Of a DNA stretch of 64,000 nt, positions 1 to 64,000 are shown one piece after another. This DNA is from Woeseia oceani (GTDB lineage Bacteria > Pseudomonadota > Gammaproteobacteria > Steroidobacterales > Woeseiaceae), in NCBI RefSeq assembly GCF_001677435.1, contig NZ_CP016268.1, positions 3,585,001 through 3,649,000 on the forward strand. Direction: 5' to 3'. Below the pieces are notes generated by a model. That model was not told the origin of the DNA and did not search any database. It saw only the letters and a list, made by a program, of their open reading frames with translations. The position numbers were made by a program, and so were the translations under genes. The stretch's first letter is position 1. Every line of letters begins with the position of its first letter.

Positions 1-2
1 AC

Positions 3-647
3 GTGAAAGAACTCGTCACTCATCACGTCGGCGGCTATCTGAAGATTGCTCCGGAGCACACGGAACGCGGGCCGCTCGACAAAATGATGAAACCGGGCAT
101 TGGTGCATACGATCGCTTCAAGGAGCTGTTCGAGCAGTTCTCGAAAGAGGCCGGCAAAGAGCAGTACCTGATTCCCTACTTCATCGCGGCGCACCCCGGC
201 ACCACGGATGAGGACATGGTGAACCTTGCACTGTGGCTCAAAGGTAACGGCTTTCGCGCCGACCAGGTGCAGGCGTTCTACCCTTCACCGATGGCCACCG
301 CGACAACCATGTACCACTCCGGCAAGAACCCGTTGCGCAAAGTGACTTACAAGAGCGATAACGTCGACATCGTGAAGAGTCCGCAGAAACGGCGCTTGCA
401 CAAAGCCTTGTTGCGCTATCACGATCCGAAGAACTGGCAGCTGATACACGATGCCCTGCTGGACATGAAACTGGGGCACCTGATCGGCTCGGGCAAGGAC
501 AAGCTGATCCCGGCGGTACAGCCGCGCGACGACAAAAAACACCAGTCCAGTCGTCGCAAGAACACCCTGGCGGCACACCAGAAACGCATCAAGCGTGGCA
601 AAGTCCTGTCGCAACACACCGGCTTGCCGCCACGCGCCGACAGCTGA
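3..647 (+). CDS. ygiQ: YgiQ family radical SAM protein, C-terminal part
   Basis: This is the C-terminal part of a YgiQ (UPF0313) radical-SAM protein; the frame is open at the left edge, so the N-terminal and cluster-binding half lies outside the window. The visible 214 residues carry the family's conserved run around [20 protein letters not shown], then [16 protein letters not shown] and [20 protein letters not shown], and a basic tail ([17 protein letters not shown]). The precise reaction of YgiQ is not established. Family assignment is firm from these motifs. The GTG at the first codon is an edge effect and should not be taken as the real start. Confidence 0.92.
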
Positions 648-798
648 TCCGCTGCTATCGCCGGGCCACAAGCCGGCCAGGCTCCTCGTCCGAATTTCCC
701 ACCCCAACTGCCACCGCCGGTCAGGTATATTGGCTGTTGCGTGCCCGGGTACGCCGGCGCGAACGGCCAAGCAGAACGAATTACACAGCAGGTGCCCT

Positions 799-1059
799 AT
801 GAAGACTAAAGATGTTCAGGAAATTTTCGCCCGCCTTAACAGCGAGCTGGACAACGCCGATGGCGTGGATACCGAAGCACGGCAACAGATGCGTGAGCTC
901 GACAATCAGGTGAGCAGGCTTGGCCAACCCAAGAATTCTGATATCGAGTTTCTGCTGGACCAGACCAAAGCACTGGAAAGCCGTTTCGTTGCGGAACACC
1001 CGACGCTGGCCCGAATCGCCCGCGAACTGGTGGACGCGCTTACCAAAATGGGCGTGTGA
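799..1059 (+). CDS. DUF4404 family small protein
   Basis: An 86-residue acidic, mostly helical soluble protein that looks like DUF4404, a small family of unknown role. It begins MKTKDVQEIFARLNSELDNA; the middle (MRELDNQVSRLG) and end (LARIARELVDALTKMGV) look like amphipathic helices, as in that family. The ATG was chosen because the family match begins there; a longer upstream reading of the frame gives low-complexity, unlikely sequence. It follows ygiQ by about 150 bp and points towards the convergent gene at 1081. No function can be proposed. Confidence 0.8.
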   Translation: MKTKDVQEIFARLNSELDNADGVDTEARQQMRELDNQVSRLGQPKNSDIEFLLDQTKALESRFVAEHPTLARIARELVDALTKMGV

Positions 1060-1080
1060 CGCAGCGCTGGTTCGCCCCGC

Positions 1081-1395
1081 TCAGTCTTCCTCGAACAGTT
1101 CTTCAACGACCCGGGATGCGTACTCACTGAGGTACGAAGGACTGCCCGGATAGAGCATGTAGTCTTCGTGTGCCGAGAACGTGAGGTAGGGCGTTATCTC
1201 GGTACCGCCGACCTGGAAGCCGCTCGCACCGTCAATCTCGCTGCAAACAACGGATGCCATGTCAGTTGTTGCGTCCTTGAGAGCCGCGCCGGTCAGGCCA
1301 GCTATCTCCAGTTGCTCTTTGATCCGTGAAACCAGCTGAAATACAAACCACGGCTGAATTTCGCCGTAGCTGTCGTGGTCGACGAGCAGTTCCAT
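1081..1395 (-). CDS. hypothetical acidic protein, 104 residues
   Basis: A 104-residue acidic protein starting MELLVDHDSYGEIQPWFVFQ and ending EELFEED. There is no signal peptide, membrane segment or recognisable motif. It lies 88 bp downstream of ybiT on the same strand and may be carried on the same transcript. The composition is protein-like (balanced hydrophobic pattern, no low-complexity bias), which favours a real gene. Function unknown. Confidence 0.6.
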   Translation of the reverse strand: MELLVDHDSYGEIQPWFVFQLVSRIKEQLEIAGLTGAALKDATTDMASVVCSEIDGASGFQVGGTEITPYLTFSAHEDYMLYPGSPSYLSEYASRVVEELFEED

Positions 1396-1483
1396 AGCTT
1401 TCCCCGAGAGACGATGCAGCCAAGTGCTGCAAACGGTGTCAAACCCAGCGTTAAGTTCGCGACGCCTTCAAAGACCAGATGAG

Positions 1484-3094
1484 TTACGCAACCTGGCTTT
1501 GTTTTCCGGCCAGCTGCGAACGCAAATACTCTTCGTAATCACCACCAAAGTCGATCACGCCGTTCGGTGTCATGTCGATAATGCGCGTAGCCAGCGACGA
1601 AACGAAGTTGCGGTCATGGCTGATGAAGATCAACGTACCTTCGTAATGCTCCAGGGCAAGATTCAGCGCTTCAATCGATTCCATATCAAGGTGATTGGTT
1701 GGCTCGTCCATCACGATGACGTTCGGCTGTTGCAGCATCAGTTTGCCGAACAGCAAACGCGCCTGCTCGCCACCGGAGGCAACCTTGACCGACTTTTCAC
1801 TGTCGTCACGCGAGAACAACATGCGGCCCAGTGTTGCCCGCAGCAATTGTTCGTCCGTGTTCGGCGGTTGCCATTGCGTCATCCAGTCAAAGAGACTCAT
1901 GTCCTTGGCAAAATCGGCGGCGTGGTCCTGAGCAAAGAATCCGGTCCTGGCATTCTCAGCCCACTTCACTTCGCCAGCATCGACATCGATATCGCCAAGC
2001 AGGCTGCGAACCAGCGTGGTCTTGCCGATACCGTTTTGCCCAATGATAGCCACCCGCGAACCCGCTTCGATGGCGAAGTTCAGGCCCTTGAACAGCGGGC
2101 CGTCATCAAAGCCCTTGGTCAGGTCAGACACTTCCACCGCCAGACGGCGCAGCGGCTTTTCCTGATCGAAGCGTATGAACGGGCTAACCCGGCTTGACGG
2201 TTTGATCTCGGTGAGCTGAATTTTCTCAAGCTGGCGAGCTCGCGAGGTTGCCTGCTTCGCTTTCGACGCATTCGCGGAGAAGCGACTGACGAATGCCTGC
2301 AAATCGGCCATTTTCGCCTTTTTCTTGGCGTTGTCCGCCTGCACGCGTTCCCGCGCCTGTTCGGCGGCCGTCATGTACTCGTCGTAGTTGCCGGGGAACA
2401 ATTGCAGCTTGCCGTAATCGAGATCGGCCATGTGGGTGCAAACACTGTTCAGGAAGTGGCGATCATGCGAAATGATGACCATCGTCGCCTTGCTGGCATT
2501 GAGGCACTCTTCCAGCCAGCGAATGGTGTTGATGTCGAGGTTGTTGGTGGGCTCGTCGAGCAGCAATACGTCCGGGTCCGAAAACAATGCCTGTGCCAGC
2601 AATACCCGCAATTTCCAGCCGGGTGCCACCTCGCTCATCGGCCCTTCGTGCTGCTCAATGGGAATTCCAATGCTCTGCAGCAATTCGCCAGCCCGCGACT
2701 CAGCGGAGTAACCGTCCATCTCGGCAAACTCGACTTCCAGATCGGCGACGCGCATACCGTCTTCGTCGCTCAGTTCCGCTTGCGAGTACAGCCGATCGCG
2801 CTCCTGTGAAATCTCCCACAGCCGCTCGTGACCCATGATGACCGTATCCAGCACGCGAAATTCTTCATACGCGAACTGGTTCTGGCGCAACTTGCCTACC
2901 CGGACATGCGGCTCCACCGACACATTGCCGACCGTCGGCTCCAGCTCGCCGGAGAGGATCTTCATGAACGTCGATTTGCCGGAGCCGTTTGCTCCGATCA
3001 GGCCGTAGCGGTTGCCGTTACCAAAGGTCACGGAAACGTTTTCAAACAGCGGCTTGGCGCCGAACTGAATCGACAGATTGGTAGCGGAAATCAA
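1484..3094 (-). CDS. ybiT: ABC-F family ATPase YbiT
   Basis: A soluble ABC-F protein with two tandem ATPase domains and no membrane domain. The family acts on the ribosome; YbiT's exact role is still debated. The first Walker A is GANGSGKST (about residues 34-42), followed by [11 protein letters not shown] and the ISHDRHFLN switch; the second domain has GQNGIGKTT and [13 protein letters not shown]. The linker between domains is rich in Lys/Arg ([20 protein letters not shown]), as in YbiT. I place the start at a TTG giving [12 protein letters not shown], which matches the E. coli N-terminus and has AGGTAA a few bases upstream; the longer ATG-started form adds 14 unlikely residues. 536 residues, usual length. 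Confidence 0.93.
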
Positions 3095-3653
3095 TGTGGT
3101 TACCTGATGTGTAGGCTTTTCGCGGTTTGTCCGCATCGGACCCGCGCCGTCTGCGAGTGACCGGGCGGGTGCTGATTGCGGTGTAAGGGACGCCTTGCGG
3201 CGGGCGCATGATAACAGGACTGCCGGCTTTAGCGAGGCAGAAAGGAACTTTTCGCGGGGAAAACGGCAATTCTAAACCGGATTTTGCTAACCGACAGCCT
3301 GATTATGTCGAGAGCCAGCTTCAACCTCGTTAAGGCGGGGCTGACGCTTTCGGCGGCACAATTCGACTGTTTCAGCATGCGACGATGACGCCAGCGTAAT
3401 CCAGAGTATTCGCTTGCTTACGCTCGCACTACTGCTGCCAGTAACATATACGCGTCGCCGTGCCCGACGGACACGCGGTGCATGATGCAGCGGCCAATGC
3501 AAGCCCGGCAGCTACTGTTCTGGTCGAATTTGCATCCGTCAATTTGTCCGCTGCGTGTTAGTCACGCTGCGGAGAAATGCAATCGTGCGACAGCTGTTTG
3601 CGGCTACAGACCCGCCACAATGGCGACTGTCTCCTCACTATCCGGGTATGCCG
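3095..3653. other. intergenic region, no gene seen
   Basis: About 560 bp between the start of ybiT and the end of the exported orphan gene. It should contain the ybiT promoter. Short open frames here have no ribosome-binding site or protein-like composition. I see no tRNA, strong hairpin or repeat. Confidence 0.5.
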
Positions 3654-6053
3654 CTACTGGTACTTGTTCTTTATCCGTTGAGTTTCCTGTTGCGCACGAC
3701 GCTGCAGCTCACCGATTTTGGTTTGGTAGTCCACGAGTATTTTCGTCCGCTCGTCACCGGTCGCGGCAGAACGGGTGGCCTGCTGGACTGACTGATTCAG
3801 GCCATTCATTTCATCCTGCATGCGCGTTTGGAGTGCCTGCAATTCGAGCGACATCTGTTGCTGGCGCTCTGCCGTACTCATTCCGGACACGTCGGCGCTC
3901 GACGTTGCGGGCGCGATTGCCGTCGATCCGGCAGTCGTCGAAACACTCGCCGTACGCCGGGCAGGTGCCGCCTGCGGTACGGCGGTCGGTGGTGCTGCCG
4001 GCAGTTGCGCCGGTCTTTTGGTCTCCAGGCTGACAGTGGCCGCCACCGTTGGCAATTTCGCCGGCGCACTGATGCTTATTCTGGATGGCGCAACTGCCGG
4101 GGCGGTCGGCACAGGCGGGAATGCCCCGGCCATTGCCTTCTTCGCGACCGGCGGTTTATTGGCCGTCGTTGGCGGTATCGTGCCGGGCTGGTCCAGAATG
4201 CTGTTTGTCAGCACTCGCAATTGTTGCTCGAACTGTTTCACCTCAGCGCTACGACACCCGTAGGCGCGCTTCATTTCGACGATGCCAAGGAACACCTGCG
4301 ACTTGGCCGGGCGGTTCAGTGGGTTGTCGCTGTCAGCCGCACCGGCGTAACCGGCGATGCGATCACGCAGCGGGAAGAATTCCGGGTTCAGCGTATAGGT
4401 CGCTTCGTAATGTTCACCGCCGGATCGGGTGGTTACGCCCCACTCGTCGGTCTCGATAATGACCGGCGCGGTGTACTCGTATGTGCGAGCCTGCCAACCG
4501 GGGTCCAGACAGGACTCGCCCCAGGCCGGATAGCTGTAAAGGTACTTGTTCGCGGCTTCCCGCAGCAGGTGAATGTCTTCAGCATCGAGTACCGCATTGA
4601 ACATGTCCGCAAGCGGATTGTTGGCTTCTCCGGAAGGTATCTGCTTCCGGAGGTATTCGCGCTTTTCCTCCGCGTAGATGTCGTCCATTTGCCGTACGCC
4701 ATTCAAGTCGCCACGGTAGATTGCGTTGAGATAGCGTCCGCCCGGCAGGGAACAGAACGGGCCGTCAGTGCAGGCCGGGCCCAGCAGATTGGCGGCCAGC
4801 CACTCCGCGTGAGCCTTGGCGCGCGGACCGTTGGAGTGATCCAGCAGCTGCAGGTAGTTTTCATCGCCGCCCAGTGGCGATGGCCGTATTGGCCGAAACT
4901 GGAAACTCATGTGATCCCATTTGTCGGTATCACCGAGGCTGTAGTTGTCGACAGAGGCCGTCAGTGGGCTCTCGCATTGTTGATTGGCAACGCGGCGCAA
5001 CAACCGGCCCAGCTCGCGGGTGTAGTTGCCATCGAACTCGCTGTCGCGCTGCTCGCTGTTGACGCGATAGACCGCATCGAAACGGAGGTGCGAGCAAAGG
5101 TCCGGACGTTGCGCGTATAAGCGCAGCCTGGCGCTTTCGAAAAGCGGCTGGCGAGTACGCGCATATTCCTGCGAATCAGCCGTCGTCGCAAAATTGCCGG
5201 CGGCTTCAATTTCATCGCTGAGCACTTTGGCCAGCTTCAGCGGTTCCAGACCAAACTTCTCGAAATCCCGCAGACGGAGGTCGGCGATCGCACCGGATTC
5301 AGACTTCCCCTCCTCGTCATGATTGACGCAAGGTTTGCGTTGCATGTTCATGGTCTGCCCGAACGGATAGACCGTCATGGAGAAACTGCCCCACAGAGGA
5401 TAGCCTTCACGGCTCTCAGCACACTGACCACCGGCCTGTTCATTACCCGGCTCGTACCAGTGACCGCGCACGGTGTAGTGCGACAGGCGTGGCGGTTCAG
5501 TGCCCTCCATCATATGCTTCTCGAAGTAGCTGGCAACCATGCGGCCTTCGAAACCGTTGCCGTAGATCACATCGAGACGTCCGTTGTCGTATTTGACAAA
5601 CGCCTGTCGCGAGCCGGTGGTTGGGCCGCTGCCCGGCAAGTAACCGCCCGCTATCAATGCATCGACGAGCTGGTTGTTGGATGCGATTTCCGCTGGTGCC
5701 CAATCGTCATCACGCCGCATTTCGAAGCGATAGAACAGACGCGGCCGCGCCGCCTGACCTTCAGCCGTAATCTCAATGACCTCGGCTTGCGGACACCGCG
5801 CGAGCAAGTGCTGCACCGAATCACGAGAGTATTGCAGGATCGACGGCAGCGCACTGTCCGTCGTCGCGTGGCCGACGTAGCCCACCGACGCGGCAATGCG
5901 CTCGCCGCACGCACCGGCGTACCACATGGAGTAACCGACACGGGTCGGGCCGTAACCCGAGACCTTCGCAGCCTCTTCCATGAATACCGCCGCGTTGGCG
6001 GCGCTCGTGAATATAAGGAAGGATAAATACGAAATTATTGTTTTTATTTTCAC
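3654..6053 (-). CDS. large exported protein of unknown function
   Basis: A 799-residue protein I do not recognise. It starts at a GTG with AGGGA about ten bases upstream and opens with a clear Sec signal peptide (KIKTIISYLSFLIFTSAANA). The main body, to about residue 600, has scattered cysteines (for example YAGACGERIAA, LGPACTDGPFCSLPGG, WGESCLDPGW), suggesting disulfides in the periplasm. Next comes a Pro/Ala/Thr-rich linker of roughly 100 residues, then a Gln/Glu-rich C-terminal coiled coil (STAERQQQMSLELQALQTRM onward) ending in a basic tail. The layout suggests an envelope protein with a globular domain, a flexible linker and a coiled coil. It appears to be monocistronic. Starts further upstream would add unlikely sequence before the signal peptide. 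Confidence 0.75.
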   Translation of the reverse strand: MKIKTIISYLSFLIFTSAANAAVFMEEAAKVSGYGPTRVGYSMWYAGACGERIAASVGYVGHATTDSALPSILQYSRDSVQHLLARCPQAEVIEITAEGQAARPRLFYRFEMRRDDDWAPAEIASNNQLVDALIAGGYLPGSGPTTGSRQAFVKYDNGRLDVIYGNGFEGRMVASYFEKHMMEGTEPPRLSHYTVRGHWYEPGNEQAGGQCAESREGYPLWGSFSMTVYPFGQTMNMQRKPCVNHDEEGKSESGAIADLRLRDFEKFGLEPLKLAKVLSDEIEAAGNFATTADSQEYARTRQPLFESARLRLYAQRPDLCSHLRFDAVYRVNSEQRDSEFDGNYTRELGRLLRRVANQQCESPLTASVDNYSLGDTDKWDHMSFQFRPIRPSPLGGDENYLQLLDHSNGPRAKAHAEWLAANLLGPACTDGPFCSLPGGRYLNAIYRGDLNGVRQMDDIYAEEKREYLRKQIPSGEANNPLADMFNAVLDAEDIHLLREAANKYLYSYPAWGESCLDPGWQARTYEYTAPVIIETDEWGVTTRSGGEHYEATYTLNPEFFPLRDRIAGYAGAADSDNPLNRPAKSQVFLGIVEMKRAYGCRSAEVKQFEQQLRVLTNSILDQPGTIPPTTANKPPVAKKAMAGAFPPVPTAPAVAPSRISISAPAKLPTVAATVSLETKRPAQLPAAPPTAVPQAAPARRTASVSTTAGSTAIAPATSSADVSGMSTAERQQQMSLELQALQTRMQDEMNGLNQSVQQATRSAATGDERTKILVDYQTKIGELQRRAQQETQRIKNKYQ

Positions 6054-6501
6054 GGAAACACATCCCTGAGCTTGTTTTCTGGCAGATTCTCCACGCGTTT
6101 CGCGACAGAAAGGGGAACGAGTCTGAACCGCATAATGACGGACCGTGGACGGTATCTCAATTTTAGCAACTTGCAGGGACGGCGACGCAAGGGTCAATGA
6201 ATGCGTGGACGGTCCGGCGTGCAGGACTTGCAGCAAGAGAATTGTTGCACGAGGACGCCGGCCTTTTTCATTGCCCGTCGGCACCGGAATCGGGACAAAC
6301 GTCACGCGCGTTGATTGCGGAAATCACCGGCGCGATGGACACGGAACCGAATGCCGTGTCACCAGGTGAACCAGTATTCTGGCAGCTGAAACCTCAGTTT
6401 GGTGAGCGCTTGAACAGCTGGGTTGTCACCTCTGCAGCTATTCTGCCCGGGTGACGCCAGAAAGACAGGCGGGTTCCTGGCAGAGAAACCCGCCTGCGCT
6501 G
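6054..6501. other. intergenic region, no gene seen
   Basis: About 450 bp between two genes on the minus strand: the start of the exported orphan and the end of the FecA-like receptor. No convincing coding frame, hairpin or repeat. It presumably holds the promoter of the orphan gene. Confidence 0.45.
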
Positions 6502-8724
6502 TTACAGCCGGTAGCTCAACCCAACCCAGGCCGTACGCTCCAGGCCCGGACGCAAACCAGCGGGGCGCCGCGCGGCCACGTAAGTTTCGTCGAACAGGTT
6601 GTCGACTTTTACGTAGCTCGAAAACTGGTCGTTGAAATGCCAGCGACCAACCAGGTCCCAGACGACGTGTGAATCAATTGTCTCGGACGATGCGTAGCCG
6701 CCTTGACCGGCGACGGTACGCATGCGACCAACGTAGTTCGCGGCGAGATTCACGCCCAGTTTGTCGGCTTCGAGGCCCGCCGTGAGTCTGAGCTGGTGTT
6801 CCGGGATGTAAGGCAGTTCATCGCCTACGGCGACATCGCCCCAGGGTTCGAAACCACTTTCAAACGCATTGTGGAACTCCGCCTCGCGGGTCCACGTGTA
6901 TTCCAGCGCGAGCGGCATCTGCAGGCTGCCATTGGCCAGTCCTGCAAGTGTGTAGCCTGCACTCAGCTCCAGTCCCTGCACGGTCACTTCGCCGCCGTCG
7001 AACTGATCGCCGATCTGCCCATTGCCGCCAGTGGATGCAGTGACTGTACCGACGAGATTGTCATAGTCGTTGATAAACCAGATGGACTCGAAGGTCAGCG
7101 CGTCGTTCGCGTAACGTGCACCGAACTCCATGTTCAGGCTTTCCTCTTCCTGCGCGCTGCTGCCTGGGCCTGGCGGATTGAAGCCTTTGTGCACGCCAGC
7201 AAGCAGGCGCCAGTGATCACTCACGCGATACAGCGCACCCATGCCCGGTATAACCACCGACACCGAATTATCGCGCACTTGCGTTGGACCAAGCGCTCGC
7301 GACGGATCGCTGGTGGAGTAATCGTAGCGCGTCATATCTATGTCTTCGAAGCGCATACCGGGTGCGAATATCCAGTTGCCGGTGCGAATTTCGGAAGTAA
7401 GGAACAGCGCCGTCACCCGTGCATCGCTGACCCGATTCGTCGCCGAGCCGGGTGCGCCGGTGCTGGTCTGTACGAGTTGCATGTCCTGCATGCGGAATCC
7501 ATCGTCCTGCTGCAAACGGTCTTCCTCGTCTTCGTGCAAGCGCACGCCGCCAGTCAACGCAATCTCAGTATCGCCGACGTTCAGGTCCCAGCTAAGCGAG
7601 CCTTGAATACCCTGTGAATAGTATTCGCGGCTGTTGTGACGTTTGATGATGGCATCATCGGGGCTGGTCGTGCCCTGTAAGTAGGCAAGCTCGGTGGCAT
7701 AGGTCACGGGGTCCTCCAGCACGGACGACATACCGGCACCATTAACGGATTGAAGCTTGAACCAGTTGCGTGCGAAGTTATTGCGGTAAGCCGTCACTTC
7801 GGCGCGCCACGGACCGTCGTTGTCAACGAGGTAACTTAGTTGCAGCTGTTCGTGTTCACCAAGGAAGCGATCGCCGGCCGACGCGGCGTAACGTCGATTA
7901 GGGTCTGCCGCAACGTCAGCTTCAGTCAGTCCAAGGTAGGTTTCGTCCGACACCTGGTCCGTGTAGCCGGCCTTCAGCCGCAGGCTCTGGTTTAGGCGCG
8001 CATTCGGGTCGCTGTCGAACTGCAGCTTGACCATGTAATCCTCGATGTCGAAGCCGGTCTCGTTGCCAGCCGGCCCATCGATAGTCTTGAAGCCATCACT
8101 CACGCTCTGCACGGTTTCAACCAGCCACGAAAATCGTTCGCCGCGGTTGCCGGCATTCAGGTGAGCATCCACGCTGTCATTCTGGCCCAGCCGGAGATCG
8201 ATATTCGCGGACAGCTCGTCCGGAATCGGTGTTGAAATCAGGTTAATGGCACCGCCTGTCGTGCGCGGACCCACGGTAATCGCGGCCGGACCTTTCAGCA
8301 CTTCCACGGCGTGCATGCGCCGCTGAGTCGGAAAGTAATAGGCCGACGATGCCGCGTACGGTGCCGGTGCGATCAGAACGCCATCTTCAAGCAGCGCGAT
8401 GCGTGCACTGCGATCCAGACCCGAACCACGAATACCGATGTTCGGCCGCAGGCCGAAACCGTCCTCTTCTTGCACGTAGACACCCGGGACCGTGCGCAGC
8501 ACGCGCATGACATCCGACTGCATGAAGGCATTGAGCTCCTCGTTGTCGACGACGTGTGCGGAGCCCGGAATGTCACTGACATCGCGGCGGTGGCCGATGA
8601 TGGTGACGTTGTCGAGCGGCTCGCTCGCGCCGCTTGCCGCCAGGTCCTGAGCAAATAATGGCATGCCGGTCAGCAGCATCAGTACGCCGCCGGCGCGGGC
8701 GGTGCTGCGAAGGGGGTGGTGCAT
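6502..8724 (-). CDS. TonB-dependent receptor, FecA-like
   Basis: A 740-residue outer-membrane gated barrel for energy-dependent uptake, probably of a ferric chelate. After a signal peptide (ARAGGVLMLLTGMPLFAQ) comes the plug domain, with VPGVYVQEEDGFGLRPNIGI and VEVLKGPAAITVGPRTTGGA, wording typical of FecA-type receptors. It ends in a barrel closing VGLSYRL. The start is the ATG giving MHHPLRST, preceded by AGAGG; a longer frame reads back into the promoter. A Fur-like 15-bp palindrome sits about 57 bp upstream, so iron repression is likely. No sigma/anti-sigma partner lies next to it. The substrate cannot be told from sequence. Confidence 0.9.
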   Translation of the reverse strand: MHHPLRSTARAGGVLMLLTGMPLFAQDLAASGASEPLDNVTIIGHRRDVSDIPGSAHVVDNEELNAFMQSDVMRVLRTVPGVYVQEEDGFGLRPNIGIRGSGLDRSARIALLEDGVLIAPAPYAASSAYYFPTQRRMHAVEVLKGPAAITVGPRTTGGAINLISTPIPDELSANIDLRLGQNDSVDAHLNAGNRGERFSWLVETVQSVSDGFKTIDGPAGNETGFDIEDYMVKLQFDSDPNARLNQSLRLKAGYTDQVSDETYLGLTEADVAADPNRRYAASAGDRFLGEHEQLQLSYLVDNDGPWRAEVTAYRNNFARNWFKLQSVNGAGMSSVLEDPVTYATELAYLQGTTSPDDAIIKRHNSREYYSQGIQGSLSWDLNVGDTEIALTGGVRLHEDEEDRLQQDDGFRMQDMQLVQTSTGAPGSATNRVSDARVTALFLTSEIRTGNWIFAPGMRFEDIDMTRYDYSTSDPSRALGPTQVRDNSVSVVIPGMGALYRVSDHWRLLAGVHKGFNPPGPGSSAQEEESLNMEFGARYANDALTFESIWFINDYDNLVGTVTASTGGNGQIGDQFDGGEVTVQGLELSAGYTLAGLANGSLQMPLALEYTWTREAEFHNAFESGFEPWGDVAVGDELPYIPEHQLRLTAGLEADKLGVNLAANYVGRMRTVAGQGGYASSETIDSHVVWDLVGRWHFNDQFSSYVKVDNLFDETYVAARRPAGLRPGLERTAWVGLSYRL

Positions 8725-8780
8725 CGTGGAAACCTCTGGAGATGTTGCGGGCAGTGTAAGGATACGAACGATAACGAAAA

Positions 8781-8795
8781 TGCGAATCATTCGCA
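8781..8795 (-). promoter_or_regulatory. probable Fur box upstream of the FecA-like receptor
   Basis: TGCGAATCATTCGCA is a perfect 7-1-7 inverted repeat. It matches the 7-1-7 Fur motif TGATAATNATTATCA at five of seven positions in each half. It lies about 57 bp upstream of the receptor's ATG, where an operator overlapping the promoter is expected. Assignment rests on motif shape and gene content. Confidence 0.7.
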
Positions 8796-8881
8796 ATACA
8801 AAGCACAGCGAAACCATGCTCTCTTCTGTGAGAAACAGCTGTTAGAGCGGTGGATCGGGTGGCCTGGTGGCCTGTGGATCA

Positions 8882-9033
8882 GTGTCTGGCTTATTTTCCG
8901 CGCTCAGGCGACCGTTGACGAACGGCCGCTGACCATGACAAAGACAAGTCCAGTGGTTGGCGACCTGTCCTCGTCTGCAAAATTAACCGGCGCCGCTCAC
9001 GAAGTAACCGGCACGATCAGGGCAGGCACTCGG
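8882..9033 (+). repeat. 152-bp imperfect direct repeat, copy A
   Basis: First of two copies of a 152-bp unit beginning GTGTCTGGCTTATTTTCC and ending GGCAGGCACTCGG. The second copy starts 197 bp further on and has exactly the same length, with about 19 substitutions by eye. The shared core runs from CCATGACAAAGACAAGTCCA to GCTCACGAAGTAAC. The opening motif recurs alone at 9041 and, inverted, near 9299. The unit does not encode a protein. Confidence 0.85.
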
Positions 9034-9040
9034 TAGATTG

Positions 9041-9077
9041 GTGTCTGGCTTATTTTCCGCGCTCAGGCGACTAGAAC
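9041..9077 (+). repeat. partial copy of the repeat head
   Basis: The first 31 bases of the 152-bp unit (GTGTCTGGCTTATTTTCCGC then GCTCAGGCGAC) occur here exactly as in copy A. The copy then stops, and full copy B starts at 9079. This looks like an internal truncation or a recombination product between units. Confidence 0.75.
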
Positions 9078-9078
9078 G

Positions 9079-9230
9079 GTGTCTGGTTTATTTTTCGCGC
9101 ACGAGCGACTACTAACGAACGGCTGCTGGCCATGACAAAGACAAGTCCAGAGGTTGGCGGCCTGTCCTTGTCTGCAAATTTGACCGGCGCCGCTCACGAA
9201 GTAACGGGCACGATCAGGTCAGGCACTTGG
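9079..9230 (+). repeat. 152-bp imperfect direct repeat, copy B
   Basis: Second full unit, GTGTCTGGTTTATTTTTCGC at the head and GTCAGGCACTTGG at the end, the same length as copy A with no gaps. Inside it AGACAAG and CTTGTCT are inverted and could form a hairpin stem around a GC-rich loop; copy A has one mismatch in the same stem. Confidence 0.85.
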
Positions 9231-9272
9231 CGACCTGCCGCCACTGCGAAAACAACATCCGGCAGTTTCCGG

Positions 9273-9316
9273 AAACAAACCTGACGACTTGCGCCGAAGA
9301 AAATAAACCTGACACC
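9273..9316 (-). repeat. inverted copies of the repeat head motif
   Basis: AAACAAACCTGACGAC and GAAAATAAACCTGACACC lie in tandem here. The second is close to the reverse complement of the GGTGTCTGGTTTATTTTT head of the direct repeats. The block from 8882 to 9316 is therefore bounded by head motifs pointing inward, an arrangement seen for REP-like and miniature mobile sequences. No transposase is present. Confidence 0.6.
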
Positions 9317-9372
9317 TTTTGGACACCTTTTGAAACCACAAGATGTTGACATTCGTCCGGCAACTGCCTCAA

Positions 9373-9560
9373 GCTGTAGTGGTTCGACGGTTCGCGCTTA
9401 GCGATGAAAAGGGAATCCGGTGACTGGCAAAAAAGCCAGGATCCCGGAACTGTCCCCGCAACTGTAAACAGCGGTTTCGCACCACAATGCCACTGGGAAT
9501 TCCCGGGAAGGCGGTGCGCAACGCCAACGCTGTGAGTCAGGAGACCTGCCGCCGCAACTT
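9373..9560 (+). ncRNA. cobalamin (AdoCbl) riboswitch
   Basis: The sequence shows the conserved landmarks of the cobalamin riboswitch in order: AAAAGGGAATCCGGTG at 9407, GGAACTGTCCCCGCAACTG then TAA at 9446-9467, GCCACTGGGA near 9489, and the B12 box AGTCAGGAGACCTGCC at 9535-9550. It precedes nrdAB on the same strand by about 115 bp. Such riboswitches normally shut expression off when adenosylcobalamin is plentiful, so the B12-independent reductase would be repressed by B12. Exact ends are approximate. Confidence 0.95.
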
Positions 9561-9582
9561 CGTACTCATCGGACGGGGTGTT

Positions 9583-9623
9583 CCGGGAGGGTTCGTGGCT
9601 GAGCTCCCAATGGTTCCCTCCGG
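9583..9623 (+). promoter_or_regulatory. candidate expression-platform hairpin of the riboswitch
   Basis: CCGGGAGGG and CCCTCCGG can pair into an eight-base-pair stem with one bulge. The CTCCC inside the loop offers a competing partner for GGGAG. It lies between the B12 box and the nrdA ribosome-binding site (AGAGGT at 9662). There is no U-tract after it, so simple intrinsic termination is not obvious. Confidence 0.4.
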
Positions 9624-9673
9624 CCGCTGATTCCTTCGCAAGTGCCCCGTTTACCACGACCAGAGGTAATCGC

Positions 9674-11515
9674 ATGGCACAACCGGCACTTTCCACAACC
9701 ACCCCACCCGTGATGCTCTCGCCTGAGACCGTCATCCACACTGATCCAACCCGCGACGAACGGCTGACCGAGTTTGGCAAGGCGACCATGCGCGATCGCT
9801 ACCTGCTCCCGGGCGAGTCCTACCAGGATTTGTTCGCGCGGGTCGCCAAAGCCTACGCCGACGATCAGCAGCATGCGCAGCGTCTCTACGATTACATGTC
9901 GAAACTCTGGTTCATGCCGGCAACCCCGATCCTCAGCAACGGCGGCACCGCGCGCGGCCTGCCGATTTCCTGCTTTCTGAACGCGGTCGAGGACAGTCTC
10001 GACGGCATCGTCGGCACCTGGATGGAAAATGTCTGGCTGGCCTCCAACGGCGGCGGGATCGGCACCTACTGGGGCGATGTTCGTTCGATCGGCGAGACGG
10101 TGAAGGGCAACGGCCAGACGTCCGGGATCATTCCGTTTGTACGGGTTATGGACTCGCTGACACTGGCCATTTCGCAAGGTTCGCTGCGCCGCGGCTCGGC
10201 GGCCGTCTACCTCGATATCTACCATCCGGAGATCGAGGAGTTCATCGAGATTCGCAAGCCCTCCGGCGACTTCAATCGCAAGAGCCTCAACCTGCACCAC
10301 GGCATCGCCATCACCGACGAGTTCATGGAAGCGGTGCGCGAAGGCAGATCGTTCTCGCTGCGCAGCCCGGCAACCCAGCAAGAGGTCCGGACCGTATCTG
10401 CCCGCGAGCTCTGGCAAAAAATTCTTGAGACCCGGTTGCAAACCGGCGAGCCCTACCTGTTATTCGTGGATACGGCGAATCGCGACCTTGCCAATCACCA
10501 GAAGCAGCTTGGCCTGAAAGTTCGCCAGTCCAATCTTTGCAGTGAAATTCTGCTGCCCACGGGCCGGGACAGTTCCGGCAATCTCCGTACCGCGGTGTGT
10601 TGCCTTGCTTCCGTCAACCTCGTGAAGTGGGACGAATGGCGGCAGGACCAGCGGTTCGTCGAGGACATATTCCGCTTCCTCGACAACGTGCTCGAGGATT
10701 TCATCGTCAATGCGCCGGACAGCATGAGTCATGCGAAATACTCCGCCATGCGCGAACGTTCCGTGGGTCTCGGTGCTATGGGCTTTCACACCTACCTGCA
10801 GGGCCGGGGAATACCGTTCGAAAGCGCGCTCGCGAAAAGCTGGAACATCCGGGTTTTCAAACACCTTCGGGCCGAAGCAGACAAAGCCTCGGTCAGGCTC
10901 GCCCGGGAACGGGGAGCCTGCCCAGACGCCGCGGATGCGGGTGTTATGGAGCGCTTCAGCCACAAACTGTCGATTGCGCCGACCGCCAGCATCAGCATCA
11001 TCTGCGGCGGCACCAGCGCGTGTATTGAGCCGATACCGGGCAACATTTACACCCACAAAACACTGTCCGGCTCGTTCACGGTCAAGAACCCGGAACTCGA
11101 AAAATTGCTGCGTCACAAAGGCCTCGACACTGAGGAAACCTGGGCGTCGATCCTCCAGCATGATGGCTCTGTCCAGCACTTCGAATGTTTAAACGAGGAC
11201 GAGAAGGCCGTGTTCCGCACATCGTTCGAGATCGACCAGCGCTGGGTAATCGACCTCGCCGCAGATCGTGCCCCGAGCATATGCCAGGGGCAATCCGTGA
11301 ATCTTTTTCTCAACAGCGACCTGCACAAATGGGATCTGCTCATGCTGCATTGGCTGGCCTGGGAACGCGGCATCAAGAGTCTCTACTACTGCCGTTCCAA
11401 ATCCGTGCAACGCGCAGGCTACGCCGGCGTGGAAGCCGACAACACTCAGCAATGGCCGGAACGCGCTCTTGCGACCAACCTGTCGAACTACGACGAATGC
11501 CTCGCCTGCCAATAG
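9674..11515 (+). CDS. nrdA: class I ribonucleotide reductase, large subunit
   Basis: Reduces ribonucleotides to deoxyribonucleotides together with NrdB. In 613 residues the key residues are all visible: redox pair Cys100 (PISCFLNAV) and Cys309 (AVCCLAS), radical Cys289 with Asn287 and Glu291 (SNLCSEI), radical-path tyrosines Tyr571-Tyr572 (SLYYCRS), and the C-terminal shuttle pair Cys609/Cys612 (ECLACQ). It is shorter than E. coli NrdA and begins close to the barrel, so the N-terminal ATP cone appears to be missing; overall activity control by dATP may be absent. The ATG is preceded by AGAGGT; a longer frame would read back into the riboswitch. nrdB follows after 29 bp. Confidence 0.95.
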   Translation: MAQPALSTTTPPVMLSPETVIHTDPTRDERLTEFGKATMRDRYLLPGESYQDLFARVAKAYADDQQHAQRLYDYMSKLWFMPATPILSNGGTARGLPISCFLNAVEDSLDGIVGTWMENVWLASNGGGIGTYWGDVRSIGETVKGNGQTSGIIPFVRVMDSLTLAISQGSLRRGSAAVYLDIYHPEIEEFIEIRKPSGDFNRKSLNLHHGIAITDEFMEAVREGRSFSLRSPATQQEVRTVSARELWQKILETRLQTGEPYLLFVDTANRDLANHQKQLGLKVRQSNLCSEILLPTGRDSSGNLRTAVCCLASVNLVKWDEWRQDQRFVEDIFRFLDNVLEDFIVNAPDSMSHAKYSAMRERSVGLGAMGFHTYLQGRGIPFESALAKSWNIRVFKHLRAEADKASVRLARERGACPDAADAGVMERFSHKLSIAPTASISIICGGTSACIEPIPGNIYTHKTLSGSFTVKNPELEKLLRHKGLDTEETWASILQHDGSVQHFECLNEDEKAVFRTSFEIDQRWVIDLAADRAPSICQGQSVNLFLNSDLHKWDLLMLHWLAWERGIKSLYYCRSKSVQRAGYAGVEADNTQQWPERALATNLSNYDECLACQ

Positions 11516-11544
11516 ACGGCACCCCTCTTTGGAGTTACCCATAA

Positions 11545-12597
11545 ATGTCACAAGAAAAATCGCAGATCGCCCTGCTCGAATTACCCGGGCTCATGACCCC
11601 CAGCAAGAGCTACAAACCGTTTCGTTATCCGTGGGCTATTGAGTACTGGCGCAAACAACAGCAGATTCACTGGCTGCCCGAAGAAGTGCCGCTTGGAGAA
11701 GATTGCAAAGACTGGGCGCACAACCTGAGTGACGCGGAACGCAATCTCCTCACGCAGGTTTTTCGGTTCTTCACCCAATCGGACGTAGAGGTTCAGGACA
11801 ACTACCTGGAACGTTACGCCCGGGTGTTCCGGCCCACCGAGATCAAGATGATGCTCGCGGCATTTGCCAACATGGAAACCGTGCACATCGTCGCTTATGC
11901 ACTGCTGCTCGAAACGCTGGGGATGCCGGACAGTGAGTTTGCCGCGTTCATGGACTACGAAGCCATGCGCGACAAACACGACTACATGCAGGAATTCGGT
12001 GTCTCCAATGAAGGCGATATCCTGCGCACACTCGCGATGTTTGGCGGCTTTACCGAGGGCCTGCAGTTGTTCGCCAGTTTCGCAATCCTGCTGAATTTTC
12101 CGCGCCACAACAAAATGCGTGGCATGGGCCAGATCGTGTCCTGGTCAGTACGTGACGAGAGTCTGCATTGCGAAGGCGTGTTGCGCCTGTTCCATGCTTT
12201 TGCCGAAGAGACAGGCGCGTTGACCCGCTCTGTGCGGGATGACATCGCCGACTGCGCACGGACGGTCGTAACGCTCGAAGACCGCTTTATTGATCTGGCC
12301 TTTGAAATGGGCCCGCTCGATGGCCTGGAACCGGCCGAGGTCAAACGCTATATACGCTATATCGCTGACTGGCGACTTGAACAATTGTCGCTACCACCGA
12401 TCTACGGCGAGAAAGTGCACCCACTGCCCTGGCTAACGGAAATTCTGAACGGCGTGGAACACGCCAACTTTTTTGAAACCCGCGCCACCGAGTATGCAAA
12501 AGCGGCAACCGTTGGAAGCTGGCACGGTGCCGAAGGTGCCTGGTCGATATTTGACGAACGACTGGCAAGAGTTCGTCAGTCGACGCTTCCGGTATGA
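11545..12597 (+). CDS. nrdB: class I ribonucleotide reductase, small subunit
   Basis: The metal-radical subunit, 350 residues, co-transcribed with nrdA. Metal ligands are recognisable: Glu111 and His114 (METVHIVAY), Glu171 (TEGLQLF), Glu205 and His208 (RDESLHCE). Tyr118 stands four residues after His114, where the stable tyrosyl radical forms in standard class Ia enzymes, so this looks like a tyrosyl-radical type. The opening YKPFRYPWAIEYW and the ending EYAKAATVGSW resemble the alphaproteobacterial-type NrdB branch more than the E. coli one. The riboswitch upstream should control both genes. Confidence 0.95.
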   Translation: MSQEKSQIALLELPGLMTPSKSYKPFRYPWAIEYWRKQQQIHWLPEEVPLGEDCKDWAHNLSDAERNLLTQVFRFFTQSDVEVQDNYLERYARVFRPTEIKMMLAAFANMETVHIVAYALLLETLGMPDSEFAAFMDYEAMRDKHDYMQEFGVSNEGDILRTLAMFGGFTEGLQLFASFAILLNFPRHNKMRGMGQIVSWSVRDESLHCEGVLRLFHAFAEETGALTRSVRDDIADCARTVVTLEDRFIDLAFEMGPLDGLEPAEVKRYIRYIADWRLEQLSLPPIYGEKVHPLPWLTEILNGVEHANFFETRATEYAKAATVGSWHGAEGAWSIFDERLARVRQSTLPV

Positions 12598-12686
12598 AGA
12601 CAAAGCCTGTCCGGTACAGCGCAGCTGCGATCTGCCGTGGGCTCAATCTGGCAACCCACCCCTCCTGAACATTGGCTCTGCACCTC

Positions 12687-12713
12687 GGGACGGGCGAGCC
12701 CTGCGCCCGTCCC
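12687..12713 (+). terminator. hairpin after nrdB
   Basis: GGGACGGGCG pairs perfectly with CGCCCGTCCC across a seven-base loop, 90 bp after the nrdB stop. It is GC-rich and stable but has no T-run behind it, so it may be an attenuating or 3'-end-protecting structure and not a strong intrinsic terminator. Confidence 0.45.
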
Positions 12714-12803
12714 CGCCGTTCAGCTTCGCTTCAGCCTGTCACGCCGACAATCTCACGCACACCGTCGCTGACCAGGCACGGTTTGGGTTATCAGGAGAGT
12801 GAC

Positions 12804-13376
12804 ATGCAGAAATCATTGGCAGCATTAGTGCTGGGCCTGACGCTGGGCGCACCGGCGGTCGCGCAATCCGACTTTTACCTGGGAGGAACGCTGGGCAACA
12901 CGTCGGTGGACACCGAGTTCGACGAGTTTGACCTTAATTTTGACGATGACGAAACGTCATGGTCAGCTTTCGCCGGCGTCCAGGCGACTGACAACTTCGC
13001 CATAGAAGCGAGCTACAACGACTTTGGCGATTACAACGTCTCGCAAAATTTCGATCTGACTCAGACCAATATCGATGCCACCTTGACCGGCTACGATGTC
13101 ATGGCCGTTCTGTCAGCGCCGATCGGCCCGCTCCGCTTGTTTGGTAAAGCAGGGCTGGTTTTCTGGGACGCCGATGTCACGGCGCTCGTCCAACCACCGG
13201 TCGGCTCCGGCTTTCAGTTGCGCGAGAAGGATTCGGGCAACGACCTCGCATTCGGCGGTGGCCTTGAGTTCAGCCTATCACCCAATCTCGCCATTCGCGG
13301 CGAAATGGAATGGTTCGACATCGAAGATACGGAAGAAGTGTGGTTCGCGTCCGTCGGGTTGCGATTCAACTTCTGA
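12804..13376 (+). CDS. outer-membrane beta-barrel protein, OmpA/OmpW-like size
   Basis: A 190-residue protein with a Sec signal peptide (KSLAALVLGLTLGAPAVAQ) and alternating-hydrophobicity strands: FYLGGTLGNT, SWSAFAGVQA, NFAIEASYNDFG, DVMAVLSAPIG, LRLFGKAGLVFW. It ends VGLRFNF with the terminal Phe that outer-membrane insertion machinery recognises. This pattern fits a small eight-stranded porin-like barrel. The start ATG is preceded by CAGGAGAG. It follows nrdB but is separated by a stable hairpin, so co-regulation with nrdAB is uncertain. Ligand unknown. Confidence 0.85.
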   Translation: MQKSLAALVLGLTLGAPAVAQSDFYLGGTLGNTSVDTEFDEFDLNFDDDETSWSAFAGVQATDNFAIEASYNDFGDYNVSQNFDLTQTNIDATLTGYDVMAVLSAPIGPLRLFGKAGLVFWDADVTALVQPPVGSGFQLREKDSGNDLAFGGGLEFSLSPNLAIRGEMEWFDIEDTEEVWFASVGLRFNF

Positions 13377-13387
13377 TCTCAATCTGA

Positions 13388-13419
13388 CCCTGCGTCGGGG
13401 CATCCTGCCCGACGCAGGG
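13388..13419 (+). terminator. hairpin after the barrel protein gene
   Basis: CCCTGCGTCGGG and CCCGACGCAGGG form a perfect 12-bp stem around an eight-base loop, starting 11 bp after the stop codon. There is no clear T-tract. Its position directly behind the gene argues for a transcript end. Confidence 0.55.
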
Positions 13420-13600
13420 ATCGTCGGTTCATCTCACCGCCCGGTTCGGGCTCTGAATTGATCGCCTGGCGAACCGGCAACTGACAATTGCTGCCCGTGG
13501 TTCAATGCCGCTTCAGCAATCACGCAAGTATTCACGGTGGCCACTGGCTGTTGCGCGCCGCACCGGCTGCTTCGCCGGTGCGGCTTGCTTACCATTGCGC

Positions 13601-16717
<3,117 letters not shown>

Positions 16718-16723
16718 TCAGCC

Positions 16724-17974
16724 TCAGTGGTCGTGGGAAGCGCCGGACTTTTCAATGTCGGCCTTGATGAGATAGCTGTTCGCGGTGACGTAAGGCGTCC
16801 CTGGCTCTATCCCCCCCAACACTTCCACCCATACCTTGTCCTGCCGGCCGAGATCGAGCATGCGAACTTCGTATTCATCGCCTATATGAGCGAACACGAC
16901 CGTGGAATCACGAAAGGCTTGCAGCCCGCTGCGCCTGACAACCAGCGGAACGTCATGGCTCGCAATTTCTATATCTGCCGCGAGGTACATACCGGGCACC
17001 AACGCTCCGGAGCTGTTGTCGATGACCGCGTGCGCCAGCACGGTCTGGTTGGGCTGGCTGGTGACATCGATCCGATCGATAGTCCCGGTAACGGAAATAC
17101 TCGTACCGACCGGCTGAAAGGTAACGTTCATGCCCTTGCGAACCTGCTGAACATCGGCGGGGAACAACGAAAACTCGGCCCAGACCTGTGAGGTATCGAC
17201 GATCCTGAACAGCAGTCGCCCTGCCGTTTGTTCGCCGCGATTCACCTGCCTTTCGGTCACTACTCCCGCAATCGGTGCGGTTACCGTGTACACATTCAGG
17301 CTGTCGTTGCTTTCAACGGTTGCCAGCGTTTGCCCGGCACGCACGGTCTCGCCGGTAACGACGGCAACCTCGCGCACCGTACCGTCGAAGCGCGCAATCA
17401 CGGCACTCACACGCTCTGGAATCGTTTCGATATGCCCGTAAACGCCGATGGTTTCGCGAACCTGCCCCGGACCGGCCAGCTCGGTTTCCACATTGAATCC
17501 GCGGGCGATATCCGGTGCTATCCGGGTTCGACCCTCGATGCTGTCAAACGTCCACTCATGCGTACGACCCTGGTAGCTCGCCTTGACAGTTGCGGTGAAC
17601 GAATGCGGCTCCTCGACCGGTGATGTGCTGCGCAAAAAGTTCGCACTTGGCTCGAAGCTGATCTGGTCGACACGCCCGCCCAGCCGGCTGAGGCTCACTT
17701 GCAGCTGTACATCCGCCGGCGGCACGGCATTGCAGTTGCGGCTGGGCCAGGCTCGATACTGAGGTGCTGCGGCTTCTTCGACTATCGCGAGCTCCACCAC
17801 AAAACCCTGGTCTTCAAGCAAGCGTCCGCCATTCGGACCTTGCTCCATTGCAGCAGCCTCTTCGCCGTGTCCATGCTCGTCTTCGTGACCATTGCTCCCG
17901 GTTCCTGCATCGCCACAGGCGGCAAGCAACAACGAAAAAACCAAGGCCCAGTATCTGATTGCTAATTTATTCAT
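16724..17974 (-). CDS. czcB: metal efflux periplasmic adaptor, CzcB family
   Basis: Periplasmic adaptor lipoprotein linking the CzcA pump to the CzcC channel. The signal peptide ends in a lipobox (LLLAACGD). A His/Glu-rich stretch follows (HEDEHGHGEE), and another His pair closes the protein (ASHDH), both suited to metal binding. The middle has the paired lipoyl/barrel pattern of adaptors (SNDSLNVYTVTAPIAGVVTE, then QVWAEFSLFPADVQQVRKG). I start at the ATG preceded by GAGGAA; an ATG 12 bp further upstream overlaps the czcC stop as ATGA and is also possible. 416 residues. Confidence 0.9.
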   Translation of the reverse strand: MNKLAIRYWALVFSLLLAACGDAGTGSNGHEDEHGHGEEAAAMEQGPNGGRLLEDQGFVVELAIVEEAAAPQYRAWPSRNCNAVPPADVQLQVSLSRLGGRVDQISFEPSANFLRSTSPVEEPHSFTATVKASYQGRTHEWTFDSIEGRTRIAPDIARGFNVETELAGPGQVRETIGVYGHIETIPERVSAVIARFDGTVREVAVVTGETVRAGQTLATVESNDSLNVYTVTAPIAGVVTERQVNRGEQTAGRLLFRIVDTSQVWAEFSLFPADVQQVRKGMNVTFQPVGTSISVTGTIDRIDVTSQPNQTVLAHAVIDNSSGALVPGMYLAADIEIASHDVPLVVRRSGLQAFRDSTVVFAHIGDEYEVRMLDLGRQDKVWVEVLGGIEPGTPYVTANSYLIKADIEKSGASHDH

Positions 17975-17982
17975 GATATTCC

Positions 17983-19254
17983 TCATGGCTTGCCGGCCGC
18001 GGACAACGGCGCACCGATCAAGCGTTCAATTTCTATGGCCATGCGATGCGCATTGGCATTCGCCTCGATACTTGCCATTCGCGCCTCAACGAGTTCTGAC
18101 TGGACTGTCCACAGTTCCCGATAGCTGTACCGGCCAGACTCGTGTGCCTGTTGAATGTCTGCCTCGACAGATTCAAGCAAGGGAATAATCTCGTCACGAA
18201 AAGCGCCACTCTGATGCAGGCTGTGCAACAACTCCTGATGAAGGGCGAATAGCTGCGTCTTCAGCCTGATCTGCAACGCCTCACGCTCAGCGTTAGTGAC
18301 GGCGAGTCGTGCGCGTGCAGCAGCGATACCGCCCTGATTGCGGTCACTTGTTGCAAGGGGAACAATGACACCGGCAACCAGCGCAACGTCGTCCGTTTGC
18401 TCATGCCGCCGTATGCCGGCAGTCACGCGCCAACTGGGTTTCGCAACGGCCTGTGCCAGCCGCAACTCCGCTTCGCGCAATGCGCTTTCTGACAGATTCT
18501 GCAGCAGCTCGGGATTGCTCTCGACTCGCGCCAGCAACTCGTCGTAGTCAACTGGTTGCGGCAGGATTCGAAGATCGCCGCTGATCGCCGTGAAATCTGG
18601 CTGCAGTTCTCCCCACTGAGCGGCCAGCCTGCGAATTGCGGTACGCAACTCGTGCTCTGCGTCTTCCAGATCCAGTTTGACCATTTCAAGAGTGGCCTGG
18701 GAACGCGTCAGATTCATCCTCGGCAAACGCCCTGCATCGACCCGTTTGCGAGCAAATTCCACTTCAGCTTCGTAAAGTGCAACGGAGTAAGTCAGCAGTT
18801 CCATACGCTGCTGCACGACGAGACTATCCAGGAACAGGCGTGCTGTTTGCGCAGCAACCTCCTGGCGTTTGGACTCTGCCGCAACCTCCATGGCGGATAC
18901 TCCCGCCATAGCCGCATTGACACGATACTGTCGTTTGTTGCGCTCGAGTATCCAGCCGATGCTAAGGGTAGTCTCGAGGCCATCCGTACCGGCGAATTCC
19001 CCGGTACCTGCGGCGTTCTCTATGGAAACAATAAGTTCCGGATTGGGTCGCAGCCCCGCCTGTTCGACATCACCCTGTCGGGCGTTGATCTGGTAGCCGA
19101 AAGTGGTCAATTCAGGGCTGTTCGCCAACGCCCGTGAGATGGCGCTGTCGAGGGTTATCCCGGCGGGCGCGGCGCTGGACTGAGCCAACACCGGGCTGCC
19201 ACACATTATCAGCAAAATGCCCGCGTACAGGCACCTCGCAGGTGAAATTAACAT
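17983..19254 (-). CDS. czcC: outer-membrane efflux channel, CzcC/TolC family
   Basis: Outer-membrane component of the metal pump, 423 residues. Signal peptide CLYAGILLIMCGSPVLAQ, then two repeats of the OEP domain with long helices (LTTFGYQINARQGDVEQAGL, ending NPELIVSIENAAGTGEF; later NPELLQNLSESALREAELRL). The start is the ATG giving MLISPARC, with GGGAG eight bases upstream; a longer frame adds 50 basic, unlikely residues. It overlaps the possible first czcB start by ATGA, implying translational coupling. Confidence 0.9.
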   Translation of the reverse strand: MLISPARCLYAGILLIMCGSPVLAQSSAAPAGITLDSAISRALANSPELTTFGYQINARQGDVEQAGLRPNPELIVSIENAAGTGEFAGTDGLETTLSIGWILERNKRQYRVNAAMAGVSAMEVAAESKRQEVAAQTARLFLDSLVVQQRMELLTYSVALYEAEVEFARKRVDAGRLPRMNLTRSQATLEMVKLDLEDAEHELRTAIRRLAAQWGELQPDFTAISGDLRILPQPVDYDELLARVESNPELLQNLSESALREAELRLAQAVAKPSWRVTAGIRRHEQTDDVALVAGVIVPLATSDRNQGGIAAARARLAVTNAEREALQIRLKTQLFALHQELLHSLHQSGAFRDEIIPLLESVEADIQQAHESGRYSYRELWTVQSELVEARMASIEANANAHRMAIEIERLIGAPLSAAGKP

Positions 19255-19352
19255 TGCATTTACTCCCTGCATCCTCGCGGATGGGTATCGCTTGTGTGCA
19301 AACCGACGTCGACTGAACCGTCGATCAGTCGCGGATTGCGGACGAAATGAAC

Positions 19353-19721
19353 CTAGGGAGTGAGAGGTGGCGCGCGCAATAAAGGTCGCCAGCGCGGCCG
19401 GCACATAAACCGGAAGGAATTGACCGGAATCGGCCAGGAAACTTTGTAGGTCCAGAGCAGCAGCAGGACTGCAGCAACCAGAGCCACGATGAACGGCATG
19501 CTTTTCTGTGCCGTGGAGCCAAGCTCGAACAACGAAACGTCGACATCAGCCTCGGATTCGTGTGCGTCAAAATCTGTCATGGCTACGCGCAGATGGGCAA
19601 CGTTCCCTTCCGCCGAGTGCGCGGCATTCGCAGCGTGCAGATGCAGGTGCAGCCCACTGAACTGCAGTGCAAGAAAGGCTGTGCAAGCAATCAAAACGAG
19701 GGCGGCAGCGCGTCGGTTCAT
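19353..19721 (-). CDS. small His-rich membrane protein heading the czc operon
   Basis: A 122-residue protein with an N-terminal hydrophobic helix (AAALVLIACTAFLALQFSG), then GLHLHLHAANAAHSAEGNVA, a histidine cluster probably in the periplasm, an acidic stretch (HESEADVDVSLFELG), and a second membrane helix (MPFIVALVAAVLLLLWTY). It ends in a Pro/Arg-rich tail (LLRAPPLTP) of a kind seen in small proteins beside metal-efflux genes. It lies 98 bp ahead of czcC on the same strand, and I infer a metal-sensing or metal-buffering role. No clear ribosome-binding site. Confidence 0.65.
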   Translation of the reverse strand: MNRRAAALVLIACTAFLALQFSGLHLHLHAANAAHSAEGNVAHLRVAMTDFDAHESEADVDVSLFELGSTAQKSMPFIVALVAAVLLLLWTYKVSWPIPVNSFRFMCRPRWRPLLRAPPLTP

Positions 19722-20007
19722 CGCGAGACTATACACAATCCACCTGAACGTTCCTATGTACGCGGGCACCCCCGGCTATCGTTCACCGGACCAGTGGTCA
19801 TGACCCGGTTTGCCCTCGACAATCATAAGGCTGCGGATTCAACTAGCCGGCGTCTCACGCCTGGCGTCATCAGTAGTTTGTTGTTTGCCCTGATCTTTCA
19901 GCTGCCGGTCTGAGGTCCTGGACAGCCCCGGGCTGGCGACGAATTGTCGGCCTCCGGAGCCGTGTACGCGGTGCGATCAGGAATAACACTGGCCGGTCAG
20001 ACATCAA

Positions 20008-20337
20008 TCAGGTTCTGCGGTTGTTCGGCGTCAGGTGTGGAAGCCGCCCATCGCCGTAAGACCGGAGCACTTCCGAAATCACAATGTGGTATCCCTTGTA
20101 CCAGTTCCGGTACTGCTTTTTTGCTTCCAGGTGATGTGTATTTCGGGAAAACTCGTCCAGCGCCTCCAGGGTCGCCCAGTAATAGGTTGCGTTGTGCACC
20201 TTGCCATCAGCGGACTGCCAGGATTCCGTGCCGAGAAACCCGACCGTGGCCTTCGCCGCTTTGTCGATCAGATCGTTGAGACGGTGAAACTCAGCATCGT
20301 ATTCACCCGGTTCGAAGATAAAGGCGGCGCTGTACAT
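20008..20337 (-). CDS. antibiotic biosynthesis monooxygenase (ABM) fold protein
   Basis: A 109-residue protein beginning MYSAAFIFEPGEYDAEFHRL and continuing with LGTESWQSADGKVHNATYYW, typical of the small dimeric alpha/beta barrel ABM-like family. Most members are uncharacterised; some are heme-degrading or quinol monooxygenases. The conserved ending YHIVISEVLRSYGDG is also typical. It is divergent from the PuuB-like oxidase gene across 230 bp. The family call is fair; no substrate can be named. Confidence 0.75.
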   Translation of the reverse strand: MYSAAFIFEPGEYDAEFHRLNDLIDKAAKATVGFLGTESWQSADGKVHNATYYWATLEALDEFSRNTHHLEAKKQYRNWYKGYHIVISEVLRSYGDGRLPHLTPNNRRT

Positions 20338-20568
20338 AGTGGCAACTCCTGAGTTGCGTGTATCCAGGACAGGTCAGACGAGGATAGCACTCATGCTTGC
20401 GGACTCCGTACCCGCGCTATTGCGACCGGCTGCCGCCGGGCAGATGTGGCTACGTCATTGCCTCGATCATGTGGCAGGTCTTGCGTCGCGCTCTTCGCGC
20501 GCATCGTATTTGTCTGGCCTTCGAAAGCAATTGCCGCGACCAACAGGACACGCTTACCATAGCCCGCA

Positions 20569-21843
20569 ATGACATTGATCCAGCACACCGGTTCGTATTA
20601 CGCCGCGACGGCCAATCGGGTCACAGCGTACCCTGCGCTGCAAGGCGCTCAACGCGCAGACGTTTGTGTCATCGGCGCGGGCTTCACCGGAATCTCCACG
20701 GCTCTGGCACTCGCCGAACGCGGCTATGACGTAACGGTGGTCGAAGCTCACAAGGTTGGCTGGGGCGCGTCCGGTCGCAATGGCGGCCAAATGATTGCCG
20801 GCATATCCGGCGAACAACATTTGCGAGATGCGCTCGGCGACGACGCTGATCGTCTCGTTTGGAAACTGCGTTGGGCAGGTCACGACATTATTCGCAGCCG
20901 GGTGGAAAAGTACGGCATCGAATGCGATCTGAAAGCCGGATACGCCGACGTTGCCCTCAAGCCTCGCCACCTGAAAGTACTGCAAAAAAGCTTCGACTAC
21001 CTGCAACAGCACAATCCCGATTTTGACGTTCGCTTGCTCTCGGCAGCGGATACGCGCGCAGCAACGGGTTCTCCCCTGTACTCGGGTGCACTCATCAATT
21101 ACGGCGACGGCCATTTGCACCCGCTCAATCTCTGCATCGGTGAAGCGCATGCGGCGACGTCCAACGGCGCCACAATTTACGAGCACTCGCCGGTAGTGGC
21201 TATTGAACATGGCCGGCGAGCCACCGTCAAAACGGAACACGGCAGCGTTTCTGCGGATTTTGTCGTCGTCGCCGGCAATGCCTACCACAATGTTGCACGG
21301 GAGTTACGCGGCCTTATGCTGCCGGTGAACAGCTACATCATCGCAACGGAACCCCTGCTCGCCAACATGCACAGCCCGGTCAATCCGCTCGACCTCGGCA
21401 TCTGTGATCCGAACTTCGTCATTGAATACTTCCGCCTCAGCACAGACCGGCGACTGCTGTTTGGTGGGCGCATTAACTATTTCGGCGAAGATCCTGAGCT
21501 TATCAAAGCGAAATTGCTGCCGAAGATGCTGCGCGTCTACCCGCAGCTCGCCGGTATTGGTATTGACTATGCGTGGGGCGGTCGCATGGGCATACCGCTC
21601 AATCGAGTTCCGCAGTTTGGCCGGCTGGCGGCCAATGTTTTCTACGCGCAGGGTTATTCCGGGCACGGCGTCAACGTCACCCACCTGGCCGGCCAGATTC
21701 TTGCTGATGTCGTTGCCGGCAACAGTGAACGATTTGATTTGTTCGCGAAACTGAAGACGGCGCGTGTGCCGGGCGCGTACCGGTTCTCATCGCCGCTGGT
21801 GCGGCTGGGCATACTCTACTATCAGCTGCGGGACTGGCTGTAG
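20569..21843 (+). CDS. FAD-dependent amine oxidase, PuuB/DadA-like
   Basis: A 424-residue flavoprotein of the DAO family. The N-terminal dinucleotide-binding motif is DVCVIGAGFTGISTALALAE (residues about 31-50), followed by GWGASGRNGGQM, the usual FAD contact. The C-terminal part RVPQFGRLAANVFYAQGYSG resembles gamma-glutamylputrescine oxidase (PuuB), which oxidises gamma-glutamyl-putrescine in polyamine breakdown. No other puu genes lie nearby, so the substrate is uncertain and other primary or secondary amines are possible. It appears to be monocistronic and ends at a strong hairpin. Confidence 0.85.
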   Translation: MTLIQHTGSYYAATANRVTAYPALQGAQRADVCVIGAGFTGISTALALAERGYDVTVVEAHKVGWGASGRNGGQMIAGISGEQHLRDALGDDADRLVWKLRWAGHDIIRSRVEKYGIECDLKAGYADVALKPRHLKVLQKSFDYLQQHNPDFDVRLLSAADTRAATGSPLYSGALINYGDGHLHPLNLCIGEAHAATSNGATIYEHSPVVAIEHGRRATVKTEHGSVSADFVVVAGNAYHNVARELRGLMLPVNSYIIATEPLLANMHSPVNPLDLGICDPNFVIEYFRLSTDRRLLFGGRINYFGEDPELIKAKLLPKMLRVYPQLAGIGIDYAWGGRMGIPLNRVPQFGRLAANVFYAQGYSGHGVNVTHLAGQILADVVAGNSERFDLFAKLKTARVPGAYRFSSPLVRLGILYYQLRDWL

Positions 21844-21936
21844 ATCGGCTCTGAGACCGGTGTCTGCCTTACCTGCCGTTGTCGACAGCCGTTGACGGAA
21901 GACACGACCTGCAATTTCCACCACCCCTGAAACGAC

Positions 21937-21960
21937 AAACCCCGGCCGAAGCCGGGGTTT
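21937..21960. terminator. bidirectional terminator
   Basis: AAACCCCGGC-cgaa-GCCGGGGTTT is a perfect 10-bp stem with a stable tetraloop and A/T ends on both sides. It lies between the convergent PuuB-like gene and the Oar-like receptor gene and should terminate both transcripts. Confidence 0.85.
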
Positions 21961-22006
21961 GAAGGATCTTTGCAGAGCCGAAGCTCTACTGAATCAATAA
22001 CTACAC

Positions 22007-25000
22007 TTAGAAGCTCATGCGAGCGCCAAGGTAGAAGCGACGTGGCAATACCCAGTCGTTGGCTTCGCCAAAGCTGTAACTTGCGTCACCGCCCGACAGA
22101 TCCTGCTGGCGGGTAACCGCCTGGTCATCCAGTATGTTGAAGATGTCCAGGAAGAATTCCGCTTCGTACCGGTCAGCAAAGTCCATCACGTACTTGACGC
22201 GAACGTCCAGCGTGCCATAGGAAGGCGACTTCTGGCTGCCGACAGTGCCTGGCGCAAGCCAGCGTGTCGTGGTGCCATTGTCTTCATAGGCTGTACCCAC
22301 GCGAATCGGCGTATGACGGCTGTACTGCGAGAAGGTTTCGCTGTAGAGCGTACCGGAGTTCCAGTAGTAGGTAGCACCCACTTCGATGCCGTTCTCCCAA
22401 CGGTAGGAACCGGCCAGCTTCACCAGATGCTCGATGTTACCCGGCTGTGGCCCGTACACGTTCGGTGCACGCGGATCCAGGTACAGGAAGTCACCCTGCA
22501 GGTCGGCGTTACCGTCGGAGTTCGAGTTGCCCTTCGCATCGTTGTACGAGTAGGACGCCAGACCGAACCAGTTGCTGTCGGCACTGCGGCGCTTACGCCA
22601 GGTTACTTCCACACCCTGGTATTCGCGCTTGCCGCCAGCCAGGGTTGCGATGAAGTAGTTGGCCGTCGGCAGTGTATCGAAGCCGAAGTAAGACAACGGC
22701 AATGCATAGCCGCCAACCTGGGCAGGATCGGTGTAGAAGCCGAGGTCATAGTCTTCCATGATGTCTTCGGTTACACGGTCCGTGTAGGTGATCGCGATGC
22801 TCTGATCATTGGTGATCGACTGCTCGTAACCAACCATGATCTCGTCCGTGTACGGCGTCTTGGTGGTCGGCGCGAAGAAGCCGTCGGCACCCTGACTACC
22901 GCCACGTGTGCGGAAGGTCACCCACTGGTTGCCAACATAGATCTGCTCTTCACGAACTGAACCGGTCAGGGTCCCGGCAAACGACGTCATGTCGGTGCGA
23001 ATCGGATCGTAGTAACGACCGTAGAAGCCCCAGACTTTGCTGCGACCATCCCCTTTGAGGTCATAGATCACACTCAGGCGCGGTGCAATGTCGTAGTCAA
23101 ACGTAAAGACCTTCGAACCGTCGGTGGCAATGTGATCCCACTTCTCGGCACGCAAGCCCGCGTTGACTGTCCAGTGCTCGTCGATATTCCAGGAGTCCTG
23201 AATGAAGAACACATCACCTTCGGTCTTGAAGTTCGTCGGACCGGCTACGGTCTGTTCGATCTTGTAGACGTTGAAGTCACCCGTCGGGTTACCCGCCGTG
23301 CTGTTGAACGCCAATGCACTCAACTCGGCCTCATCGATATCGCCGGAACTGTCAGCATCAAGCAGTCCGAGGAAATAGGCAGAGTTGGCACTGGCAGCCA
23401 TTGCATCGATGATGCGCTGGTAATCGTCTTCCGAAACGTCACGATCACCGGTCCAGGTACCGCTCGTATAGTCAGCCAGCGTCAGGCCGGTATTGGCTGC
23501 ACCGATAGACGTGTACTGCGCACCGTCACCCGTGTAGACGAGGTCACGATTGTACTCGTTGGTAACCTGTGAATAACCCGCTTTGAACTCGTGCGAGCCG
23601 TAGGCTGTGTCGAGGAAGTATTCTGCAATCAGGTTGAAGCTTTCCTTGTTGCGGAACGTGATCGTGTCCGAACCGGAACCGCCCTTCTGCAGGTCCGCGT
23701 TGGTGATACCAACGGCTGCGGCGCCGGTGTAGGCAACGTCGTTTCTGCTCGACTTGTCAGCAGCGGTGTTACTCAGTTCGCCTTCGTGACTCACGAAGTT
23801 CGCCGTAAGGATCAGGTTCTCCCAGGCATGTGAGTATTCCAGCTTGTAGTTGTCACCACCTTGCACGTTCGCGAGGTCGCGGTTGACCACGACGTTCGGG
23901 TTCAAAGAACCGTTGCGCTCATAGGGATCGTTGAAGAATTCTGCAACAACCCGGTCGTTCTCGGTCGGCTGCCAGGTCATCTTGAAGAAACCAAGATCCT
24001 GATCGGCTTTAACCGTACGCGATACCGTATTGGTAGCCGGATTGACTACGTCTTCTTCACGCTCTTTCCGTTGGTAGGAACCGAAGAACCACAGCTTGTC
24101 CTTGATGATCGGTCCACCCAGTGTGAACGCGGTATCAAAGGTCGAGAAGGTTGCATCAGCTTCGTGCTTGTTGTCAGCAACCAGGCTGTCACTCTGCATG
24201 TAGTAGTTGACCGAGCCGTGGAACTCGTTACTACCAGACTTGGTAAGAACCCGAGATACCAGGCCCTGTCCACCTTCGTACTCAGCCGGAACGCCACCAG
24301 TAATGATTTGCTGTTCCTGGATGATTTCCGAGTTGAAGTTGGCGCCGAACAGGCCGGTCAGGTTGTCCGTGATATTGATGCCGTCGATGTAGTAGACGTT
24401 ATCGGACGAAGTACCTGCCGTGTTGCCGTTGGCATCGACGATATCGGAGTAGTTAACACCGGACTTCGAAGACGGGTTGCCATCGAGTGTCGGTTTGGTC
24501 GTCGGCGCAAGCTGCAAATATGCCTGGTAGTTACGACCGGTAGGCAGCGATTCCGTCAGGTCCAGCGTAACGTCCGTCGCTTGCAGCGCTGACGTGGTAT
24601 CAACCAACTGACCAAGGTCGCTGCGTCCGTAAGTAACAATCTCTTCGATTGCTGCGCTGGAGGTTGCTTGCAAGGTGTACGGAAGGTTGAACGTTCTTTC
24701 GGATACGACAAGCACGTTTTCGTTGCGTATTGGTTGATAGCCATCAGCATTGATGGTGACGACATATGCGTCCGAAGGATCAAGACCAGCAAGCCGGACT
24801 TCACCGTTGCTGTCAGTCACTGCGGATTTCTGGGCCAGACTTTCGCTGGTGCTGGCGGTCACTGTTGCACCGGCCAAAGGATTGCCACTGGCATCGGTAA
24901 CACTGACGCGCAGTGTACCGGTGTCGGCCAGGGCACCTGTGCTCAAGAGCAGTGCAACCGCACCCAGCTTGAGGTGCCGGGTGATGTTTTTAGTAATCAA
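22007..25000 (-). CDS. Oar-like TonB-dependent receptor with carboxypeptidase-regulatory domain
   Basis: A 997-residue outer-membrane receptor. Signal peptide LKLGAVALLLSTGALA, then an Ig-like carboxypeptidase-regulatory domain (about residues 27-115: GTLRVSVTDASGNPLAGATV), a plug (DNVYYIDGINITDNLTGLFG) and a large barrel ending LGARMSF. This order is that of the Oar group, used for large peptides, proteins or glycans. Residues 548-559 (DADSSGDIDEAE) form a canonical EF-hand calcium loop, unusual in a barrel. The start is TTG, supported by AAGGAG at good spacing. An inverted repeat lies 25-40 bp upstream of the start. Monocistronic. Confidence 0.9.
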   Translation of the reverse strand: MITKNITRHLKLGAVALLLSTGALADTGTLRVSVTDASGNPLAGATVTASTSESLAQKSAVTDSNGEVRLAGLDPSDAYVVTINADGYQPIRNENVLVVSERTFNLPYTLQATSSAAIEEIVTYGRSDLGQLVDTTSALQATDVTLDLTESLPTGRNYQAYLQLAPTTKPTLDGNPSSKSGVNYSDIVDANGNTAGTSSDNVYYIDGINITDNLTGLFGANFNSEIIQEQQIITGGVPAEYEGGQGLVSRVLTKSGSNEFHGSVNYYMQSDSLVADNKHEADATFSTFDTAFTLGGPIIKDKLWFFGSYQRKEREEDVVNPATNTVSRTVKADQDLGFFKMTWQPTENDRVVAEFFNDPYERNGSLNPNVVVNRDLANVQGGDNYKLEYSHAWENLILTANFVSHEGELSNTAADKSSRNDVAYTGAAAVGITNADLQKGGSGSDTITFRNKESFNLIAEYFLDTAYGSHEFKAGYSQVTNEYNRDLVYTGDGAQYTSIGAANTGLTLADYTSGTWTGDRDVSEDDYQRIIDAMAASANSAYFLGLLDADSSGDIDEAELSALAFNSTAGNPTGDFNVYKIEQTVAGPTNFKTEGDVFFIQDSWNIDEHWTVNAGLRAEKWDHIATDGSKVFTFDYDIAPRLSVIYDLKGDGRSKVWGFYGRYYDPIRTDMTSFAGTLTGSVREEQIYVGNQWVTFRTRGGSQGADGFFAPTTKTPYTDEIMVGYEQSITNDQSIAITYTDRVTEDIMEDYDLGFYTDPAQVGGYALPLSYFGFDTLPTANYFIATLAGGKREYQGVEVTWRKRRSADSNWFGLASYSYNDAKGNSNSDGNADLQGDFLYLDPRAPNVYGPQPGNIEHLVKLAGSYRWENGIEVGATYYWNSGTLYSETFSQYSRHTPIRVGTAYEDNGTTTRWLAPGTVGSQKSPSYGTLDVRVKYVMDFADRYEAEFFLDIFNILDDQAVTRQQDLSGGDASYSFGEANDWVLPRRFYLGARMSF

Positions 25001-25403
25001 GGGAGGTCTCCTTAAATATTTTGAGTAAGAAGGTTCTTACATCTGTTTCGTTGCTTTTGGCACACAACGAGTGGCGACTTTATATCACCGGATGGAATAA
25101 GAGTCTATGGCAGAATTCAGGTACTTCGGGTGCTGCGAGCGGATAAGTGCACCTTCGACCAGCACCGCAATGGTTGTTGCAAAATCGCTACACGTGATTA
25201 AGGTAAGTTGCCAAAAGTCGCCGACCCGGCTCACAGCCCAGCCATGGTGGGCATGCACGCCTGACACCACAACAGGCAGTGCATAGCGATCGGCAAGCAC
25301 GCCGGAGTAAGCCGCGAATGCGCCACCAACGCTGTGCTCTGGCGGCTGCCCGCGGACTTGATCCACGTATGTCTTTGCCGATTACACAGGTATTCTCTCG
25401 CCA
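25001..25403. other. promoter region of the Oar-like receptor and DMT transporter
   Basis: About 400 bp between divergent genes. It contains the inverted repeat GTAAGAA-gg-TTCTTAC at 25025-25040. A minus-strand open frame at 25085-25366 has no ribosome-binding site and a poor composition, and I do not call it. Confidence 0.5.
25025..25040. promoter_or_regulatory. inverted repeat upstream of the Oar-like receptor
   Basis: GTAAGAA and TTCTTAC are perfect 7-bp inverted arms with a 2-bp spacer, ending about 25 bp before the TTG start. It could be an operator or a 5'-leader hairpin. No known motif is matched. Confidence 0.35.
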
Positions 25404-26327
25404 ATGAAGCAAGGCAAATCGACAACCGGCGCGCACAAGGAACATACCGTGCTCGGCATGGCCGCCGGTCTCGGCGCCTACCTCATGTTTGCGATCATGT
25501 ACGCCTTCGCCAAATTGCTCAGCGACAATCACTCGGTCTTCGAGATTGCTTTCTACCGCAACCTTATCGCCAGCGTTCCCTTTCTGATTCTGGTTTTCGG
25601 CCTGGGGCGGCGCGAGATCCTGGTGATCAACAGCAAGCCGGGGCTGGTCGGTCTGCGCGCAGCATTGGGGTCACTTACACTTGCAACGACTTTTTTCGCG
25701 TTTTCCCTGATGCCAATGGCCGACACGACGACGCTGTTATTCACCGCGTCGTTATTCGTGCCGGTACTCGGGGTGATCTTCCTGCGGGAACAGGTCGGCC
25801 CGTACCGCTGGACCGCTGTCGTCATTGGCTTCGCCGGCGTCCTGATCATGACGCGACCATCCGGTGACATTTATTTGCTCGGTGTATCGGTCGCGCTGGC
25901 AGCCGCCTGTTTGCAGGCAGTGTTGCAAATTGTCTTGCGCTATCTCGGTCGGTTCGAAAGCCCGGAAACGACCAGCTTCTACTTTTTCATCATCGGCACA
26001 CTGATCATGGCGCTGCCCCTGCCATTTATCGCCGTGCGACCGAGCCTCGATGAAATCCCACTGCTGGTGGGCGTCGGCCTGTCCGGTGCCGCGGCTCAAT
26101 GGCTGCTGTCGACCGCTTTTCGCAATGCGCCGGTGGCGATCGTCACGGTATTCAATTACAGCGGCATCGTTTGGGCGACGTTGCTCGGCTGGATGATTTG
26201 GAACGACTGGCCATTGCCGCAGGTCCTGGTGGGGGCGGCCATTATCGTTGCCTCGAACCTGCTGGTCATCTGGCGGGAGAGCCGCCTGCAACGGCTCTCG
26301 GAGGCGCACATTCGAGCGAAACTGTAG
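25404..26327 (+). CDS. EamA/DMT family transporter
   Basis: A 307-residue inner-membrane transporter with two EamA repeats and about ten membrane helices. The first repeat runs from LGAYLMFAIMYAFAKLLSDN to GVIFLREQVGPYRW; the second has the matching AAAQWLLSTAFRNAPVAIVT. Such proteins export or import small metabolites; the substrate is unknown. It shares its overall design with a second DMT transporter at 39428-40348. The N-terminal 17 residues are hydrophilic and cytoplasmic. Confidence 0.88.
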   Translation: MKQGKSTTGAHKEHTVLGMAAGLGAYLMFAIMYAFAKLLSDNHSVFEIAFYRNLIASVPFLILVFGLGRREILVINSKPGLVGLRAALGSLTLATTFFAFSLMPMADTTTLLFTASLFVPVLGVIFLREQVGPYRWTAVVIGFAGVLIMTRPSGDIYLLGVSVALAAACLQAVLQIVLRYLGRFESPETTSFYFFIIGTLIMALPLPFIAVRPSLDEIPLLVGVGLSGAAAQWLLSTAFRNAPVAIVTVFNYSGIVWATLLGWMIWNDWPLPQVLVGAAIIVASNLLVIWRESRLQRLSEAHIRAKL

Positions 26328-26459
26328 GGCCACCTTAGCCCAGTAATTTCAGATACCTGCGACAAAATCAAAGAATTGACAAGATCGCTTTAATGAACGC
26401 AGCCTTCTTGGGATACTTGCGCGCTCTGTTAATGACCACAACCCGTTCCCGGAACAGTC

Positions 26460-27845
26460 TTGGTGGCAATACCCAAAAAAGAAAGCTCCCTGCTGCTGGC
26501 GACCGCCTGCGCCATCGTCGCGGGCGGCTGCAGCGTGTCGGCAATCAGCCCTGAGACCGAGGAAACTCCGGCACCCGCCAGTTGGGCGCGTGGCGGCACT
26601 CCTGGTGATATAGGGCAAAACTGGCTGCATACTTTCAGCGATCCGCAACTTGAAACACTGGTCAGCGAATCAGCCGAAAACAACTATGTTCTCAAACAGG
26701 AACGCGAACGCCTGTACTCCGCGGAACAGGCCGTCCGTTTAAGTCGTTCCAATCGTTACCCTGCACTTGACGTCTCACTCGGCGGCGCGCGCCGTTCGAC
26801 GGAAAGCAGCGCAGGCGTCAGTGAGAGTTTTGACATTGGCGTGGACGGTCGCTGGAACGTCGATATCTGGCGGCAACTCAGTAAACAGCAGCAAGCGACC
26901 GAGCTGGCGCTGGCCGCGCAACGCGCCCGCCTGCAATCCGTCGAACGGGATATAGCAGCAACCACGGCGCAACAGTATTTCGATGTCATCGAAGCCAGGC
27001 AGCTGCTTGAAGTGGCGAGCCGCCGCCTGAGCAACGCGAATGAAAGTCGCGATATTGTCGCCAGCGGTTACCGGCAGGGGCTGAATGATGCGCTGGATCT
27101 GTATCTCGCGCGCAATCAGGTGGAACGGGAGCGAGCCAATTTTGCATCCCAGGAACAAGCGCTGCTCGAGGCCGTCGCCGACCTGCAACTGTCACTGGCC
27201 CGCTATCCGGACGGCAATATGCCGATTGAAAGCAAATTGCCGGTACTTGTTGATGCCTTACCTACCGGGCTCCCGTCAGAACTACTGACCCGCCGTCCTG
27301 ACGTACAGGAAGCATGGCTCAACCTGCTGGCAACAGACGCCGAGCTGGCCGCCGCACACAAAGCGCGCTTCCCCAGTTTGTCGATAGTGGGCAGCAGCAG
27401 CCGGACGACCGATGCGTTCTCCGAGCTACTCGACGGTGGCGTGTCCGCATGGTCGCTGGCTTTCAGTCTTACCCAACCGCTGTTCGATGCAGGCCGGCTT
27501 GCGGCGCTGGAAGAACAAGCCGCAGCGCGGGTACGTATCGCCGAACAGCAATACCTCGACCTGGTTTATCGTGCGTTTGCTGACGTGGAAAACTCCATTT
27601 CCCGCACAGCATCGCTGGAACAACGCTACGACGCCTTGCTTGAAGCTGAGAAAAATTCTCGAGCGGCCCTGGAGCTGGCGCTTGAACAATACCAGCGCGG
27701 GCTGGTCCCATATACGACGGTATTAGAGTCACAAAGACAGGCGTTCGACGCCGAAGCTACTGTCGTACAACTGACTAATCAACGCTTGCAGAATCGCATT
27801 GGGCTTCATCTTGCGCTCGGCGGCGAATTTGTAACGGCGAACTGA
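26460..27845 (+). CDS. RND efflux outer-membrane lipoprotein, NodT/OprM family
   Basis: Outer-membrane channel of a tripartite drug pump, 461 residues. The lipoprotein signal (LLLATACAIVAGGCSV) is followed by two OEP domains: LETLVSESAENNYVLKQERE, and later LLTRRPDVQEAWLNLLATDA, a hallmark of NodT-type channels. The start is a TTG or the adjacent GTG at 26463; both give the same signal peptide. The adaptor gene begins 3 bp after its stop, so the three genes form an operon. Confidence 0.9.
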   Translation: MVAIPKKESSLLLATACAIVAGGCSVSAISPETEETPAPASWARGGTPGDIGQNWLHTFSDPQLETLVSESAENNYVLKQERERLYSAEQAVRLSRSNRYPALDVSLGGARRSTESSAGVSESFDIGVDGRWNVDIWRQLSKQQQATELALAAQRARLQSVERDIAATTAQQYFDVIEARQLLEVASRRLSNANESRDIVASGYRQGLNDALDLYLARNQVERERANFASQEQALLEAVADLQLSLARYPDGNMPIESKLPVLVDALPTGLPSELLTRRPDVQEAWLNLLATDAELAAAHKARFPSLSIVGSSSRTTDAFSELLDGGVSAWSLAFSLTQPLFDAGRLAALEEQAAARVRIAEQQYLDLVYRAFADVENSISRTASLEQRYDALLEAEKNSRAALELALEQYQRGLVPYTTVLESQRQAFDAEATVVQLTNQRLQNRIGLHLALGGEFVTAN

Positions 27846-27848
27846 ACA

Positions 27849-29096
27849 ATGGCACTAAGACTGAAGAAAGTTATTCCAATCGCGATTCTCGGCAGCCTCG
27901 TACTCGTTGCCACGCTGATCAAGATGAACCCACCGTCTACGCCGCAGCGGAATGATTTCAGCGGACCACAGATGTCGGTAGAAGCCGTTACGGTTACACC
28001 GCAGGATTACCGCATCAGGCTCGAGAGCTACGGAACCATACAGCCACGCACCCAGAGCATGCTGGTAGCCCAGGTTGGCGGGCAGATTGTCTCCGTCAAT
28101 CCCAACGTCCGTGATGGCGGCTTTTTTGAGAAAGGCGACATCCTCGTCTCTATCGATGACCGTGACTACGCTGCCGATGTAAGAATCGCCGAGGCATCGC
28201 TCGCAGATGCCCGACAAGCATTGGCGGAAGCCGAAGCGCGTACCAATCAGGCCCGTGAAGACTGGGCCCGACTGGGCAATAACGGCGAGCCGTCGGATCT
28301 GGTGCTGCGCGTACCGCAACTTGAAGCAGCACGAGCGCGCGTTCTTTCTGCCGAGTCCACGCTGGAAAAGACCAAGCTGGATCTGCAACGCACCAAGATA
28401 CGCGCACCGTTTGCAGGTCGCGTGCTGCGCAAGTTTGTCGATCAGGGTCAGGTCGTTTCACAAAACGCCCAGATTGCAGAAATTTACGCGACAGACGTCG
28501 TTGAAATCCGCCTGCCTCTCCGGAATCGCGATCTGCCATTTATCGATTTGCCTGAAGCCTACCGTTATTCCAACGCCGTTGAGAATGTCGGTGCGGCCGT
28601 CGAAATAGAATCGGAGCTTGCGGGTGACACAACCTGGCAGGCTACGTTGGTTCGCACCGAAGGCGCAATAGACGAAACGGCACGGCAGCTGCACGTTATC
28701 GCGCAGATAGATAATCCGTTCGGCTCCGCTGGCGACGGCCAGATTCCATTGAAGATTGGTCAGTACGTTACCGCACGCCTGGCTGGCAATATCGTTTCTG
28801 ATGCCCTGGTCATTCCCAACACCGCGATCTATCAGGGCACCTACGTGTACATCGTGGAAGATGGTTTGTTACGCCGCCGCGACATCGACATTGCCTGGCA
28901 GAACGATGCCGAGGCAGTGGTCGCGCAGGGCCTGGAACCGAATGACCAGCTCGTGACCACGCCGCTCGGCCAGGTAACCTCCGGACTGCGGGTTTCTGTC
29001 ATAGGTGAAGAACCGGATCAAAAATCGGCCGCCAAGCGTCGTGGCGGTCCGGACGGTGCAGGCCCGGTCGGCGCTAATCGAGGAGCCAGGCAATGA
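27849..29096 (+). CDS. RND efflux periplasmic adaptor
   Basis: Membrane-fusion protein of the pump, 415 residues. It starts with an anchor helix (VIPIAILGSLVLVATLIKM), then a lipoyl half (MLVAQVGGQIVSVNPNVRDG), a coiled-coil hairpin (ADARQALAEAEARTNQARED), the second lipoyl half (TKIRAPFAGRVLRKFVDQGQ) and a barrel domain. The tail is basic and Gly-rich. Its stop overlaps the permease start (ATGA at 29093-29096), which indicates coupled translation. Confidence 0.92.
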   Translation: MALRLKKVIPIAILGSLVLVATLIKMNPPSTPQRNDFSGPQMSVEAVTVTPQDYRIRLESYGTIQPRTQSMLVAQVGGQIVSVNPNVRDGGFFEKGDILVSIDDRDYAADVRIAEASLADARQALAEAEARTNQAREDWARLGNNGEPSDLVLRVPQLEAARARVLSAESTLEKTKLDLQRTKIRAPFAGRVLRKFVDQGQVVSQNAQIAEIYATDVVEIRLPLRNRDLPFIDLPEAYRYSNAVENVGAAVEIESELAGDTTWQATLVRTEGAIDETARQLHVIAQIDNPFGSAGDGQIPLKIGQYVTARLAGNIVSDALVIPNTAIYQGTYVYIVEDGLLRRRDIDIAWQNDAEAVVAQGLEPNDQLVTTPLGQVTSGLRVSVIGEEPDQKSAAKRRGGPDGAGPVGANRGARQ

Positions 29097-32000
29097 TATC
29101 GTGGTTCGCAAGAAACTCGGTGGCCGCCAACTTGTTGATGGTCACGATTCTTGTCGGCGGCATACTCGCGCTGCAAAACGGAGTTCGGCTTGAGATTTTT
29201 CCACCGTCCGACCCGGATACCATCACAATCTCTGTGCCGCTGCGTGGCGCGACCCCTGAAGACGTCGAGCTTGGTGTCGCGGTTCGCATTGAAGAAGCTG
29301 TCAAAGACCTTGAAGGCATAGATCGCATCGTTTCACGATCAAGCGAAGGCAGCACCAACGTCCAGATAGAAACTGACCCCGCGTACGATGCGCGCGAACT
29401 TCTGAACGACATCAAGAGTCGCGTTGACGCCATCAACACATTTCCTGCCGACACGGAAAAGCCCGTCATCGGATTGCGAATGCGCTCATATGGCGTTGTC
29501 GACGTAGTCGTTGCCGGTGACCACACTGAAGATGAAATTCGAATGTTTGCGGAACAGGTACGCGATGACCTGTTACGCATAGAAGGCATTACCCAGGCAA
29601 GCCTGAACGCTGTACGCCAGTACGAGATAGCGATCGAAGTATCGCCGGACCGGCTGCGCGAATTCGACGTCACACTGGCCAATATTGCACAAGCCATTCG
29701 CAGCAGCTCAGTCGATTTGTCGGGCGGTAACGTGCGCACGGAAAGTGGCGATGTACTGATTCGCTCCAAGGGGCAGGCCTACCGCCGCGCCGACTTCGAA
29801 GAGATTGTTGTGAAAACCAACGCCGACGGCAGCATCGTGCGGGTTGGCGACATTGCCACTGTGATCGATGGCTTTGTCGAAGACTCGATGCGTACGCGCT
29901 TCAACGGCAAACACGCCGCTTTTGTAACGGTATCGCGCGTCGGCAACCAAAGCGCCATTGCAATCGCGGAAAAAGTTAAAGAGTACATCGCGTCGAAACA
30001 GCCTTCGATGCCGGTGGGACTCGAGCTCAGTTACTGGGACGATGACTCGGCGCGCCTCAAGGACCGGCTTGGCATCATGACCAGCAGCGCCATCCAGGGC
30101 AGCATACTCGTCATCCTGTTGTTGTCGCTGTTCTTGCGCCCTGCTATCGCAATCTGGGTATTCCTTGGCATTCCGATCAGCTTTTTCGGCGCGTTCATCA
30201 TCATGTATTTGTTCGATGTCAGCCTGAACATGATGAGTGCGTTCGGCTTCATCATCGTGCTGGGTATCGTCGTCGACGATGCCATTGTGACCGGCGAAAA
30301 TGTGTATGCACGCCTGCGAACCGGCGAGGCGGGCCTGGCCGCATCGATTCAGGGCACGAAAGAAGTCGCGATCCCCGTCACGTTCGGCATTCTCACAACC
30401 ATAGCCGCGTTCATGCCGCTGGCTTTTATCGAAGGCCGGCTGGGTGAATTCTTTGCACCCATTCCCGCCGTGGTCATTCCGGTGCTGCTGTTCTCATTGA
30501 TTGAGTCAAAGTTGATACTGCCGTCGCACCTCAAGCACATCAAATTAAACGAGTCGAGCAAAAAGGCATCACGGTTCCAGGCCTGGCAAACCCGCTTCGC
30601 TGACAATTTCGAAAACTTCATCGTCAAATACTACGAACCGGTATTGAAAAAGGCATTGCGTCACCGCTATTCGACCATGGCCGTATTTACCGGCGTCCTG
30701 ATCATAATGATTGCGCTGATTACCAGCGGCTGGACACGCTTTGTGGCCTTCGAACGATCGCCCGGAGAAACAGCAACGGCCTCACTGGCAATGCCGGCGG
30801 GAACGCCATTCGAAATCACCAACCGTAATGCGGAAAAGATCAGCCAGGCGGCCGACGCATTACAGAAAAAATACGTCGACCCGGAAACCGGGCAAAGCAT
30901 GATCACGAATATTCTGACCACGGTCAGCAACACGTCCGCACGCATCCAAATGGAAACCGTGCCCCGCCAGAATCGTACGATCCCGTTTTCGATATCTGAA
31001 ATGAACAATGAATGGCGACGCGCAGTGGGCACGGTACCGGGTGCCGAAAGCCTGATTTTCCGCGCCTCCTTCTTCCGCGCAGGCGACCCGATCGATGTCC
31101 AGTTCAGCGGCAACTCGCTGCAGACACTGAGTGCAGTTGGTGACCAACTCAAGAACCACCTCGCCACCTACCCGGGCGTATTCGAGATTGCGGACAGCTT
31201 GTCGAATGGCAAAGAGGAGCTGCAAATCGACCTGACGCCCCAGGGCCATGTGCTGGGCCTGACCCGCAGCGACATCGTCAACCAGGTCGGACAAGCGTTC
31301 AAGGGCCTGCAGGCGCAACGCATTCAACGCGGCCGGGATGACATCCGCGTACTGGTCCGTTACCCGATCGGAGAACGCAGCACCATCGCATCACTCAATG
31401 AAATGCTGATTACTGCGCCGGACGGACGCCAGATTCCGTTGTCCAATGTTGCCAGTATCAAGCCGGGCCGTGGCCCGTCAGAAATTCGCCGCATCGACGG
31501 TTACCGGGTATTGAACGTAACCGCGGACGTGGACAAGGACAACACCAACATGACAGTCATGCTGGCCGACATTCGCGCGCACCTGGATGAAATGCTGGTG
31601 AAATACCCCGGTATCAGCTACACAATTGAAGGCGAACAACGACGCCAACAGGAAACCTTCGGCAGTCTGCAACTCGGCGTGATCGTTGTCTTGTTCGCTA
31701 TCTACTGCATGCTGGCGCTGCCGCTGAAATCTTACGCGCAACCATTGATCGTTATGGCGGTCATTCCCTTCGGTTTCATAGGCGCGATTATTGGCCACTG
31801 GTTGATGGGGCAAACCGTTACCATACTGAGCGTACTTGGTTTGATGGCATTAACCGGCGTTGTGATTAATGACAGCCTTGTGCTGGTCGACTACATCAAT
31901 CAGCGGCACCGGGCGGGTGGCGAGAAACTGCTCGCGGCTGTTGAACGGGCGGGTGTCGCGAGATTCAGGCCGGTACTGCTGACCTCGCTGACAACCTTCT

Positions 32001-32209
32001 TCGGACTTTTGCCGCTACTCGTGGACCAGTCATCATCAGCGCAGTTCCTGGTGCCAATGGCAATCTCGCTCGGCTTCGGAATCTTGTTCGCAACGTTGAT
32101 TACGCTGATATTGGTGCCAACAAACATGATGATTGCCGATGACATACGACGCCTGTTCCGGTCGCGTTATCGCCAGATCAAAACCATGGTTGTTACCGAT
32201 ACGCCCTGA
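29093..32209 (+). CDS. RND multidrug efflux permease
   Basis: Inner-membrane proton-driven pump of the hydrophobe/amphiphile (HAE) RND class, 1038 residues, normal length. Membrane segment 4 has GIVVDDAIVTGENV with Asp395-Asp396 in place of the AcrB Asp407-Asp408 proton relay, which separates it from the metal-type permease at 13601. Two large periplasmic loops are present (roughly residues 30-330 and 560-860). It belongs to the branch opening MISWFARNSVAANLLM. Substrates are not predictable. No regulator gene adjoins the operon. Confidence 0.92.
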   Translation: MISWFARNSVAANLLMVTILVGGILALQNGVRLEIFPPSDPDTITISVPLRGATPEDVELGVAVRIEEAVKDLEGIDRIVSRSSEGSTNVQIETDPAYDARELLNDIKSRVDAINTFPADTEKPVIGLRMRSYGVVDVVVAGDHTEDEIRMFAEQVRDDLLRIEGITQASLNAVRQYEIAIEVSPDRLREFDVTLANIAQAIRSSSVDLSGGNVRTESGDVLIRSKGQAYRRADFEEIVVKTNADGSIVRVGDIATVIDGFVEDSMRTRFNGKHAAFVTVSRVGNQSAIAIAEKVKEYIASKQPSMPVGLELSYWDDDSARLKDRLGIMTSSAIQGSILVILLLSLFLRPAIAIWVFLGIPISFFGAFIIMYLFDVSLNMMSAFGFIIVLGIVVDDAIVTGENVYARLRTGEAGLAASIQGTKEVAIPVTFGILTTIAAFMPLAFIEGRLGEFFAPIPAVVIPVLLFSLIESKLILPSHLKHIKLNESSKKASRFQAWQTRFADNFENFIVKYYEPVLKKALRHRYSTMAVFTGVLIIMIALITSGWTRFVAFERSPGETATASLAMPAGTPFEITNRNAEKISQAADALQKKYVDPETGQSMITNILTTVSNTSARIQMETVPRQNRTIPFSISEMNNEWRRAVGTVPGAESLIFRASFFRAGDPIDVQFSGNSLQTLSAVGDQLKNHLATYPGVFEIADSLSNGKEELQIDLTPQGHVLGLTRSDIVNQVGQAFKGLQAQRIQRGRDDIRVLVRYPIGERSTIASLNEMLITAPDGRQIPLSNVASIKPGRGPSEIRRIDGYRVLNVTADVDKDNTNMTVMLADIRAHLDEMLVKYPGISYTIEGEQRRQQETFGSLQLGVIVVLFAIYCMLALPLKSYAQPLIVMAVIPFGFIGAIIGHWLMGQTVTILSVLGLMALTGVVINDSLVLVDYINQRHRAGGEKLLAAVERAGVARFRPVLLTSLTTFFGLLPLLVDQSSSAQFLVPMAISLGFGILFATLITLILVPTNMMIADDIRRLFRSRYRQIKTMVVTDTP

Positions 32210-32241
32210 AACGCGGGGCAGTCGCCCGCCATTGGCGGCTG

Positions 32242-33162
32242 CTAGAGGATACTGCGGCCGAATGCACTTTGAATGAGCGTTACCGCGCGCTCGGCTGACA
32301 CGTTGCGGTGGTCGAGAAACGGGTTCAGTTCGACCACTTCCATCGACGTCATGCCGCCGTGCGCCGCGCACTCCTCGAGTAGCAAGTGTGCTTCGCGGTA
32401 GCTCACGCCGCCGGGCACGGTCGTGCCGGTTCCCGGTATGACCTCCGGATCACAACCGTCCAGATCGAAGCTGACGTGGAATCCTGCCGTGCCGTCATTA
32501 ACGATTTCGAGTGCTCTGCGCGCGACACGAGCCATGCCGATCTCGTCGATTTCCCGCATGGTGAAGGCCGTCACGCCGGACTTGTTAATGATCTCGCGTT
32601 CGATCCGGTCGATATCCCGTATGCCGATCAGCACCACGTTTTTCACATCGACCGCCGGGTGTGCGCCGAGAATGTTTGACAGATCCGGATCACCCATGCC
32701 AATCAGGTGCGACAGTGGCATGCCGTGAATGTTTCCGCTCGGTGAGCTCTCAGGCAAGTTCATATCGCCGTGGGCGTCAAACCAGATCAGCCCGAGACGT
32801 TTCTGAGCTTTCGCGAAGTGCGCAGACAAGCCGGAGACGGTGCCCATGGCGATGGAATGGTCGCCGCCGATGACGAGCGGGATTTCACCGGCGTCCATGA
32901 CCTGCAACGTGGTGCTGGCGAGCTCCTGACAAACAGTGAGAATCTCGTCTTTGAACCGGGCGCTGGCATTGTCAGTCTTGCGCGTTTCCATTGCCGGAAC
33001 CGGTATATCGGTTTCCTGACTGACTGTGTAGCCAAGACGTTGCAATGCCGCACTAAGGCCTGCCACGCGAAACGCCGATGGGCCGGCATCCGTGCCACGC
33101 CTTGACGCACCAAGGTCAAGTGGCACATTGATGATATGCACAGCTTGTTTGGAATCAACCAT
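32242..33162 (-). CDS. rocF: arginase
   Basis: A cytosolic manganese enzyme converting arginine to ornithine and urea, 306 residues. The metal ligands are in place: His102 (GGDHSIAMG), Asp129/His131/Asp133 (WFDAHGDMN) and Asp233/Asp235 (SFDLDGCDP). The conserved NIHGMPL and MEVVELNP are also present. The wording fits arginase better than agmatinase or formiminoglutamase, although the family splits are subtle. The ATG is preceded by AGGT. Single gene; no urea or ornithine genes beside it. Confidence 0.9.
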   Translation of the reverse strand: MVDSKQAVHIINVPLDLGASRRGTDAGPSAFRVAGLSAALQRLGYTVSQETDIPVPAMETRKTDNASARFKDEILTVCQELASTTLQVMDAGEIPLVIGGDHSIAMGTVSGLSAHFAKAQKRLGLIWFDAHGDMNLPESSPSGNIHGMPLSHLIGMGDPDLSNILGAHPAVDVKNVVLIGIRDIDRIEREIINKSGVTAFTMREIDEIGMARVARRALEIVNDGTAGFHVSFDLDGCDPEVIPGTGTTVPGGVSYREAHLLLEECAAHGGMTSMEVVELNPFLDHRNVSAERAVTLIQSAFGRSIL

Positions 33163-33307
33163 AAATCTACCTGTACTTTTCAGTACTCGTTTAGTTATTG
33201 CGGCATTCTAACAAGCCGAACCGGTACCTAGCGATTGCCGCTGCCGCAGACCCGGCATTTGTCGCATGAATGAACCGGGTTCCACGCAATCCGAAACCCG
33301 CACGCTC

Positions 33308-33574
33308 TTACCGTTTGCGCAAACGACGCCAGTACCTCCGCACAGTGCCGCGCGGAATGCATTGCCAGGCTCGCTCGTGCAAATAGTAAATGAGCAGCTT
33401 GATGGCCGGCTCAACCGCGCCAATAGTTAACGCGATCGACAGATCACCGGTCAGTGCCAGCACCAGCAATGCCGTCGTTATCGTACCCGTAATCCGATAG
33501 GAAATGGCTTTTAGCAGACTGCGTAAATGCGACTCACGATCATTGCGGATATTGTTTGCAACAGGTTCTGACAT
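33308..33574 (-). CDS. DUF2061 small membrane protein
   Basis: An 88-residue membrane protein of the DUF2061 type. The central run ISYRITGTITTALLVLALTG is the family signature, followed by a second hydrophobic helix (ALTIGAVEPAIKLLIYYLHE) and a very basic tail (RGTVRRYWRRLRKR). Function unknown; the family often occurs near sulfate-assimilation genes, which are not seen here. The inner ATG (MSEPVANN) was chosen over a start 10 codons earlier because the signature region begins after it. Confidence 0.8.
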   Translation of the reverse strand: MSEPVANNIRNDRESHLRSLLKAISYRITGTITTALLVLALTGDLSIALTIGAVEPAIKLLIYYLHERAWQCIPRGTVRRYWRRLRKR

Positions 33575-33682
33575 TCCGGGTACCCAGCTCCAAGACCGGA
33601 CCATACCGGTTCGTCAATCTGCAGCTTAGCGCGTTAATCGGGTCCACGCATCGAGCATCGGACAGCGGCCTTGCAGCACTGT

Positions 33683-34456
33683 TTAGTTGAAATCGCGAGA
33701 CGTTTTGATCAGATCGTAGGCCGTATTGATTTCCCGGCTACGTTCTTCCGCCACTGGCCGCATGCTTTCCGGCAAGCCACGTGCTGCCAGTTTGTCAGGG
33801 TGATTCTGGCTCATGAGCTTGCGGTAAGCGCGTTTGATTTCACTGGGGCTCGCATCCGGACGCAGGCCCAGTGCTTCATAGGCATCGGCCAGACGTGCCC
33901 TGGACGGCGGTGCACCGGGGCCCGCCGCCGCTTCGCCGGTCGCGGCGCGCAACAAGGCTTCCAGTCGCGCAACGTCCACCTCCTCCAGACCGAGGCGGCG
34001 TGCGATGTGCACCAGCATTTCGTGCTCTGCCGGATGCAATTGACCATCGGCTGCCACGGCCATGCACTGCAATTGCAGGAACAGTTGCACCAGCGGCATT
34101 CGGCCACGGGCAATGGCTGCAAAATCATCGACCGCGGCATCAAGATCGAAATCGGGCGCTTTGCCAGCGGCGAACGAGGCCTTCGCCGCCACGCGTGCCT
34201 CGGCCGACAATGCGAGCTGGTCGAAAATCCGTTCGACGACCTGGATCTCGTCGCGGGTAACGACATTGTCCGCCTTGCACAGCGCCCCCATTATGGCGAA
34301 CGTAGGATGCAGCAAGTTCGCCTGAACGGCTTGCAGACTACCCAGAACGGACTGGCGCAAGCCCCAGCCTATGACATAGCCCGCCGCGCCGCCGATAAGG
34401 AGTCCGGGAAAACCGCCGAAGACTGCGCCGACTATGGCGCCAATAAAGATAAGCAT
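33683..34456 (-). CDS. djlA: co-chaperone DjlA
   Basis: Membrane-anchored J-domain co-chaperone, 257 residues, which stimulates DnaK ATPase at the inner membrane. In order: an N-terminal glycine-rich membrane segment (GAIVGAVFGGFPGLLIGGAA), a TerB-like helical domain (about 50-170) and a C-terminal J domain with HPD at residues 219-221 (SQNHPDKLAARG). The order and length match E. coli DjlA. Single gene. Confidence 0.93.
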   Translation of the reverse strand: MLIFIGAIVGAVFGGFPGLLIGGAAGYVIGWGLRQSVLGSLQAVQANLLHPTFAIMGALCKADNVVTRDEIQVVERIFDQLALSAEARVAAKASFAAGKAPDFDLDAAVDDFAAIARGRMPLVQLFLQLQCMAVAADGQLHPAEHEMLVHIARRLGLEEVDVARLEALLRAATGEAAAGPGAPPSRARLADAYEALGLRPDASPSEIKRAYRKLMSQNHPDKLAARGLPESMRPVAEERSREINTAYDLIKTSRDFN

Positions 34457-34615
34457 CCGGCCAGTCTAACAGTCTGACAAGCCGTCAGTCAGCCGGTGAC
34501 AGTCAAGCGGGCCAATGCCGGGCAGAGGTCGGTCCGGGTGGCCAGACTGCACAACGACCAATTGTGGCGCCTCGCTGAGCGATGGTCGCTGACGATCGCG
34601 GCATTGCCCGACGAA

Positions 34616-35959
34616 CTACACCGTGAACACAGCAAACGCCGCCATAACGAGCAGCAGCGTGGCCAGTCCCAGCCAGTACGCAAGCACGATGAGAGTGAAC
34701 TTGAACGAGGTAAACAGGTGTCCCTGCTCATAGACCCGCCGCAACGTCTTGTACAAGTAAACGGGTATGTAAATCGCCAGCGCAGTCACCAGTATCGCCT
34801 GTACCGTGTCAGCGACGCCGATAAGATTGCCGAATCGCGCAATGACAATCTCAACCGTCAACGCAAGAAACACGAACGCGTGATAGTGAAGTATCAGCAA
34901 CAGGTGCTCAACGTAGTATCGCCCGGACAAGGGATACAGGACCTTCAAGACCAGAGCCATCAACGGCAACAGAACGAACAAACCGGCCGGCACGTATTCG
35001 AGGAGTTTATCGAGGAAACCACGAATACCCTCGCCGTCTTCGGCCGCAAAGCGCCTGCAAATCTGTTGGGCCCTTTCGCGTGTCAGGCGCTGGCCAAACC
35101 AGCCGTACTCGGCCGGGTTGTAATCCTGCAGATTGCAATCAGCGTCAGGCTCTTTGCCATCAACGTCGACCCGCAGCCGGGCCTCAGGATCATCGGCCGT
35201 AGATGGCTTGATGAGTATGCCTTCCGCCTCCAGTTCACTGAGCAATTCCTGCCGGGCGTTTTCGATCTCGTTCGCTTCGTTTGCCGAATCTTGTGCCGAC
35301 CCGGCAACGGGCTCGAAGAAGATGCTGAACTCTTCTTTCGGATCAAAAAACGCCACCAGAAAAAACAGCAGACTCAATACAAGGTAGGTGCGAAATGGCG
35401 GCATGTAGCGGGCGCGCCTTCCCTGCAGGTACTCCCGGGTCAGGCGGCCAGGCCGGAAGGCCAGTTGCACCATGGTCTGCCACAATCGTGAATCGACGTC
35501 CAGAAGGTCACCGAAGGCATCTTTCACTAGTTCCCAGACACTGATCAAACGGGATTTCGCTCGCTGACCACAGTGCCCGCAGTACTGGCCAGCCAATGCC
35601 GTGCCGCAATTCAGGCAGCGTGGTTTTGCAATGGAATTGAGCGACGAAAACGCGTTGCTGCGCAGGATGCGTCGGCTCGCTTCGAAATGGCTGCCGAACT
35701 GCTCGCTGGTCTGCTGGCGCATTGCGGCTGCGGGGCCGGCCAGGTAGTTTTCCAGGTCCTGATCACTCGCCAGGAAATAGCGCACGACGCGCGTCACTCG
35801 CCCATCGCTGTCATCCATCACGCTCGCATCGGCAGCGACAAAGCCCGGCAGTTTCAGCATGTCCGTGACGTGCTCCGCGAGCCACTGGTCGAACCCGTCG
35901 GCCACCTCGGCATGCACACTTAGAGTGACCTCGTAGACAGGCCCTGTGTGTTCGTCCAC
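34616..35959 (-). CDS. DUF4286 / zinc ribbon / DUF3667 fusion membrane protein
   Basis: A 447-residue protein with three parts. The first ~100 residues (VYEVTLSVHAEVADGFDQWL, then RVVRYFLASDQDLENYL) look like DUF4286, a ferredoxin-fold domain. A zinc ribbon with two CxxC pairs follows (CLNCGTALAGQYCGHCGQR). The rest resembles DUF3667: a cytoplasmic segment, a membrane helix (FRTYLVLSLLFFLVAFF), an acidic loop and several C-terminal helices. I chose the GTG giving VDEHTGP because GAGGGG lies eight bases upstream. No function is known for DUF3667. Confidence 0.75.
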   Translation of the reverse strand: MDEHTGPVYEVTLSVHAEVADGFDQWLAEHVTDMLKLPGFVAADASVMDDSDGRVTRVVRYFLASDQDLENYLAGPAAAMRQQTSEQFGSHFEASRRILRSNAFSSLNSIAKPRCLNCGTALAGQYCGHCGQRAKSRLISVWELVKDAFGDLLDVDSRLWQTMVQLAFRPGRLTREYLQGRRARYMPPFRTYLVLSLLFFLVAFFDPKEEFSIFFEPVAGSAQDSANEANEIENARQELLSELEAEGILIKPSTADDPEARLRVDVDGKEPDADCNLQDYNPAEYGWFGQRLTRERAQQICRRFAAEDGEGIRGFLDKLLEYVPAGLFVLLPLMALVLKVLYPLSGRYYVEHLLLILHYHAFVFLALTVEIVIARFGNLIGVADTVQAILVTALAIYIPVYLYKTLRRVYEQGHLFTSFKFTLIVLAYWLGLATLLLVMAAFAVFTV

Positions 35960-36098
35960 TGCTGTGCCCCTCGCCAGCACCGCTCGCCGGGCGGCGTTTT
36001 TTTATCCAGTCGGCGAACACAGCATACCTAATCAACGACAGGACGCGGTATCGGAATGGCCCGTCGGCAAGTAGCAGACTACTCAATCCAGCCGGCCG

Positions 36099-36809
36099 CT
36101 ATCCTTTGTCAGGCGCGGGCCTGCCTTTGGTTGCGCGTAATTCCTGCAATACGTTCTGCACAATTCTGTCGCAGCGATGGCCTGCGAACTCGTGCACGGA
36201 CACGCCGTCCGCTTCGCTGTACTCCAGCAGTCGCTTTTGCAGCAGGAGTCGCGCACGGTGAAATCGCGTCTTGACGGTCGCCTCCTTGATTTCAAGAATC
36301 TCGGCCGTATCCACGATCGAACAATGCTCGATCGCACGTAGCATAAACACCGCCCGAAAAGCATCCGGGAGTTCGTCGATACAAGACTCGAGCAGGCGGC
36401 GTAACTCGGTATTGGCCAGTTTTGCGTCCGGTTGTTCAGGCCGCTTGACGGCGGTCGACAGGTTCATGACATTCTCGAAGTCAGGTTCGTCCATGTACTG
36501 CATCCTCCGGCTCTTGCGCAAGCGCATGAGAGCGGCATTGCGGGTAATTCGTGCAAGCCAGGTTGGCAATGCGCCCGCCTCGCGCAATTCACCCAGCTTT
36601 TGATAAGCCTGAATGAACGACTCCTGGACCACGTCCATCGCTTCCGCGTCGTCGGTAACAATGCTGCGCGCCACCCGGAACAGGCGCTGGTTGTGGTGAC
36701 GCATGATGCCCTCATACGCGTCGATATCGCCGTCTAACACTCGCGGCAGGATGTCCTCATCACTGAGGTGGGCGAAGCTTGTTTGGACAGAGGCAGCTGT
36801 ACTCGGCAT
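36099..36809 (-). CDS. ECF-type RNA polymerase sigma factor
   Basis: A 236-residue RpoE-like sigma factor. Region 2 is visible in YEGIMRHHNQRLFRVARSIV through VVQESFIQAYQKL, and region 4 in IDELPDAFRAVFMLRAIEHC with the helix-turn-helix VDTAEILEIKEATVKTRFHR. A C-terminal extension of about 45 residues (HEFAGHRCDRIVQNVLQEL and beyond) follows region 4. The start has GAGGAG upstream. It lies 15 bp downstream of a cytochrome c gene and is last in a co-directional run. No anti-sigma gene is next to it. Confidence 0.88.
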   Translation of the reverse strand: MPSTAASVQTSFAHLSDEDILPRVLDGDIDAYEGIMRHHNQRLFRVARSIVTDDAEAMDVVQESFIQAYQKLGELREAGALPTWLARITRNAALMRLRKSRRMQYMDEPDFENVMNLSTAVKRPEQPDAKLANTELRRLLESCIDELPDAFRAVFMLRAIEHCSIVDTAEILEIKEATVKTRFHRARLLLQKRLLEYSEADGVSVHEFAGHRCDRIVQNVLQELRATKGRPAPDKG

Positions 36810-36824
36810 TTCGTTGCTCCTCGT

Positions 36825-37247
36825 TCAGGGTTGTATGACGTCAGCGCACAATGGCGACGTCTCATCGAGCGTAGCGATCCAGGCGATCAGATTGCGCCGC
36901 TCCGTGGCATCGGCCAGTCCCACGAAGCCCATCGAGGTGCCGGGCAGCATGGTCAGCGGCGCTTGCAGAAAACGATCAAGGGTGGAGACTGTCCAGATCA
37001 TGCCAGCATCGCGCATCGCACTGGAGTAATCATAGCCCGGCACGGTGCCAGCGGCGCGGCCCAGCAAACCGCAATGCAGCGGCCCGGTTCGGTTGCGGTC
37101 CGGCGAGTGGCAGCCCATGCACTTGGCATAGCTTTGCTCACCAGCCGCGAGATCGGCGGACGGCGGAGTCGCGCCCGCCAGCAACGACAACAGGGGGAGT
37201 GCTGTCGCTGCCAGCGAGACGGTCAGTGCAGCCGCTAATCGGGTCAC
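36825..37247 (-). CDS. exported class I cytochrome c
   Basis: A mono-heme cytochrome of about 140 residues. An N-terminal export signal (LAAALTVSLAATALPLLSLL) is followed by the heme-binding CMGCH and the axial methionine region PGTSMGFVGL, the order of cytochrome c2/c550-like electron carriers. It also has GPLHCGLLGRAAGTVPGYDY, typical of that group. The start is uncertain: a GTG at 37247 is used, with no good ribosome-binding site, 25 bp after the ferritin-like gene. It probably acts in periplasmic electron transfer. Confidence 0.8.
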   Translation of the reverse strand: MTRLAAALTVSLAATALPLLSLLAGATPPSADLAAGEQSYAKCMGCHSPDRNRTGPLHCGLLGRAAGTVPGYDYSSAMRDAGMIWTVSTLDRFLQAPLTMLPGTSMGFVGLADATERRNLIAWIATLDETSPLCADVIQP

Positions 37248-37272
37248 GAGCAATACCGGGCCGGCACAGGAC

Positions 37273-37878
37273 TCAGGAGAAGAAAGCGCCGGGCACCGGG
37301 TCGAGGCCGAGCGCCTGGCGCAGCACGGCCCAGTGCATCGCCTCGTCGGCCAGAATGCTGGCGGCCGCAGCGGACAGGTCCCGGTTGCCAAACACCGGAA
37401 TTGCACCGGCGTAAGCACTTACCGCTCCGCGTTCCAGACCGGCGGCGAACTGCAGGACGTCGCCTTGCCGTTGCAGTCTGTCCACCGGGAAATTGTAGTC
37501 CGCCCTTGCGTGCACATCCTGCCCGCCGAGGCTGCGCACCGCTTTGACCAGCGCGTCAACGTGTTCCTTATGGTGCCCCTGAAACGCGACGGCGACTTTC
37601 AGTACCGCCGGTTCCAGCAAGCCGCTTTCGGCGCCAACCTGGTAGGCAGCGACGGCCTCGTGCTCCGCTGCGATAGCCGTGTTCAGAATGCGAACATCCT
37701 GGGCTACGGCGTCATCGGCCGTACCGGCCGCCAGCGCGGTTGAGCGGCCACCAAGCATGGCGACTGCCACACCGGAAAAGGTCAACGCGCCAGCCCCGCG
37801 AATGAATTGCCGCCGGGTATTTTGCGCGGTCTCCAGCAACAGCGATGTTGATTGCGAATTTTGCGTACTGCGTTTCAT
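37273..37878 (-). CDS. Tat-exported ferritin-like protein
   Basis: A 201-residue protein with a twin-arginine signal (TRRQFIRGAGALTFSGVAVA), implying export of a folded, probably metal-loaded protein. The mature part is a four-helix ferritin-like bundle: AIAAEHEAVAAYQVG, AFQGHHKEHVDALVKA, GLERGAVSAYAG and ILADEAMHWAVLRQ supply Glu and His suitable for a metal site. It is smaller than ferritin and probably redox or storage related. AGAGGA precedes the ATG. It sits between the di-heme lipoprotein and cytochrome c genes. Confidence 0.82.
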   Translation of the reverse strand: MKRSTQNSQSTSLLLETAQNTRRQFIRGAGALTFSGVAVAMLGGRSTALAAGTADDAVAQDVRILNTAIAAEHEAVAAYQVGAESGLLEPAVLKVAVAFQGHHKEHVDALVKAVRSLGGQDVHARADYNFPVDRLQRQGDVLQFAAGLERGAVSAYAGAIPVFGNRDLSAAAASILADEAMHWAVLRQALGLDPVPGAFFS

Positions 37879-37973
37879 CGTGAATTCCTCTAAGGCCGGT
37901 TTGGCTATTGGTCAGTTGCGATGCCCCCAAGATGCACGGCCACGAAAAAGGTTCCCGTGGCCGGCGACCGGGG

Positions 37974-39149
37974 CTAAAGGGATTTCAGGTACTCGGCGAG
38001 ATCCGACTTTTCCTCATCAAACAAGCCGAGGTTCATGACCAGGTCGTAGTGCTCAACCACGTCAGCCAGCGTCGCGAATTCGCCGTTGTGGTAGTACGGC
38101 GGGTGCTGCAACAGTCCTCGCAGCGGCGTCGTCCGGTAGCGCTTGGTGATTGTGCGCGTGGCGTACAAGGGATCGGCACCAACTTCGTGCGCTTCGTGCA
38201 AAGTCGTGTTCGCATCGGTGAAACGAGGTCCGGAGTGACATCCTTCACACCCGGCTTTGCCGGTAAACAAGACCCGTCCACGTTCAGCGGCTTCCGGGTC
38301 GTAGCTGCCGGCTGGCGGCACAGGGGCTTCGAGACTGTGCTGGTACTCCAGCAATGCCGGCAGTTTGGGCGTCACCAAATCGGGGTCCGCGTGTACCTCG
38401 ATGTTCAGCTCAGGCTCGACGAAGGTGCCCTGACCTCCCATCTGGGTAACAGCAACGTAGGCATTCCAGTAAGAGACCGGCCCTTCACCGGTGTAGGTTT
38501 CCAGTGCGACATCCCGCAAGCCGTAGGCCGGTGCGATCACGACCGGATCGCTGATGCCATCGTGATTCCAGTAGGGGTCGTATTTGCCGGGACCCCATGA
38601 CTGCAACTCGGCACGTTGATCCGGCTTGTCATCGAAATACGGCGACAGAGACAGGATCAGACCCGGGTCAAGATCAGTCGCTGCCCAGCCATCCTGACGC
38701 ACGCCTATGCCCGGCGCTACCGAATCGTCGACATCGGAATGGCACAAAGCACAGGTAATACCGAAACTTGTTACGGTCCCGTCGGCAGCAACTTCGGCAT
38801 TGATACCAACGACCGCATCCAGTTCCAGCAAGGCGACGGTGGTCGCCGGATCAGTGAGGTCGGCTGTTTCCAGAATGCCTGGCGGCAAGGCTTCCGCATC
38901 CACTTTCAGCCCCACCGCGAGCGCGGTCTCGGGACTGATGGTTGCAACCACTTCGTGATAGCGCAATACATCGGTCCACAAGGCTTCGTCACCAAAGGTG
39001 TCATAGCGGAATGTCGCTTGCGGGTCGAAAACCGGTTCCGGCGGTGGCGGCGGCGGTGCAGGCGTCCTGGCGGAATCGTGATCAGAACAAGCACTCACAA
39101 AAAAAGCGCTCAGCAATAACGTCAGAAGCAGAACTGGGTAGTTTTTCAT
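37974..39149 (-). CDS. di-heme cytochrome c lipoprotein, peroxidase-related
   Basis: A 391-residue lipoprotein (signal LLLTLLLSAFFVSAC) with a proline spacer (APPPPPPEP) and two CxxCH sites: CALCH at residues 133-137 and CEGCH in the C-terminal half (KAGCEGCHSGPRFTD). The C-terminal KRYRTTPLRGLLQHPPYYHN and HYD are typical of MauG/CcpA-type di-heme proteins. Probably periplasmic side, electron transfer or peroxide chemistry. First gene of a co-directional run with a ferritin-like protein, cytochrome c and a sigma factor. Confidence 0.85.
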   Translation of the reverse strand: MKNYPVLLLTLLLSAFFVSACSDHDSARTPAPPPPPPEPVFDPQATFRYDTFGDEALWTDVLRYHEVVATISPETALAVGLKVDAEALPPGILETADLTDPATTVALLELDAVVGINAEVAADGTVTSFGITCALCHSDVDDSVAPGIGVRQDGWAATDLDPGLILSLSPYFDDKPDQRAELQSWGPGKYDPYWNHDGISDPVVIAPAYGLRDVALETYTGEGPVSYWNAYVAVTQMGGQGTFVEPELNIEVHADPDLVTPKLPALLEYQHSLEAPVPPAGSYDPEAAERGRVLFTGKAGCEGCHSGPRFTDANTTLHEAHEVGADPLYATRTITKRYRTTPLRGLLQHPPYYHNGEFATLADVVEHYDLVMNLGLFDEEKSDLAEYLKSL

Positions 39150-39427
39150 TGGCTACTCTCGCAAACAGAGGGGTCTGCGCAGCAAGATGCAGCTCACTAC
39201 AGGAAGGTTCCCGAAGGCCGAATCAGAACGGCCGGTGGCCGGCGTTGCGGCATGCGCGACAGTGTCGCAGCAACTCTGATCACCGTGCTCTTTTGACATT
39301 GCTGCGCAGCAGACCACTGGCGCAAGCAGGTGCATCGATTCAGAACAGAGAGGATTCGGGGGTCGCCAGACCGGCGGCTGGTGAGCGTAAGGTCAGTACG
39401 ACTTCGTTAGCGCACAGCCGGCGATGG

Positions 39428-40348
39428 CTAGTCGCGGCCGGCTTCGGACAGCGTCTCTATGCTCGGCGAAACCACCAATGCCGACTGGCGTTCGCGGTGA
39501 ATGAGGTACAAGCCGCTGGCGATAATGACTGCAGCGCCAACAAATACAATGGGCGGTGGCAACTCGCCCCAGATTGCAAGGTCGAGGGCAACTCCCCAGA
39601 ACAGCGTGGTGTACTCGAAGGGCGCAACCACCGAGACCGGTGCGCAACGAAATGCTGCCGTGATCAGCATCTGGCCGAGTGCGCCGGTAATCGCCAGCGT
39701 GGCCAGCCAACCTATGTCCGCTACGCGCACTGGCTGCCAGTCCGGAAAGGCGAGCGCGCCGGCACCCACCGCGACAACGGCAACGAACCAGAACGACATC
39801 GACGCCGTCGAATCGGTGCGGCCGACGATACGAACGCTGATCGCGTTCAGCGCATAGCAGGTCGCGCTGACCAGCACGGCAACCGTAGCCAGGCTGGGTG
39901 TGACCACACCCGGGCGCAAGATGACCATGACGCCACCGAAGCCAACCACGACGGCCATCCAGCGGCGCGGACCCACGGCTTCACCGAGCAAGAGTACGGA
40001 CATTGCCGTGATGAGTAACGGCGCCACGAAAAACAGCGAATAAGCCTCGGACAACGGCATTCGACTGATGCCGTAGATGAAGCTCGTCAACATCAACATG
40101 CCGAGCAGACCACGGCCGATCTGCCAGTGCCAGCGAACCGCAAACAGCGTCGCCAGACTGCGCTCACGCAATATCACCCAGGCAAACAGGATCGGCAACG
40201 ACACCAATCCACGCAATGCGGCAACCTGCAACGCCGGGTAGATGCCCGCCAGTTCCTTCATGGCCGCATCCATGACCGACAGCACCAGCATGGCCGCGAG
40301 CATCAAGGCTATGCCGCGCAGGTTTTCACTGTGCATGGCGTGATTCAT
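39428..40348 (-). CDS. EamA/DMT family transporter
   Basis: A 306-residue inner-membrane transporter with two EamA repeats, ten predicted helices. First repeat ends SVLLLGEAVGPRRWMAVVVG; second has LGQMLITAAFRCAPVSVVAP. Substrate unknown. It is divergent from rlmJ across 183 bp. It is not a recent copy of the transporter at 25404, since the two share only the family pattern. Confidence 0.87.
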   Translation of the reverse strand: MNHAMHSENLRGIALMLAAMLVLSVMDAAMKELAGIYPALQVAALRGLVSLPILFAWVILRERSLATLFAVRWHWQIGRGLLGMLMLTSFIYGISRMPLSEAYSLFFVAPLLITAMSVLLLGEAVGPRRWMAVVVGFGGVMVILRPGVVTPSLATVAVLVSATCYALNAISVRIVGRTDSTASMSFWFVAVVAVGAGALAFPDWQPVRVADIGWLATLAITGALGQMLITAAFRCAPVSVVAPFEYTTLFWGVALDLAIWGELPPPIVFVGAAVIIASGLYLIHRERQSALVVSPSIETLSEAGRD

Positions 40349-40531
40349 CCGTGTGGAAATTTGTCATGAACGCGCTGCCATCCGCTCAAAGCGCGCGCAA
40401 CAGCGCGCAGAAGAAAACCAGGCTGTCAGGAGAGTAACAAAGGTCGGGGCCATCCGGCCGCGCCTGCTACCATTCGGCCGATACGAATTTTGCTCACCGG
40501 GCTACCCGCCCCTCGTCCTGACACCGGAATC

Positions 40532-41374
40532 ATGCTCAGTTATCGCCACAGCTACCATGCCGGCAACCACGCCGACGTCCTGAAGCACAGCATCCTTGCC
40601 GAATTGCTCCGCTACCTCACGGAGAAAGACAAGCGCCTGTGGTACATCGACACTCACGCTGGCGCAGGCATGTACCGCCTCGACAATAGCAATGCCGCGC
40701 ATACCAACGAAGCGCGCGAAGGTATCGAACGCTTGTGGCGAACAAAAGACCTGCCGGAGGCCTTGCAGCGTTACGTTGAGCTTGTCCGCCAGATCAATCC
40801 CGACGGCACGTTGCGCAATTACCCGGGTTCGCCTGTTATTGCCGAACAACTGCTACGGGCCGGTGACAAACTCTGGCTCAGCGAATTGCATTCAACCGAC
40901 CACGCCACGCTGGATGACCGCTATCGGCACAGTCGCCATGTCCGGGTGCAGAAAGCGGATGGCTTCAAGGCACTGACCGGCCTGTTGCCGCCTGAACCGC
41001 GTCGGGCACTGGTCATGATAGACCCGAGCTACGAAGTGAAAGCCGATTATGCGCGAGTGGTCGATGCGCTGCGCGACGCACAACGGCGCTTCGCAACCGG
41101 TGTTTATGCACTCTGGTATCCGCTGCTTGGTAGCCGTGAGGCGGAAAAGCTGGGCGAGGAGCTGCGCCGGTTTGCGGGTTCGCGCTGGCTGGACGCACGG
41201 CTGCAAGTACGCGATGGTCGTTCTGCGGATGCCGGGCTTTATGGCAGCGGCCTGTTTGTTATCAATCCGCCGTACAAGCTGCCCGAGATGCTGCAAAGCG
41301 TCCTGCCCAGTCTAAGCACGAATTTGTCTCAGGATGAGTACGCAACGCACCATCTCGAATACGAAATCCCGTAA
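40532..41374 (+). CDS. rlmJ: 23S rRNA (adenine-2030-N6) methyltransferase
   Basis: Methylates A2030 of 23S rRNA using S-adenosylmethionine. The 280 residues equal the length of E. coli RlmJ. The N-terminal MLSYRHSYHAGNHADVLKHS is the family signature; YIDTHAGAGMYRL is the cofactor motif. The catalytic motif reads IDPSYEVKADY, where E. coli has DPPY; the Asp and Tyr are kept. LWYPLLGSREAEKL and NPPYKLPEML also match. The ATG was chosen by the family N-terminus. Nonessential in the known relative. Confidence 0.93.
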   Translation: MLSYRHSYHAGNHADVLKHSILAELLRYLTEKDKRLWYIDTHAGAGMYRLDNSNAAHTNEAREGIERLWRTKDLPEALQRYVELVRQINPDGTLRNYPGSPVIAEQLLRAGDKLWLSELHSTDHATLDDRYRHSRHVRVQKADGFKALTGLLPPEPRRALVMIDPSYEVKADYARVVDALRDAQRRFATGVYALWYPLLGSREAEKLGEELRRFAGSRWLDARLQVRDGRSADAGLYGSGLFVINPPYKLPEMLQSVLPSLSTNLSQDEYATHHLEYEIP

Positions 41375-41459
41375 GGCATTGCGCACCGCTGATAAGAGCG
41401 GAACGAAAAGATGCAGAGAAAACTTTGACGAACAGGGCAGCTTGTTTCACGATCCACGT

Positions 41460-41900
41460 ATGAAAACTATCATGACAGCCAGCCTCATGGCCTTGACCGC
41501 TTGCAGTGCCATTCAGCCAAAGCCGACAGACAGCCCGATGCCGATCGAGGCCGCCACCGCAGACCCGGCGCACAACAGCAGAATCTCTCTCGACTGGGCG
41601 GGCAGTTACGCCGCGGTCCTGCCCTGTGCAGACTGCGCAGGAATTGACACGCTCGTAACCCTGCACATGGACGGGACGTTTTCGCGACAGAGCCGCTATC
41701 TCGGCAAGACCGGGAAAGTATTCACGGACACGGGCACGTTCGAGTGGAACCCGAGCGGCAGTGCTGTGAAGCTGGTGAGCAAACAGGGCGCCACGCAGTC
41801 GTACAAGGTGGGCGAGAATCAACTGATACACCTGGACCAGAGCGGCCAGGCAGTCACTGGCCCACTCGCCGCTCACTACGTGCTGCTCAAGACCCGCTAA
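41460..41900 (+). CDS. NlpE-like copper/envelope-stress lipoprotein
   Basis: A 146-residue lipoprotein (lipobox LTACS) whose mature part DWAGSYAAVLPCADCAGIDT contains the CxxC motif and wording of the NlpE N-terminal domain, followed by LVTLHMDGTFSRQSRYLGK. In E. coli, NlpE signals surface attachment and envelope stress to Cpx and has been linked to copper. The C-terminal OB domain of full NlpE is absent, as in many short relatives. It follows rlmJ by about 85 bp. Confidence 0.82.
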   Translation: MKTIMTASLMALTACSAIQPKPTDSPMPIEAATADPAHNSRISLDWAGSYAAVLPCADCAGIDTLVTLHMDGTFSRQSRYLGKTGKVFTDTGTFEWNPSGSAVKLVSKQGATQSYKVGENQLIHLDQSGQAVTGPLAAHYVLLKTR

Positions 41901-42092
41901 GGCGACAGCCTGCAGCACAGTGCATTGGCTTGAACCGCCGGGCCGGCTGGCGACTGCGGACGGTGCCGAACTGACCACAACGCGCAATCTATTTACTGCA
42001 AATCAAGCCGCACAACCGCGCTGCGAGCAACACGGGCATTCGCTGCCGGATCCGGTATACCATTGGCCTTTCGCACAAACGGGTAGCTCTGA

Positions 42093-43157
42093 ATGAATCG
42101 TCGAAAAGTTTTGCAGACTCTGGTCACTACCGCGGTTGCCGGCTCCAGTGGCGCCGCACTTGCCCAACAGGCCACTGGCGGCATTGCCAGCGAGCGACAA
42201 ATGAACCCCGTGAAACCGCGCCGCCTGAAAAAGGGCGACACGATCGGCCTCATCTCCCCCGCCAGCAACACGCAGCAGAACGAAGACATTCGGTTCGCCA
42301 GCGAAATTATCGAATCGCTGGGCTTCTCCGTGCGCACGGGCCAATACCTTTTCGAACGCAATCAATACCTGGCCGGAACTGATCAGCAACGCGCCGATGA
42401 CGTCAATCGCATGTTTGCCGATAAAGATGTCGATGGCATCTTCTGTCTGCGCGGCGGCTACGGTACCCCGCGCATACTGCCGTACCTCGACTACGACGTG
42501 ATAGCCAACAACCCGAAGGTGCTGCTGGGTTACAGCGACATAACAGCGCTGCACACCGCCATACACGTCAAGACCGGACAGGTCGGCTTTCACGGGCCGA
42601 TCGCGGGACAAACGTACACGGATTACACGCTGCAGGAGTTTGAAAAAGTCGTTCGCGAACCTCGCGACACGGCAATTATCGGTCATGCACCGCCGTTCGA
42701 GGCAGGCCCGGGGAAAGTCGAACGGGAAAACCGCGTCACTTACTTTGTCGGTGGCAAAGCACGAGGCCGCTTGATCGGCGGCAACCTGAGTTTGCTCGCG
42801 ACCTTGATCGGTACGCCGTACGAACCCGACTTCCGCGACAAAATTCTGTTCCTGGAAGACGTGAGCGAAGCGCCGTACAGCATCGATCGCATGCTGACCC
42901 AATTGTGGCTTGCCGGGCGCTTGCAGCAGGTCGCTGGTCTGGCCTTTGGTAAATTCACCGACGTACCCAGCGTATCCGGCAACAGCTACAGCGTAGAGGA
43001 AGTTCTGCGGCAACGGTGCGAGCCGCTAGGGGTTCCGTTCATCAGTGGCCTGATGATTGGCCACGTCAGTGATCAAACGGTGGTGCCCATTGGCATCAAC
43101 GCCGAGCTCGATGCGGACGCCGGCACGCTCCGGCTGCTGGAGCATGCCGTCAGCTAA
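42093..43157 (+). CDS. S66 family serine peptidase (LD-carboxypeptidase-like), Tat-exported
   Basis: A 354-residue peptidase of the S66 family (LD-carboxypeptidase / microcin C7 self-immunity MccF). The N-terminus MNRRKVLQTLVTTAVAG is a twin-arginine type signal. The nucleophile is Ser148 in LLGYSDITALH, the Glu is in LFLEDVSEAPYSIDR, and the His in LMIGHVSDQ. Known members cut the L,D bond of tetrapeptide stems in murein recycling or hydrolyse MccC-like compounds; export is less usual for cytoplasmic LdcA. The stop overlaps the stop of convergent nnrS. Confidence 0.88.
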   Translation: MNRRKVLQTLVTTAVAGSSGAALAQQATGGIASERQMNPVKPRRLKKGDTIGLISPASNTQQNEDIRFASEIIESLGFSVRTGQYLFERNQYLAGTDQQRADDVNRMFADKDVDGIFCLRGGYGTPRILPYLDYDVIANNPKVLLGYSDITALHTAIHVKTGQVGFHGPIAGQTYTDYTLQEFEKVVREPRDTAIIGHAPPFEAGPGKVERENRVTYFVGGKARGRLIGGNLSLLATLIGTPYEPDFRDKILFLEDVSEAPYSIDRMLTQLWLAGRLQQVAGLAFGKFTDVPSVSGNSYSVEEVLRQRCEPLGVPFISGLMIGHVSDQTVVPIGINAELDADAGTLRLLEHAVS

Positions 43158-44341
43158 CCGGGCTTGCCGTCACACCGCGGCAAGAGCAACACCGGGGTGT
43201 AGACTACAACGAACAAGGAAAACGCCGCGGCCCACAATCCGCCCGCCAGCAAGACAACGGTCTGGTACGGCAACGACAAGACCGCCGCGCCGAAAACACG
43301 GATTGTGACCGCCAGTACCAATAGAACGTAGGCCGCAATCGTCAGTCGGTTTACGACGAGCGGCCGCCCGGTATGTCCGAGCGATGCCCGGGTCATGACC
43401 GCCAGAATCATGGTGCCAGCGGCACCTGCACCGAGTGCATGCTGCCAGTGCGCAGCCCAGGCGAATCCGCCAAGCAGGTACAACGCTTTCAGCGCCAGGC
43501 CTACTGGCAACCAAAGATACGCAACGTGCAACACCCAGACGATCGGCTGAGACAGGGTGCGCATACCCTGCCAGCCACTCAAACGCACGCACTGTGCAAG
43601 CGCTGCAATTAATGCGATCCAGCCCGTGTTGCTATGCAGCGGCGCAATGATGTCCGCGATGGCGTAAGCCAGCATGGCAACAATAGTGAACCGGTCCAGT
43701 AGCGCACTACTGCGCATCTGCACCGGCACAGCGTGCGCGCGCAGGGCATTGCCCGTGAATGCCGGCACTATGCGGCCACCGATAACGGTGAGCAGAACCA
43801 GAACGAGGTTGATCCCCACCCGCAAGCCGCGCGCACTCATGACTGTTTCGGAATTCGCCAACCCCAGCATGAACATGGCATCGCCTGCCCAGAACAGCAA
43901 CAGCACCAGCAGCAACGGCGTGTTGCGGCTCCAGGTTCGCAGCAACGAAGGCGCAAGTATCAGCATCAACGCCGGAACAAACGCCAGTTCGATAGCCGCG
44001 AGCAGCCAGAACGGCAGACTACCGGCGAAAAGAAAAGCAAGGCGCCCGGCCAACCACAGAAACACCAGCAACTGCAGCGGCTTGCCCGCGTAGCCGCGGC
44101 TGCCCGTCCAGCTCGGAACGGCCGTCAGCATAAAGCCGGCAATTGCCGCGGCGACGAATCCGTACAACATCTCATGGCCGTGCCAGAACTGGGACGGGAC
44201 GCTGCCAAGCGGCATCAGCCCGCTCCGGTAAACCCACAACCAGGAGAGCACGCCGAAAACAGCGTAGATACCCGCCAATAGAAAGAATGGCCGGAAGCCG
44301 TAGGAAAACGGCACGAAACGGGTCGAACGATCAGTGCTCAT
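43154..44341 (-). CDS. nnrS: NnrS family protein
   Basis: A 395-residue heme- and copper-containing membrane protein with about twelve helices that protects cells from nitrosative stress. The family N-terminus is FVPFSYGFRPFFLLAGIYAV, followed by FWHGHEMLYGFVAAAIAGF and GGRIVPAFTGNALR. The start codon overlaps the stop of the SirB2 gene as ATGA, so translation is coupled. It is third in the norZ-sirB2-nnrS operon, which fits NO detoxification. A frame reading much further upstream is an artefact of overlap. Confidence 0.92.
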   Translation of the reverse strand: MSTDRSTRFVPFSYGFRPFFLLAGIYAVFGVLSWLWVYRSGLMPLGSVPSQFWHGHEMLYGFVAAAIAGFMLTAVPSWTGSRGYAGKPLQLLVFLWLAGRLAFLFAGSLPFWLLAAIELAFVPALMLILAPSLLRTWSRNTPLLLVLLLFWAGDAMFMLGLANSETVMSARGLRVGINLVLVLLTVIGGRIVPAFTGNALRAHAVPVQMRSSALLDRFTIVAMLAYAIADIIAPLHSNTGWIALIAALAQCVRLSGWQGMRTLSQPIVWVLHVAYLWLPVGLALKALYLLGGFAWAAHWQHALGAGAAGTMILAVMTRASLGHTGRPLVVNRLTIAAYVLLVLAVTIRVFGAAVLSLPYQTVVLLAGGLWAAAFSLFVVVYTPVLLLPRCDGKPG

Positions 44342-44745
44342 GCGAACAATTTCTGAAAGTAATGGACCGGCCCGAACGGATCGTGTGTGCGTGCAATCAT
44401 GTACATGCAGGCATAGACGAACAGTGCGGAAACGAAACACATCAGTCGAGTGCGTGCGGTACGTCCCCTCTTGAGCGCGAACGTACCCAGCGAAACGTAA
44501 ACCACCAGCAAACTGATTTTGAGCAGTAGCCAGCCGTTGACATACAGTGCCGATGGCAGAATTGTCAGCAACATCAACGCGGCAGTCAGCAACACGGTGT
44601 CGACGCTGTAACTCAGATAGCGCATCGGCGCAGCCATAGCCCATTTCCCGCCAGTTTGCAGTGCAACTCCTCGCAACAGGAATATCGTGCCACTGGCGAG
44701 CACAGCCGTTACGTGCACAAACTTGATATCCGGATAGAACTCCAT
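44338..44745 (-). CDS. SirB2 family membrane protein
   Basis: A 135-residue protein with four hydrophobic helices: IKFVHVTAVLASGTIFLLRG, TVLLTAALMLLTILPSALYV, LLLKISLLVVYVSLGTFALK and MCFVSALFVYACMYMIARTH. This pattern and length fit the SirB2 family, which often lies beside NO-related or respiratory genes; its role is unknown. It starts 48 bp after norZ and overlaps nnrS. The ATG was preferred over a TTG nine codons upstream. Confidence 0.82.
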   Translation of the reverse strand: MEFYPDIKFVHVTAVLASGTIFLLRGVALQTGGKWAMAAPMRYLSYSVDTVLLTAALMLLTILPSALYVNGWLLLKISLLVVYVSLGTFALKRGRTARTRLMCFVSALFVYACMYMIARTHDPFGPVHYFQKLFA

Positions 44746-44793
44746 CACCGGTGCATCAATCCGTGGCGACAATGAGCGTAGCAGCCCTGCGGG

Positions 44794-47076
44794 TCATCGT
44801 TTTGCAGGCTCCGCATTGTCCGGCAGTTCGGCCCTTGCTTTGCGAGGCCCGACCCAGAGGCGAAGAACAAACCAGGCCAGCGATAAAGCGCCAACGCTGA
44901 ACAACGTGTCGCCGGGCACCCGCATCCAGACCAGCAGGTCGACAATGGGCTGCTGCATGAACTCAGCGGACCGCGCGTACCAGTAGCCGTGGTCAATTGC
45001 TGCAATCAGTTGCAGGATTCCGAGCGGCAGCAAGGTCATCAACGCCATGCCGGACAGACCTATGTTCAGCGACCAGAAGCAAGCCTTCAGTGCGCCATTG
45101 TTCCAGTGCGCTGCCGGCTTGATTCCACGCAGGCAAAACAGCATCAGGCCGATTCCCAGCATGCCGTACACGCCGAACAATGCGGTGTGACCGTGCAACG
45201 GCGTCAGGTTCAACCCCTGCATGTAGTAGAGCGGCAACGGCGGATTAATCAGGAAGCCGAACAGGCCCGCACCCACGAGATTCCAGAACGCAACAGCAGT
45301 GAAGAACATGATCGGCCAGTGATAGCGCTGCATCCACGGTGTTGCCTTGCCGTGCCGGTAAGTGTGATAGGCCTCAAAGCCGATGTACGCCAGCGGCACC
45401 ACTTCGAGGGCCGAGAACGATGCCCCTATTGCCAGCACGGCTGTCGGAGTGCCGGAAAAGTACAGATGGTGCAGAGTACCCAGCACACCGCCGGCCATGA
45501 ACACCATCGTTGCGACCAGCACGGCAACCGTCGCCACACTGACCCTGAGCAGACCAAGCCGCGTGAACAGGAATGCTATGACGGCAGTGGCGAACACTTC
45601 GAAGAAGCCTTCGACCCACAGATGCACTACCCACCAGCGCCAGTACTCCACCATTGACATGTGAGTATGCTCGTTCCACATCAGACCCGCACCGTAGAAC
45701 AGGCCAATAGCAACTGTGGACAGGAAGAACAGGCTGACGATGGAGCGCGACTCGTCACGTCGCTGAATGGCCGGCCACAAGGCGCGACCCACCAACGTTA
45801 ACCAGATGCCGAGACCCGCAAACAGGAACCACTGCCAGAACCGGCCGATATCAACGTACTCCCAGCCCTGATGTCCGAACCAGAAATTGCGTTCAAGGCC
45901 GAGCTTTTGCATGACCGCAAACCACTGGCCAGCGAATGCCCCGATGACTATTACCAGCAGGCAGACCCATAACAGGTTGACACCCAGCCGCTGAAACCTC
46001 GGTTCGTGGCCGGAAATAGCGGGTGCAATGTAGAGGCCGGTGGCGAGCCATGCCGTGGCTATCCAGAGCACCGCCAACTGCGTATGCCAGGTGCGGGTTA
46101 GCGAGTACGGCAGAATGTCGCTGATAGCAAAGCCGTACAACTCCTGCCCTTCCACCTGATAGTGCGCCGTTATTGCGCCAAGCAATATCTGCGTAAGAAA
46201 CAGCGCAATAACCACCCAAAAGTATTTGGCTGTGGCCCGCATCGACGGCGTAACGGCGATTGCTGCAAGCGGGTCTGTTTCCGGCAGTTTGTCGGGAGCG
46301 ACTTCCGTGTGTGCGCTAACAGCGTGATACCAGCCCAGCAATGCAATACCTGCGAGCAGGAACAACACGCTGAATACCGTCCACATGAAAGCACTGGTCG
46401 GCGGTGTATTGCCAACCAGTTCGTCGGCAGGCCAGTTGTTGGTATAGGTAATTTCCTTGCCGGGACGTTCGGTCACCGCAGCCCATGCCGTCCACCAGAA
46501 GAATGCCGACATATCTGCGCGATGCTCGGCGTCCGGCACCGTGTTGTTCTTCATCGCGTACGCTTCACGCAAATCTACTGTCGCCGGGTCCGCACTGAAC
46601 AGACTGTCATAGTGCTTGCTGACAAGGGCAATCGCTGCGGCCCTGTCATCGTCAATCGTGATCTCTGCCCTGTCCGTATCCCAGGTATTGCGGCGGATCG
46701 ACGTTTGCAATCGCACTATGAAATCCGCCTGCTGGCCCGCGGGTAACTCGTCATAGCCACTGCGGACATCGCGGCGCGCCCACAAATCGAGGGTCGCAAC
46801 GGCTTCGCGATGCAGCCAGTCAGCCGTCCAGTCAGGCGCAACATAGCCACCGTGCCCCCAGATCGAGCCCAGTTGTTGACCACCTATCGATTGCCAGACC
46901 TGGCGGCCGCGTTCGATATCCGCGCGCGTAAACACGACGTCACCGGATTCCGTGACTACCTGTTCCGGCATAGGGGGTGCCTGCCGATGGATCTCGCCAC
47001 CCACCCAGAGCAGAACGCCAAAGGATACGGCAAGCAAGGTGCCGAGGCCTATCCAGAGTTTCTTGGTCGTACTCAT
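44794..47076 (-). CDS. norZ: quinol-dependent nitric oxide reductase (qNOR)
   Basis: Reduces NO to N2O using quinol, in the inner membrane. The 760 residues combine an N-terminal NorC-like periplasmic domain lacking a CxxCH site (so not cytochrome-fed) and a NorB-like catalytic core. Metal-ligand regions are visible: LWVEGFFEVFATA with the preceding WNEHTHMSMVEYWRWW, GTLHHLYFSGTP, and LTPLHGHTALFGVYG. GGGAG precedes the ATG. An FNR box lies about 55 bp upstream, fitting induction when oxygen is low. The gene leads the operon with sirB2 and nnrS. Likely detoxification or the NO step of partial denitrification. Confidence 0.95.
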   Translation of the reverse strand: MSTTKKLWIGLGTLLAVSFGVLLWVGGEIHRQAPPMPEQVVTESGDVVFTRADIERGRQVWQSIGGQQLGSIWGHGGYVAPDWTADWLHREAVATLDLWARRDVRSGYDELPAGQQADFIVRLQTSIRRNTWDTDRAEITIDDDRAAAIALVSKHYDSLFSADPATVDLREAYAMKNNTVPDAEHRADMSAFFWWTAWAAVTERPGKEITYTNNWPADELVGNTPPTSAFMWTVFSVLFLLAGIALLGWYHAVSAHTEVAPDKLPETDPLAAIAVTPSMRATAKYFWVVIALFLTQILLGAITAHYQVEGQELYGFAISDILPYSLTRTWHTQLAVLWIATAWLATGLYIAPAISGHEPRFQRLGVNLLWVCLLVIVIGAFAGQWFAVMQKLGLERNFWFGHQGWEYVDIGRFWQWFLFAGLGIWLTLVGRALWPAIQRRDESRSIVSLFFLSTVAIGLFYGAGLMWNEHTHMSMVEYWRWWVVHLWVEGFFEVFATAVIAFLFTRLGLLRVSVATVAVLVATMVFMAGGVLGTLHHLYFSGTPTAVLAIGASFSALEVVPLAYIGFEAYHTYRHGKATPWMQRYHWPIMFFTAVAFWNLVGAGLFGFLINPPLPLYYMQGLNLTPLHGHTALFGVYGMLGIGLMLFCLRGIKPAAHWNNGALKACFWSLNIGLSGMALMTLLPLGILQLIAAIDHGYWYARSAEFMQQPIVDLLVWMRVPGDTLFSVGALSLAWFVLRLWVGPRKARAELPDNAEPAKR

Positions 47077-47131
47077 TTTTCATCTCCCGACGGTATGCAG
47101 GAGATCGTGCCGGGCGGTGCAATCACGCGCC

Positions 47132-47145
47132 CTGATCCAGATCAA
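47132..47145 (-). promoter_or_regulatory. FNR box upstream of norZ
   Basis: CTGATCCAGATCAA (consensus TTGAT-N4-ATCAA, one mismatch) lies 55 bp ahead of the norZ start, squeezed between norZ and the end of fnr. The neighbouring regulator keeps the FNR recognition-helix residues, so the site should be bound by it. Confidence 0.75.
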
Positions 47146-47152
47146 GTGCGGT

Positions 47153-47905
47153 TTAGTTTCGCAACACGTTCGCTGCGACGGTTCGCAATCGCGGCAAGTC
47201 GAGCAGCTCGACCTCACGTCGTTCGACACGAATGAGTCCGTCATGCTGGAAGCGATTGAGGATGCGACTGACCGTTTCCGCTGCGAGTCGCAGATAGTTG
47301 GCGATATCGGTCCGTGCCATCGTCAGACGAAAACGCTTAGCCGACAGTCCGCGTGCTTCGTAGCGACGCGACAGAATAAGGAGAAAGGCTGCGAGCCGCT
47401 CATCGGCAGTGAAATCACCCGCCAGCAAAGCGGCCTTGCCAATGTCCTCACTCAGCAAACGAAAAAGTTGTTGCTGCAAACCGGGCATGCTTGCCGCCAG
47501 CACCGCCATTTTGGGGAATGAGAAGCGACATAGCAGAACATCATCAAGAGCAACAGCATTGCACGGATAGCGTGATTGCGAAATTGCATTGAGCCCGATC
47601 ACCTCACCGGGTAGAAAGAAGCCCTGCACCTGCTCCCGGCCATTCAGGTCGGTAACGTAAGTCTTGACTGTTCCGGCGCGAATGCCCGCCAGCGCATTGA
47701 ACTCATCTCCTTCACGAAAAATGTGTTCGCCTGCGCGGTACGGACCAACGTGTTCGACAAGTACATGTAATTGCCGCAGCCGCGACTTGTCGTAACCGCG
47801 GTCGATACAGGCTGTCGAAAAGGCGCAGGTACTGCAGAAATGATACTCATCACCGTCATTAGTGGCCATGCCTCGACCAAGCGCCGACTCGCGGTCCGTG
47901 CTCAT
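47153..47905 (-). CDS. fnr: oxygen-responsive FNR/Anr transcription regulator
   Basis: A 250-residue CRP-family regulator, the same length as E. coli FNR, that holds a [4Fe-4S] cluster destroyed by oxygen. Cluster cysteines Cys24, Cys27, Cys33 (FCSTCAFSTAC) and Cys115 (YPCNAVAL) match the FNR pattern. The recognition helix LRLAAETVSRIL keeps Glu210, Ser213 and Arg214, expected to read TTGAT. The start giving MSTDRESALG was chosen for this length. It follows hemN by 37 bp on the same strand and is probably co-transcribed. Confidence 0.93.
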   Translation of the reverse strand: MSTDRESALGRGMATNDGDEYHFCSTCAFSTACIDRGYDKSRLRQLHVLVEHVGPYRAGEHIFREGDEFNALAGIRAGTVKTYVTDLNGREQVQGFFLPGEVIGLNAISQSRYPCNAVALDDVLLCRFSFPKMAVLAASMPGLQQQLFRLLSEDIGKAALLAGDFTADERLAAFLLILSRRYEARGLSAKRFRLTMARTDIANYLRLAAETVSRILNRFQHDGLIRVERREVELLDLPRLRTVAANVLRN

Positions 47906-47942
47906 ACTCTGGATACGCAGGAACAATGACGGACAGACCAAA

Positions 47943-49337
47943 TCAGACAACTTGCGAATAGTTGGCAGTCGCGGTATTGACGGGTTGTTGGTAGTGGTCG
48001 AAGCACATTGCAATTATACGCAACAGGTACCGGCCGCGCGATGTAACAGTGATGCACTCCGAATCGATGGTGATCAGACCGTCGCCTTGCAGGCTTTCGA
48101 GCTGTTCTTGTTCATTGGCAAAATAATCACTGAAGCTTATACCGAATCGACGCTCGATCTCCCTGACCCGCACTTCCGCTCCGCACATGAGTTGCTGAAT
48201 GACTTCGGCACGAACAATATCGTCAGCACTCAGGGACACACCACGCCAAACCGGCAGGCGATCATTGTCCAGCGCCGCTTCCCAGCTCGTGAGATCGCGC
48301 GGGTTCTGGGAATAGCTGTCGCCCACGTGACTGATCGCACTGACCCCAAGCCCTATGAGATCGCAGTCCGCGTGCGTCGTATAACCCATGAAATTCCGGT
48401 GCAGATCCCGCGCTTGCCGGGCACGGGAAAGGTCGTCGGTTGCCAATGCGAAATGGTCCATGCCGATGTATTCGTAACCGGCGCTCGTGAGTTTGTTGAT
48501 CGCCACTGTCAGCAGCCCAAGACGACCTTCGCGGTCGGGCAACTCTTCGGGCTGGATTTGCTTCTGCGCCTTGAACAGACCGGGCATGTGCGCATAACCA
48601 TAAATAGCGACTCGCCCTGGCGCTGCTGAAATTATAGTGTCAAGAGTGGCAGAAAAACCTGCATAGGTCTGTCGCGGCAGTCCGTAGATCAGGTCGACAT
48701 TGACGGAACGCATTCCGTACTGGTGACATGCCTCAATAATGGCCAGCGTCTCTTGGATACTTTGAACGCGATTGACCGCCGCTTGTACCGCCGGGTCAAA
48801 ATCCTGCACCCCCAAACTGGCCCGGTTGAACCCCAGCTGCGCCAGTTCCGCAATATCTCCGACACTGACATAGCGCGGATCCAGCTCGATCGAGAAATCT
48901 CGGTCTGGGGCATCGCTGAAATGAAAGTGGCGTCCCATGCTCGCAAGCACTCGCCCAAGTTGTCCGGGTTTCAGGAAATTGGGAGTACCGCCACCGAAAT
49001 GAACCTGACAAACGTCCCGGTCGCGGGCAAACAATGGCGCGACCATAGCCAGTTCGAGAAGCAAGCGCTCAATATAATGCTCTCCCCGACGTTCGTCTCG
49101 GGTGATAACCCGGTTACATCCGCAATAGAAACAGGGACTGAAGCAGTACGGCACATGCGCGTACAACGAAAGTTGGCGTGGTATCGGTTCCGCGTTGCTG
49201 TTACTGGCATGCCGCTGAAAATCGGCTGCGTTGAATTCCTCGCGAAACTGCGGTGCGGTGGGATAAGACGTATAGCGAGGCCCGGATTCGCTGTAACGAC
49301 GAAGCATTTCCGGATCAAAATGGCAATCAGTATTCAT
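47943..49337 (-). CDS. hemN: oxygen-independent coproporphyrinogen III oxidase
   Basis: Radical-SAM enzyme converting coproporphyrinogen III to protoporphyrinogen IX without oxygen, 464 residues. The cluster motif is CFSPCFYCGCN (Cys65, Cys69, Cys72, plus Cys74), typical of HemN. GPRYTSYPTAPQF near the start and the motif QVHFGGGTPNFL also match HemN and not the related HemW. An FNR box lies 36 bp upstream of the start, as expected for an anaerobic heme enzyme. Confidence 0.95.
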   Translation of the reverse strand: MNTDCHFDPEMLRRYSESGPRYTSYPTAPQFREEFNAADFQRHASNSNAEPIPRQLSLYAHVPYCFSPCFYCGCNRVITRDERRGEHYIERLLLELAMVAPLFARDRDVCQVHFGGGTPNFLKPGQLGRVLASMGRHFHFSDAPDRDFSIELDPRYVSVGDIAELAQLGFNRASLGVQDFDPAVQAAVNRVQSIQETLAIIEACHQYGMRSVNVDLIYGLPRQTYAGFSATLDTIISAAPGRVAIYGYAHMPGLFKAQKQIQPEELPDREGRLGLLTVAINKLTSAGYEYIGMDHFALATDDLSRARQARDLHRNFMGYTTHADCDLIGLGVSAISHVGDSYSQNPRDLTSWEAALDNDRLPVWRGVSLSADDIVRAEVIQQLMCGAEVRVREIERRFGISFSDYFANEQEQLESLQGDGLITIDSECITVTSRGRYLLRIIAMCFDHYQQPVNTATANYSQVV

Positions 49338-49372
49338 GCGCCGTAGTGTGAGTCAGCGGCCTGTTACCCGCA

Positions 49373-49386
49373 TTGACCTGGATCAA
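49373..49386. promoter_or_regulatory. FNR box between hemN and rnk
   Basis: TTGACCTGGATCAA matches TTGAT-N4-ATCAA with one change. It is 36 bp from the hemN ATG on one side and about 160 bp from rnk on the other. hemN is the more likely target; whether rnk responds is unknown. Confidence 0.78.
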
Positions 49387-49549
49387 CTCCAGAATTCGCG
49401 ACAGAGCTTGCCTGTTTTTTTTCTTTAGCTATGATGGGCTACATCACCCCGCCTTTACTATTGTGCCCAAAGCAACACCGGGTTGCCTTGGCGCTGCCGG
49501 CTTTCGCCCGGCTTGGTAATAGCAGCAACGATCAAGGAGGTTCCAGGCT

Positions 49550-49966
49550 ATGCAAACAACCGAAAATATCAGTGTGTCATCCACCGATCTGCAGCGCATT
49601 GAAGCCGTGCTGCGAGGCCGGGCTGATACCGAATCAATGACGATCCAGGGTTTGAGTGAAGAGCTGCGGCGCGCGACCATTTTGCCGCCGCAGGACATTC
49701 CGCCCACCGTGGTTACCATGAATTCAAGGGTCAAGTTCGCGATCGAACCGACCGGCAAAGTATTCGAACTAACCCTGGTGTACCCGAAAGATACACAGAA
49801 CAACCGGTCCGACGTCATCTCCATTACGGCGCCGATTGGCAGTGCGTTGCTTGGGCTTTCTGTAGGCCAGACCATCGAATGGCCGTTACCCGGCGGGCAT
49901 AACACCACCGTGAAAGTGGTCGATATAATTTACCAACCAGAACGCGAAGGCCACTTCCACCTGTAA
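49550..49966 (+). CDS. rnk: nucleoside diphosphate kinase regulator Rnk
   Basis: A 138-residue Rnk/GreA-type protein. It has a short N-terminal coiled region (STDLQRIEAVLRGRADTESM) and a C-terminal GreA/GreB-like FKBP domain (FELTLVYPKDTQNNRSDVIS, then GSALLGLSVGQTIEWPLPGG). Rnk binds RNA polymerase but lacks the acidic tip needed for transcript cleavage; its coiled coil is shorter than in GreA. AAGGAGG lies upstream of the ATG. Divergent from hemN. Confidence 0.92.
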   Translation: MQTTENISVSSTDLQRIEAVLRGRADTESMTIQGLSEELRRATILPPQDIPPTVVTMNSRVKFAIEPTGKVFELTLVYPKDTQNNRSDVISITAPIGSALLGLSVGQTIEWPLPGGHNTTVKVVDIIYQPEREGHFHL

Positions 49967-49993
49967 ACCTTGCAGGGCAACGATGCGACCGGA

Positions 49994-50031
49994 GACCAGG
50001 CGCAAATAACATCTATCGGCGACGCCTGGTC
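49994..50031 (+). terminator. hairpin after rnk
   Basis: GACCAGGCG and CGCCTGGTC are perfect 9-bp arms with a 20-base loop, 28 bp after the rnk stop. There is no strong T-tract. It could mark the end of the rnk transcript or lie in the leader of the LysR gene. Confidence 0.4.
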
Positions 50032-50108
50032 ATCTTGAACTCCAATAACGTACCGTACGCGCCCGACCTGACCTATCTGTTTTGGCGATCAGCGGCAGGA
50101 GGACCGGA

Positions 50109-50966
50109 ATGGACACAGAGCTCGCGCGCACTTTCTTGACAGTCGTATCCGCTGGCAATTTCGTCAAGGCCGCGGAACGACTGTTTGTCACCCAGTCCAC
50201 TGTCAGTGCCCGGATCCAGTCGCTGGAACAACAATTGGGTTGTCGGCTTTTTGTTCGTAACAAGGCCGGCGCTTTTCTCACCGCCGAAGGCCAGTTGTTT
50301 CAGAAGTACGCCGTTTCACTGCTGAGAACGGTTGAACGCGCGCACCAGGCGGTTGGCGTGCCGCACGGGTTTCGTGCGTCGTTAACCATCGGGGCTCGCT
50401 TTGCACTCTGGGAAGACCTGCTGTTGCCATGGCTCGGCGCGATGCGGCACACAGCACCTGACATTGCGTTGCGTACCGAGATCGGCTTCGAAGACGACCT
50501 GATGCTGGGGCTCGTCGAAGGTGGCATCGACATTGCTGTGCTCTATACGCCGCAAAGCCGGCCCGGCCTGACGGTCGAGCCTTTGTTGGTGGAGGAGCTC
50601 ATCCTCGTATCTACGGACAAACTTGAAAACGTCTCGGCTGCGCTCGATACCTACGTGCACGTCGACTGGGGCCCCGAATTCATGGCCCGACACGCGGCGC
50701 AATTTCCGGATATCAGTGGTTTCGGCTTGACTGCCAATGTTGGCTGGATAGGCATTGAATACCTGTTGATGCACGGCGGTTGCGGGTACTTCCCATTGCG
50801 GACAGTCAGCAAATACCTGGCCGACCAGCGCCTGCACCGGGTCGATTCCGCGCCCGCGTTTCAATTGCCCGCCTACCTCGTGTATCCAAGCAACCCGGAA
50901 AGCGGATTACTGGATACCGCACTCACACAGATCCGCGATCTGGCAGGCTCTCTGGCGAAACGCTAG
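50109..50966 (+). CDS. LysR family transcription regulator
   Basis: A 285-residue LysR regulator. N-terminal helix-turn-helix: FLTVVSAGNFVKAAERLFVT and QSTVSARIQSLEQQLGCRLF; the rest is a substrate-binding-like effector domain (PDIALRTEIGFEDDLMLGLV). The start follows AGGAGG at good spacing. No adjacent divergent enzyme gene reveals the target. The relation to rnk upstream is probably only spatial. Confidence 0.88.
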   Translation: MDTELARTFLTVVSAGNFVKAAERLFVTQSTVSARIQSLEQQLGCRLFVRNKAGAFLTAEGQLFQKYAVSLLRTVERAHQAVGVPHGFRASLTIGARFALWEDLLLPWLGAMRHTAPDIALRTEIGFEDDLMLGLVEGGIDIAVLYTPQSRPGLTVEPLLVEELILVSTDKLENVSAALDTYVHVDWGPEFMARHAAQFPDISGFGLTANVGWIGIEYLLMHGGCGYFPLRTVSKYLADQRLHRVDSAPAFQLPAYLVYPSNPESGLLDTALTQIRDLAGSLAKR

Positions 50967-51725
50967 CCGCCGCCAACTGTAGGTCCGGTTGCGCCTTTAA
51001 TATCGATTATATTGATATCAAGAGCCATTTTTTATCGCTTGTCGTATTTGATTCAGGCTCCTAACCTGTAGGCATACGGCAATTGCGCCCCCAATCCGGC
51101 ATCGATACTGCCCACATGCCTACAGCACAGCCACAACCTGACTGCCCGTACACGGCGAGACAACCTGAAGTCCCGTGCGGGCGCTTGCGTCTCGCGCGGA
51201 CGAGCCATACGCGCGAGACGCCGACGCAAAGGCCGCAGTCAGTATTGGCAGAAGCCGGTGACGTGTATCAGAGCCCGCAACAGAACAAGCGGGACCCGCA
51301 GTCTGAGGCGCGACTGCCTCGAAATTTCATTCAGCGTGACCGCAGCGAACATCCGGACCGGCCAGACAAGTACCTGACGTCGCCAACCATTGTTGTGGCG
51401 CATGGCGCCCTGCGAGCGGCCTCGTGTTAACGGTCATGCTATCCGTCCTTCTGCTCTGCAGCCTGATGTGGATTGCCAGATGCAATACCCGCGGCATCGC
51501 CCCTGCAATACACGGCGGCTTCAGGGCAGAACCTTACTCGTATTTCGCTGCTCACCAAGGGCGACAGAATTCCGTGTTCCATCCCACCCGACCTGACTCC
51601 GGCACGCGCACCTGCACACTGCATCCCGACCTGGCGAATCACTCCCGCTACACCCCAGGTAGATCCGGTTCGCAAGGTCCGCAAGTGTGCGTGTCCGAGT
51701 CTTTTTTCGGCCGCGTGCAGCAACG
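50967..51725. other. long intergenic region with an inverted repeat
   Basis: About 760 bp with no convincing gene. Overlapping open frames on both strands are Arg/Pro/Ser-rich and lack ribosome-binding sites. A frame starting at 51424 opens with a hydrophobic stretch (LTVMLSVLLLCSLMW) but then turns into unlikely sequence. An AT-rich patch near 51000-51025 holds TTGATATCAA, and a perfect 11-bp inverted repeat lies at 51187-51221. Confidence 0.5.
51187..51221. repeat. perfect inverted repeat in intergenic DNA
   Basis: GCGTCTCGCGC and GCGCGAGACGC are perfect 11-bp arms around a 13-base loop. Flanking bases TTGCGTC and GACGCAA add a second, offset pairing. It is far from any gene end, so it is not an obvious terminator. 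A transcript of unknown function or an operator are both possible. Confidence 0.6.
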
Positions 51726-51968
51726 ATGCTAGAACGCATGGATAGCAGCACAGCAGTACGTGGTTCCGGCCCTGCGCCTGATACCGGCGAGCCGTTTCGT
51801 GCCTGGATATGCCCGGTCGATTGCTTCGTCTACGAAGAACGCGATGGCGTACCCGAGCTCGGCATCGAACCCGGTACCCGCTGGCAGGACTTGCCCTGCG
51901 ACTGGAGCTGCCCGATGTGCGGTGAACATCGCGCTGGTTTTGAACCGGTCGCGGCACTGGAACGTTAG
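51726..51968 (+). CDS. rubredoxin-like protein with altered cysteine spacing
   Basis: An 80-residue small iron protein. The core FVYEERDGVPELGIEPGTRW and the second site WSCPMCG are typical of rubredoxins, electron carriers with one iron on four cysteines. The first site reads ICPVDCFVY, Cys29 and Cys33 with three residues between, where rubredoxins have CxxCG; the second is Cys62/Cys65. A fifth Cys58 lies in LPCDW. Start is either this ATG or one 12 bp later; neither has a clear ribosome-binding site. Single gene. Confidence 0.75.
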   Translation: MLERMDSSTAVRGSGPAPDTGEPFRAWICPVDCFVYEERDGVPELGIEPGTRWQDLPCDWSCPMCGEHRAGFEPVAALER

Positions 51969-52116
51969 CGGCTGCCAAACGGCGGATGCCGGCTGGCGAT
52001 GCCAACAGCACAACCCTCGTTACAACCGGCGGCGTGCAGTCGCGGAACAAGCAACGACGATACAAACACATTGCTCCTTACGTTGCTTGTCCCGGCCGGT
52101 TGTCGCCTGAAACAAA

Positions 52117-52842
52117 CTAACGAATCGCGTAAGTAACCTGTACCTGCACCGACACACTCAGTTGTCCGGGAGAAATTCCCGGGACAGCCGACGCTTCTGC
52201 CATCGCGAATCGCGCACCACCCATCATCGGCATAGGGTAGCCGCCGCCCAGTGACATGGAGATGGACTGCACCTCGCCCAGTTTGACCCCGGCCAGGTCA
52301 GCCAGTGCTTCTGCACGGTTGCGCGCATCCGCCATCGCCGCGGCACGGGCACCTTGCTCGAGAGCTGCCGTATCCTTTACACCGAAACTGATACCGTGCA
52401 CCGAGTTCGCTCCGGCATCGGTCAGCGCCGCAAGTACTGCGCCCACCTTGTCGACATCCGAAATCGTGACGTTAACGATGTTGTTAACGTTATAACCAGT
52501 CACGGCGACCTCGCCATTACCGCGCGGATCATGCCGTTGCTCGGGCCAGATACTGTAGTTCGTCGTCTGAATGTCTTTCTTGTCGATGCCACTCTTGTCC
52601 AGCGCCTGCATAATGCGTTCGACAATCTCCTGATTCTCACGGGACGCTTCCGCAACCGTTGCGGCCTGAGTCTGCACGCCGGCATTGACCTGGGCCTGGT
52701 CCGGTTGCCCGGTAGCCTCGCCCTGGCCGACAACCGAAATACTGCGACCGACGGAGGCGTTGTCCGCCATTGCCGTGCCGGACAGACTGGCAATGGCCAG
52801 TGCAAACACGACTAACCCTGTTGTTGCATTGATTGACTTCAC
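52117..52842 (-). CDS. SIMPL-domain (DUF541) periplasmic protein
   Basis: A 241-residue exported protein (signal GLVVFALAIASLSGTAMA) with the SIMPL/DUF541 domain: SISVVGQGEATGQPDQAQVN, IDKKDIQTTNYSIWPEQRHD and AAAMADARNRAEALADLAGV. E. coli YggE is a relative linked to oxidative stress; the biochemical role is unknown. The GTG start has GAGGAG upstream. It is divergent from a thioesterase gene. A second, more distant SIMPL protein lies at 56046. Confidence 0.88.
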   Translation of the reverse strand: MKSINATTGLVVFALAIASLSGTAMADNASVGRSISVVGQGEATGQPDQAQVNAGVQTQAATVAEASRENQEIVERIMQALDKSGIDKKDIQTTNYSIWPEQRHDPRGNGEVAVTGYNVNNIVNVTISDVDKVGAVLAALTDAGANSVHGISFGVKDTAALEQGARAAAMADARNRAEALADLAGVKLGEVQSISMSLGGGYPMPMMGGARFAMAEASAVPGISPGQLSVSVQVQVTYAIR

Positions 52843-53047
52843 GTCCTAGCTCCTCAAGCCATTGAAAAAGAATACTAATTACAGGCTGGCTGGCTTTGAC
52901 CGTGCGTCGCTGAAGAAATTCCACACACCCGGAAAGCGCCTGCCATCCCGCTCGCCAGAGGTATTAACGCTCCATCACGGCCAACAGGGTTAGGCGCTGC
53001 CGGAACGAGTAAACTATGCGTTCTGTCGGCAACACCACGAGATCAAA

Positions 53048-53476
53048 GTGACTATCTGGAAAAAAACACCCGACCTGGAAAACATCAGGCAATTTAACTC
53101 AGGAACCGCGGTTGAAACACTGGGCATAGAGTTCACCGAGATCGGGCCTGACTTTCTCAAAGCCAGGATGCCGGTCGATGCACGCACCTGCCAACCTTAC
53201 GGTCTGTTGCACGGCGGGGCATCCTGCGTACTCGCCGAATCCATGGGCTCCGTAGGCTCTTTTCTGACACTCGAAGAACCCTTGCAGGCGGTCGGTACGG
53301 ATATCAACGCAAGCCACGTTCGCAGCGCCACCCGCGGCTGGGTAACGGGCATCGCGCGCCCACTCAAAATCGGGCGCCGCATGCAATTTTGGGGCATTGA
53401 GATTGTCGACGAAGCTTCAAAGCTCGTCTGCTCAGCGCGACTGACGGTCGCCATCGTCAACCCCGACGGCGGCTAG
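53048..53476 (+). CDS. hotdog-fold thioesterase, PaaI/MenI-like
   Basis: A 142-residue hotdog-fold acyl-CoA thioesterase. The signature PYGLLHGGASCVLAESMGSV holds the HGG and the catalytic Glu of the MenI/EntH/PaaI group. Downstream INASHVRSATRGWVTGIARP matches the substrate-pocket strand of the same group. MenI hydrolyses DHNA-CoA in menaquinone synthesis and EntH proofreads enterobactin; no such genes lie near, so the substrate is open. The start is a GTG. Confidence 0.88.
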   Translation: MTIWKKTPDLENIRQFNSGTAVETLGIEFTEIGPDFLKARMPVDARTCQPYGLLHGGASCVLAESMGSVGSFLTLEEPLQAVGTDINASHVRSATRGWVTGIARPLKIGRRMQFWGIEIVDEASKLVCSARLTVAIVNPDGG

Positions 53477-53578
53477 CAGCACAACTGCCGACCGCGGCAC
53501 CCGGCTGGGCAGCTGTTCCAGCCAGCCAGAGCCGGCACCCGATCCCAGCCCAACCGAACTACCAGTGACGCACACCGC

Positions 53579-55087
53579 CTACGATCGCGACGCCGGCGCG
53601 TCGTCGATGAATTCCTGCCAGTCGCTGTCGAGTGGTTTCGGCGTCAACAGACTGACGATCACCAGCATCGATACGGAAACGATCAGTGCCGGGATGGCGA
53701 TGTAGTCGGTATCCATTGGGAAACTGATACCCAGCAACTTAGCGCTGCCATCCTTGAAGACTGAGTTGAGCGTGGCAATCACGATCACAGTGAGCATGCC
53801 AGAGGCGATCGACAAAACCCCGGCGATACGGGTGACGCGCTTCCAGAAAAATGCCGCCAGCAGTGGCGGCGCAAGCGATGCACCAATCATCGTGTAAGAA
53901 ATCAGTGCCATCTCAAGTATGGTTTCAAACTGGCTCATCATCAGGTAGGCCAGTATGCCGATTACGACGATGCAACTGCGTTGCAGCCACACGACCTGGG
54001 TGGACGTTGCGTTCTTGTAAAAGAAGGCCTGCAGAATGTCCCGCGTGACATTGGTTGAAGTGACCATGAGGAAGGTGTTGCCCGTTGAAATAACGATCGC
54101 CGCGCCGGCCGCCAGCAACAACGAGCCGATGACCACTGGCAGCTGCTCGAACCCGATACGCAAAATGATTTCCTCGGCCATCGCCCGGTTAACGGAACCG
54201 TCCGCCATGAAGAACCGCGGATCGTCCGCGTATATGGCGAAGCCGACCAGGGCAATAAGCATCATCAGCGTTTCCACAATCACAACGCCAAAGAACATGC
54301 CCAGAACCGCGCGCTTGGCATTCTGCGCATTGTCAGCGGACGAGAACTTCTGGTACATGCTCGATTCGCTCATCAACAGCAGGAAGGTCGGCAGCGCGAT
54401 ACCCACCACCCAGATGAAATCGTGTCCGCCCATGGCAGAAAGGTGCGTCGGCTCCGTCTGTTGTATCGTCGCTATGACGGCGTCCACACCGCCATGCCCG
54501 GAGATGGCGAAGGGCAATGTCAGGACCATGGCGAGCAGCATGATGCTGCCATTGAATACATCAATGGAAACGATAGAGACCATGCCGGCCAGCACAGTGA
54601 AGCCGATGATCAGGACAGCGGCGACGATCATGCCGGTTTCCGGCGTCACCGAACCGTCCGACAGGATGGCGATAAAACGACCGCCACCTTTGAACTGGTA
54701 GCCGGCAATCACCATGTAGGCAATAATGATGGTGATAGTACCCAGCACTTTTGCGAGTTGACTGTAGCGCTTCTCCAGCAAGTCCGTCAGCGTGTACTTC
54801 GCGATACGCCGAACCCGGGCGGCAATAAAGTAGACGACGAGAATTCCGACCCACGCCCCGAACGAAAACCAGAGTTCAGACACGCCGGTGCGGAACGTCA
54901 GTCCGGCCGTACCAAACAAGCTGCCCGATCCGATCCAGGTACAAACCAGCGTCGCGATCAACATGTACACCGGCACGCCGCGCCCGGCCACCATGAAATC
55001 CTCATCCGTTTTGATGGTTCGGCTCTTGTAAACACTGATGCCGAGCAAGAGAAGTACGTAGGTGGTCACAACGGCGATATAAATCAT
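53579..55087 (-). CDS. sodium:solute symporter (SSS family)
   Basis: A 502-residue inner-membrane symporter with about thirteen helices. The opening YVLLLLGISVYKSRTIKTDE and DFMVAGRGVPVYMLIATLVC are typical of the SSS family, which couples sodium entry to uptake of sugars, organic acids, amino acids or nucleosides. GTAGLTFRTGVSELWFSFGA continues the conserved core. It appears to be monocistronic. The substrate cannot be inferred. Confidence 0.9.
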   Translation of the reverse strand: MIYIAVVTTYVLLLLGISVYKSRTIKTDEDFMVAGRGVPVYMLIATLVCTWIGSGSLFGTAGLTFRTGVSELWFSFGAWVGILVVYFIAARVRRIAKYTLTDLLEKRYSQLAKVLGTITIIIAYMVIAGYQFKGGGRFIAILSDGSVTPETGMIVAAVLIIGFTVLAGMVSIVSIDVFNGSIMLLAMVLTLPFAISGHGGVDAVIATIQQTEPTHLSAMGGHDFIWVVGIALPTFLLLMSESSMYQKFSSADNAQNAKRAVLGMFFGVVIVETLMMLIALVGFAIYADDPRFFMADGSVNRAMAEEIILRIGFEQLPVVIGSLLLAAGAAIVISTGNTFLMVTSTNVTRDILQAFFYKNATSTQVVWLQRSCIVVIGILAYLMMSQFETILEMALISYTMIGASLAPPLLAAFFWKRVTRIAGVLSIASGMLTVIVIATLNSVFKDGSAKLLGISFPMDTDYIAIPALIVSVSMLVIVSLLTPKPLDSDWQEFIDDAPASRS

Positions 55088-55212
55088 CAGGCGACTCTCT
55101 ATTAGTTTGGTTTTAGGCGAGGGACCCGCGCGCCTACGCTATCACAAACGGCCGGATCGCCGCATGTTGCAGAACCGGCCGCTTAAGCCGTAGCAGCGGC
55201 GCGACTCGCGAT

Positions 55213-55767
55213 TCAAAAGCCAGCGCTGCCGTCCGCAAGGTACTGCGCTTCTTCAATCGTATCGGCACGCCCGAGAACGCGGTTGCGGTGCGGAAACCGC
55301 CCAAATCGTTCGATTAGCTGCAGATGATTGAGAGCGTACTTGTCAGAACCATAGCCGGCGGCATTCAGCTCACGGGTCTTGCGCAGACCGAGTTGTTGCA
55401 TTACCAGATCCTCGGCATGTCGCAGAGGCAAATAGAAAAACGAACGCTGTTCAAGCGTCAGCTCCTCATCGATACCTTTATCTATCCCGTCCAGCGTCAG
55501 TTGCAGCGCCTGGTCATCGGCAGCAAATGCATCCGCTCTGCCACGAAAGATATTCCTGGAAAACTGATCCAGAACAATGATCAGCGCAAGGTAGCCGCTG
55601 GCGGTTTCGCACCAGTCAGTCAGTTCCCCGTTTCGCGCCGCTGCCAACAATGCGCCAAAGCGCTCTTCGAGCTCACGGTCGAAGTCCGGATCCGATTTGA
55701 ACCAGCGTACTTTCTCTATGTCGTCGAACCAGAACTTCAGAACGTCGGCAGCCGTTGTTTCATTCAT
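55213..55767 (-). CDS. DUF924 family protein
   Basis: A 184-residue soluble all-helical protein. VLKFWFDDIEKVRWFKSDPD at the start, LALIIVLDQFSRNIFRGRAD in the middle and FFYLPLRHAEDLVMQQLGLR are the DUF924 signatures. The family is common in bacteria and has no established function. It stands alone between the symporter and the second SIMPL gene. Confidence 0.88.
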   Translation of the reverse strand: MNETTAADVLKFWFDDIEKVRWFKSDPDFDRELEERFGALLAAARNGELTDWCETASGYLALIIVLDQFSRNIFRGRADAFAADDQALQLTLDGIDKGIDEELTLEQRSFFYLPLRHAEDLVMQQLGLRKTRELNAAGYGSDKYALNHLQLIERFGRFPHRNRVLGRADTIEEAQYLADGSAGF

Positions 55768-56045
55768 AGGGGTACGCCACCTGTTCCGTTCACGACTCTG
55801 AGCCCGGCATTATCCAGAAATACGAGGTCACCAACCAGTGCATCGCGGCGGTTTGTCCGCAGCGTCTTGCACGGTAACGCGCGGCAATCCGTCAGCGGTA
55901 GACAACGCAATTCGGGGACGCATATTAATCAATTTAAACAAATACTTACCATCATTCTGGACGAACTGTCAGACAACAATTCAAGGCGCTGTAGCCGCGG
56001 GCTTTCGGCTATAATCGCGCGAAACCGACTACCTGAGGAACAAGA

Positions 56046-56753
56046 GTGAGTGGACGCGCTGGAATATTGAACGGGCTACTGGTCGCCATCGGCCTTGCCA
56101 TTGGCGGCTATTTCATTGGTGACGGTTTTGTCAGCGCACGCGCACTGGAGCGCAGTGTCGAAGTCAAAGGACTGGCCGAACGCGATGTCATGGCGGATAC
56201 CGCCATCTGGCCCATGCAGATCATGGTTGCCGGCAACGAACTCGAGCCGTTGTTCATCGCAATTGAGAAACAGGGCGCGCAGGTTCAAACGTTTCTGCGC
56301 GAGAACGGGTTCATAGAGGATGAGATCAGCGTCAGCGCACCCAGTGTTGTGGACCGCTTGGCACGGGATTATTCGGACCCGAATACCCGCTTTCGTTATT
56401 CAGTAACGCAGGTCATCACCGTCTTCACGTCAAAAATCGAAACGGTACGTAATGCTGGACAGGAACTGGCGGCACTGGGTAAAGCCGGCATCGTTCTCAA
56501 TCAGAATGACTACAACTTTCAGACCCAGTACCTGTTTAACGGCCTGAACGACCTGAAACCAGCGATGATTGAAGAGGCGACGCGCAATGCGCGTGAAGTG
56601 GCGGCAAAATTTGCCGAAGACAGCGCCAGTCGCCTGGGCCGTATCCGCAATGCCAATCAGGGTCAGTTCCAGATCAGCGACCGCGACAGCAACAACCCGC
56701 ATATTAAAAAGGTGCGCGTCGTATCAACGATCAGTTATTACCTCGTCGATTAA
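56046..56753 (+). CDS. SIMPL-domain (DUF541) protein, membrane-anchored
   Basis: A 235-residue protein with an N-terminal hydrophobic anchor (GILNGLLVAIGLAIGGYFIG) and a SIMPL domain (RSVEVKGLAERDVMADTAIW; later ATRNAREVAAKFAEDSASRL). The middle NQNDYNFQTQYLFNGLNDLK fits the group of DUF541 proteins typically about 235 residues long. The GTG start has GAGGAA upstream. It is more distant from the DUF541 protein at 52117 than a recent duplicate would be. Confidence 0.87.
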   Translation: MSGRAGILNGLLVAIGLAIGGYFIGDGFVSARALERSVEVKGLAERDVMADTAIWPMQIMVAGNELEPLFIAIEKQGAQVQTFLRENGFIEDEISVSAPSVVDRLARDYSDPNTRFRYSVTQVITVFTSKIETVRNAGQELAALGKAGIVLNQNDYNFQTQYLFNGLNDLKPAMIEEATRNAREVAAKFAEDSASRLGRIRNANQGQFQISDRDSNNPHIKKVRVVSTISYYLVD

Positions 56754-56833
56754 CAGGCAGTGCCGGGATCGCGTTCTGCGCCAGAGACGCAGAACAAGCG
56801 CCACTTTCAGCGTTTGCCGGTAAAACGCGGCAA

Positions 56834-56861
56834 GGCCGGGATAAGAGGCTCTATCCCGGCC
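56834..56861. terminator. hairpin between convergent genes
   Basis: GGCCGGGATA and TATCCCGGCC form a perfect 10-bp stem with an eight-base loop, between the convergent SIMPL and sugar-dehydrogenase genes. A weak T-run (CGTTTTAC) follows on the minus strand only. Probably a shared transcript end. Confidence 0.6.
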
Positions 56862-56889
56862 CTGGCCTTCAGACCATCAAGCGCTGAAA

Positions 56890-58026
56890 CTACTTCGGGG
56901 TCAGGCGCAACAGCCGGCCTGTGCTATCAGCACGCTCATCTTCCAGTACCCACAAGGCGCCGTCCGGTCCCTGCGTGATATTTCGTATGCGTGCACCCAT
57001 GTTGTACCGCTCGACTTCACGCGCATTCGTGCCGTCCACTTCGATACGGATGATGGCTTGCGACGACAGGCCGGCAACCAGCAGGTTGCCGCGCCACGCA
57101 GCAAATAAACTGCCGTCGTAAAGGGTAAGGTCACCGGGCGAAATCACCGGTGTCCACCAGATCGCCGGTTTCGCGAATTCCGGGCGGGTGTCGTGGTCGG
57201 GAATTTCCCGGCCATTGTAGTGGTCGCCATTGGACACGATCGGGTACCCGTAATTGGTGGCGCGTTGCACGGCATTGAGCTCATCGCCGCCCGCCGGCCC
57301 CATCTCGATATTCCAGAGTTGGCCGTTAAGGTCGAATGCGATACCCAGCGGATTGCGGTGCCCCAGCGACCAGATTTCGCTGTGCACGCTGGTGCCGGCA
57401 AGCAGTGGGTTCTCGTTTACGTAATCCACATAGGGGTTGTCGTCCGGCACGGTGCCATCGTCGTGCAGCCTGAGTATCTTGCCGATGTTCGACTGCATGT
57501 CCTGCGCAGGCAGGAATTTTTGCCGATCACCTGACGATACCCAGAGATAACCGTCATCGTCGAACAACAAACGATGCCCATAGTGTCCGTAATCAAAAAC
57601 CTTGGGGTGCTGACGCCAGATAACCTCGACGTCAGAGAGTGCCGCACCGCGATCACTCAGATTGAGTACGCCGCGGGCAACCGCTGCACCACGTGTGTTG
57701 CCAATGCCGGCTTCCGCGTAGCTGAGATAAACCAGGCTGTTGTTCGCGAAGTCCGGGTGCAGCACAACGTCACCCAAGCCGCCCTGGCCATAGTAGTCAA
57801 CGTCCGGCACGCCCGAGATCGGCCGGGATTTACTGCCGTCCTGACTGGCAACGATCAAATTGCCGGTCTTCTCGGTAACCAGGAATTGGCCATCCGGTAA
57901 GAACGCCAGAGCCCACGGCTCATTGAAATCTGCGACCACCTCAACATTGAAAGGCCGGTCCGATTGCGCGTGCGCACTCGACACGGAAAGCAATGCAAGC
58001 GCCGCGATAGTTAAGAATCTGTTCAT
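56890..58026 (-). CDS. PQQ-dependent sugar dehydrogenase (YliI/Asd-like)
   Basis: A 378-residue periplasmic beta-propeller of the glucose/sorbosone dehydrogenase family. Signal FLTIAALALLSVSSAHAQ, then EPWALAFLPDGQFLVTEKTG, WRQHPKVFDYGHYGHRLLFD and HRNPLGIAFDLNGQLWNIEM, which match the E. coli YliI aldose dehydrogenase, including the conserved GHRNPLG strand that lines the active site. It oxidises sugars with PQQ as cofactor and feeds electrons to the respiratory chain. ATG preceded by GAGG. No PQQ-synthesis genes are in the window. Confidence 0.9.
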   Translation of the reverse strand: MNRFLTIAALALLSVSSAHAQSDRPFNVEVVADFNEPWALAFLPDGQFLVTEKTGNLIVASQDGSKSRPISGVPDVDYYGQGGLGDVVLHPDFANNSLVYLSYAEAGIGNTRGAAVARGVLNLSDRGAALSDVEVIWRQHPKVFDYGHYGHRLLFDDDGYLWVSSGDRQKFLPAQDMQSNIGKILRLHDDGTVPDDNPYVDYVNENPLLAGTSVHSEIWSLGHRNPLGIAFDLNGQLWNIEMGPAGGDELNAVQRATNYGYPIVSNGDHYNGREIPDHDTRPEFAKPAIWWTPVISPGDLTLYDGSLFAAWRGNLLVAGLSSQAIIRIEVDGTNAREVERYNMGARIRNITQGPDGALWVLEDERADSTGRLLRLTPK

Positions 58027-58221
58027 GGGCAAACCTCGGGTGCAATTCGTTGTTTTGTTAGAGACAACACAGAGTATAGAGAAGTTCTGCGGGCCTCAAT
58101 TTGCCATTCGCGGCCGTGTTACAAACCGAAACAATCTGGTACGGCTGCGTCACCCTTTCAGCCGTGGCTACCTCGAGAATAGCTGTCCCTTGTTTGGTTC
58201 GACGATTTCGAGGACAGCAAC

Positions 58222-59595
58222 ATGAGCAATTTCCTACGCATCGCAATACCTCTTTTCCTGTTTGCGCTTGCCGGCTGCAGCAGCGGCAGCTCGACAGACT
58301 CCGGCAATACCGCGACGCCACTGCCGCCAGCGGTTCAGGGCAACGCATCGGTACAGATTCTGCACGCATCGCCAGATGCACCTGCGGTGAACATTCGCGT
58401 CAGCAGCACCGAGATCAACGGCGTTGACTACAAGACCGGGACCGGAATTCTGACCTTGCCGAACAACGTCTACACAGTGCAGATCGATGGCATCCTGCCA
58501 GATGGGGCCACGACGGTAATCGGTCCTGTGCAATTGCCGTTCGCGGCCAATACGCGTTACAGCGTGCTCGCAATTGGTGACGTTGCCAATATTATGCCGC
58601 TGGTACTCGAGCAACCGGATACAGCGGTACCGGCAGGATCAACCCGACTGCGTGTCGTGCATGGCGCACCGCTCGCGGGTCCTGTTGATGTCTACCTGAC
58701 GCCACCCGGCGCCGATCTCAGCGCCAGCGCCCCGGTTGGCACCTTCGACTTCGGCGGCGACCTGGGGCCCGTCGACGTGACGGCTGGTGACTACCAGGTC
58801 AGAGTTACTGTCGCTGGTGATCCGACCGCACTGGCATTCGATTCCGGCACAATCGCGCTGACTGACGGTGCGAACCTCTTGATCACCGCCGTGGAAAACA
58901 CCTTGACGGGTCCCGCGCCGGTCAGCCTGGTACTCCAGGATGGCACCGGCTCCAGCGAACTGCTGGACGTGCGCACGAGCGCCGACGTGCGCGTTGTGCA
59001 TGCGTCACCTGACGCACCGGATGTCGATGTCGTCGTGAACGATGATTTCGCCAACCCGCTGGTCCCGGCGCTGGCGTTTCCGGAGTTCACTCCGTTCGTG
59101 AGCGTGCCGCCCGCTACCTACAACATAAAGGTCACCGACGCAGCAACTCAGAGTGTTATCGCAATTAACGTGGATCTCGAGCTGATGGCCGGTCTGCGTT
59201 ACAACGTGCTGGCAGTCGACAACCTGGTCAGCATTGCACCACTGCTCGCGATTGATGATCCGCGGCCGGTTGCAACTGAGTCGAAGGTACGAATTATCCA
59301 TGCCTCGCCCGCTGCGGGTGATGTCGATATCTACGTGACGGCACCGCAAACCGACATCAATACCGTCGATCCCACGCTCAGCGACATTCCGTTTCAGGCC
59401 AATACCGGCTTCCTGTCGCTCGTACCGGGTGACTACGAAGTGACGGTGACGGCTGCCGGCAGCAAGACAGCGGCGATTGGCCCAGCGGCAATTTCGATCG
59501 CTGGCGGTGGTGTGTACACGGCGATTGCCCGCGATGCAGCGGGTGGTGGCGCGCCGCTGGGGCTGATTCTGATGGACGATTTTGTCGCCCCCTGA
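58222..59595 (+). CDS. lipoprotein with four DUF4397 repeats
   Basis: A 457-residue lipoprotein (lipobox LAGC, Cys19), then four DUF4397 repeats of about 100 residues starting near residues 44, 142, 255 and 355. Each opens with a version of VRIIHASP-AP-VDVYV (VQILHASPDAPAVNI, LRVVHGAPLAGPVDVYL, VRVVHASPDAPDVDVVV, VRIIHASPAAGDVDIYV). The repeats look like Ig-like beta sandwiches, suggesting a surface or periplasmic binding protein; no substrate is known. It is divergent from the sugar dehydrogenase across 195 bp. It ends just before a strong terminator. Confidence 0.88.
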   Translation: MSNFLRIAIPLFLFALAGCSSGSSTDSGNTATPLPPAVQGNASVQILHASPDAPAVNIRVSSTEINGVDYKTGTGILTLPNNVYTVQIDGILPDGATTVIGPVQLPFAANTRYSVLAIGDVANIMPLVLEQPDTAVPAGSTRLRVVHGAPLAGPVDVYLTPPGADLSASAPVGTFDFGGDLGPVDVTAGDYQVRVTVAGDPTALAFDSGTIALTDGANLLITAVENTLTGPAPVSLVLQDGTGSSELLDVRTSADVRVVHASPDAPDVDVVVNDDFANPLVPALAFPEFTPFVSVPPATYNIKVTDAATQSVIAINVDLELMAGLRYNVLAVDNLVSIAPLLAIDDPRPVATESKVRIIHASPAAGDVDIYVTAPQTDINTVDPTLSDIPFQANTGFLSLVPGDYEVTVTAAGSKTAAIGPAAISIAGGGVYTAIARDAAGGGAPLGLILMDDFVAP

Positions 59596-59620
59596 TACGC
59601 ATGCTTGGGCGCCATTCCGA

Positions 59621-59648
59621 ACCCCGCCTTTGGGCGGGGTTTTTTTTT
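59621..59648 (+). terminator. strong intrinsic terminator
   Basis: ACCCCGCC-tttg-GGCGGGGT followed by a nine-T run. The stem is eight base pairs and GC-rich. It lies 26 bp after the DUF4397 gene stop and fits a textbook rho-independent terminator. Confidence 0.92.
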
Positions 59649-59732
59649 CGCTCGACAGAACCCCGTGGGTGGCGGCGCGAGTGCGGTGGCGTTAACCGCA
59701 GCGGCCTTTTCGACCACCCGATCGACCGGGTA

Positions 59733-60827
59733 CTAGACCAGCAACAAATGGTTATCCCAGCGTTCCGCGAAATTGCCGTCGCGGTGCAGCGCCGAGGAAC
59801 CGGGCTCGGCCCGGACACTGAACAACTGCCCATAGCCATTGCTCAGCTTGATCTCCCCGTCCGGCGTACTGCTAATGCCGGCGACATCGCGGATACGCCA
59901 CTGGCCTTCCTGCTCCAACGTCGACAGGTTCCACATCGACGCGAGGCCACCGCGCGGCGCCGTCAGCATGGCGTAACGGCCATCATGGCTGGCGGCCACA
60001 CTGGCAATGTAGTTGCGGTGACTGCGCCAGACGGCCGGTCCTGCCAGAGCGGATTGCAGCCGGTCCTCACCACGATGCGTCAACAGCAACGGAACAATGG
60101 CGGATTCATCACCTTCGTACTGAACGCCGATGATCACCCGATCCTCCGCGGTAACCGCAAGGTGGCGCAGACTCATCAGGTGATCATCAGGGAAATAGCG
60201 TTCAATGGTCTGGCCGTTTGCGCAATCGAGGTAAACCAGCGAGGGCTGCATCGTCGGGATATTCAGTTTCTCCCGCTGACTATCCGGGTGAGTTTCTATG
60301 CCGCCATTGGCGACGACCAGGGTTTTGCCGTCGCTTAAAAAGGCCATGTCGTGTGGTCCGACACCACCGGAATCGAATTCGCCAAGGCGACGAAAGTCAT
60401 CATTGGTATCCCAAACGGCAATCATTCCGCGGCGATCTTCAAAGGCGTTTTCGCTGGTGTATAACAAGCCATCCGCGGCCAGCGCACCGTGACCGTAAAA
60501 ATGCCGGCCAGCCGGACTGTGCAGTGTTCGCACCAATGCACCCGCGTCGATGTCGACCACGTACGCCACCGGGGCCGGGCGACGCCCGATGTACATTGCC
60601 CGTTGCGCCGACAGCATGACGATATCGTGTGCACGATGCGGTACGGGAATGCGGTACGTCAGCTTGCCATTGCTGTCGATTGCCGCGAGAAAATGCTGAC
60701 CATCGCGGTCATCACAAGCGGAGAGCAGGAGTTGTTTGTTGGGCCCGAAGTAACGCCAGGCAAGCGCATTGGCGGCAGCCGCACCGCAGCCAAGCAGCAG
60801 TCCGCGGCGTTGCCGGTCAATCGCCAT
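59733..60827 (-). CDS. DUF1513 family periplasmic protein
   Basis: A 364-residue beta-propeller-like protein. The N-terminus MAIDRQRRGLLLGCGAAAAN is a twin-arginine-like signal; LLLSACDDRDGQHFLAAIDS and SPAGRHFYGHGALAADGLLY are DUF1513 signatures. It is the last gene of the imelysin operon; its start overlaps the upstream imelysin gene by 11 bp. The usual context of this family is iron uptake, but the activity is unknown. The inner ATG was chosen over a frame start ten codons earlier. Confidence 0.87.
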   Translation of the reverse strand: MAIDRQRRGLLLGCGAAAANALAWRYFGPNKQLLLSACDDRDGQHFLAAIDSNGKLTYRIPVPHRAHDIVMLSAQRAMYIGRRPAPVAYVVDIDAGALVRTLHSPAGRHFYGHGALAADGLLYTSENAFEDRRGMIAVWDTNDDFRRLGEFDSGGVGPHDMAFLSDGKTLVVANGGIETHPDSQREKLNIPTMQPSLVYLDCANGQTIERYFPDDHLMSLRHLAVTAEDRVIIGVQYEGDESAIVPLLLTHRGEDRLQSALAGPAVWRSHRNYIASVAASHDGRYAMLTAPRGGLASMWNLSTLEQEGQWRIRDVAGISSTPDGEIKLSNGYGQLFSVRAEPGSSALHRDGNFAERWDNHLLLV

Positions 60828-61926
60828 CTTTGTCGTTGAAGCCGAGGGTGATACCAAGCACTGGCGGCACCTCGTTCTTGAGCGTTTGTACCAGTGACGT
60901 CAAGGCAGCGTAGTAATCCGTCAGTTCAGCCGTGTGTTCAGGCAGATTGACAGCATCGAACAATACCAGGCCGTCCGGCGTCGCGGCCTGAACGGCGGCA
61001 AATTGTTGTTCAACAGTATCGGCCAGTTCGGTCGCGCCCTTTGTGCGCAGTAAGTCACCGATGCCGAATGCAGTGGATTCCTGCCCGCCGTTGTACAGCA
61101 GGCGCGCGCCGTCGATGGTTGCTGCTATCAGCGGCAAAGAGTAACGCGATCGCCAGGCTTCAACCGCGTACGGTTGCGCGATGCCCAATTCGTTACGAAA
61201 GCCTGACGCTTCAGCCAGCTTGTCGTTCTTTGCAACTTCAAGTGCGGCAAGAATACTGTCGAATAGTGTCGCAAGTGCGTCGGCAGGTTCGGCAAACTCG
61301 GGATTGTCGGCACCCGGCGCCGTGAACACGGCCGCGTAGTCAGCACCCTCTTCTGCCCAACCGTCAGTGAGGCGGGTAGCGACGCCCAACGTATGGTCGC
61401 TTATCAGCTGCAAGAGATCGCACCGGCGCGCGGCTGCTGGATCAACGGCAAGATAAACCGGCAGTGCCCCACCCTGTTCATCAAACAGCAAATACTCGGC
61501 AGCAGAGAGCCCCTGTATCACGACGCTGTCCGCTTCAAGTCTTGCGGCGGTCAGCGCCTCCCCATTGGCGAGCAGACTCTCGATTTTCTGCCGAACAAGA
61601 TTATTGCGATCCGGCCAAAACTGTACCCGCCAGGCCTGATTGTCGATGGTTACCGGACCAAAGCTGACCACCTGCAAGCGTTGCCAGTCGTACATGGCCG
61701 TACGCCAGGCGTTCTGCGCCTGCTCGTACGCATTGGCGTCAGGCGCCGCGCAAAAGGCTTGCACATCGTCCCGCAAGTCGCGAGCCGCCGTTGCAAAATC
61801 GCTGTGCAAGGGAAGTATTGCCTGCTGAGTGACGGTTTGCAGCAGACGGACTTCCTCGGGAACCGGCGCACTGCAGGCAGCAAGCAGGCTGGCGATCAAG
61901 ACAGCGATGCCTGTTGTTCTCGTCAC
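60817..61926 (-). CDS. imelysin family (M75) lipoprotein
   Basis: A 369-residue lipoprotein (lipobox LLAACSA) of the imelysin/EfeO-like family, thought to bind iron at the periplasmic face. NAWRTAMYDWQRLQVVSFGP and LSAAEYLLFDEQGGALPV are typical. The GxHxxE motif seen in some members reads GLSAAE here, with the His missing but the Glu kept; this is common in this branch. The start overlaps the di-heme gene upstream by 4 bp. Second imelysin of the operon. Confidence 0.87.
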   Translation of the reverse strand: MTRTTGIAVLIASLLAACSAPVPEEVRLLQTVTQQAILPLHSDFATAARDLRDDVQAFCAAPDANAYEQAQNAWRTAMYDWQRLQVVSFGPVTIDNQAWRVQFWPDRNNLVRQKIESLLANGEALTAARLEADSVVIQGLSAAEYLLFDEQGGALPVYLAVDPAAARRCDLLQLISDHTLGVATRLTDGWAEEGADYAAVFTAPGADNPEFAEPADALATLFDSILAALEVAKNDKLAEASGFRNELGIAQPYAVEAWRSRYSLPLIAATIDGARLLYNGGQESTAFGIGDLLRTKGATELADTVEQQFAAVQAATPDGLVLFDAVNLPEHTAELTDYYAALTSLVQTLKNEVPPVLGITLGFNDKDGD

Positions 61927-63353
61927 AACGACTCCAAGAACCGCAGGAGTGCCTTGCGCTCAACCGGAGACATTGCCACTACGGCGTCGCGCGACGCCTG
62001 CGCTTCTCCACCGTGCCACAGTATGGCTTCCAGCAGCGTTCGCGCCCGGCCGTCATGCAGGTAATACGCCCGCTCACCGACAGTCCTGGTCAGGCCGATT
62101 CCCCACAACGGCGGAGTACGCCATTCGCTGCCACTGGCCTCGAATTCAGGACGGTTATCTGCCAGACCTTCGCCCATGTCATGCAGCAACAGATCCGTGT
62201 ACGGCGCTATTTGTTGATTGGCAAGCCAGGCGTCGTCCGCCTTACCGGTAGTGAGCCCTGGCACGTGACAAGCACCGCAACCACTGTCGCTGAATACCTC
62301 GATGCCACGCCTGACCTCGGGACTGCCGGCGTCGCGGCGGGCCGGTACCGCAAGATTGCGGCTGTAAAACGTTACCTGCCGCAGTATTTCTGCACTGACT
62401 TCCGGGTCGCCACCAGACGCTTGTTGCTGGCAATCCTGCTGCGCAGCCGTGCAATTGGCAGCGGTGAACAAACGCGTGGTTATGCCCATGTCGCCATTGA
62501 AAGCAGCCGCGTTCTGCTGCTCCAGCGTTGGTTGTCCGGCTTTCCAGCCGAAACGACCGGTGGCCTGGCGTTGCTTAGCCACATCCCACACCGTGTTAAT
62601 GCGGCCGGAAATGCCATCGCCATCCCGATCATCCGGGTCAGCCAATGCTTGCAGCGTTTCTTCAGGTATGGCGGCGAGCAAGCCGAGCCCTATCATCGGC
62701 GGTGCGATACGGGCCGAGGTCATCACCGCCTCGTGCAGGGGGCCGTAACCCAGCTCTTCAATATGCAGCGTGGGACGACGCAACGTAATCGCCGGCTCGC
62801 CGTTCAATTCCACAGTATGTTCTTCGTAGCTGATGCGGACCTGTCCTTCAGCGGCAACGCCGGGAACGGCGAAATCCTGCAACTGGCCGCCGTACACCGG
62901 ATCGCCAACACTGCCATCCTGCTGCAGTTGCCGTGCATCCTCGCTGGTTGGCGGAATGCTGAGTCGTATGAGCATGGAAACGGCGTTGTCGCCCGCGCGT
63001 TCCGGTGGATGCCCCCGGCCGTCTTTGATGTGGCAATTCTGACAGGCGTTCGTGTTGTAGAGCGCTCCCAGACCGTCGCGTGCATCAGTACTTGCTGGCG
63101 CGATTACCCAGGCATTGCGGAAGAAGCTGTTGCCGACCGAGAAATCGAGCCGTTCCCGCAACGGCATATTGCCCGATGGCAGCGAGAACGCATTGCGTGT
63201 GGCGTTCCTTACGGAAGCATCACCGCCGCTCGCCTCGAGGAACTCTGGCGTCGATGCCACGGCGGCACCTGCCAGCAGGAGCAGGCCCGCGCTCCACGGA
63301 TTGACTTTAAAAAGTGTGATCGGCGTTGTCCGGAGTGAGGTTGTCGATTCCAA
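61923..63353 (-). CDS. di-heme oxidoreductase (DUF1111 family)
   Basis: A 476-residue exported cytochrome with two CxxCH sites: CQNCHIKDGRG near residue 110 and CGACHVPG in the second half. The signal sequence is AGLLLLAGAAVAS. The motifs YLHDGRARTLLEAILWHGGE and LLLHDMGEGLADNRPEF mark the DUF1111 family, which partners imelysins in iron-uptake operons and may oxidise or reduce iron. The only in-frame start is a TTG that overlaps the upstream gene by 47 bp; the true start is uncertain. Confidence 0.88.
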   Translation of the reverse strand: MESTTSLRTTPITLFKVNPWSAGLLLLAGAAVASTPEFLEASGGDASVRNATRNAFSLPSGNMPLRERLDFSVGNSFFRNAWVIAPASTDARDGLGALYNTNACQNCHIKDGRGHPPERAGDNAVSMLIRLSIPPTSEDARQLQQDGSVGDPVYGGQLQDFAVPGVAAEGQVRISYEEHTVELNGEPAITLRRPTLHIEELGYGPLHEAVMTSARIAPPMIGLGLLAAIPEETLQALADPDDRDGDGISGRINTVWDVAKQRQATGRFGWKAGQPTLEQQNAAAFNGDMGITTRLFTAANCTAAQQDCQQQASGGDPEVSAEILRQVTFYSRNLAVPARRDAGSPEVRRGIEVFSDSGCGACHVPGLTTGKADDAWLANQQIAPYTDLLLHDMGEGLADNRPEFEASGSEWRTPPLWGIGLTRTVGERAYYLHDGRARTLLEAILWHGGEAQASRDAVVAMSPVERKALLRFLESL

Positions 63354-64000
63354 TCGCGCGCGCCACTCGGGTCAGTGCGTCAGTTTCAACGACGAGCGCA
63401 TCGATTGCGGCGTTGATGATCCGACGCCCCTCGGCATTCGCCGGTGCGATCATCTGGTCGAACTTCATGCCAGCTTCAGCCTTGTCGACCATCGCTTGCA
63501 AGGCCTGCTCGGTGCTTTCCATGGCCTGGCGCGCCTGACGATCAATGGCCGGATCAGCTTCCGCGGCCAGTGCCGCAAGCGACGGGCCAGTCACCCGCTT
63601 ACCGTCAATTCGCCGGTATTCGCCGATATAGACATTGCGAATTCCCAGGGCATTGTGGAAATGTGACCAGTGCGTGTTGTCGCTGAAGCAATCGTGTTCG
63701 TCTTCCGGCGAATTGGCTTCGAGTGCCACCTTCATGCGCTCGCCGGCCAACTCGCCTAATGCGAGGCTGCCCATACCAAATATCATGCGGGTCAAACCGG
63801 CATTGCCTTCGAGAGCAAGCAACTCCTGCCGGTAGTTGTCGTCCTGATCCGGCGCCCACTGGCCAACCATGTATTCGAGATCCGAAACCAGCAGGTCAGT
63901 GACGGTGCGCAAGTATTCCGCGCGACGCTCGCAATGACCGTGCGTGCATCCCTCGCCAGGCAGGAAATCGGTGTACGGTCGCTCGCCAGCACCGGCCGCC
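63307..64000 (-). CDS. imelysin family protein, partial
   Basis: C-terminal part of an imelysin (M75) protein; its frame is open past the right edge of the window. Reading from the edge gives GERPYTDFLPGEGC-THGHCERRAEYL, then LLVSDLEYMVGQWAPDQDDN, and FSDNTHWSHFHNALGIRNVY, all family features. It is the first visible gene of the operon with the di-heme protein, second imelysin and DUF1513. Likely periplasmic iron binding. Confidence 0.9.
   Translation of the reverse strand, partial: AAGAGERPYTDFLPGEGCTHGHCERRAEYLRTVTDLLVSDLEYMVGQWAPDQDDNYRQELLALEGNAGLTRMIFGMGSLALGELAGERMKVALEANSPEDEHDCFSDNTHWSHFHNALGIRNVYIGEYRRIDGKRVTGPSLAALAAEADPAIDRQARQAMESTEQALQAMVDKAEAGMKFDQMIAPANAEGRRIINAAIDALVVETDALTRVARAIGIDNLTPDNADHTF

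Follow-up and report, generated by a model that had tools for sequence, protein, structure and literature searches.

A B12 riboswitch ahead of a B12-independent reductase

Why would the genes of a ribonucleotide reductase (RNR) that needs no B12 be preceded by a B12-binding RNA? The question is raised by the nrdAB operon of Woeseia oceani, located in a 64,000-nt stretch (the window, to which all positions refer) of a genome consisting of one 4.06-Mb contig. We think it likely, at a probability of roughly 0.8, that nrdAB is a riboswitch-controlled, B12-free backup to the B12-dependent reductase NrdJ in a cell that imports its B12.

Searching the whole window with cmscan matched the Rfam Cobalamin model RF00174 at 9371-9567 on the plus strand (113.9 bits, gathering score 31.5, E = 8.5e-28), spanning model positions 1-189 of 189 without truncation, and this was the sole match above any gathering score in the 64,000 nt. 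The aptamer lies directly 5' of nrdA (9674-11515), which is followed by nrdB (11545-12597). A cobalamin riboswitch upstream of nrdAB had been recognized in a preliminary description of the locus, which named a covariance-model search as the check to make and is borne out by it; the span given there, 9373-12597, starts 2 bases inside the Rfam match and ends with the nrdB stop codon. At the L5 position of the RF00174 alignment, CCCCG (9454-9458, plus strand) is complementary to CGGGG at 9574-9578, in the loop of a P13-L13 hairpin (UCGGA/UCCGG; 9569-9586, plus strand), and we propose the two as kissing-loop partners, following the L5-L13 interaction described in PMC9600662 (cited, like the comparative literature below, from excerpts). 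The motif CGGGGTG with a flanking stem of 4-5 bp recurs in 11 of 11 riboswitch-nrdA leaders.

Family and Pfam matches identify both genes, on the plus strand, as class I subunits, confirming the earlier view that the downstream enzyme needs no B12. The large subunit NrdA has 613 aa (NF006577/PRK09102, 992.9 bits against a cut-off of 620; PF02867 and PF00317) and the small subunit NrdB 350 aa (NF007186, 542.4 bits against 237; PF00268). An ExxHxxxY motif and, by E. coli numbering, the other metal-ligand positions can be read in the NrdB sequence. The solved alpha subunits nearest to NrdA are 6dqw and 6dqx, which we take to be class Id enzymes. The gene next after nrdB encodes an OmpA-like outer-membrane protein.

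B12 economy of the genome

A class II nrdJ, whose presence elsewhere in the genome had been predicted, was found (TIGR02504, 576.2 bits over a cut-off of 399.95), accompanied by a separate TSCPD-domain gene, and the genome thus holds a B12-dependent isozyme; class III NrdD had no match in the genome. Because the riboswitch, the class I nrdAB and nrdJ are all supported, the preliminary description stands on both points where it could have failed: RF00174 scores the region, and another RNR exists.

One other cobalamin riboswitch occurs in the genome, ahead of a btuB-like receptor gene (best family TIGR01779, 317.7 bits, yet below its cut-off of 599.7) that is followed by a PduO-type adenosyltransferase gene. 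CbiC, the single marker used here for corrin synthesis, was found in none of the 99 genomes of the order, that of W. oceani included (control: present in 7 of 14), and the bacterium appears unable to make vitamin B12 and obliged to import it. Since MetH is present and MetE had no match in the genome, nrdAB would relieve DNA synthesis of its B12 requirement while leaving methionine synthesis dependent on the cofactor.

A predicted NrdR operator at the riboswitch edge

Two NrdR boxes are predicted upstream of nrdA on the plus strand, box 1 (CCACAAGATGTTGACA) at 9336-9351 and box 2 (CCTCAAGCTGTAGTGG) at 9367-9382, by a matrix whose training set was limited to riboswitch-free nrdA loci. Their 31-bp spacing is canonical, and they form the best-scoring pair at that spacing on the plus strand of the window in the matrix scan. 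Taken singly, each box is weak (10/16 by plain consensus count), and a plain count, in which none reached at least 11/16, had led to the conclusion that no NrdR box precedes nrdA, a conclusion overturned by the matrix together with the 31-bp spacing. Pairs at 31 or 32 bp are predicted in 9 of the 11 riboswitch leaders, and in each of seven retested leaders none of 200 shuffled sequences scored as high as the pair; the riboswitch-bearing leaders L042 and L069 had no pair. A TTGACA -35-like hexamer lies within box 1 (9346-9351); a promoter scan returned no sigma-70-type promoter in 9100-9750, the -10 hexamer being poor. The genome encodes NrdR (TIGR00244, 219.9 bits against a cut-off of 124.65), alongside the two boxes predicted at the nrdAB promoter with a separation of some three helix turns. 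This operator and -35 element (9336-9382) were absent from the preliminary description. Box 2 of the pair extends across the 5' border of the riboswitch match. We predict from sequence that nrdAB answers to dNTPs as well as to B12. NrdR-box pairs were also predicted in 19 of 21 nrdJ leaders, with a spacing of 179 bp in 12 of the 19, among leaders of which 20 were hand-picked from the RNR list of the order's genomes rather than randomly sampled.

Possible mechanism of shut-off

From the computed elements (the riboswitch, the genes, nrdJ, the nrdR gene, the NrdR-box pair, the conserved P13-L13 and the absence of CbiC) we infer a direction of control, a translational mechanism, NrdR binding and an AND gate. 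Plentiful coenzyme B12 would bind the leader RNA and the L5-L13 kissing complex would form, turning nrdAB expression off, probably at translation; with scarce B12 the leader would relax and NrdAB would take over dNTP synthesis. When dNTPs are high, NrdR loaded with dATP/ATP should hold down nrdAB and nrdJ alike, acting at their promoters. Given NrdR repression at high dNTPs and riboswitch shut-off at high B12, nrdAB would be on only when both are low.

Shut-off would probably be at translation rather than transcription, because no intrinsic terminator was found by a scan of the plus strand of 9100-9750. Folding predicts a local hairpin (UUACC/GGUAA; 9651-9669, plus strand) partly over the ribosome-binding site AGAGG (9662-9666); in this leader alone the hairpin is not significant (fraction of shuffles 0.685), and pairing of the ribosome site exceeds shuffles only when nine leaders are pooled (p = 0.010). 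An anti-sequestor role of L13 was not significant (p = 0.20). In constrained folding with P13 forced and L13 unpaired, accessibility of the ribosome site was not lowered in the window (mean 0.50 in both states) and increased in the leaders of G057 and L050. Neither constrained folding, nor the anti-sequestor test, nor the terminator scan revealed a route from the ligand state to the ribosome site.

Alternatively, B12 binding might end transcription of the leader through Rho or a non-canonical terminator, as has been suggested for the nrdAB operon of Propionibacterium (Cutibacterium) acnes, where much transcription stops ahead of the first gene (PMC3848588). In its favour, a GC-rich hairpin (CCGGGAGGG...CCCUCCGG, about 9584-9622) comes after P13 here. 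However, that hairpin is followed by no U-run and the terminator scan was empty, and we regard a transcriptional switch as unlikely without being far-fetched.

Distribution among relatives and origin

An RNR large subunit was found in 95 of 99 genomes of the order, mostly of class II by match pattern. An nrdA of the present kind occurs in only 5 of the 99, with a riboswitch directly upstream in all five (adjacency judged by eye). In L067, cobalamin riboswitches stand back to back, one toward metE (957.8 bits) and one toward nrdAB, each of which encodes a B12-independent isozyme. Among 80 relatives (the best 80 of 314 genomes encoding a relative), NrdJ exceeded the cut-off in 7 of 7 riboswitch-bearing genomes and in 30 of 73 without a riboswitch (Fisher p = 0.0032), an association that is not phylogenetically independent, amounting to one or two contrasts on the tree (sign test p = 1). 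Riboswitches were called by Rfam at 16 of these loci and by motif matching within at most 900 upstream bases at the other 64 (100 bases at L028). The NrdAs encoded behind a riboswitch are consistent with a single origin. A MITE-like element lies upstream of the operon; it has no second copy beyond 23 bp in the genome, and for this reason we do not claim that it moved the operon by transposition.

The RNA and the gene seem to have travelled together, and the B12 box in the window reads GUCAGGAGACC against a consensus of GCCAGGAGACC, a departure shared with G057, G090 and G094; the riboswitch might accordingly be an unresponsive hitch-hiker, inherited with a transferred nrdAB, in which case NrdR would be the only control on expression from the nrdAB promoter. 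Yet the aptamer is full-length and high-scoring (113.9 bits), and L5, L13 and P13 are conserved in 11 of 11 leaders despite diverged flanking sequence, which makes this reading very improbable.

The missing ATP cone

The preliminary description was right that NrdA lacks an ATP cone: PF03477 was found in neither NrdA nor NrdB (Pfam, E <= 0.001). The only ATP cone found in the genome is that of NrdR, and the domain is absent from both reductases, NrdAB and NrdJ; cone-free subclasses, NrdAi and NrdAk, appear in published phylogenies (PMC5794259, PMC9669993). The further suggestion that riboswitch control replaces a lost cone accords with its absence from NrdA and NrdB but is barely credible, since the 80 nearest NrdAs, riboswitch-free ones included, show no cone by open-frame length (in 75 of the 80, the open frame extends for less than 75 residues ahead of the match; the L028 locus runs off its contig) and by a Pfam scan of seven relatives' N-termini, the five longest included, while only seven carry a riboswitch, dNTP sensing for nrdAB is predicted to be by NrdR, and the B12 level is no read-out of the dNTP level. 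Two questions formerly joined are thus separated, cofactor control (the riboswitch) and product control (NrdR).

Comparison with known systems

The control logic is already known in other bacteria, and W. oceani nrdAB is a well-supported new example; the earlier statement that it is known in a few bacteria was too narrow, as the excerpts report it in actinobacteria and delta-proteobacteria. In Streptomyces, a coenzyme B12 riboswitch governs nrdABS (Borovok et al. 2006, as cited in PMC5962746) and NrdR binds the nrdAB and nrdRJ promoters (PMC9110341). The W. oceani locus shares the class I operon after a cobalamin riboswitch, the class II enzyme encoded elsewhere and, by prediction, NrdR on the same promoter, but has no nrdS-like third gene, judging by the OmpA-like gene after nrdB; moreover, nrdR lies away from nrdJ, NrdA is without an ATP cone, and CbiC is absent from the genome and the order. 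In P. acnes, which has nrdAB and nrdDG, the nrdAB leader likewise carries a riboswitch and an nrd-box marks the promoter, class II being encoded by an nrdRJ operon (PMC3848588); there, a single nrd-box and an early end to transcription contrast with the 31-bp pair and the lack of a detected terminator here. B12-elements precede nrdDG in delta-proteobacteria with nrdJ (PMC545781), where the rule is the one predicted here, namely that B12 turns down the isozyme able to work without it, although that isozyme is class III rather than class I. NrdA resembles NrdAi/NrdAk (NrdAk median length 620 aa) in its short alpha subunit and missing ATP cone. NrdBi-type small subunits have been described as lacking a suitably placed radical-storing residue, whereas NrdB here keeps the tyrosine of ExxHxxxY. 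The nrd genes are not mentioned in PMC3766115.

Implications

A broader reading, which we advance tentatively as possible but somewhat likelier to be wrong than right, is that a transferable 'B12-insurance' cassette joins an NrdR operator, a cobalamin riboswitch and an uncharacterized ATP-cone-free class I reductase, the overlap of box 2 with the aptamer acting as a DNA-RNA AND gate for low dNTP and low B12. The cassette would have one origin and several gains by lineages with a resident class II enzyme, including this order of apparent B12 importers (5 of 99 genomes). In the genomes concerned, NrdR is also predicted to bind at nrdJ, where its two boxes are separated by about 179 bp (17 helix turns). 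A single repressor would thus control the backup enzyme at close range and the main enzyme by DNA looping.

The locus offers a clean case of a conditional B12 need in DNA synthesis. Import seems to be the only source of B12 in this order, CbiC being found in none of its 99 genomes, and a class II reductase is, by match pattern, nearly universal; the rare genomes with riboswitch-nrdAB may therefore predict which of these bacteria keep replicating when B12 is scarce.

A cobalamin riboswitch precedes nrdAB in a genome that also encodes a class II reductase

The preliminary description placed a cobalamin riboswitch before nrdAB, and this is borne out by a full-length Rfam match at 9371-9567 (+; 113.9 bits, E 8.5e-28), the sole over-threshold Rfam match in the whole 64-kb window. 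On the same strand follow nrdA (starting at 9674; 613 aa; PRK09102, 992.9 bits against a cut-off of 620) and nrdB (starting at 11545; 350 aa; 542.4 bits against 237). The ExxHxxxY motif and the remaining diiron/tyrosyl-radical ligand positions, read by eye from the sequence, are present in NrdB, by E. coli numbering. The B12 box (9537-9547) is GUCAGGAGACC in the window and in three other genomes of the order (G057, G090 and G094), and GCCAGGAGACC in the Rfam consensus and at the relative locus L007. Upstream of nrdAB, a direct repeat (157 nt, 87%) lies within 8877-9319, and a MITE-like stretch of 245 bp (9075-9319; inverted ends of 20 nt, 90%) stops 16 bp before the first predicted NrdR box, with no further copy in the genome beyond a 23-bp match.

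The genome, one contig of 4,059,891 bases (completeness 100), encodes the class II enzyme that had been predicted to lie elsewhere in it (NrdJ_Z, 576.2 bits against a cut-off of 399.95), with the TSCPD domain on a separate gene, and gave no match to NrdD. MetH is present (1767 bits), and MetE had no match. The second of its two cobalamin riboswitches precedes a btuB-like gene (TIGR01779, 317.7 bits, under the cut-off of 599.7), followed by a PduO-type adenosyltransferase gene. None of the 99 sampled genomes of the order, this one included, had a match to CbiC in a search whose control was positive in 7 of 14 known genomes.

It had also been suggested that RNA control may stand in for a missing ATP cone, an idea that finds no support, since no cone is seen in riboswitch-free relatives either and its absence does not track the riboswitch. 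A Pfam scan found no cone in NrdA or NrdB, the single match in the genome being NrdR, and none in seven N-termini of relatives, the five longest included. By open-frame length, fewer than 75 residues precede the matched part of NrdA in 75 of 80 relatives (L028 runs off its contig), and the class I subclasses NrdE, NrdAi and NrdAk are described as never carrying a cone (PMC5794259 and PMC9669993). From these relatives and subclasses, the missing cone is therefore apparently a trait of the NrdA family, independent of the riboswitch.

Distribution and origin of the arrangement

Among the 99 genomes of the order, 91 have a cobalamin riboswitch and 95 an RNR large-subunit barrel. We read most barrel matches as probably class II, from a one-piece pattern and a length like those of the window genome's NrdJ; TIGR02504 was run on that NrdJ and one shorter frame of ~600 aa, which passed (596.7 bits), and the rest are classed by pattern. 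Four genomes (G111, G126, G139 and G136) have NrdJ frames of 1102-1158 aa with a barrel match of ~2.7-2.8 kb against the usual 1.65 kb, a span that an in-frame insert, for example an intein, would give. The two-piece pattern of the window's NrdA occurs in five genomes (G057, G090, G094, G132 and the window's own, G000), all with a riboswitch directly upstream on the same strand (adjacency judged by eye) and a second barrel gene of class II pattern; the G057 copy is fragmentary and lies where its contig ends. At L088 of G057 (6870-7988, +), another cobalamin riboswitch, running divergently to nrdAB, precedes the gene of a BLUF light-sensing protein (PF04940, 82 bits), whose unassigned C-terminal part resembles a B12-binding fold by eye.

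The nearest NrdAs outside the order are nearly all alphaproteobacterial (best 80 of 314 loci). Motif matching found a riboswitch at 7 of these 80 loci; Rfam confirmed all seven and found none at nrdA among nine other loci scanned. NrdJ exceeds its cut-off in 7/7 riboswitch genomes versus 30/73 without (18/43 + 12/30; Fisher p 0.0032), but since the NrdA tree offers just one or two independent contrasts, this association is no more than suggestive. In the tree of 84 rows, the riboswitch label needs 2 changes against a shuffled mean of 10.5, the order's five NrdAs form one group (SH-aLRT 96), and the likelihood improves when all 11 riboswitch rows are constrained to a single clade (p-AU 0.83). 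The simplest reading would be one origin, then joint transfer of gene and leader. At the alphaproteobacterial locus L067, back-to-back cobalamin riboswitches (2190-2401, -, and 2561-2770, +) lie between divergent metE and nrdAB, one rule covering both B12-independent isozymes. Upstream of the riboswitch-free nrdA at L074, a Manganese riboswitch match (2527-2675, -; 45.8 bits against a threshold of 45) lies on the opposite strand.

Predicted NrdR operators at nrdAB and nrdJ

An NrdR box of at least 13/16 occurs within 500 bases upstream at 51 of 73 riboswitch-free nrdA loci. With a matrix trained on 44 such loci holding a box pair (35 spaced 31 or 32 bp), the window pair at 9336-9351 and 9367-9382 (+) ranked first of 127,907 plus-strand pairs (16.85; next 6.9), and again (19.3) after retraining on 31/32-bp pairs only; because the site is palindromic, it also supplies the best 31-bp pair on the minus strand. 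A pair stands at the corresponding place in 9 of 11 riboswitch leaders (L042 and L069 are without), and none of 200 shuffles reached the pair score in each of seven leaders retested. TTGACA lies within predicted box 1, and predicted box 2 runs into the aptamer match at its 5' edge. Two results speak against this operator: the promoter scan reported no sigma-70 promoter at the nrdAB leader, and each box is singly weak (10/16 by consensus count).

NrdR-box pairs are described in the literature consulted as lying about three helix turns apart. At nrdJ, 19 of 21 leaders (20 hand-picked, L103-L122, plus the window genome's own, L092, G000:C1 ~3201091-3201450) have two strong boxes 176-193 bp apart, exactly 179 bp in 12 of the 19, including 10/10 of the window's family. 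This predicted spacing, 17 helix turns at 10.5 bp, would suit looping by NrdR. Between the boxes, 15 leaders share a raw identity of 58-71% with the corresponding DNA of the window genome.

Mode of control

A hairpin (P13-L13, 9569-9586) with CGGGG in its loop is kept in all 11 riboswitch leaders; the loop is complementary to L5 (CCCCG, 9454-9458), a feature of other cobalamin riboswitches (PMC9600662). A scan of the plus strand (9100-9750) gave no intrinsic terminator. A hairpin over the ribosome site was commoner than in shuffles for nine leaders pooled (p 0.010), with no excess in the window leader alone (0.685), and an L13 anti-sequestor was not significant (p 0.20). In constrained folding with P13 forced and L13 free, the window's ribosome site was unchanged and those of G057 and L050 opened slightly, the wrong direction. 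Because the folding tests gave no supporting switch, we infer from the known behaviour of the riboswitch family and from gene content that nrdAB would be off when B12 is present, and rate translational control as somewhat better than even.

Relation to known systems

Cobalamin riboswitches are known before Streptomyces nrdABS (from a title cited in PMC5962746) and before P. acnes nrdAB and nrdDG, together with nrd-boxes (PMC3848588), and delta-proteobacterial nrdDG (PMC545781). Woeseia oceani nrdAB shares with all of these the placement of a riboswitch before a B12-independent reductase. Our search, which lay outside most subscription papers, found no literature on riboswitch-nrdAB in Woeseiales or in any order without CbiC. 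The parts worth following are the paired predicted NrdR operator that overlaps the aptamer edge and the apparently single-origin cassette.
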